Shown: piece after piece, positions 1-33,041 of the stretch
Layout: each line of letters begins with the position of its first letter
Position numbering within the stretch: the stretch's first letter is position 1
NCBI GenBank assembly: GCA_028693965.1
Contig: JAQUUG010000004.1
Coordinates: 1-33,041, forward strand
Source of the DNA: Bacilli bacterium
GTDB lineage: Bacteria; Bacillota_I; Bacilli_A; RF39; UBA660
Direction of reading: 5' to 3'
Length of the DNA stretch: 33,041 nucleotides
The notes under the pieces: generated by a model
Told to the model about the DNA's origin: nothing
Database searches by the model: none
What the model saw: only the letters and a program-made list of their open reading frames with translations
Translations under genes and position numbers: made by a program

Positions 1-471
1 CGATCTGTCGTTACTCCAAACGAGAAAAATGATAATGATTTGTTAGATAAAATAAATAAAAAATATGATAATCATTTACAAAAGGAATGTGTTGTTATAA
101 ATAAACCTATTTTACCAGCTTTAGCTAGATTTATTTTAGGAAATGGCAAGATGACAATAACTTGTCGTATGCATGCTGCTGTATCAACTTTGGAAATGGG
201 AAAACCAGCTATTTGTCTTTCTTATAGTTCTAAATATAAAGGTGTTATTGCTAAAGGATTAAATCTTGAAGAATTAGTTATTGAGTCTATGGGTGAAGAC
301 AAATGGAAAAGTGATATCGATAAGCTAATTATAGAAAAAGTTGATTATGTAATTAACAATGAAGACGCTCTTGTTAAAAAAATTAAGACTAATGTCGAGG
401 AAACTCAAAAAATAGTTAAATTGTCTCTTGATGAAATTTGTGAAGATTTGATAGGTGATTATAATGAGTAA
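1..471 (+). CDS. Polysaccharide pyruvyl transferase family protein, C-terminal part (5' truncated by window edge)
   Basis: The frame is open from base 1 (RSVVTPNEKNDNDLLDKIN...), so the ORF-track start at 40 is an edge artefact. The segment ITCRMHAAVSTLEMGKPAICLSYSSKYKG resembles the C-terminal part of WcaK/AmsJ-type pyruvyl transferases. Confidence 0.75.
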   Translation, partial: RSVVTPNEKNDNDLLDKINKKYDNHLQKECVVINKPILPALARFILGNGKMTITCRMHAAVSTLEMGKPAICLSYSSKYKGVIAKGLNLEELVIESMGEDKWKSDIDKLIIEKVDYVINNEDALVKKIKTNVEETQKIVKLSLDEICEDLIGDYNE

Positions 472-1612
472 TTTAAAAGATAAGAACTTTATCTGCACAG
501 GGTGTTTTTTATGCCAAAGTATTTGCCCGGTAGGCGCAATTAATATGGAAAAAGATTCCGAAGGTTTTTATAAATACAGTATTGATGAAGACAAATGTAT
601 AAACTGTGGTTTATGTGTTAAAAAATGTCCAAAATTAAATCCTATTCAAAAGAATAATGAAATAAGGGAATGTTATGCATCTTATTCAAAAGATAAGGGC
701 ATATTACGCAATTCATCATCAGGAGGAATATTTTCGGAACTAGCTAATTTTTTTCTAGATAATAATGGTATAGTTATAGGTGCTGGATGGTCCAATAATG
801 ATATAAAACATATGGCTATTACTGACAAAAAAGATTTACCTAAACTTCGTGGTTCTAAGTATTTACAAAGCAATTTGAATGATATATATGATGAAATTGC
901 GGAAGCTATTAAACAAAAAAGAAAGATTTTATTTTCAGGAACACCTTGTCAAGTTTATGCTATAAAGTCATTATATGGAAATTATAGTGATTTATATACA
1001 ATAGATATCGTTTGTCATGGTGTCCCATCCAAATTAGTACTAGATTATTCTATTAAACAAAGATATAACAAAGAATCTCTATTGATTGACTTTAGAAATA
1101 AACAAACGGGTTGGTATTATAAATTTGCTTTAAAATATACTGGTGAAGATTTTTCTAAAACCATGGTTAATGATAAAGATGGCTGGTTTGTTGAATTTTT
1201 AGACAATAAGTTTTTAAAAAAAGATTGTTATAATTGTCAGTTTACAGGTTTAAAAAGATCATCAGATATCACTTTAGGCGATTTTTGGGGCATTGTCGAT
1301 ATTGATAATGATTTAAGTGTTCAAAATCAAGATGAAGGTGTGTCTTTAGTACTAATAAATAGTGATAAAGGTGATACCTTGTTTAATGAAATAACTAATA
1401 AAGTTATTTATAAAAAAGAGCCATTAGATAAAGCTATTAACTATAACAAACGTATTGTTGATGGTAAATATAGTGATAGTGCCTTAGAAAAACGTGAACA
1501 ATTTTATCAGTTGTTTGAAGCCAAAAAAATATATTTTAAAGATAAAAAAAATAACTTTACTGATATAACAAAGGCAGTAAAAAGAGTCGTGAAAAAAATT
1601 ATTAGAAAATAG
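464..1612 (+). CDS. Coenzyme F420 hydrogenase/dehydrogenase beta-subunit-like iron-sulfur protein
   Basis: Two 4Fe-4S motifs (CTGCFLCQSICP, CINCGLCVKKCP) are followed by a region typical of the F420-hydrogenase beta C-terminal family (SSSGGIFSELA, FSGTPCQVYAIK, CHGVPS, SDITLGDFWGI). ATG at 464 is preferred over the GTG at 455. Confidence 0.85.
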   Translation: MSNLKDKNFICTGCFLCQSICPVGAINMEKDSEGFYKYSIDEDKCINCGLCVKKCPKLNPIQKNNEIRECYASYSKDKGILRNSSSGGIFSELANFFLDNNGIVIGAGWSNNDIKHMAITDKKDLPKLRGSKYLQSNLNDIYDEIAEAIKQKRKILFSGTPCQVYAIKSLYGNYSDLYTIDIVCHGVPSKLVLDYSIKQRYNKESLLIDFRNKQTGWYYKFALKYTGEDFSKTMVNDKDGWFVEFLDNKFLKKDCYNCQFTGLKRSSDITLGDFWGIVDIDNDLSVQNQDEGVSLVLINSDKGDTLFNEITNKVIYKKEPLDKAINYNKRIVDGKYSDSALEKREQFYQLFEAKKIYFKDKKNNFTDITKAVKRVVKKIIRK

Positions 1613-1619
1613 GGATAAA

Positions 1620-3140
1620 ATGAGAACAAAAAATGCTTTTTATAATTTAATAACAGGGCTATTACCTCAACTAATCATTGGCGTTTTAGGTTTTGTAAAA
1701 ATTAAAATATTTATCAGTACTTTAGGCGTTGAGTTAAATGGTTTAATGCAATTATTTGCGCAAATTTTTGCTTATTTATCTTTAGCAGAGGGTGGTATTG
1801 GTTCGGCTCTTCAATTTAGATTATATAAATTACTTGCTAAAAAAGACTACAATAATATTAATAAATTACTTAGTGGTGCTAAAAAAGTTTTTTCTAAAAT
1901 AGGTTATGCAATAATCCTAGTAGCGGTTATCATATCATTTAAATTAGATATTTTTATCAAAGATAATCCTTTTGATTTATTATATATACAAGTTGCTTTT
2001 ATAATGTATTTAATAAGTGCAACAATTAGTTATTTTTATGTTGCAGATCGTGTACTATTATCATCTGATCAAAAACTTTACAAAATAAATATTATTTTTA
2101 ATACATCGCAGATAATTAAATTTATCTTAGAAATTACATTATTATTACTTGGTACTAATATATTTGTTTTAATAGCGATATATATTATATTAAATTATAT
2201 CTCATGTTTTATTTTAAGACGTCTTGTTAAAAAAGAATACCCATGGTATATAACTAAAAATATTGAACCAAATTATGAGTTTAAAAAAGACATAAGACAT
2301 CTTTTGCCTAAAAAAATTATGACAACAGTTACTAAAAATACTGATGTAATTGTCATTTCTAGTTTTTTAGGAATTGTTCCTACAGCAATATATGGCGTTT
2401 ACAATTATATTGTTACTTTCTTAAGTCAAACAATTGATCAAATAAGCTTTGCTTTATTTTCCGTGGTAGGAAATTATAATATTACTGAATCTAAAGATAA
2501 AATTAAAAATCTATTTAAACAATATAATATTTTTTGTATGTTACTTGCCAATTTAATATGTGTTCCATTACTATTTTCTTTTAATTCTTTTATTGTATTA
2601 TTAGCTGGTAAAGAAATGGTAGTAGATAATATAACGATGTTTTTCTTTGTAATGATTTTATATATTTATATTATTATGATTCCAACTAATACATTTGTTA
2701 CTGTGAACGGTTTATTTAAAGAAACTAAAGTATCATCTATTATTGAAATATTATTAAATCTAGCGTTATCAATTATATTAGTTAATTTTTTAGGAATCAA
2801 AGGTGTATTATTAGGAACGGTTATATCAAGTCTATTATCTAATTTTTTATATGCACCATATGTACTTTACAAGAAAGTTTTTCAGGAAAAAGGAAATGAA
2901 TACTATTTAACTTTATTTCTTAATATAATAATCACTTTCATACTTGTTCTAGTGCTTAATCAAGTTAGTGGTTTACTAACCATGACATTAACAAGCTTTT
3001 TGAATTGGTTTATTTTTGGAATAGTTATTTTTATAATAAATTTAAGTATTTGTTTGTTATTATACTTTATCTTTTATAAAGAAGAATTAAAATTCATTAT
3101 AGAAAAAATTAATATGAAAAAATTATTAAAAAGAGAATGA
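1620..3140 (+). CDS. Wzx-type polysaccharide flippase (MOP/MATE superfamily)
   Basis: 506 aa, many hydrophobic segments, N-terminal FYNLITGLLPQLIIGVLGFVKIKIFISTLGVELNGLMQLFAQ typical of polysaccharide flippases. Confidence 0.8.
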   Translation: MRTKNAFYNLITGLLPQLIIGVLGFVKIKIFISTLGVELNGLMQLFAQIFAYLSLAEGGIGSALQFRLYKLLAKKDYNNINKLLSGAKKVFSKIGYAIILVAVIISFKLDIFIKDNPFDLLYIQVAFIMYLISATISYFYVADRVLLSSDQKLYKINIIFNTSQIIKFILEITLLLLGTNIFVLIAIYIILNYISCFILRRLVKKEYPWYITKNIEPNYEFKKDIRHLLPKKIMTTVTKNTDVIVISSFLGIVPTAIYGVYNYIVTFLSQTIDQISFALFSVVGNYNITESKDKIKNLFKQYNIFCMLLANLICVPLLFSFNSFIVLLAGKEMVVDNITMFFFVMILYIYIIMIPTNTFVTVNGLFKETKVSSIIEILLNLALSIILVNFLGIKGVLLGTVISSLLSNFLYAPYVLYKKVFQEKGNEYYLTLFLNIIITFILVLVLNQVSGLLTMTLTSFLNWFIFGIVIFIINLSICLLLYFIFYKEELKFIIEKINMKKLLKRE

Positions 3141-3146
3141 GGTGAT

Positions 3147-4091
3147 ATGATGAAAAAACCACTTGTTACTGTATTAACACCATGTTATAATGGCGAAGAA
3201 TATATAGAAAGATTTATTGATTCTATTTTAAATCAGACTTATCCTAATATAGAATTAATAATTGTCAATGATGGTTCTATTGATAATACCGAAAATATCA
3301 TTTTGAAAAATAAAAAAAAGATAGAAAATAAAAGGTATCTTTTCAAATATTTTTATCAGGATAACAAAGGGCAAGCTACGGCAATAAATTTTGGACTAAA
3401 ACATGTAACTGGTGATTATTTAACTTGGCCTGATTCAGATGATTTTTTAGAACCAAGTTCTATTGAAGAAAAAGTTGAATTTTTACAAAAAAATATTGAA
3501 TATGGAGCAGTAAGAACAAGCGTAAATGTGGTTAATGAGAAGAACATAAAAAAGATTTTATATGTGATGAAATCTAATTCTAAAAAAACCAATATTTTTA
3601 ATGATGTGTTATTAGAAAAAACATATTTAGCCAATGGTGCTTATCTATTAAGAATGCGATATTTTTTAGATGTTAATCCTAAACGAAAAATTTATCCTTC
3701 ACGGGCTGGTCAAAATTGGCAGATGTTACTTCCTATTTTATATAAGTATAAATGTGGTTATATAGATAAACCGTTGTGCACTTATGTTATTAGAAATAAT
3801 AGCCATTCTCATGATTTAACAGATGATTTTTCAAAAGAACTGTCAAGATTAGAGCAGCACAAAGATATATTAATAACAGTTATCAAAAATATTAATTCTG
3901 ACTATCTTAAAATAGTTGAAAATAAATATATTAAAAAAGAATTATATTTAGGTATTAAATTTAAAAGAAAAAATTTTTCTAAAATTAGATATCAAAAATT
4001 GAAAAAAATAAAACAATTATCTTTTAAAGATAAAGTCTATTATTATTTTAAAGATAGCATTATTACTAAAATAATAAACAAAATTTATTAA
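3147..4091 (+). CDS. Family 2 glycosyltransferase
   Basis: LVTVLTPCYNGEEYIERFIDSILNQTYPNIELIIVNDGS and TWPDSDDF; GT-A fold with DxD-like motif. SD-like gaggtga upstream. Confidence 0.9.
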   Translation: MMKKPLVTVLTPCYNGEEYIERFIDSILNQTYPNIELIIVNDGSIDNTENIILKNKKKIENKRYLFKYFYQDNKGQATAINFGLKHVTGDYLTWPDSDDFLEPSSIEEKVEFLQKNIEYGAVRTSVNVVNEKNIKKILYVMKSNSKKTNIFNDVLLEKTYLANGAYLLRMRYFLDVNPKRKIYPSRAGQNWQMLLPILYKYKCGYIDKPLCTYVIRNNSHSHDLTDDFSKELSRLEQHKDILITVIKNINSDYLKIVENKYIKKELYLGIKFKRKNFSKIRYQKLKKIKQLSFKDKVYYYFKDSIITKIINKIY

Positions 4092-4109
4092 AAGTAAGGG
4101 GTGTAATTG

Positions 4110-5060
4110 ATGAAGAAAGTTAGTATTATAATTCCTATATATAATACAGCATCATTTTTAAAAAAATGTTTAGATTCAGTTGTAAATCAAACTTATAAAA
4201 ACTTAGAAATAATTTTGATTAATGATGGTTCTACGGATAATTCTTTAGAAATTTGTCAAAACTATCATCAAAATTATGATAATATAATAGTAATTGATCA
4301 ACAAAATGCTGGGCAAGGTAAAGCTCGTAATGTTGGAATTAATAATGCTACAGGTGATTATCTGATGTTTGTTGATAGTGATGATTGGATAGCACAAACT
4401 ATGATAGAAGATATGTATGAAGCATCTTTAGATGGTAAAATAGATATAGTTGTCACTGATTTAATTAAAGTAAAAGATGGAAAAGAGCAACGATACAAAA
4501 ATATAATTGAATTTACAAATGATAATAGAGAGAATCTCATCATATCTCATCCAGGACCGGTTGCTAAAATGATAAAAAAAGAATTAATAGTTAAAAATAA
4601 ATTGTTTTTTCTTGAAAATAAAATATATGAAGATTTAGCTGTAATGCCTTTAATTGCTCTTAAAGCAGAATCAGTCGTATATTTAAAAAGAGCTTATTAT
4701 TATTATCTTATCAGAGAAAATTCTACTATGAAAAAAAAGATTTTTAGTAATAAACTTGATGATATTTTTACTGTAATGAATTATCTTGATAGCAATATTG
4801 ACCATGTTTTGTATAAAAACGAACTAGAATACTTATATACGGAACATTTACTTTATAGTGCATCACTTAGATACTTACAATATAAAGAAGGTAAATCAAG
4901 ATTAAAAAAGATAAATGCTGAAATAAAACAGAAGTATCCTTGTTTTTATAAAAATGAATTATTTAAAAAAAGGAATTTAAAATTTCGTTTTATAACTTTA
5001 TTAATATATTTTAAATTATATTTTATAGTACGATTTTTGATTAAAATAGGTGATAAGTAA
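4110..5060 (+). CDS. Family 2 glycosyltransferase
   Basis: VSIIIPIYNTASFLKKCLDSVVNQTYKNLEIILINDGSTDNS and FVDSDDW. ATG at 4110 after SD aaggggtg. Confidence 0.92.
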   Translation: MKKVSIIIPIYNTASFLKKCLDSVVNQTYKNLEIILINDGSTDNSLEICQNYHQNYDNIIVIDQQNAGQGKARNVGINNATGDYLMFVDSDDWIAQTMIEDMYEASLDGKIDIVVTDLIKVKDGKEQRYKNIIEFTNDNRENLIISHPGPVAKMIKKELIVKNKLFFLENKIYEDLAVMPLIALKAESVVYLKRAYYYYLIRENSTMKKKIFSNKLDDIFTVMNYLDSNIDHVLYKNELEYLYTEHLLYSASLRYLQYKEGKSRLKKINAEIKQKYPCFYKNELFKKRNLKFRFITLLIYFKLYFIVRFLIKIGDK

Positions 5061-6043
5061 TGAAAAAGATAAGTGTTATTGTTCCTGTATATAATGTTGA
5101 ACAATATTTAGAAAAATGTTTAACAAGTTTAATAAATCAAACTTTAGAAGATATTGAAATTATTATTGTCAATGATGGTAGTCCTGATAATAGTCAGCAA
5201 ATAATTGATAAATATGTTAGTAAATATCCAGATAAGATTAAAAGTTTCATTAAAGAAAATGGTGGTTTATCTGACGCTAGAAATTATGGTATTACTAAGG
5301 CAACAGGAGAATATATTGCTTTTATTGATAGTGATGACTGGGCCGATGTTAAAATGTTTGAAATAATGTATAACAAAGCAATAAGTAATTATTTTGATAT
5401 AGTGGTTTGTAATGTTGAATATGTATATGAAAATGACAGTAAATTAGTAGATTCAAATGTAAAAAAAGACATATATGATAAAAAAGCTATTAAAAAAATA
5501 ATGACAAAAATATATCCAAGTGCTTGGAATAAAATTTATCATAAAAACTTATTTTTAAATAATGTCTTTTTTAAAAAAGGAGTTTGGTTTGAAGATGTTG
5601 AATTTATGTATCGCTTACTACCATACGTTAATAGTATTGGACAAGTTGATGGTTACTTTGTAAAATACTTACAACGCAGTAATTCTATTACCAGTACTTT
5701 TGATAACAGAATATTTAATTATATTGATAATTGGAATGGGATAATTGATTATTATAAGCAAAATGGTTTATATAATGAATATAAGCAAGTCTTAGAATAT
5801 TCATATGTTAGGTATTTATATGCTACTTTTATTAAAAGTGCCCTTAAATTCAAAAATAAAAAGTTTTATCAAGAAGCAGTGGAACAAGCTATTTTAAATG
5901 TCAAAAGAAATTTTTCTCATTATTATTATAATACATATTTTTATACCTCTGGTTTGAAAGGTATATATTTACTATTATTCTCTAAAAGTTTTTCTAAGTT
6001 ACTATGGATAGTAAGTAACAAGCAAAGGAAGGGTGATTTATGA
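5060..6043 (+). CDS. Family 2 glycosyltransferase
   Basis: ISVIVPVYNVEQYLEKCLTSLINQTLEDIEIIIVNDGSPDNS and FIDSDDW. Start codon overlaps the preceding stop (TAATG). Confidence 0.92.
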   Translation: MKKISVIVPVYNVEQYLEKCLTSLINQTLEDIEIIIVNDGSPDNSQQIIDKYVSKYPDKIKSFIKENGGLSDARNYGITKATGEYIAFIDSDDWADVKMFEIMYNKAISNYFDIVVCNVEYVYENDSKLVDSNVKKDIYDKKAIKKIMTKIYPSAWNKIYHKNLFLNNVFFKKGVWFEDVEFMYRLLPYVNSIGQVDGYFVKYLQRSNSITSTFDNRIFNYIDNWNGIIDYYKQNGLYNEYKQVLEYSYVRYLYATFIKSALKFKNKKFYQEAVEQAILNVKRNFSHYYYNTYFYTSGLKGIYLLLFSKSFSKLLWIVSNKQRKGDL

Positions 6044-7884
6044 TGACCAAACTTAAAAAAATACTAAAAAATCACAGTTTTACTTTTTGGACTTTAAATC
6101 TCTATTTATTATTACTGATTATTGTTCCTAAAGATTTATCAACAATATTAAATGTTATTCCCATACGGTTAGTTTTATCAGGATTATTTTTAACTGTATT
6201 TATAATTGATTTATATTTAAAAAATATCAGTTTAAATAAAGTATCAATTAAATGGTTAGTGATAATATTTAGTATCTTTTTAATATTTACGATACCATCT
6301 ATCTTTGTTTCTAAAAACATTATAGTTTCATTATATACACTTGTTAAATATTTGATGATATTTTTAATTACAATTGTTGTTTTAAAAATTAATTTGACTA
6401 AAGATGAATACAAAATAATTATTAAAAACATCTTACTAGCAACTTTACTAGTTAGTTTATATGGTGTTTATGAGTATTATTTCAGTTCAAATTTATTTAC
6501 AATTGGTAGTGAAAAGTATCTTGGTTCACGAGGACGAACTACTTCAACTTTTTTTAACACTATCTACTTTGGAATTTATATCAATATTGTCTTTTGTTTT
6601 ATATTGTATTTATTTTTGAAAACCAAAAACAAATTGAAATCATTAATTACATTTATAATATTATCGTTATTATATTTATGTTTAATTTTGACATTTACTA
6701 GATCTTCTTTATTGATATTTTTTGTTTGTTTGGCTATTTTCTTAATATTAACATACTATATGCTTAAAAACATTAAAATAATATTTGTAATATCAATGAT
6801 TATTTTAATATCAACTAGTGTTTCAGGTTCTAAGTCTTTATTTAATGATTCATTTAGTGATGGTTTTACAATTATTAGCAATTTTGATATTTTAAAAAGT
6901 TTTATTCCTTCTACAGGTAGTAATAATAATGGTGATGAAGTTGATGATGAAACTGATTTTGATGATGATTCACTTAATCATAGACAAGAATTTGCGATCA
7001 TTGCTAAAAAGATTGGTAATGATAATGCCCCTTTTGGAATCGGTTTTGGAGCGTATATTGATTATATGAATTCATCTGATTTTGATAATACATATCCTGA
7101 ATTTACTTTGACAAAAACGCATCCTCATTCAACATTTACATTAATGTATGCGGAAGTAGGAATTGTATCTACGCTTACTTTGGGACTATTTTATATTGGT
7201 ATATTATTTGCATATTTTAAAAATATTGTTCGAAACTTTGCTCGTAAAGATAGTGTTTATGCATTATCAGTTGTTGGTTTCGTTAACTCAATTGGTTTTT
7301 TTGCTGTTAATTTACTTGCTGAAAATGCCACATATGATACACAAATTTTTCCAATATTTATAATATTAAATGCACTACTATTATCATACATAAGAATAGA
7401 TATTGAAAAGCAAGATAAAAAAATATTATTCATCTCAAGTACTGGTGGTCATTTATCAGAAATGTTGCAACTTAAATCTTTATTTGATAAATATGATTAT
7501 TTCCTTGTTACAGAAAAAACAAAATCAAATTTGAAACTTCGTGAAACTTATAAAGAAAAAGTTGATTATATTCCCTTTGGTAGTAAACTTCATCCTTTTA
7601 TTTATATTTTTAAATTAATATTTAATTGTTTTAAATCTTTATTCATTTATATTAAATTTGGACCTGACTATATAATAACAACAGGAGCTCATACCGCTGG
7701 ACCAATGTGCTGTATTGGTAAAATATTTGGTAGCAAAATTATTTTTATTGAATCATTTGCTAATATAAACACTAAAACAGTAACGGGCAGGATTATTTAT
7801 CATTTTGCTGATTTATTTATTGTACAGTGGGAGGATATGCTTAAAGTTTATCCTAAAGCTACATATGGGGGGTGGATATATTGA
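6040..7884 (+). CDS. Fusion protein: N-terminal O-antigen ligase/polymerase (Wzy-like) plus C-terminal Alg14/PssD/CpsF-like glycosyltransferase subunit
   Basis: About 440 aa of transmembrane sequence with a polymerase-like region (RTTSTFFNTIYFGIYINIVF, THPHSTFTLMYAEVGIV), then KKILFISSTGGHLSEMLQLKSLF...PDYIITTGAHTAGPMCCIGK, the Alg14/PssD signature. One uninterrupted frame. Confidence 0.88.
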   Translation: MMTKLKKILKNHSFTFWTLNLYLLLLIIVPKDLSTILNVIPIRLVLSGLFLTVFIIDLYLKNISLNKVSIKWLVIIFSIFLIFTIPSIFVSKNIIVSLYTLVKYLMIFLITIVVLKINLTKDEYKIIIKNILLATLLVSLYGVYEYYFSSNLFTIGSEKYLGSRGRTTSTFFNTIYFGIYINIVFCFILYLFLKTKNKLKSLITFIILSLLYLCLILTFTRSSLLIFFVCLAIFLILTYYMLKNIKIIFVISMIILISTSVSGSKSLFNDSFSDGFTIISNFDILKSFIPSTGSNNNGDEVDDETDFDDDSLNHRQEFAIIAKKIGNDNAPFGIGFGAYIDYMNSSDFDNTYPEFTLTKTHPHSTFTLMYAEVGIVSTLTLGLFYIGILFAYFKNIVRNFARKDSVYALSVVGFVNSIGFFAVNLLAENATYDTQIFPIFIILNALLLSYIRIDIEKQDKKILFISSTGGHLSEMLQLKSLFDKYDYFLVTEKTKSNLKLRETYKEKVDYIPFGSKLHPFIYIFKLIFNCFKSLFIYIKFGPDYIITTGAHTAGPMCCIGKIFGSKIIFIESFANINTKTVTGRIIYHFADLFIVQWEDMLKVYPKATYGGWIY

Positions 7885-8372
7885 TTTTAATACTATTAGG
7901 AACGCAAGATAAACAGTTCGTTAGAATTTTACATGAAGTTGATCAATTGATTATTAATAAAGTAATCACAGAAGAAGTAGTAGCGCAAGTTGGTAATACA
8001 AAATATGTATCAAAAAATATGAAATTACTTGATTTTATACCATATGATGAAATGCAAGCTTTGATAGCTAAAGCTGACTTAGTTATAACGCATGGCGGGG
8101 TTGCTTCAATTGTTGATAGTATAAAGTTAAATAAAAAAATTATAGCTGTTCCACGTCTTGAAAAATATGGTGAGCATGTTAATGATCATCAAATCCAAAT
8201 AGTTGAAAAAATGGCTGCTAACAACTACTTAATACCACTATATGATGGTGATTCGTTGGAAAAAGCTCTTGAAAAATCTAAAAGATTTACAAACAAGCCA
8301 TTTACTAGTAATAATTATCATATGTTAGAAATAATTGAAGATTTTATTACCAATAGTAATAAAAATTGTTAA
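7881..8372 (+). CDS. Alg13/PssE/CpsG-like glycosyltransferase family 28 C-terminal domain protein
   Basis: MILILLGTQDKQFVRILHEVD...DLVITHGGVASIVDSIKLNKKIIAVPRLEKYGEHVNDHQ. TTG start at 7881 overlaps the upstream stop (TTGA); SD-like ggggggtg upstream. GTG 7872 is the alternative start. Confidence 0.85.
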   Translation: MILILLGTQDKQFVRILHEVDQLIINKVITEEVVAQVGNTKYVSKNMKLLDFIPYDEMQALIAKADLVITHGGVASIVDSIKLNKKIIAVPRLEKYGEHVNDHQIQIVEKMAANNYLIPLYDGDSLEKALEKSKRFTNKPFTSNNYHMLEIIEDFITNSNKNC

Positions 8373-8380
8373 CTTTGAAT

Positions 8381-8409
8381 TTGATATATTTTATAAAATT
8401 AACTATAAT
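8381..8409 (+). promoter_or_regulatory. Sigma-A-type promoter upstream of tagO/wecA-like gene
   Basis: TTGATA (8381-8386), 17-nt spacer, TATAAT (8404-8409). Confidence 0.6.
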
Positions 8410-8432
8410 GATGGACATTATTATAGTTTTTT
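8403..8432 (+). terminator. Rho-independent terminator-like hairpin downstream of the Alg13-like gene
   Basis: CTATAATGAT-GGAC-ATTATTATAG (10-bp stem with one G-U, 4-nt loop) followed by TTTTTT. The stem is AT-rich, so strength is uncertain. Confidence 0.55.
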
Positions 8433-8455
8433 GATAGAATTATAGTGGTGATTTT

Positions 8456-9499
8456 ATGAATTTAGATATTTTGTATACAAGTTTACCAATGATAATTATT
8501 CCTTTTATATTTGTTTTTTTAGGAACTTTTGTTATAAAAAAACTAGCTTTTCAGATAAATGCTGTTGATATGCCAAGAAATAGGCATATTCATAATAAAC
8601 CAATGCCTAAGCTTGGTGGCTTAGGAATCTTTTTAGGATTTTTATTAGGCTTTATGATATATGATAAACCAACTCCACAAATGAATTCTATTCTTATAGG
8701 AAGTTTTATCATTATATTAACAGGTATAATTGATGATATTGTTGAATTAAAACCATCTGCTAAATTAATAGGTCAAATAGTTGCTGCTAGTATTATTGCT
8801 TTTTATGGGCAAATATTACTAGCTAATATTGATGCTTTTGGCATTTATATTAATTTTGGTATTTTTTCATATATAATAACAATTGTTTTTATATTAGGAT
8901 GTATCAATTGTATTAATCTAATTGATGGTTTAGATGGCTTAGCAAGTGGAATATCTGGTATATATTTTACAACTATTGCGATAATTGCTTTAATTCAAGA
9001 TAAATCAGGACTTGATTTTGTATTGACAATAATAATGCTTGGTTCTACCTTGGGCTTTTTAGTACATAATTTTAATCCGGCAACTATTTTCCTAGGAGAT
9101 AGTGGATCAATGTTTCTAGGTTTTATTATTTCAATAATAGCCTTACTTGGTTTTAAAAATATCACGATGTCGTCACTTATTGTTCCTTTATTAGTTCTTG
9201 CTATACCAATATTAGATACATTATTTGCTATTATAAGAAGGCTATTAAAAGGTCAAAGTATTTCTACTGCTGATAAATTTCATATCCATCATCAGTTATT
9301 AAATCGTAACTTTTCTCAAAAAGCTACGGTATTAATTATCTATGCTGTTGATGTTTTATTTGCAATAGCTTCCATTGTTTATGTTTTAAAAGATGCTTTA
9401 CTAGGTTATATAATCTATGGAATATTATTAATAATAATTATTATTTTTGTATCTAGAACTAATGTAGTATTTGATAAAAATACTAATAAAAATAAATAA
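8456..9499 (+). CDS. Undecaprenyl-phosphate sugar-1-phosphate transferase (MraY/WecA/TagO family)
   Basis: VDMPRNRHIHNKPMPKLGGLGIF, GIIDDIVELKPSAKLIGQ, CINLIDGLDGLASG, FLGDSGSMFLGF, DKFHIHHQLL. Confidence 0.93.
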   Translation: MNLDILYTSLPMIIIPFIFVFLGTFVIKKLAFQINAVDMPRNRHIHNKPMPKLGGLGIFLGFLLGFMIYDKPTPQMNSILIGSFIIILTGIIDDIVELKPSAKLIGQIVAASIIAFYGQILLANIDAFGIYINFGIFSYIITIVFILGCINCINLIDGLDGLASGISGIYFTTIAIIALIQDKSGLDFVLTIIMLGSTLGFLVHNFNPATIFLGDSGSMFLGFIISIIALLGFKNITMSSLIVPLLVLAIPILDTLFAIIRRLLKGQSISTADKFHIHHQLLNRNFSQKATVLIIYAVDVLFAIASIVYVLKDALLGYIIYGILLIIIIIFVSRTNVVFDKNTNKNK

Positions 9500-9520
9500 T
9501 AATTAAGGGAGCGCCGTTTG

Positions 9521-10756
9521 ATGTTAGATGTAATTACCTATTATATAAAAAAATTACCAATTATAATATTAATAACTATTATTACGTCCTTAATAGGTAG
9601 TTTATATTTAAATAGTATTAATACAATAAATTATAAGGTAGAAAGTTCTATAATTTTAAAGAGCAGTAATCAAGAAGTTACTAGTGTAGAACTTAGTCTT
9701 AATCAAGCTCTTTTACCAACTTATAAAGAAATTGTGAAAAGTAAATTAGTTCTTAATGAAGTAATTACTAATTTAAATTTAAAATATAATTATGATGAGT
9801 TAAAGGAAATGGTTAATACAACCTCATCTTTAGATAGTAACATTATTAAAATAACAGTTACTAATGAAAATAATAATAATATTAAAGCAATAGTTAATGA
9901 AATAGTTACGGTTTTTAGTGATAAAATCGATGATATTTATCATTTAAATAATGTTTCTATTTTAGAAGAAGCAAATAGTATTACAATCATTTCTTCTTAT
10001 TATTGGTATTTATTAATTTTTGCTTTATCAGGAACCGTTATTTCTTTAATCTTAATTGGTATATTATACATGTTTGATAATATTATTAAAACAGAAAAGG
10101 ACATTGTCAAAAAAACAAAAATACCTTTACTTGGAATATTAAAATATACTAGTAATAAAACAGAAATAAATAAGAATGATGATATTAAAAATATTCGTAC
10201 TAATGTCTTATTTTCGATGATTGATCAAACTAAGAAAACAATTTTAATTACAAGTTCAAATCCAAAAGAGGGAAAGAGTTACGTTTCAGCCAATTTGGCA
10301 GCATCTTTTACCGAACTTGGATATAAAACATTACTAATTGATGCCGATATTAGAAAAGGACGTCAGCATTATATCTTTAATGTTTTTAATAAAAATGGTT
10401 TATCTAATACTTTATTATTAGATAAATTTGATATTTTAAAACAAGTTCAAAAGACAAAGATAGATAATCAATATATTTTGACAATGGGAGCAATACCTCC
10501 TAATCCTTCAGAAATGTTAAATAGTCATAAATTTGATCAACTATTAAAACAAGCAAATGCTGCTTTTGATATTGTTATTATCGATGCTCCACCAGTTAAC
10601 ATCGTTACTGACGCTTTGATTTTATCAAAAAAGGTGAGTCAAACGATTATTGTTGTTAAAGCTAATATGACAAGTTATAATGATTTAGACAAAAGCATTT
10701 CTAAAGTAAAAGATAATCTAACTGGTATCATTTACAATATGAAGGATGAACAATAA
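9521..10756 (+). CDS. Single-polypeptide chain-length determinant plus bacterial tyrosine kinase (Wzz-Wze/Wzc-like fusion) lacking a C-terminal tyrosine cluster
   Basis: N-terminal Wzz-like domain with two TM segments, then IRTNVLFSMIDQTKKTILITSSNPKEGKSYVSANLA (Walker A), LLIDADIRKGRQH (A'), FDIVIIDAPP (Walker B). C-terminus is VKDNLTGIIYNMKDEQ. ATG 9521 after SD aaggga. Confidence 0.88.
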   Translation: MLDVITYYIKKLPIIILITIITSLIGSLYLNSINTINYKVESSIILKSSNQEVTSVELSLNQALLPTYKEIVKSKLVLNEVITNLNLKYNYDELKEMVNTTSSLDSNIIKITVTNENNNNIKAIVNEIVTVFSDKIDDIYHLNNVSILEEANSITIISSYYWYLLIFALSGTVISLILIGILYMFDNIIKTEKDIVKKTKIPLLGILKYTSNKTEINKNDDIKNIRTNVLFSMIDQTKKTILITSSNPKEGKSYVSANLAASFTELGYKTLLIDADIRKGRQHYIFNVFNKNGLSNTLLLDKFDILKQVQKTKIDNQYILTMGAIPPNPSEMLNSHKFDQLLKQANAAFDIVIIDAPPVNIVTDALILSKKVSQTIIVVKANMTSYNDLDKSISKVKDNLTGIIYNMKDEQ

Positions 10757-10777
10757 TTTTTCTTGTTGCTAAATTTG

Positions 10778-10786
10778 TGGTATAAT
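10778..10786 (+). promoter_or_regulatory. Extended -10 promoter for the LtaS-like gene
   Basis: TGGTATAAT (TGN-TATAAT). No good -35 found. Confidence 0.45.
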
Positions 10787-10810
10787 GTAATACATATGGG
10801 AGTGATTTTA

Positions 10811-12694
10811 ATGAAAGAAAAAATTAATAACCTAATATCTAATTTATCTAGCATATTAAAAGATTTGTTTATTAAATATTATGGTTTTATATTTATATTT
10901 ATATTTATATTAATCATTGATTGGTATACTTATAATCTAGTTAGCAGTGTTAGTATAAGTAACAGTGGTAAACTTTCTTCATTTTTATTTACTCTTAGTT
11001 ATGTGGAATTATTTATCGCATTCTTATTACTTTTTTCAAAAAAATTAAGAAAAGTAATTTTACTTACAGCATCATTATTAATTACGATTATGTTTGTAGT
11101 CAATACTATTTATTTTAGTATGTTTGGGACTTTCTTTAGTTTTAATAATTTAGTTTTAGCAGGTGAAGGTTCAGGTTATTTTTTAACGGTCATAAATGCC
11201 TTAGATTTTAAACTAATTACTATTTTTGCATCTTTGTTAGTCATGATTGTTTTATCTTTTAAATATATGCCTAAACAAAGATATAAATCTGATATGACAT
11301 TTGCTATAATCTTACTGATTCTTGGTCTTTTCTCTAGAGGAAGTGCTCTAGTAAGCTTAGGGGACTCAGTTGATCCACTAGCGTGGAATGCCTGGTCACA
11401 TAAAAAAAATATCTATGATTCATATACTGATACTAAGAAAAGTATGAAATTATCAGGTTTTTATGAATATGTTCTTCGTGATTTATATTTGACTAGTACT
11501 ACTAAGAATATAGATGTTAAAGAATCGGTTACTTATTTAAATAATTACTTTACACCCAATGAAATTACAACTGATAGCAGTTATGAAGGTGTTTTTAAAG
11601 ATAAAAATGTCATTGTTGTCATGATGGAAACAATAGATTCATGGTTAGTAACAGAAGAAAATATGCCAACTGTTTATAAGTTAATGAATAGTGGTATTAA
11701 TTTTACTAATCACTTTTCGGTAATATACGGTGGGGGAGCTACTTTTAACAGTGAGTTCATGATTAATACTGGTTATATGACACCGTTTAATAGTCAGTTA
11801 GCAGCATATTCGTTTACCGAAAATGATTATGCTCAGTCTTTAGCTAACTTGTTTAAAAATGCTGGTTATAGTGCAAATAACATTCACTTTAATTATGGTA
11901 CTTATTATAATCGTGCTGATATGACGGAATCTTTTGGCTATGATGATTATATTAGTGCTTTAGAAATGGGATATGGAAATGAATCTAAATTAGATTCGTT
12001 TGTTATGACTGATGAAACCCTTCGCAATTTATTTTTACCTGATGGTAAGTTTATGACATATTACACCACTTATTCTGGTCATATGCCATATAACTATGAT
12101 GAATATTTATGTAGTACTATTGCTACTAAGTTTGGTGTAAGTGAAGAAGAAATAATGGCAGATGAAAACCTTAATTGTATAACTGTTCAAGCTAAAGAAA
12201 CGGATAATTTCTTTGAACTTTTACTTGAAAACTTAGAAGAAAAAGGTATTTTAGATGATACTGTTATTATTGGTATTACTGATCATTACGCTTATACTTT
12301 TAATGATCAAGAATATGTTTATGATATTAAAGGTGTTACTGATGAAAATATGATTCACAATGTTCCTTTCTTTATTTGGAGCAGTGATATTGAAAGCATG
12401 GAAATAGATGAAGTTAATTCTAATTTGGATGTTCTTCCAACTATTGCTAGTTTATTTGGACTTGATTATAATCCTACTTATTATTTAGGCAGTAATATTT
12501 TATCAGATACTTATTCACCATTTGTTTTCTTTAGTGATTATTCATGGTATGACGGTAATGTTTATTATAAAGATGGTTCGGTTGTTTTTGGAAATGCAAG
12601 TCAAGAATTAATTGAAGCTAATAGTGCGAAGGTTAATAGTATTTTAGATATTAATACTAAAGTTCTTGAAACTAATTATTTTGCTAATAAATAA
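10811..12694 (+). CDS. LtaS-like sulfatase-fold membrane protein (phosphoglycerol transferase family)
   Basis: N-terminal TM bundle, then VIVVMMETIDSWLVTEENMPTVYKLMNSG, GGGATFNSEF (nucleophile Thr region), YSGHMPY, GITDHYAYTF, VPFFIWS. ATG 10811 after SD gggagtg; the ORF-track start at 10763 is over-extended. Confidence 0.85.
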   Translation: MKEKINNLISNLSSILKDLFIKYYGFIFIFIFILIIDWYTYNLVSSVSISNSGKLSSFLFTLSYVELFIAFLLLFSKKLRKVILLTASLLITIMFVVNTIYFSMFGTFFSFNNLVLAGEGSGYFLTVINALDFKLITIFASLLVMIVLSFKYMPKQRYKSDMTFAIILLILGLFSRGSALVSLGDSVDPLAWNAWSHKKNIYDSYTDTKKSMKLSGFYEYVLRDLYLTSTTKNIDVKESVTYLNNYFTPNEITTDSSYEGVFKDKNVIVVMMETIDSWLVTEENMPTVYKLMNSGINFTNHFSVIYGGGATFNSEFMINTGYMTPFNSQLAAYSFTENDYAQSLANLFKNAGYSANNIHFNYGTYYNRADMTESFGYDDYISALEMGYGNESKLDSFVMTDETLRNLFLPDGKFMTYYTTYSGHMPYNYDEYLCSTIATKFGVSEEEIMADENLNCITVQAKETDNFFELLLENLEEKGILDDTVIIGITDHYAYTFNDQEYVYDIKGVTDENMIHNVPFFIWSSDIESMEIDEVNSNLDVLPTIASLFGLDYNPTYYLGSNILSDTYSPFVFFSDYSWYDGNVYYKDGSVVFGNASQELIEANSAKVNSILDINTKVLETNYFANK

Positions 12695-12711
12695 TATTGG
12701 AGGTGTGATAT

Positions 12712-14487
12712 ATGAGTTCTAATACTGGTTATCTTAGTATTGATAATAGACATAATGATAACAAAAACTATTTTCAAAGAAATCCTATTATTCCTAATAT
12801 GAGTGTATATAATATAATAGGAATGATTAGTTCTTTATATAGTGATTCTTTTGCTATTGATTGTTTAGATTTAAGAGTTACTTATCAAGAATTAATTGCT
12901 TCAGCAAATGTTTTAGCACGCTCTTACAAAGAATTAGGAATTAAAAAAGGTGACATTATTGTAGCATCTATGCCTAATTTTTTTCAAGCCTTAGCAGTTT
13001 ATCTTGGTGCAAATAAGATTGGAGCTGTAACGTCATTTTTAAACCCAGGTTGCTCAAAAGAAGAAATAAAATATTATTTAAATGAGTTTGGTTCACCACT
13101 TTATATTAATTATGATCAATCAATTGAATATAATAGTGAAATAAAAAGAGATACTAAAGTCAAACAAACAATAACTTTACATAAAAAAGATATTAATATT
13201 AAAACTTTTAATGACGTAAAAAAAGGTGATATTGGTTATAATGATTATTTATCTTTTAATGATATGAAGTTAGTTGCTGATTATTATAAAGGTTTCATCA
13301 ATCCATATCAAAGTAGTAGCAATGATGCTTTAATATTGTTTACTAGTGGATCATCTGGTCAACCTAAGTCAGTTGTTTTAACTAATAAGAATATTATAGC
13401 ATCAGGAATATATATGAAGAATACTGGTAATATTGTAACTAAGCATGGTGAAAAGTGTTTGATTTGTGTCCCATTTTCATATCCATATGGTCTTGTAACT
13501 TCTACTATTATGACATTACTTAGTGGAAGAGAAGCCATTTTGGCTCCCAATATGAATATGAATAATGTTAATTATTTTTTAAGGAAAAATCCTAACTATG
13601 TCTTTGGTAGCCCTGCTATTTTAGAACTTTTTGTTAGAGCTATTGAAGAATCTTTAGACTTATCATCTTTACAATACTTTATTTCAGGTGGTGATTTTTT
13701 AAGCCCGGCTAAAGTGAGAAATGGGATTGAAATTTTTAGAAAACATAATTCGATGGCCAATATATATATTGGTTCTGGAAATGCTGAAACTGCTGGAGCT
13801 TCTACCATTGCGATTGGTTCACCTGTTAAAATTGATACAGTTGGTAGAATTTTAACAGGTAGTAGAGCTGTTATGTTGGCTTTAGATAAGAATGGTAAAA
13901 TAAAAAAACCATATACTGAAGTTAAATATAATGAAGAGGGTTCTCTTTGTATTTCTGGAGATCATGTTTTTAAAAAATATTATAATGACAAAGAATTAAC
14001 TTCGGAAAACAAACTAATATATAATGGAAGAGAATATTTAATTACTGGTGCTGTTGGGACGGTAGATGATAAAGGATATTTTTACATGACGGGAAGGGCA
14101 TCAAGGTTTTATATAAAGGCTGATTCCAATAAAGTATATTTAGAACATCTACAAAGAATATTAAGTTATATTGATGTAGTTGATGATTGTGTAGCGGTTC
14201 CAATACCTAATGATGAAGAGCTTTTTCAAACTAAAGTTTTTATAAAATTAAAACAAGGTATTGAACCATCTGAACAAATTAAAAAATATCTTATCTATCA
14301 AATGCAACAACCATTTGATACTAAAGATAAAATAGCGCCTCTTAAAACATTTGAAATCCCATCTAGTATTGAATTTGTTGATACTATGAAAAGAATTATA
14401 GATTCTGAAAAAATAGATTATCGTTATTATGAAAAACTAGCCATGGAAGAATATGAAGTTCAAAAAAATAATTCTAGAACAAAATAA
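12712..14487 (+). CDS. Adenylate-forming enzyme (acyl-CoA synthetase/AMP-ligase superfamily), divergent
   Basis: LILFTSGSSGQPKSVVLTNKN (P-loop-like A3 motif); weaker A8 region ITGAVGTVDDKGYFYMTGRASRF; C-terminal MKRIIDSEKIDYR. SD ggaggtg upstream. Confidence 0.85.
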   Translation: MSSNTGYLSIDNRHNDNKNYFQRNPIIPNMSVYNIIGMISSLYSDSFAIDCLDLRVTYQELIASANVLARSYKELGIKKGDIIVASMPNFFQALAVYLGANKIGAVTSFLNPGCSKEEIKYYLNEFGSPLYINYDQSIEYNSEIKRDTKVKQTITLHKKDINIKTFNDVKKGDIGYNDYLSFNDMKLVADYYKGFINPYQSSSNDALILFTSGSSGQPKSVVLTNKNIIASGIYMKNTGNIVTKHGEKCLICVPFSYPYGLVTSTIMTLLSGREAILAPNMNMNNVNYFLRKNPNYVFGSPAILELFVRAIEESLDLSSLQYFISGGDFLSPAKVRNGIEIFRKHNSMANIYIGSGNAETAGASTIAIGSPVKIDTVGRILTGSRAVMLALDKNGKIKKPYTEVKYNEEGSLCISGDHVFKKYYNDKELTSENKLIYNGREYLITGAVGTVDDKGYFYMTGRASRFYIKADSNKVYLEHLQRILSYIDVVDDCVAVPIPNDEELFQTKVFIKLKQGIEPSEQIKKYLIYQMQQPFDTKDKIAPLKTFEIPSSIEFVDTMKRIIDSEKIDYRYYEKLAMEEYEVQKNNSRTK

Positions 14488-14496
14488 AATATTGTT

Positions 14497-14529
14497 AAAA
14501 GTGTTTTTAAAAAATATGAACACTTTTTT
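14497..14529 (+). terminator. Rho-independent terminator after the AMP-ligase gene
   Basis: AAAAGTGTT / AACACTTTT inverted repeat followed by a T-run. Confidence 0.7.
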
Positions 14530-14530
14530 G

Positions 14531-14539
14531 TGTTATAAT
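14531..14539 (+). promoter_or_regulatory. Extended -10 promoter for the histidine kinase gene
   Basis: TGTTATAAT immediately after the terminator T-run. Confidence 0.45.
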
Positions 14540-14562
14540 AATAAAGAAGGCGAGATGTAAAA

Positions 14563-16443
14563 ATGACTAGCGGTATTTATTTTCCTTTGTGTTGTCTTTT
14601 TTTTAGTATCCAATTTATGCTTGTTTATTTTTCTAAAAAACGAGTTAACAATATTGAAAATAAGATATATAAAGTAATGATTATTTCTAATTTTATTGGA
14701 TTAATTATTGAAATTATGTGCTTTTACTATATTAGAAACATAGTCCCTATCATTAGTAATATAATTCTTCGATCATATTTAATTTATCTTTGTTTTTTTA
14801 TAGGGGTTTTTACAAATTATATATCAGTTATTACATATAAAGCTAAACATGTTGATAAAGATATATATAAATTCTTTAAACTCATTGCTACTATTACTAC
14901 ATTACTGATAATATTTGAAATAATATTAATATTTATTTTACCAATGAAAATATATAACAATAATAATGTTGTTGCATATACATATGGTCCTGCGGTGCAG
15001 TTTGTGTATGTTGTAGCAGGTATATCAATTGCTATTTGGTTTTTTAACTTAGCTATTAATTTTAATAATATTAAAGATAAAAAATATTTACCGGTATTTA
15101 TTTTCTTGTTCATTGGAGCTATTGCATCAGTAGTTCAGTATTTTTGGCCTGCAATATTATTAATGACATCAATGGAAACGTTAGTTTGTTCATTAATGTT
15201 TCATACTATTGAAAATCCTGATTTGAAAATGATAGAAAAATTGGAATTAGCAAAAAATGTTGCTGAAAAAGCTAATCAAGCTAAAAGTGATTTTTTAAGT
15301 AGTATGAGTCATGAAATAAGAACTCCATTAAATGCGATAGTTGGTTTATCTGAAGATATTGCTACATATAAAGATAAAGTACCAAAAGAAGTTGTTGAAG
15401 ATACTGAAGATATTTTAAATGCTTCTAATACTTTACTTGAAATAGTTGGTAATATTTTGGATATCAATAAAATTGAAAGTGAAAAAATGGAAATAGTGGA
15501 AAGCCCATATAATTTGCGAGAAACAATTACTAAATTATGTAAAGTAACAACGACAAGGATAGAAAAAAAACCTATTGAATTTAAACTAGATATCGCGCCA
15601 GATATTCCAGATGAACTTATTGGAGATAAAGTCCATATTAAAGAAATTGTTAATAATTTACTTTCTAATGCAATCAAATATACTGATGCTGGAACTATTA
15701 ATTTAAGTGTAAAATGTGTTAATAATATAAATAAAAACACATCTAGAATAATTATTACTTGCCAAGATACTGGAAGAGGTATAAAAGCAGAACAAATAAA
15801 TAAATTATTTACTAAATTTGAACGACTAGACATTGAAAAAAATACTACTACTGAAGGAACAGGACTTGGTCTTGCTATTACCAAATCATTAGTTGAGATG
15901 ATGAATGGGAAAATTAACGTTCAAAGTCAGTTTGGTAAAGGGTCAATATTTATGATACAAATACCTCAAAAAATTAGCAAACTAACAAATATAATGGCAA
16001 AAGAGGAAGTACATGATACTACTAGTAAACTTCATCAGTTATCTAAAGAAACTAATGATATATATCATTATGGTTCCAAAAAGATTTTAATAGTTGATGA
16101 TAATATGTTAAATATCAAAGTTGCTAAAAGAGCTTTATCATCATTTAATTTTGAACTTGATGAGTGTTATGATGGAAAACAATGCTTAGATAAAATTGTT
16201 GATGGTAATGAATATGATCTGATTTTGATGGATATTATGATGCCTAATATGAGTGGTGAAACAGCTTTTAAAAAATTAAAAGAAAATCCAAGGTTTAATA
16301 TACCTACTATTGCATTAACGGCTGATGCAGTAGCTGATTCAAAAGAAAAGTATATTAATGAAGGATTTACCGATTATATTGCTAAACCATTTAGCAGAGA
16401 TCAAATTAAAGAAAAACTAGATTTAGTTTTTAATAATAATTAA
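14563..16443 (+). CDS. Membrane hybrid sensor histidine kinase (HisKA, HATPase, REC)
   Basis: Several N-terminal TM helices; H-box [20 protein letters not shown] boxes [26 protein letters not shown]; receiver [16 protein letters not shown]...[13 protein letters not shown]...IALTAD...YIAKPF. Confidence 0.95.
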
Positions 16444-16460
16444 GTTGATCTTGTAATATT

Positions 16461-16490
16461 AAACAGCTACTAGAAATAGTAGCTGTTTTT
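16461..16490 (+). terminator. Rho-independent terminator after the histidine kinase gene
   Basis: AAACAGCTACTA-GAAA-TAGTAGCTGTTT (perfect 12-bp stem, GAAA loop) plus T-run. Confidence 0.85.
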
Positions 16491-16572
16491 AAGTAAGAAA
16501 TTAAATTATTATGTAGGATATTAATTATAGAAACAGCAATATTTTAATAGACAAAAAGTAGATATAATTTAT

Positions 16573-16601
16573 TTTACATATAAAGTATTTAATGATATAA
16601 T
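16573..16601 (+). promoter_or_regulatory. galE: Sigma-A-type promoter for galE
   Basis: TTTACA (16573-16578), 17-nt spacer, TGA-TATAAT (-10 at 16596-16601). Confidence 0.65.
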
Positions 16602-16619
16602 TTTTAAAGGAGGATTTTT

Positions 16620-17603
16620 ATGAAAGTATTAGTGGTAGGTGGAACTGGTTATATTGGTAGTCATGCCGTTTTAGAATTACTAAAAGATGATCATGAAGTA
16701 GTTGTATTAGATAATTTATCAACAGGAAGAAAAACTTCTATTTTAGAGAAAGTGACTTTCTATTATGGCGATATTACTAAAAAAGAAGATTTATTTAATG
16801 TGTTTCTTGAAGAGTGTAAAAAGAAACCTTTTGATGTTGTTATGCACTTCGCATCTAAATTATTAGTTGGCGAAAGTATGAGTATGCCTTCTGAATATTA
16901 TCAAAACAATGTTGAAGGGGTAAGACTTTTATTAGATACGATGCGTGAATTTAATATTAAAAATATTATTTTTTCATCAACAGCAGCGGTGTATGGTAAT
17001 CCTATTAATGGTGTGTGTTATGAAGAAGATTTATTAAAACCAATTAATCCTTATGGAGAGACAAAATTAGTCTGTGAAAATATGATTAAATGGTATAGTA
17101 AGGCTTATGATATGCATTATGTTATTTTTAGATACTTTAATGTAGCAGGAGCTGATAGTTCTTTAGAAATAGGGTATAACTATAATAAAAAGGTAATAAC
17201 GCATTTAATACCAATTGTAGCTGAAACAATATTAAATATTAGAGATAAGTTTACAGTTTTTGGTGATGATTATAATACTGAAGATGGAACTTGTATTAGA
17301 GATTATATTCATGTTTCTGATCTAGCGCACGCTCATTTATTAGGTGCTAAATATATTTGGGATGGTAATGACAGCACAATTATTAATTTGGGTTCTAATA
17401 ATGGTTATTCCGTTAAAGAAATTATTGAAGCTGCTTTAAAATGTGGCGATGTTAATTATGTTATTGGTGAAAGAAGAGCTGGGGATCCTGATGTCTTGAT
17501 TGCTTCTAATCAAAGAGCTAAAGATATATTACATTTTGAAACAAAATATAATATTGATGATATTATCACATCAGAAGTTGCTTATCGTAAAAAGTTAGGT
17601 TAA
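16620..17603 (+). CDS. galE: UDP-glucose 4-epimerase
   Basis: MKVLVVGGTGYIGSHAVLELLKDDHEVVVLDNLSTG, SSTAAVYG, YGETKLVCE, FRYFNVAGA, DGTCIRDYIHVSDLAHAH. SD aaaggagg. Confidence 0.95.
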   Translation: MKVLVVGGTGYIGSHAVLELLKDDHEVVVLDNLSTGRKTSILEKVTFYYGDITKKEDLFNVFLEECKKKPFDVVMHFASKLLVGESMSMPSEYYQNNVEGVRLLLDTMREFNIKNIIFSSTAAVYGNPINGVCYEEDLLKPINPYGETKLVCENMIKWYSKAYDMHYVIFRYFNVAGADSSLEIGYNYNKKVITHLIPIVAETILNIRDKFTVFGDDYNTEDGTCIRDYIHVSDLAHAHLLGAKYIWDGNDSTIINLGSNNGYSVKEIIEAALKCGDVNYVIGERRAGDPDVLIASNQRAKDILHFETKYNIDDIITSEVAYRKKLG

Positions 17604-17606
17604 GTT

Positions 17607-18143
17607 ATGAATAAAATCAGTAAGTATTTATCTGATAATTTAAAAAAGGCTAAAGGTAGTGTTTTAGCTATTGGTTTAAATGATCAAAAACTATTAGATG
17701 ACATGGAAAAAAATAATGATATTACTTATGTGGAGTTATTAAGTACTAATATAGGTAGTGATGGCAGCAAGAAAAGTTGGTTTACTAAAAAAGTAACTAT
17801 TAAAGAGTTTAAGAAAAAATATAAAAAAAAGAAGATTAATTATATTGTTTGTGATTATCATTTAATAAAAGATCAATTAAAACACTTTATTAAAAATAGT
17901 GTTTATATTAATAAAGAGTATTTATATTTATTTGGTGATAAAGATGAGATAGATATTGATTTAATTACTAAAAGGTATAGTAGATATAATACTAGTATAG
18001 ATATTATTGAGAATAATAAAGAAGTTTTAATTGTTATTAATAATTCTAAAGCTAAAAATCATTTTTTTAAAGACATTTATTATTTAATTATTGATAGTTT
18101 ATATAATGTTTTAGATTTACTTGGCACATTTTTGGCTAACTAG
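17607..18143 (+). CDS. Hypothetical protein, 178 aa, possibly a degenerate nucleotide/SAM-binding-like fold
   Basis: Open frame 4 nt after galE; lysine-rich; KGSVLAIGLNDQKLLDDM and INYIVCDYHLI look Rossmann-like, but no catalytic motif is recognised. Confidence 0.6.
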   Translation: MNKISKYLSDNLKKAKGSVLAIGLNDQKLLDDMEKNNDITYVELLSTNIGSDGSKKSWFTKKVTIKEFKKKYKKKKINYIVCDYHLIKDQLKHFIKNSVYINKEYLYLFGDKDEIDIDLITKRYSRYNTSIDIIENNKEVLIVINNSKAKNHFFKDIYYLIIDSLYNVLDLLGTFLAN

Positions 18144-18160
18144 GAATAGTTAGCTTTTTT
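18135..18160 (+). terminator. Rho-independent terminator overlapping the stop codon of the 178-aa ORF
   Basis: GCTAACTA-GGAA-TAGTTAGC (perfect 8-bp stem) then TTTTTT. The TAG stop (18141-18143) lies in the hairpin. Confidence 0.75.
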
Positions 18161-18169
18161 ATATGCATA

Positions 18170-18178
18170 TGATATAAT
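18170..18178 (+). promoter_or_regulatory. Extended -10 promoter-like element downstream of the terminator
   Basis: TGATATAAT. Confidence 0.35.
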
Positions 18179-18306
18179 TATGGTTATTGAGTAGAAATGG
18201 TAGTGTTTATTAATTATAACTAAAATAGTAATATATCTTTTATTTTCTCAAATATTGAAAAATTTTACACAAAAAATATATTTCTGTCGAAAATATGAAA
18301 AATTTG

Positions 18307-18315
18307 TGATATACT
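18307..18315 (+). promoter_or_regulatory. Extended -10 promoter-like element upstream of the priming sugar transferase
   Basis: TGATATACT; possible weak -35 TGTCGA at 18285-18290. Confidence 0.4.
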
Positions 18316-18363
18316 AATTACACGGAGTTAATTTTATGCAGTAATTGAATGGGGTGAATTACA

Positions 18364-19050
18364 GTGGATAAAGAAATGTTATTAGTAGATGAAGTGATTA
18401 ATACTAGAACAACTTTATTAGAAAAGATTAATGTTATTTGTTACAAAGGTTTTAAGAGAATGTTTGATATCTTTTTTTCTGTCATAGGAATCATTTTTTT
18501 ACTTCCGATTACTGTTATTGTCAAAATTATAAGCATTTGTAATGGTGATTATGATTCTATTTTTTTTAAACAAGAGAGAATAGGCTTAGATGGTAAAAGT
18601 TTTAATCTTTATAAGTTTAGAAGTATGGTTCCAAATGCTGAAGATGTTCTAATAGAATTGTTAAAACAAGATTCTTATCGTGATGAGTGGGATTTAAATC
18701 AGAAATTTTCTAATGATCCAAGAATTACAAAAATAGGTCAGCTTTTAAGAAAAACATCATTGGATGAGCTTCCACAACTTATTAATATATTAAAAGGTGA
18801 TATGTCATTGATTGGTCCAAGACCACTTGTACATGGAGAACTTGATAGTCATAGTGGTAATCATAATATATATGAAAGTGTTCGCCCAGGAATTACAGGT
18901 TGGTGGGCATGTAATGGTAGATCTGATATTGACTATAGTGAAAGACTTAAGTTGGAATATTATTATATTCAAAACTGTAGTGTAGCTTTAGATATTAAAT
19001 GTATATTCAAAACTATTAGGATAGTAATTAAAAAAAAGGGTGCTAAATAA
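18364..19050 (+). CDS. Undecaprenyl-phosphate sugar phosphotransferase (initiating/priming bacterial sugar transferase)
   Basis: FKRMFDIFFSVIGIIFLLPI, FFKQERIGLDGKSFNLYKFRSM, RKTSLDELPQLINILKGDMSLIGPRPL, RPGITGWW. GTG start with SD ggggtg. Confidence 0.95.
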   Translation: MDKEMLLVDEVINTRTTLLEKINVICYKGFKRMFDIFFSVIGIIFLLPITVIVKIISICNGDYDSIFFKQERIGLDGKSFNLYKFRSMVPNAEDVLIELLKQDSYRDEWDLNQKFSNDPRITKIGQLLRKTSLDELPQLINILKGDMSLIGPRPLVHGELDSHSGNHNIYESVRPGITGWWACNGRSDIDYSERLKLEYYYIQNCSVALDIKCIFKTIRIVIKKKGAK

Positions 19051-19093
19051 TATAAATATGTTTTAATTTTCTATTTAGTATGGTGGTGATAAA

Positions 19094-20224
19094 ATGGATA
19101 GTAAGCAAAAAAAAATTATTGTTGCACACGTTATTGGTAAATGGCTTGGTGGGGGAGTAGAAGCTGTTGTTATGAATTATTATAGGCATATTGACACAAA
19201 TAAAATTCAATTTGATTTTATTTGTGATGAAGATTCTACTAATATTCCTTATGATGAAATAGAAAAATTAGGAGGGCGTGTTATTATTGTTCCTCCATAT
19301 CAAAAGTTATTTAGATATCAAAAAGAATTATATAAAATATTTAAATTAAATAATTATAAAATAGTTCATTCTCATATAAACACTTTATCTGTTTTTCCAC
19401 TTAGAATAGCAAAAAAAGCGGGCATTCCTGTGCGAATAGCTCATAGTCACTCTACAACTAATAAAAAAGAGAAGAAAAAGCATTTATTGAAACAGCTATT
19501 AAAACCTTTTTCTAAGGTATATGCTACCCATTTTTTTGCATGTTCAGAACTGGCTGGTAGATGGTTATTTGGTGACAAAACTTTTGATGAAGGAAAAGTT
19601 TATATTTTAAATAACGCCATTGACGTAGAAAAATTTGCTTATAATGAAAAACTTAGAATAAAAAAAAGAAAAGAATTGGGTATTAGTGATGACACTTTAG
19701 TAATAGGTCATGTTGGTAGATTTGTAGAGCAAAAAAATCATAGATTTTTAATTGATATTTTTGATGAAATACATAAAGAAAAAAAAGATAGTTTGTTATT
19801 ACTTGTTGGGCAAGGACCTTTAGAAGAAGAAATTAAAGAAAAAGTGAAAAACTTGAGTTTAACTAATTCTGTAATGTTTTTAGGTCAAAGAGGTGATGCT
19901 CATGAATTATATCAAGCTATGGATGTGTTTTTGCTTCCTAGTTTATATGAGGGGCTTCCTGTTGTTGGAGTTGAGGCACAAGCTTCAGGATTATTATGTG
20001 TATTCTCTGATGATATGACTAAAGAGACTAAAGTATTAGATTCAACAATATTGGTTAGTTTATCAAAAGATACAAATGAATGGAATAATATTATCTTAAA
20101 GTACGTTGAAACTTTTATAAGAAGCAAAAATTATAATGAAATAACTAATAATAATTTTAATATAAAATATGAAACTAAAAATTTAGAAAAAAAATATATA
20201 GCAATTGATCATATCAATATATAG
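19094..20224 (+). CDS. Family 4 glycosyltransferase (EpsF-like)
   Basis: AHVIGKWLGGGVEAVVMNYYRHID, VIGHVGRFVEQKNHRFLIDIF, LLPSLYEGLPVVGVEAQASGL. Confidence 0.93.
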   Translation: MDSKQKKIIVAHVIGKWLGGGVEAVVMNYYRHIDTNKIQFDFICDEDSTNIPYDEIEKLGGRVIIVPPYQKLFRYQKELYKIFKLNNYKIVHSHINTLSVFPLRIAKKAGIPVRIAHSHSTTNKKEKKKHLLKQLLKPFSKVYATHFFACSELAGRWLFGDKTFDEGKVYILNNAIDVEKFAYNEKLRIKKRKELGISDDTLVIGHVGRFVEQKNHRFLIDIFDEIHKEKKDSLLLLVGQGPLEEEIKEKVKNLSLTNSVMFLGQRGDAHELYQAMDVFLLPSLYEGLPVVGVEAQASGLLCVFSDDMTKETKVLDSTILVSLSKDTNEWNNIILKYVETFIRSKNYNEITNNNFNIKYETKNLEKKYIAIDHINI

Positions 20225-20310
20225 GTTATTATTAATTTATACTAAAAATATTAAAAATTATATTAATAATAGTTTAAAATTACATATAAAAGGGAATTGA
20301 GGTGTTATAA

Positions 20311-20850
20311 ATGCTTTTTGAAATTATAAGTGTGTTTTGTGGAATTGTTAAAATTTTAACTTATAAATTGATTTATTTGTTTAGAATTTCATTTAAAAAA
20401 CCGCCTTTAATGAATTGCTCTTTTAGATTAGTAATTAAAAAGGGTGCTAAAGTAATTATTGGATCAAACATGAGATCTAGGGATGATATAAACATAAGAG
20501 TATATAATAGTGGAATATTGGAGATTGGAAATAATGTATTTTTTAATGATAATTGTTCAATCAATTGCCAAAAAAAAATTACCATTGGCAATGGTTGTAT
20601 TTTTGGGCAAAATGTATTGATATTTGATCATGATCACGATTACAGGAGAAATATACTTGATTTTGTTAGAAAAGAAGTTGTTATTGGAAATAATGTCTGG
20701 GTGGGAGCTAATGTAGTAATATTAAAAGGTGTGAAAATTGGTGATAACTGTGTTATAGCAGCTGGAAGCATTGTAACCAAGGATGTACAAAGCAATAATG
20801 TATTTTTTCAGGAAAGAATTGATCAATTAAAGGATTTGTCAAAATGTTAA
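20311..20850 (+). CDS. Left-handed beta-helix (hexapeptide repeat) acyltransferase
   Basis: [42 protein letters not shown]...[37 protein letters not shown]. Confidence 0.92.
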
Positions 20851-21884
20851 AATTATTTTTTATAATGAGTACTGATGACTTTTCTGGAGCTGAATCTGTT
20901 AACTTTTCTATTATTAAATCTTTGAATGACAAATATGATTTTTATTGGGTTTCAAAAAGAGGGAATATTAATGCTTTTCTAAGAAAAAATGATATTAAAT
21001 ATATTGAGATAAGAAGATTGAGTGTTAAAGAAATTAATGGTGTTATTAATAAATATAAACCTGATATTTTACATGCTACTGACTATAAGGCGAGTACAAT
21101 TTGTGCACTCTCAAAAAAAGGTAAAATACCTTTAATATCTCATTTACATAATAATTCTCCTTGGTTAAAAAAAATTCATCCATTTAGTTTTGCATTATTA
21201 TACGTGGGACTTAAAAGTGATAAAATAATAACAGTCTCTAATTCGATAGAAAAAGAGTATATATTTTCTAAATTTATTCATAAAAAAATTATAAATTTAG
21301 GAAATCCAATCGATCGTAATTCTATTATAAAACAAGTTAATAATGATGATTATAAAAAAAAGTATGATATATGTTGTGTTGGAAGATTAACAAAACAAAA
21401 AAATCCTCTGAAATTTATAGAAATTATTAAAGAAATCAGAAAAATTAAAAAAAATGTTAAAGTTGTTTGGGTTGGTAAAGGTGAATTATTGTCTGAATGC
21501 ATTAAAAAAAGGGATTATCTCGGTTTGAAAAATACAATAGATTATGTAGGTTTTAAAGATAATCCTTATAAATATATGGCAGCATCAAAAATATTTGTTT
21601 TGTGTAGTGAGTGGGAAGGCTTTGGTTTAGTTGCTTTTGAGGCTTTGTCTTTGGGATTACCTGCTGTTGTTTCAAATATTGGTGGGTTGCCTGATATAGT
21701 AGATAATTATTGTGGAAGATTATGTGATAATAATACTGATTTTATTAATGAAATTAATTTGCTGCTATCTAGTGATGAATATTATAATTTAAAAACTAAA
21801 TCGGCCATTGAAAAATCTATTATTATTGAAAATGCTGATAATTATTATTCTAGGTTAGGGGCAATATATGATGATATGATTTGA
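20844..21884 (+). CDS. Family 4 glycosyltransferase
   Basis: [69 protein letters not shown]. Start overlaps the upstream stop. Confidence 0.92.
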
Positions 21885-21904
21885 AATAAGGAGTGGAAAA
21901 ACAA

Positions 21905-22978
21905 ATGACAAAAAAGTTAAACATATTATTAATATTTTTAATTGTCTTATATAAAAATATAATGTATTGGCCAATGATTACAAATGGATTTTTATATATG
22001 TTAATTATTATTATGGGAATAGTCACATTTTTTGCTTGTTCAAAAAAAACACTTCAAAAGAAACATTTAATATTTATAATTACTCTATCCGTGTTATTAG
22101 CTGTTGCTGTTTTTCATTCGGAAAGTGCAAATTTATTATTTCCTATTTTAATATTATTTTCATTCTATAATGAAAAAGATTCGTACAAGCAAATTGCAAA
22201 AAATTATTTTTACTCACTGTTAATTTGCTTTTTATTGACAATATTTTTAAATAAAATAGGTATTTTACCAAGTTATAATATTACAAGATATAATATCATC
22301 AGATATAGTTTGGGATATATTCATCCTAATTTTGTATTTTTATATTTCTTTTTTATTTGTATAAGCGGATATTATGCATTTGATAATCAAAAATTATTTG
22401 TACTAATAACACTGCCTTTTGCTATCTTATTTTATAATTTTTCATTGTCAAGGACTGGTATTGCATGCTATTATATTTTAATATTTTTAATATTTATATA
22501 TAAAAATAATAATTATCATTTACTCAATAAAATATCAAAGTATTTATTTTACATATTAACTATATTAACAATAATTTTTGTAATGTTATATAATCAAAAC
22601 ATTTTTGTTCAATTAGATTTTTTGCTTAGTGGTAGATTGGCTAATTGGTCTTATTTCATAAAGAATGGTTTATTATCTAGTCCGATAGGAAAAATTCATT
22701 TTTCCTCAACCACTTACACAATTGATAATTTTTTTCTAGTTTTATTTTATGACTATGGATATGTTGGATATGTCATATATTCAATTTTAAATTTCATATC
22801 AATTAAAAAAAATGAGGCTGATAAAAAATTTTTGATTTGTATGGTTTCTTTTTTAATATATGGTTTATGCGATTCTAATACAATTGTCACCAGTATAAAT
22901 TTCTTATTGCCATTGCAATTAATTATTATTTTTAATAAGAATAATAAGAGTGGAGATGATTTGATTGAAGAAAGTTAA
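21905..22978 (+). CDS. Wzy-like O-antigen/EPS polymerase
   Basis: Polytopic membrane protein; ITRYNIIRYSLGYIHPNFVFLYFFF, YNFSLSRTGIACYY. ATG 21905 preferred because GTG 21893 abuts SD aaggag. Confidence 0.75.
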   Translation: MTKKLNILLIFLIVLYKNIMYWPMITNGFLYMLIIIMGIVTFFACSKKTLQKKHLIFIITLSVLLAVAVFHSESANLLFPILILFSFYNEKDSYKQIAKNYFYSLLICFLLTIFLNKIGILPSYNITRYNIIRYSLGYIHPNFVFLYFFFICISGYYAFDNQKLFVLITLPFAILFYNFSLSRTGIACYYILIFLIFIYKNNNYHLLNKISKYLFYILTILTIIFVMLYNQNIFVQLDFLLSGRLANWSYFIKNGLLSSPIGKIHFSSTTYTIDNFFLVLFYDYGYVGYVIYSILNFISIKKNEADKKFLICMVSFLIYGLCDSNTIVTSINFLLPLQLIIIFNKNNKSGDDLIEES

Positions 22979-24095
22979 CATTTTATTAATTGGATTCTCT
23001 GATAATCTTGGAGGAATTGAAACATATTTAATAAACTTATATAGACTAATAAATAAAGATAAATTTAATGTAAAATTTTTAGTTTTTAAAGATACCAAAT
23101 ATATTTTTTATGATGAGATAAAGAAAGATTTAATTTATATTACATCTCGAAAAAAAAATTTTTATAATTTTATAAAAGATTTAAAAAATCTATATTTGTT
23201 ATATGATTTTGATATAATACATTGTAATTTAATGTCTTTTAGTTTTTTTGAACCTATTATTTATGGATTGAAGTATAGTAAGGCAACATTAATTTTACAT
23301 TCTCATGTTGCTGGAAAAATAAAAAATCCATTTAAAACATCAATAATATCAAATTATGGTAAATTAAAAATTCTTAATAATAAATATAAAGGTAGATATG
23401 TTTTTTTTGGCTGTTCTCAAGACGCAATTGATGATTTATTTGGAAGTTATTATAGAGATAATAATTGTGATTATTATGTTGTGAATAATGGAATAGAGAT
23501 AGATAAATTTTTATATTCTAGTTTGAAACGGGAAAAAATAAGAAATGAGTTAAAACTGTCTAAGAACGATTTTTTAATTGGGCATGTAGGACGATTTACA
23601 TATGCAAAAAATCATAAAAAAATCATTTCAATTTTTAATCTTTTACTTAAAGAAAATGATAATTTTAAATTGCTCTTAATTGGTGATGGAGAATTAAAGA
23701 AAGAAATTAATTTACAAATATTAAAATATGGCATTGCTGATAAAGTAATTATATTATCTAATATTAATAATGTATATGATTATATGTCTGCAATGGATTT
23801 ATTTTTATTCCCATCAATATTTGAAGGATTTGGTATTGCAGTAGTTGAAGCACAGGTATCAGGATTAAAGTGTTTAATATCTAATTGTATACCGAAGGAA
23901 ATTGAAATTTCAAGTAAAATAGTAAGATGTGATAATTCGAGTGATGATAATACTTGGATTAGAGAAATAATTAAAGTTAAAAATTCTAACAGAAATAGTA
24001 GAACAATTAATAAAACAGTATTTAAAAAATTTGAATCTTCAATAAGTGTTTCAATAATTGAAGATATATATAAGAAAATAAAATTTAGAAATTAA
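22965..24095 (+). CDS. Family 4 glycosyltransferase
   Basis: LLIGFSDNLGGIETYLINLYRLI, IGHVGRFTYAKNHKKIISIF, LFPSIFEGFGIAVVEAQVSGL. TTG start. Confidence 0.92.
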   Translation: MKKVNILLIGFSDNLGGIETYLINLYRLINKDKFNVKFLVFKDTKYIFYDEIKKDLIYITSRKKNFYNFIKDLKNLYLLYDFDIIHCNLMSFSFFEPIIYGLKYSKATLILHSHVAGKIKNPFKTSIISNYGKLKILNNKYKGRYVFFGCSQDAIDDLFGSYYRDNNCDYYVVNNGIEIDKFLYSSLKREKIRNELKLSKNDFLIGHVGRFTYAKNHKKIISIFNLLLKENDNFKLLLIGDGELKKEINLQILKYGIADKVIILSNINNVYDYMSAMDLFLFPSIFEGFGIAVVEAQVSGLKCLISNCIPKEIEISSKIVRCDNSSDDNTWIREIIKVKNSNRNSRTINKTVFKKFESSISVSIIEDIYKKIKFRN

Positions 24096-24432
24096 CTTTC
24101 AAATATTAAGCACTTTTAAATTAAAAATTATAAAACAGATATTTTTAAAAAATTGCTACACTGTTAGGATCCCATTTTATTATTTTTAAAAAAACAAATT
24201 TTCTATAATAATTCCATCTGTCTCATTATAAATAAGCAAATAGAGCTTATATTTTAACATATATATTATGAATAATTAGTTCATTAATTAATTTTCTACA
24301 TAATGTTCTATTTTGTAATTCTGCTGAATATATAAAATATTTAAATGTTAACTAATTAATCAATGATTAAAATAAAAAATTGACGTTTTTATCATTTCAA
24401 AACAATCTAAACTGTAAATTTATAGAAACAAA

Positions 24433-24462
24433 TTGACAGAGCGTGAGTTGTTATATTATAAC
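24433..24462 (+). promoter_or_regulatory. Promoter for the pyruvyltransferase-flippase-MenD-like-SDR segment, with palindrome over the -10
   Basis: TTGACA (24433-24438), 18-nt spacer, TATAAC (24457-24462); GTTATA-T-TATAAC palindrome at 24450-24462. Confidence 0.5.
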
Positions 24463-24535
24463 TAATAAAAATATAATAGAAAGGAATCAATCTGCTGCGT
24501 TAATCACTTAAGATTGGTTATATATTAAATTATTT

Positions 24536-25648
24536 ATGAAAAAAATTGAAATAGTTACTTTTCATTTAGCTAATAATTATGGAGCAGTGCTGCAAGCTTA
24601 TGCCCTACAATCAATATTAGATAAAAAGTATAATGCTGAAATATTAAATTATGATAATAAATTTATTTCAAATAATTATAAAGTATTTAAATCAATAAAT
24701 GTTAATCCAATAAAAACAATATACCATTTTGCTAATGATATAATTAATTATAAAAAAGAAAGTACAAAGGTTAAATTATTTAATGAATTTAGAAAAAATA
24801 AGTTTAAATTATCTCCTTATTTTGATAATTATAATAATGCAATAATTCCAATAGCTGATGTATATATTGTAGGTAGTGATCAAGTATGGAATCCATTTTT
24901 AACAAATGGTATAGATAAAGTTTATTTATTGAATTGTATTTCTGGCTCAAAGAAAATATCATATGCTGCAAGTAGTGGCAATTTAGAATATATCAAAAAT
25001 AATAAAGAAGAATTTTTTGATAAACTAAAATCTTTTGATTTCATTTCTGTTCGAGAAGAAAAATTAAAGAGATATATCATTGAAAATGGTGTTGAACCTG
25101 TGGATGTTGTTTTAGATCCAACTCTGTTGCTAACAAAAAATATGTGGATTAATTTTTTAGATAAAGAGAGGATAGAAAAAGAAAAATATATATTTGTTTA
25201 TAGTGTAAATAATTCAAACAAATTGTTTATCAATTTTGTAAATAAATTTGCCAATGAAAAAAAAATAAAAATTGTATATTTTGACAAACATGATTTGAAT
25301 AATAATTACAAATGTGATAAAAAATCATATTATTCAACGGGACCAAAAGAATTTGTAAATCTTTTATATTATTCTGATTATGTTATTACTACAAGTTTCC
25401 ATGGTACTGCTTTAGCATGTATTTTTAATAAGAACTTTTATGTTGTATTATCAACATTTCAAGACAGATTAACAACTATTCTAAATACTTTAAAATTAAA
25501 TAATCGGATTATTACAAATATGTCTGAATATGAATGTGCTATTAATGATAATATTGATTGGCAAAAAGTTAATTTATTATTGGATATAGCAAGAAACAAA
25601 TCATTAAATTGGTTATACAATTCGATAGAAAGTGGTAAAAATGAGTAG
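24536..25648 (+). CDS. Polysaccharide pyruvyl transferase family protein
   Basis: IEIVTFHLANNYGAVLQAYALQ, YIVGSDQVWNPFL, ISYAASSGN, YVITTSFHGTALACIFNKNFYVV. Confidence 0.92.
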   Translation: MKKIEIVTFHLANNYGAVLQAYALQSILDKKYNAEILNYDNKFISNNYKVFKSINVNPIKTIYHFANDIINYKKESTKVKLFNEFRKNKFKLSPYFDNYNNAIIPIADVYIVGSDQVWNPFLTNGIDKVYLLNCISGSKKISYAASSGNLEYIKNNKEEFFDKLKSFDFISVREEKLKRYIIENGVEPVDVVLDPTLLLTKNMWINFLDKERIEKEKYIFVYSVNNSNKLFINFVNKFANEKKIKIVYFDKHDLNNNYKCDKKSYYSTGPKEFVNLLYYSDYVITTSFHGTALACIFNKNFYVVLSTFQDRLTTILNTLKLNNRIITNMSEYECAINDNIDWQKVNLLLDIARNKSLNWLYNSIESGKNE

Positions 25649-27050
25649 AAGTAGAGATTTAGCTAAGAATACTATAATAATTTTTATTGGAATAATATGT
25701 ACTAAATTGCTGTCATTTTTATTACTACCATTGTATACTAGTGTTTTATCTACTACAGAATATGGAATTGCGGATTTATTAACAACACTTATTTCTATGT
25801 TATCTCCTATAATTAGTTTACAAATAAGTCAGGGATTATTTAGAAATTTAGTTGAATGCCGAGATGATTGTAACGAACAAAAGAGCTTGATTTCTACAAG
25901 TATCATATTTATTATTATCAATTCTACAGTTTATTATATATTGTTTTTAATGATAAATCCTTTGATTAAAAATGATTATAAGTGGTTTTTATCAATTACA
26001 ATAATTGCAAGTATATTTTCCGACTTATTATTACAAATATCAAGGGGTTTAGGAAAAAACAATTATTATTCTATAGCAGGGGTAATAACAGCAATTTTTA
26101 CAATTTTTTATAATGTATTGTTTTTAGTCTTTTTACATTATAAAGTAAACGGGTTGTTATTGGGAACATTAATATGATATATAAGTGGTATTATTTATAT
26201 ATTTGTTAAATTAGAGCTCTATAAGCTAATTAATATAAAGTATTTTGATCAAAAATATTTAAAAAAATTAATGAAATATTCTTTACCACTAGTACCTAAT
26301 GCACTATCATGGTGGGTGTTTAATACTTCTGATAGGGTGATTGTGTCTGTTTTTCTTGGATTATCATTTACAGGAATATTATCAGTTTCATATAAATTTT
26401 CCACTATAATTGTTTTATTATATAATATTTTTGATAAAAGTTGGTGTGAATCTATTATTTTACATATAAAAGACGAAGATATTGTTGAATATTTTAATAA
26501 AATATTTTTAATGATTTTTAACTTGTTTTTATCATTTGGTTTATGCTTATTGGCATTTATGCCTATTTTATTTAATGTTTTGATTAACGATAATTTTGTT
26601 GATTCTTACAATTTGATTCCGATTGTCATAATTGCCTCTATTTTTCAAGTCATAGTTGGATTAGTTAGCGTTGTTTATGCGGCAAATAATGATACCAAAT
26701 CTCTTGCAAATACAGCAATTTGGTCTTCTGTGGTTAATTTAATAATTGATCTTGCTTTGATTAATTACATTGGTGTTTATGCAGCAGCGGTTTCAACACT
26801 TTGCTCTTATCTATTTTTTTCAATATATAGAGCATGGGATGTAAGTAAAAAGTATATACATATTAATTTTAATTTAAAATACTACCTAATCGCAATTATT
26901 ACATTGATTATAGTAATCATTTGTTATTATAGTAATTTGATAATTTTAAAATTATTTGGTATGATTATAGCAATAATTTATTTTTTTGTTTCAAATAAAA
27001 ATGAAATTAAAGTTGTAAAAAAAACAATTAAAAGCAAGATAAAAAAATGA
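25641..27050 (+). pseudogene. Wzx-type flippase interrupted by one in-frame TGA (26175-26177)
   Basis: ORFs 25632-26177 and 26271-27050 are in the same frame. The intervening DNA translates without other stops as ...GLLLGTLI*YISGIIYIFVKLELYKLINIKYFDQKYLKKLMKYSLPLVPNALSWWV..., continuous flippase-like sequence. Confidence 0.82.
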
Positions 27051-27063
27051 AAGGAAGTTATAT

Positions 27064-28800
27064 ATGAATAACTTATACACTGATGAAAAAAATGTTCAAA
27101 TAATAATTTCATTATTAAAATCACATAATATTAGAAAGGTGGTTGCGAGCCCAGGAACAATGAATGTAACATTTATTGGAAGTATTCAAAATGATGATTT
27201 TTTTGAAATATATTCATCTGTTGACGAACGATCAGCAGCGTATATTGCATGTGGTTTAGCAGCTGAAAGTAGAGAACCGGTTGTTATTACTTGTACAGGA
27301 GCAACTGCTTCAAGAAATTATATGTCAGGTCTTACTGAAGCATATTATAGGAAATTACCTATTTTAGCACTTACTGCTACTTCACCGTTGGAAAGAATAG
27401 GTAACAATTTACCGCAAATGATTGATAGAACAAATCAATTAAATGATACTTTTAAAAAATCAATATTTATAGATTTCGTTAGTAGCATTGAGGATGAAAA
27501 TAATTGTATCAATAATGTAAATAATGCATTATTAGAACTAACAAGACATGGGTGTGGTCCTGTTCATTTAAATTATGTTACTTTTGCAAGCAAAAGTTTT
27601 AATGTGAAAAAATTGCCTGTTATAAGGAAAATAGAAAGATATACAATAGAAGATACTTTACCAAAAATTGAAAACAAAAGATTGGGAATATTTGTTGGAA
27701 CGCATAAGAGAATGAGTGATGATTTATTAAATCAAATTGATGAATTCTGCGAAAAATATAATTCAGTTGTCTTATGTGATCAAACTAGTAATTATACTGG
27801 AAAATATGGCATTAGTGCTTCTTTGATAATGCAACAGGATGCATATATTGCACCATGCAACATTTTTGATATTATTATTGATATTGGAGAAATTTCTGGA
27901 TCTTATATTAAATTTAATACCAAATCATCTTGGCGTATCAGTCTGGATGGTGAAATAAGACATAGAAATTATCCTATTAAAAATGTTTTTGAAATGTCAG
28001 AAAGTTACTTTTTTCGTACATATAATAAAATGTGTAGAGGAAGAAGTAGTATGAGTTTATATAAAGAATGGTTAAAAGAAGATAACAATTTTAGAAAAAT
28101 TATTCCTGAATTACCTTTTTCAAATGCTTGGATAGCTCAAAATTTATATAATAAGTTGCCAACTAATTCAAATTTATTTTTAGGAATCTTAAATACACTA
28201 AGAAGTTGGAATTATTGTCCACTATTAAAAGAACAAATTGTATATTGTAATACTGGAGGTTTTGGAATTGATGGTACAATTTCTTCACTATTAGGAGTAT
28301 CACTCGCATCAAAAAACCTATCTTTCTGTATTTGTGGTGATTTAGCATTTTTCTATGATATGAATAGTCTAGGAAATAGACATATAAATAACAAAATGAG
28401 AATTATGGTAATTAATAATGGCAAGGGGATAGAATTTAGAAATTATTCTCATATAGCTTCTCAATTTGGAGAAGATGCTGACAAATATATTGCTGCTGGT
28501 GGCCATTATGGTAATAAATCTATTACATTGATAAAAAATTATTGTGAAAATTTGGGGTTCAAATATTTAACTGCATCAAATAAAAAAGAATTTTATGAGG
28601 TGATTTCGGAATTTACCAATAATTGTACATATGGACAACCAATTTTATTTGAAGTGTTTACAGAAACAGAAAATGAAAGTGATGCATTAAAACAAATTAG
28701 AATTATAAAGAAATCTTTAAAAGGGCAAATAAAAGAAAAGTTAGGCAAAACTTTAAATAATAGAACAAAAGATAAATTAAAAAAAGTTATTGGAAGGTAG
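27064..28800 (+). CDS. MenD-like thiamine-diphosphate-dependent enzyme of unknown substrate
   Basis: SVDERSAAYIACGLA (catalytic Glu region), GFGIDGTISSLLG, GDLAFFYDMNSLGN...VINNGKG (ThDP-binding GD...NN motif). SD aaaggaag upstream. Confidence 0.88.
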   Translation: MNNLYTDEKNVQIIISLLKSHNIRKVVASPGTMNVTFIGSIQNDDFFEIYSSVDERSAAYIACGLAAESREPVVITCTGATASRNYMSGLTEAYYRKLPILALTATSPLERIGNNLPQMIDRTNQLNDTFKKSIFIDFVSSIEDENNCINNVNNALLELTRHGCGPVHLNYVTFASKSFNVKKLPVIRKIERYTIEDTLPKIENKRLGIFVGTHKRMSDDLLNQIDEFCEKYNSVVLCDQTSNYTGKYGISASLIMQQDAYIAPCNIFDIIIDIGEISGSYIKFNTKSSWRISLDGEIRHRNYPIKNVFEMSESYFFRTYNKMCRGRSSMSLYKEWLKEDNNFRKIIPELPFSNAWIAQNLYNKLPTNSNLFLGILNTLRSWNYCPLLKEQIVYCNTGGFGIDGTISSLLGVSLASKNLSFCICGDLAFFYDMNSLGNRHINNKMRIMVINNGKGIEFRNYSHIASQFGEDADKYIAAGGHYGNKSITLIKNYCENLGFKYLTASNKKEFYEVISEFTNNCTYGQPILFEVFTETENESDALKQIRIIKKSLKGQIKEKLGKTLNNRTKDKLKKVIGR

Positions 28801-28804
28801 AAAA

Positions 28805-29656
28805 ATGAGAATAAATGCATATTTAAAAAGAGCCATTAAATATATTTTATATGATTTTAAACAAGATAAAGTTTATGTCAATGTAAGTAATATTGTACCA
28901 AGTAAATTACTGATGGATAAAGTTGTCTTGATAACTGGTGGAAGTGATGGTATAGGTTTATCTATTGCAAAAAAGTTTGTCGAACAAGGAGCAAAAGTTA
29001 TTATATCTGGAAGAAATATTGAAAAATTATTAAAAGCTTGCGACAAGTATGATATTTCTGATTATTTTATTAATGATGTTCAAAATATTAACAAGCATGA
29101 TGAAATGCTGGATTTTGTTTTCGCAAAATATGGGAAAATAGATATTTTAATTAATAATGCTGGAATATCGTTGCATGAAAAAGATTTTTTTGATGTTACT
29201 GAAGAAGAATTTGATAATCAATTTAATACAAATTTTAAAGGTGCATATTTTTTATCACAAAATTACATTAGAAGAATAATTAACAAAAAAAATATTGACG
29301 CAAGTATTATTTTTATAACTTCTGAAAGAGGTAATCAATGTGATTATTTACCATATGGATTAACTAAAGTAGCAATTAATAATTTAATTGAAGGATTGTC
29401 TTGTAGATTTATTAGAAACAATATTAGAGTGAATGGTATCGCCCCAGGTGTTACTGCTTCTTCAATGACAAAAATAAGAGAAACAGATGATTTGTTTGCT
29501 GAAAATTATATTAGTGGAAGAAAATATTCGGCTAATGAAGTATCTGAAATTGCTTTGTTTTTATCAAGCAATTTTTCAAAATGTTTGTCTGGAGAAATAA
29601 TTCATTGCAATAATGGGAACCATTTAAATCCATGGTTTAAACATAGTATTAAATAA
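28805..29656 (+). CDS. Short-chain dehydrogenase/reductase
   Basis: VVLITGGSDGIGLSIAKKFVEQGAKVIISGRN (TGxxxGIG), LINNAGIS, FITSERGN...YGLTK, RVNGIAPGVTASSM. ATG 28805 after SD ggaagg. Confidence 0.94.
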   Translation: MRINAYLKRAIKYILYDFKQDKVYVNVSNIVPSKLLMDKVVLITGGSDGIGLSIAKKFVEQGAKVIISGRNIEKLLKACDKYDISDYFINDVQNINKHDEMLDFVFAKYGKIDILINNAGISLHEKDFFDVTEEEFDNQFNTNFKGAYFLSQNYIRRIINKKNIDASIIFITSERGNQCDYLPYGLTKVAINNLIEGLSCRFIRNNIRVNGIAPGVTASSMTKIRETDDLFAENYISGRKYSANEVSEIALFLSSNFSKCLSGEIIHCNNGNHLNPWFKHSIK

Positions 29657-29687
29657 TGCTTAATTTATTTTAATATCATATGCATAT

Positions 29688-29721
29688 ATATTACTTATAT
29701 TGATATAAATATAAGTAATAT
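29688..29721. repeat. Perfect 14-bp inverted repeat (possible weak terminator or operator)
   Basis: ATATTACTTATATT-GATATA-AATATAAGTAATAT, intergenic between SDR and VanZ genes. Confidence 0.7.
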
Positions 29722-29767
29722 TTACTCTAGCAATTTATTAAACCATATTATCAATAAGGAGACCACT

Positions 29768-30202
29768 ATGAAAAATAAAATCATATCTACATTATTAGTA
29801 ATCTTATGGATGCTATTAATATTTATATTTTCACAACAAAAAGCTGATGAATCACTAACTCTTAGTGACAACGTTGTAAAAGATACTGTTAATACTGTTA
29901 CTAACCATTCCTTAAGCAATGATGAAGTAAATAACATTGTTGAAAATACTACTGTTATTGTTAGAAAAACTGCCCATTTTACTTTATACTTGATATTCGG
30001 AATATTAGTAGCTAACTTATTTACTAATTATAAAATTAAAGAAATAATTTTAATCTCCTTATTATCGTGTATAATATATGCCATATCTGATGAACTTCAT
30101 CAATTATTAGTAATAGGGAGAACAGGTAGAGTATTAGATGTGTTAATAGATTCTCTAGGATCATTAACTGGTATATTAATATACTTAAAGATAAGGAAGT
30201 AG
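29768..30202 (+). CDS. VanZ family membrane protein
   Basis: ILWMLLIFIFSQQKADESLTLS, RKTAHFTLYLIFGILVANL, SDELHQLLVIGRTGRVLDVLIDSLGSLTGI. SD aaggag. Confidence 0.93.
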   Translation: MKNKIISTLLVILWMLLIFIFSQQKADESLTLSDNVVKDTVNTVTNHSLSNDEVNNIVENTTVIVRKTAHFTLYLIFGILVANLFTNYKIKEIILISLLSCIIYAISDELHQLLVIGRTGRVLDVLIDSLGSLTGILIYLKIRK

Positions 30203-30208
30203 TAAATT

Positions 30209-31594
30209 ATGAAAAGTAAAATATTATTAATTTTGTTATATTTAGTATCAATTGTAACGGGATATCTTATTCATAAAATAAATGTGATTCCAAACAAATA
30301 CTTAATTGTTGTTGGAATTATATACTTAATAATTATTTTATTTATATCTTTAGCAACTCTAACAAAAAGCAATAAAGTAATTAAAATAATAGCTAATATT
30401 ACTAGTATTATCATTATTTTAGGATCTTTTATATTAAATTTATATATTGTCAAAACATTAGGGTTTTTAAACAATATAGTAAGTACTTATAAAACAGAAG
30501 AATATTACTTAATAGTTTTAGAAAATCAATATAATAATATTGATGAATTAAACAATAAAAATATTGGTCTTACACCAAGTACTAGTGCTAACGCTTTGCA
30601 AGCACTAATAAATATGATTGATTATACATCAGTCATTGATGATTTAGATGTCCTTAGTGAAAACTTATTAAACGGTGAAATAGATGGTTTATATATACTA
30701 TCTTCGTTAGAAGAAATGATTGAAGAAAATAATGAAGATTTTGCTAGTCAAATTAAAATACTAAAAACGATTACTATTGAGATTAGTATTGATAATCCAC
30801 AAGTAGAAACAAAAACTGATGAAGTATTTAATGTATACATTAGTGGGATTGATACTTATGGTGATATCTCAACTGTATCTAGAAGTGATGTTAATATCGT
30901 CGCAACGGTTAATTTAACAACCGGAGAAATATTATTAATACATATTCCAAGAGATTATTATGTCTATCTTGATGGTAAAGACGGAATAAAAGATAAACTA
31001 ACTCATTCAGGAGTTTATGGTATTGATTGTTCAGTTGCTACAATAGAAAACTTATTAGATATTGACATAGATTACTATGTCAAAATAAACTTCACATCAT
31101 TAATTGAACTAATAAATAAAATAGGGGACTTAGAAGTGTATTCTGATTATACTTTTACATCAGGTGGTTATACGTATACAAAAGGTTATAATACAATGAA
31201 TGGTTCAAAGACACTAGCTTTTGTAAGAGAAAGATACACTTTACCAGGCGGTGATCGTGCTCGTGGTAAAAATCAAGAAAGAGTAATTGAAGCTATTATT
31301 AAAAAGGTCAGTAAATCAAAAACTTTATTACTTGATTATTTAAATATTATTGATGCACTTAACAATAATTTTGCTACTAATCTTAATTCTACGCAAATAA
31401 CAAATCTAGTCAAAAATCAGATAAACACTATGCAAGGATTTAATGTTACATCTATTAGTTTAGATGGAGTAGGAAGTATGGAATATACATATACTTATGG
31501 TAAAAGCAAATTATATGTCATGGTGCCAGATGAAAGCACGATAGAAAACGCAAAAGAAATGATATATAACATATTAAATAGTAATAATTTATGA
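30209..31594 (+). CDS. LytR-CpsA-Psr (LCP) family protein with N-terminal membrane and accessory extracellular domain
   Basis: VYISGIDTYGDISTVSRSDVNIVATVNLTTGEILLIHIPRDYYV, DKLTHSGVYG, GDRARGKNQERVIEAII. Confidence 0.93.
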   Translation: MKSKILLILLYLVSIVTGYLIHKINVIPNKYLIVVGIIYLIIILFISLATLTKSNKVIKIIANITSIIIILGSFILNLYIVKTLGFLNNIVSTYKTEEYYLIVLENQYNNIDELNNKNIGLTPSTSANALQALINMIDYTSVIDDLDVLSENLLNGEIDGLYILSSLEEMIEENNEDFASQIKILKTITIEISIDNPQVETKTDEVFNVYISGIDTYGDISTVSRSDVNIVATVNLTTGEILLIHIPRDYYVYLDGKDGIKDKLTHSGVYGIDCSVATIENLLDIDIDYYVKINFTSLIELINKIGDLEVYSDYTFTSGGYTYTKGYNTMNGSKTLAFVRERYTLPGGDRARGKNQERVIEAIIKKVSKSKTLLLDYLNIIDALNNNFATNLNSTQITNLVKNQINTMQGFNVTSISLDGVGSMEYTYTYGKSKLYVMVPDESTIENAKEMIYNILNSNNL

Positions 31595-31600
31595 TATAAT
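31592..31600 (+). promoter_or_regulatory. Extended -10 promoter upstream of the cpsC-like gene
   Basis: TGATATAAT; its TGA is the LCP stop codon (31592-31594). Confidence 0.45.
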
Positions 31601-31620
31601 GTTAATGTTTGGAGGTAAAC

Positions 31621-32310
31621 ATGGAAGAAGTCAGTTTAAAAGAAATGTTAGATTATTTTAGAAGTAAATGGTTAATAATTTTTCTATTGCCATTATTAAT
31701 AGGATTAATAGGAGTTTTTTATCAAATATATTTGCAAGTACCAAAGTATCAATCATCAACAACTTTAGTACTTAATCAGGTAAATGAAAACAGTACTAGT
31801 ATTACACAAAGTGATATTCAAATTAATCAAAATTTGATACCAACTTATCGTGAAATAATAAAAAGTCGTAATATTTTAAGTCAGGTTATTGAAAAATTAA
31901 ACTTATCTTATGATATAGAAGAACTATCAGAAATGATTACGGTATCATCAGTATCTGATACTGAATTAATTGAAATAACAGTAGCAAGTGATAATCAAGA
32001 AGAAACTGATAATATTGCTAATGAAGTAGCACAGGTTTTTGAAGAAAAAATAGTCGATATTTATAATATTGAAAATATTTCAGTTATCGACATGGCTGAA
32101 GAAGCTAGCAAGCCATACAATATTAGTTATGTAAAATATACAATTATCTTTGTCTTAGTTGGACTTATTTTAGGCTTTGGGATTGTATTTATGATGTATT
32201 ATTTTGATAACACTATTAAAGATGAAAAAATGATTGAAGAAAAACTAGGTGTTCCAGTTCTTGGGATTGTACCTTTAAAAGCAAAAGGAGATGAAAAACG
32301 TGGATATTAA
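31621..32310 (+). CDS. Chain-length determinant/kinase activator (Wzz/CpsC/CapA-like)
   Basis: VSLKEMLDYFRSKWLIIFLLPLLIGLIGVFYQIY; C-terminal TM plus FDNTIKDEKMIEEKLGVPVLGIVPL. ATG 31621 after SD ggagg. Confidence 0.93.
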   Translation: MEEVSLKEMLDYFRSKWLIIFLLPLLIGLIGVFYQIYLQVPKYQSSTTLVLNQVNENSTSITQSDIQINQNLIPTYREIIKSRNILSQVIEKLNLSYDIEELSEMITVSSVSDTELIEITVASDNQEETDNIANEVAQVFEEKIVDIYNIENISVIDMAEEASKPYNISYVKYTIIFVLVGLILGFGIVFMMYYFDNTIKDEKMIEEKLGVPVLGIVPLKAKGDEKRGY

Positions 32311-32971
32311 TTTATCAACTTTAAAAAATCCTAAATCTTATATATCAGAATCAATTAAAACCATTAGAACTAATCTCCTTTTTTCATCAATTGACAAAAA
32401 ATTAAAAACTGTTTTAGTAACTAGTACTAATCCAGGTGAAGGGAAAAGTTTTATTAGTTCTAACTTAGCCGTTGCTTTTGCTCAATCTGATTGTAAAGTA
32501 TTAATTATGGATTGTGATATGCGCAGGGGCAGACAACATGAAATATTTAATGTTAGTAATAGAACGGGTTTATCAAACTTATTAATTGGTGGCGACAATG
32601 TTGAAATTGAAAATTTCATTCAAAAAACATCAGTTAAAAACGTCGAATTAATTACTGCTGGAATTGTACCTCCTAATCCGTTAGAATTATTAAGTTCAGA
32701 TCGTTTTTTAAAAAATCTTGAATATTTAAAAGAAAAGTATGATTTAATTATTATTGACTCTTCTCCTATTAGTAGAGTATCAGATTCATTAGTTTTATCA
32801 AAAAGAGTTGATGAAACGGTTATTGTAGCTGCTGCTAATAAAACAACAAATGAGGATTTAGAACAAACGGTTAAATCTCTTAAAAATGTTGGAGCTCAAA
32901 TAGCGGGAATTGTTTTAAATCAAAAAAAAGTTCCTAAAAAAGACTACTATGGTAAATATTACCATTATTAA
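32300..32971 (+). CDS. Bacterial tyrosine kinase (CpsD/Wze/CapB-like) with C-terminal tyrosine cluster
   Basis: TSTNPGEGKSFISSNLAVAFAQ, VLIMDCDMRRGRQH, DLIIIDSSP; C-terminus KKDYYGKYYHY. GTG 32300 preferred because ATG 32291 directly abuts SD aaaggag. Confidence 0.94.
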   Translation: MDINLSTLKNPKSYISESIKTIRTNLLFSSIDKKLKTVLVTSTNPGEGKSFISSNLAVAFAQSDCKVLIMDCDMRRGRQHEIFNVSNRTGLSNLLIGGDNVEIENFIQKTSVKNVELITAGIVPPNPLELLSSDRFLKNLEYLKEKYDLIIIDSSPISRVSDSLVLSKRVDETVIVAAANKTTNEDLEQTVKSLKNVGAQIAGIVLNQKKVPKKDYYGKYYHY

Positions 32972-32982
32972 GAAGGTTTAAT

Positions 32983-33041
32983 ATGATTGATATGCACACC
33001 CATATGTTATTCGGTGTTGATGATGGTTCGGAGTCGTTAGA
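32983..33041 (+). CDS. PHP-type tyrosine phosphatase (CpsB/Wzb-like), 3' truncated by window edge
   Basis: Not in the ORF track. ATG 32983 translates MIDMHTHMLFGVDDGSESL, matching the N-terminal HxH...DDG signature. SD agaagg upstream; follows CpsD-like gene. Confidence 0.85.
   Translation, partial: MIDMHTHMLFGVDDGSESL

Follow-up and report, generated by a model that had tools for sequence, protein, structure and literature searches.

Gene content of the locus

The window (the whole 33,041-nucleotide stretch analyzed here, contig G000:C60 in our set) belongs to a 1.07-Mb source genome and carries polysaccharide biosynthesis genes. On its forward strand we found a run of four genes in the order PF04230 gene, Wzx, ThDP-dependent enzyme and SDR. 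The first (24536..25648) encodes a polysaccharide pyruvyl transferase family protein that scored 114.9 bits against the PF04230 Pfam model (gathering threshold 25.3 bits; E-value 8.7e-33). The third (27064..28800), which has an ATG start and a good RBS, encodes a 578-aa MenD-like ThDP-dependent enzyme, assigned from its ORF, profiles, alignment, tree position and fold search. The fourth (28805..29656) encodes a classical, NADP-type SDR in which the TGxxxGIG motif, the catalytic Ser and the YxxxK motif are all present. The ORF of this SDR opens with a TTG at 28790; the ATG at 28805 has GGAAGG upstream and is very probably the start, giving a protein of 283 aa with a basic N-terminal extension of ∼35 aa.

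The second gene of the run, for a Wzx-type flippase (25632..27050), is broken by an in-frame TGA (26175-26177) into ORFs at 25632-26177 and 26271-27050. Table 4 recoding of TGA was discarded as the cause of the split since TGA terminates seven of the 29 window genes and is an ordinary stop codon in this genome; the flippase is thus interrupted in the assembly. This premature stop may mean that the window copy of the cluster is inactive, or it may be an assembly variant. That the genes persist in this genome as a decayed, nonfunctional remnant is very unlikely. The flippase stop would fit such decay, as would the fragmentary ThDP copies of two related loci, L045 (6404-9795) and L051 (5106-8666), in each of which an intact gene precedes a second copy split over two frames. 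However, the ThDP and SDR frames of the window are intact, the catalytic residues are conserved, the family is maintained across phyla, and the flippase stop could be a sequencing or strain artifact of a MAG.

A preliminary description of this DNA had named a pyruvyltransferase, Wzx and an NADP-type SDR as the neighbors of the ThDP gene. We found all three, with the amendment that Wzx is split. The same description had put the ThDP/SDR pair at the end of the cluster; the pair instead lies near the end, with VanZ-like, LCP and Wzz/kinase-like genes downstream, as read from ORF translations. Elsewhere in the window, the contig opens with a second PF04230 fragment (1-471) and an FrhB/FdhB-type (F420 hydrogenase beta-like) protein (455-1612), and at 6040-8372 an apparent membrane polymerase-like part fused to an Alg14-like C terminus is followed by an Alg13-like protein, the latter a sequence reading only.

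The ThDP enzyme derives from MenD and has altered substrate sites

The window ThDP protein contains the motifs SPGTM, DERSA, NTGGFGIDG and GD..NN, exactly as described previously for a protein with a MenD core. It matched TPP_enzyme_N (3e-17) and scored 156.8 bits against the NCBIfam menD model TIGR00173, which does not reach the cut-off of 244.2 bits, and acetolactate synthase (AHAS) models gave at most 41 bits. Its closest relatives in the PDB by sequence are MenD proteins, and the top Foldseek matches are all MenD. The AF2 monomer model superposed on MenD with a TM score of only ∼0.5 at 18 Å rmsd, so we treated its domain packing as unreliable and derived no active-site geometry from it.

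We then aligned the protein to E. coli MenD from MG1655. The catalytic Glu and the GD...N cofactor motif are present as E55, D426 and N452 (E. coli E55, D442 and N469), and Q118 is also kept. In contrast, the residues R33, R107, K292, S391 and R413 of E. coli MenD read M33, S107, Y281, L376 and T397 in the window protein. Codon 33 (27160..27162) places Met where MenD has Arg33 of the isochorismate/decarboxylation pocket (PMC2914249, PMC9835592). In the MenD of B. subtilis, isochorismate is bound by the counterparts of R33 and R107 (Bs R32 and R106), whose Ala mutants have a Km 40-50-fold higher; the R413 equivalent serves chiefly 2-oxoglutarate, and the R395 equivalent is used for both substrates (PMC2914249). 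In Listeria MenD, the equivalents of S391, R395 and R413 hold the 2-oxoglutarate carboxylate (PMC12312563). At this carboxylate site (Ser391, Arg395 and Arg413) the window protein reads L376, R380 and T397, so that one of three residues is kept, namely Arg at codon 380 (28201..28203), and Arg413 is replaced by Thr at codon 397 (28252..28254).

The preliminary description had proposed the loss of two arginines associated with isochorismate and 2-oxoglutarate handling. Both losses (R33 to M33 and R413 to T397) were borne out, and R107, K292 and S391 extend them. Neither a mere shift of the arginines nor alignment slips can account for these losses: no gaps interrupt the alignment of the motifs on either side, and replacements at these positions recur throughout a 27-member subfamily and in three later loci. 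As substitutions fall on isochorismate and on 2-oxoglutarate residues, both substrate sites are changed. Judged by its sequence, the window ThDP protein is MenD-derived but is not MenD.

The enzyme also differs from MenD at its C terminus, where residues 535-578 (28666..28797) form a lineage-specific basic tail with AF2 helices at 552-575. Past the FEVFT motif, most ThDP enzymes of polysaccharide loci have about 44-50 residues versus 18-28 in MenD. Such a basic tail occurs in almost all members of the family and is lacking in MenD and in a triple-fusion protein from locus L019. A basic extension is likewise present at the N terminus of the classical SDRs. These features would suit enzymes that associate peripherally with the membrane and act on a lipid-linked substrate.

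Distribution and phylogeny of the family

Our searches yielded 38 distinct loci, and three scaffolds from human faeces added later brought the set to 41. The 38 loci come from MAGs of Bacillota, one MAG of Prevotella, another labelled Chloroflexi, and the Ruminococcus albus 7 plasmid pRUMAL01, which carries ThDP, PF04230 and epimerase-type SDR genes. Occurrence is sparse: we found the gene in 11 of the 291 genomes that belong to the window's family and in 14 of 299 from the family of the MAG G428, which is labelled Eubacteriales. The three faecal scaffolds, MT835934.1, MT835729.1 and MT835535.1 (L089-L091), are filed as "Bacteriophage sp."; they carry ordinary capsule genes, with a ThDP enzyme, a reductase and a PF04230 gene in each, and look bacterial. 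A scan of viral contigs with the family alignment recovered no relative.

In our tree, seven reference MenD proteins lie opposite the polysaccharide-locus proteins across a branch with 100/95 support, and the Bacteroidota MenDs are nearest. The window enzyme sits beside MenD and not among AHAS/YerE enzymes, in line with its low AHAS scores. The polysaccharide-locus proteins comprise two sets. Group B (L041, L050-L056 and L071-L073) is a basal grade in which R33 and R107 are retained by most proteins. Group A is a derived clade with 100/99 support; it includes the window protein and has lost R33, R107 and R413, the exception being L017, which has Arg at the R107 column. Group A has lost four of the five basic residues that affect substrate binding in B. 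subtilis MenD by mutagenesis, as well as the Ser of the 2-oxoglutarate site, and has gained the near-invariant residues R84, R122, H214, W382, E457 and H481. By E. coli numbering, E55, D442 and Q118 are present in all 41 proteins, R395 in 40 of 41 and N469 in 38 of 41, with Asp in the other three.

No MenB over its cut-off in carriers of the module

Within the window genome we found no match to MenB or to PF16582 and only a single MenD relative. Likewise, MenB over its cut-off was found in none of the 37 module-bearing genomes, the window genome included, which upholds the earlier statement that menaquinone genes are not visible. The NCBIfam menD cut-off is passed by five basal proteins, L055 (294 bits), L050 (288), L041 (274), L053 (254) and L056 (246). 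Because their genomes are without MenB over cut-off, these five are probably over-annotated as MenD. "MenD" database calls in such capsule loci are thus probably wrong and would mislead predictions of menaquinone synthesis.

The window enzyme is almost certainly not an authentic MenD, a SEPHCHC synthase that came to lie among polysaccharide genes. Such an origin could draw on homology, since MenD is the nearest kin in the tree and shares the fold, the ThDP motifs, the catalytic Glu, R395 and Q118, and on the basal proteins L050 and L055, which retain R33, R107, R395, R413 and S391 and exceed the menD cut-off. The window enzyme, however, reaches 157 of the 244 bits required and lacks R33, R107, R413, K292 and S391; its genome has no other MenD and no MenB, and no MenB over cut-off was found in the 36 other carriers tested. 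Its added basic tail and its place in a polysaccharide locus set it further apart from MenD.

A reductase and a PF04230 protein accompany the ThDP enzyme

In 37 of the 41 loci (34 of 38, and all three later scaffolds), the ThDP gene is fused to a PF04230 gene or has one no more than four genes away. The four exceptions are L016, a ThDP-reductase pair whose nearest PF04230 gene is ∼20 kb away on the same contig; L047, where PF04230 is six genes away on the opposite strand; and L009 (an 11.5-kb contig) and L049 (ThDP gene at a contig edge), which are cut by contig ends. In local profiles, PF04230 was matched by 28 of 207 genes within three positions of the ThDP gene and by three of 267 genes farther away (odds ratio 13.8), a difference whose Fisher p of 3e-8 is indicative only since related loci were counted as independent. 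Wzx was likewise enriched near the ThDP gene; GT2 and GT4 were not enriched in the same comparison. Two loci contain fusions. In L019, a single 1269-aa frame comprises a PF04230 domain (32-294), an epimerase-type (extended) SDR (374-585) and the ThDP enzyme (from 728), and in L056 PF04230 and the ThDP enzyme are fused. On the neighborhood counts and these fusions, we discarded the possibility that PF04230 is a chance neighbor.

Of 38 assessable loci (three were excluded because of contig ends), 32 have a reductase of some type, be it a classical SDR, extended SDR, AKR or Gfo/Idh protein, either fused to the ThDP enzyme or encoded no more than three genes from it. Thirty loci have a classical or extended SDR, L053 has an aldo-keto reductase and L050 a Gfo/Idh protein; in L010, L011, L013, L047, L054 and L056 none lies within three genes. 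The SDR type switches seven times on the tree, with YxxxK kept in both types. A structure model of the extended SDR had low confidence (pLDDT 62) and serves only to identify it as an extended SDR. Since unrelated reductases interchange at one position, what is conserved seems to be that a carbonyl formed by the ThDP enzyme is reduced.

The conserved unit is therefore a trio of MenD-like ThDP enzyme, NAD(P)H reductase and PF04230 protein, of which the PF04230 protein is the most consistent partner. The pairing of the ThDP enzyme with a reductase that had been noted for the window recurs far beyond this genome, and the PF04230 partner, twice fused to the ThDP enzyme, had been missed. The trio is not inherited as one block since gene order varies between loci: the PF04230 gene is mostly upstream of the ThDP gene and is downstream in L015 and the three faecal scaffolds (SDR-ThDP-PF04230 in L089 and L091). 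The PF04230 partners have a median identity of 25% and fall into several subfamilies, compared with 40% for the ThDP enzymes; this greater diversity implies that different subfamilies were recruited, and the reasons for their presence may be unrelated, just as the sugars on which they act may differ.

Proposed function of the trio

PF04230 enzymes pyruvylate saccharides using PEP (PMC6801904, PMC8615578), and the window gene at 24536 belongs to the same family as the ketalpyruvyltransferases CsaB, WcaK and GumL. We did not find PF04230 coupled to a ThDP enzyme and a reductase in the review or open-license literature, and the Klebsiella and B. longum papers checked for TPP or carboxyethyl links proved irrelevant. 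That EPS loci can include a ThDP gene was already known, as Bifidobacterium breve EPS loci encode an uncharacterized TPP-binding PF02776 protein, NRBB50_0526 (PMC6045613); this protein, also from gut-bacterial EPS loci, is likened to ours by description only. The trio is real and conserved, and it probably represents a new form of ThDP chemistry for decorating glycans.

On balance, we favor a cassette in which a neofunctionalized MenD, a reductase and a PF04230 enzyme build or elaborate a nonsugar substituent on a membrane-linked precursor of a surface glycan, a function that we consider rather probable. Weighing against it are the diversity of the PF04230 partners, the six loci in which no reductase lies within three genes, the distance of the nearest PF04230 gene in L016 and the interrupted Wzx of the window. 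For the catalysis, step order, membrane location, donor, acceptor and product of the trio, we infer the following scheme. The ThDP enzyme would decarboxylate a 2-oxo acid and add the acyl anion to an electrophile, the default chemistry given that the ThDP catalytic residues are kept. For group A, the loss of the distal-carboxylate pocket favors pyruvate or another 2-oxo acid without a distal carboxylate as the donor over 2-oxoglutarate, and in the basal L050 and L055, where the pocket is kept, 2-oxoglutarate may still serve. An NADPH-dependent reductase would convert the resulting ketone to a hydroxyl. The PF04230 enzyme, of the PEP-dependent (ketal- or enol-)pyruvyl-transferase type, would supply or cap a pyruvyl group before or after these steps.

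If this assignment is right, a menaquinone enzyme has been recruited into a three-enzyme cassette and has spread with it among the capsule loci of gut Bacillota, and into at least one genome of the Bacteroidota, which would point to an unrecognized surface-glycan decoration in gut bacteria. The family would offer carboligases of MenD fold whose donor and acceptor sites are changed, and the 1269-aa three-domain protein of L019 is a ready-made assay target.

YerE-like carboligases (of yersiniose, erwiniose and caryophyllose, and Pau7 of paulomycose) also combine a ThDP enzyme with an NAD(P)H ketone reductase, and the YerE-like ones are also found in surface-glycan loci. By analogy, the ThDP enzyme could attach an acetyl-type unit to an NDP-4-keto-deoxy-sugar, with the SDR then reducing this unit to a hydroxyalkyl branch and PF04230 acting separately. 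The functional precedent is exact, with YerE and a ketoreductase in O-antigens and Pau7 for paulomycose, and YerE-like lyases are, according to a review, the only decarboxylases known to accept isolated ketones (PMC12247030, PMC4753412). Additionally, the window genome has a CapE-like PF02719 dehydratase (320 bits) on another contig, dTDP-sugar genes occur in L018, L015 and L043, and extended SDRs are often NDP-sugar enzymes. Nevertheless, YerE is AHAS-like and acts on CDP-4-keto-3,6-dideoxy-glucose, whereas the window enzyme is of MenD lineage with PF04230 as its steady partner, in a cluster whose only NDP-sugar gene is GalE. Moreover, G1298, a single 1.26-Mb contig with the order PF04230-Wzx-ThDP-SDR, has no PF16363 or PF02719 match, and in its cluster, apart from the trio, we recognized transferases, acyltransferase-type genes, Wzx and a polymerase-like membrane protein, and no NDP-sugar pathway gene. 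As G1298 carries the module with no NDP-sugar 4,6-dehydratase match, a 4-keto-6-deoxy-NDP-sugar acceptor is disfavored. We consider YerE/YerF-type branching unlikely. Such an acceptor is possible in some hosts and is not required by the module. Of the YerE/YerF analogy drawn previously, the logic of a carboligase followed by a carbonyl reductase stands and the NDP-4-keto-sugar acceptor is put in doubt.

Another explanation that seems to us improbable is that the pair makes a soluble small molecule (a hydroxy acid, diol or acyl precursor) that a different enzyme attaches, with PF04230 nearby through shared placement of decoration genes. This would account for L016, where no PF04230 gene adjoins the pair, and for the polyphyly of the PF04230 partners, and acyltransferase genes are common nearby. 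It sits poorly with the two PF04230 fusions, with the basic tails, which suggest a membrane-bound substrate, and with the lack of a consistent activating gene (CoA ligase or nucleotidyltransferase) beside the trio.

Returning to the glycan-linked cassette, a specific form of it that we regard as decidedly speculative is a Stetter reaction. MenD itself carries out a 1,4-addition on isochorismate, an enolpyruvyl ether. Correspondingly, the PF04230 enzyme could furnish a lipid-linked sugar with an enolpyruvyl ether. The MenD-derived enzyme could then join an acyl anion to this enoate by 1,4-addition, and the reductase could reduce the new ketone. Such chemistry agrees with the retention of MenD's acceptor-side arginines in basal members, with PF04230 being fused to the ThDP enzyme in two loci, and with G1298 having no NDP-keto-sugar genes. 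If true, the carbon-extended hydroxy-acid ether would represent a class of polysaccharide substituent that is new, and the enzyme would be the first vitamin-K-type Stetterase to act on surface glycans.

Additional genes near the ThDP enzyme

Several loci have further genes beside the ThDP gene. In L013, directly behind it (11808-14970), lie an NTP-transferase/CTP-transferase/PEP-mutase fusion and a PhnW-like class V aminotransferase, which make up a phosphonate (AEP-type) pathway; no classical phosphonopyruvate decarboxylase was seen near them. L017 has an aminotransferase fusion. A phosphonopyruvate decarboxylase role, hinted at by L013 and L017, was rejected for the family as the window genome has no PEP mutase and most loci have no such genes. 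In L041 (10784-13211) and L004 (3169-5608), a class V aminotransferase and a cytidylyltransferase-Gfo/Idh fusion adjoin LicD genes and perhaps make a CDP-activated amino-alcohol. Lastly, three genes near the ThDP gene that we scanned, L010 6867-7709, L010 11746-12954 and L011 8446-10095, had no Pfam match, and the second of these recurs in L044 (5651-7069) with 59% identity.
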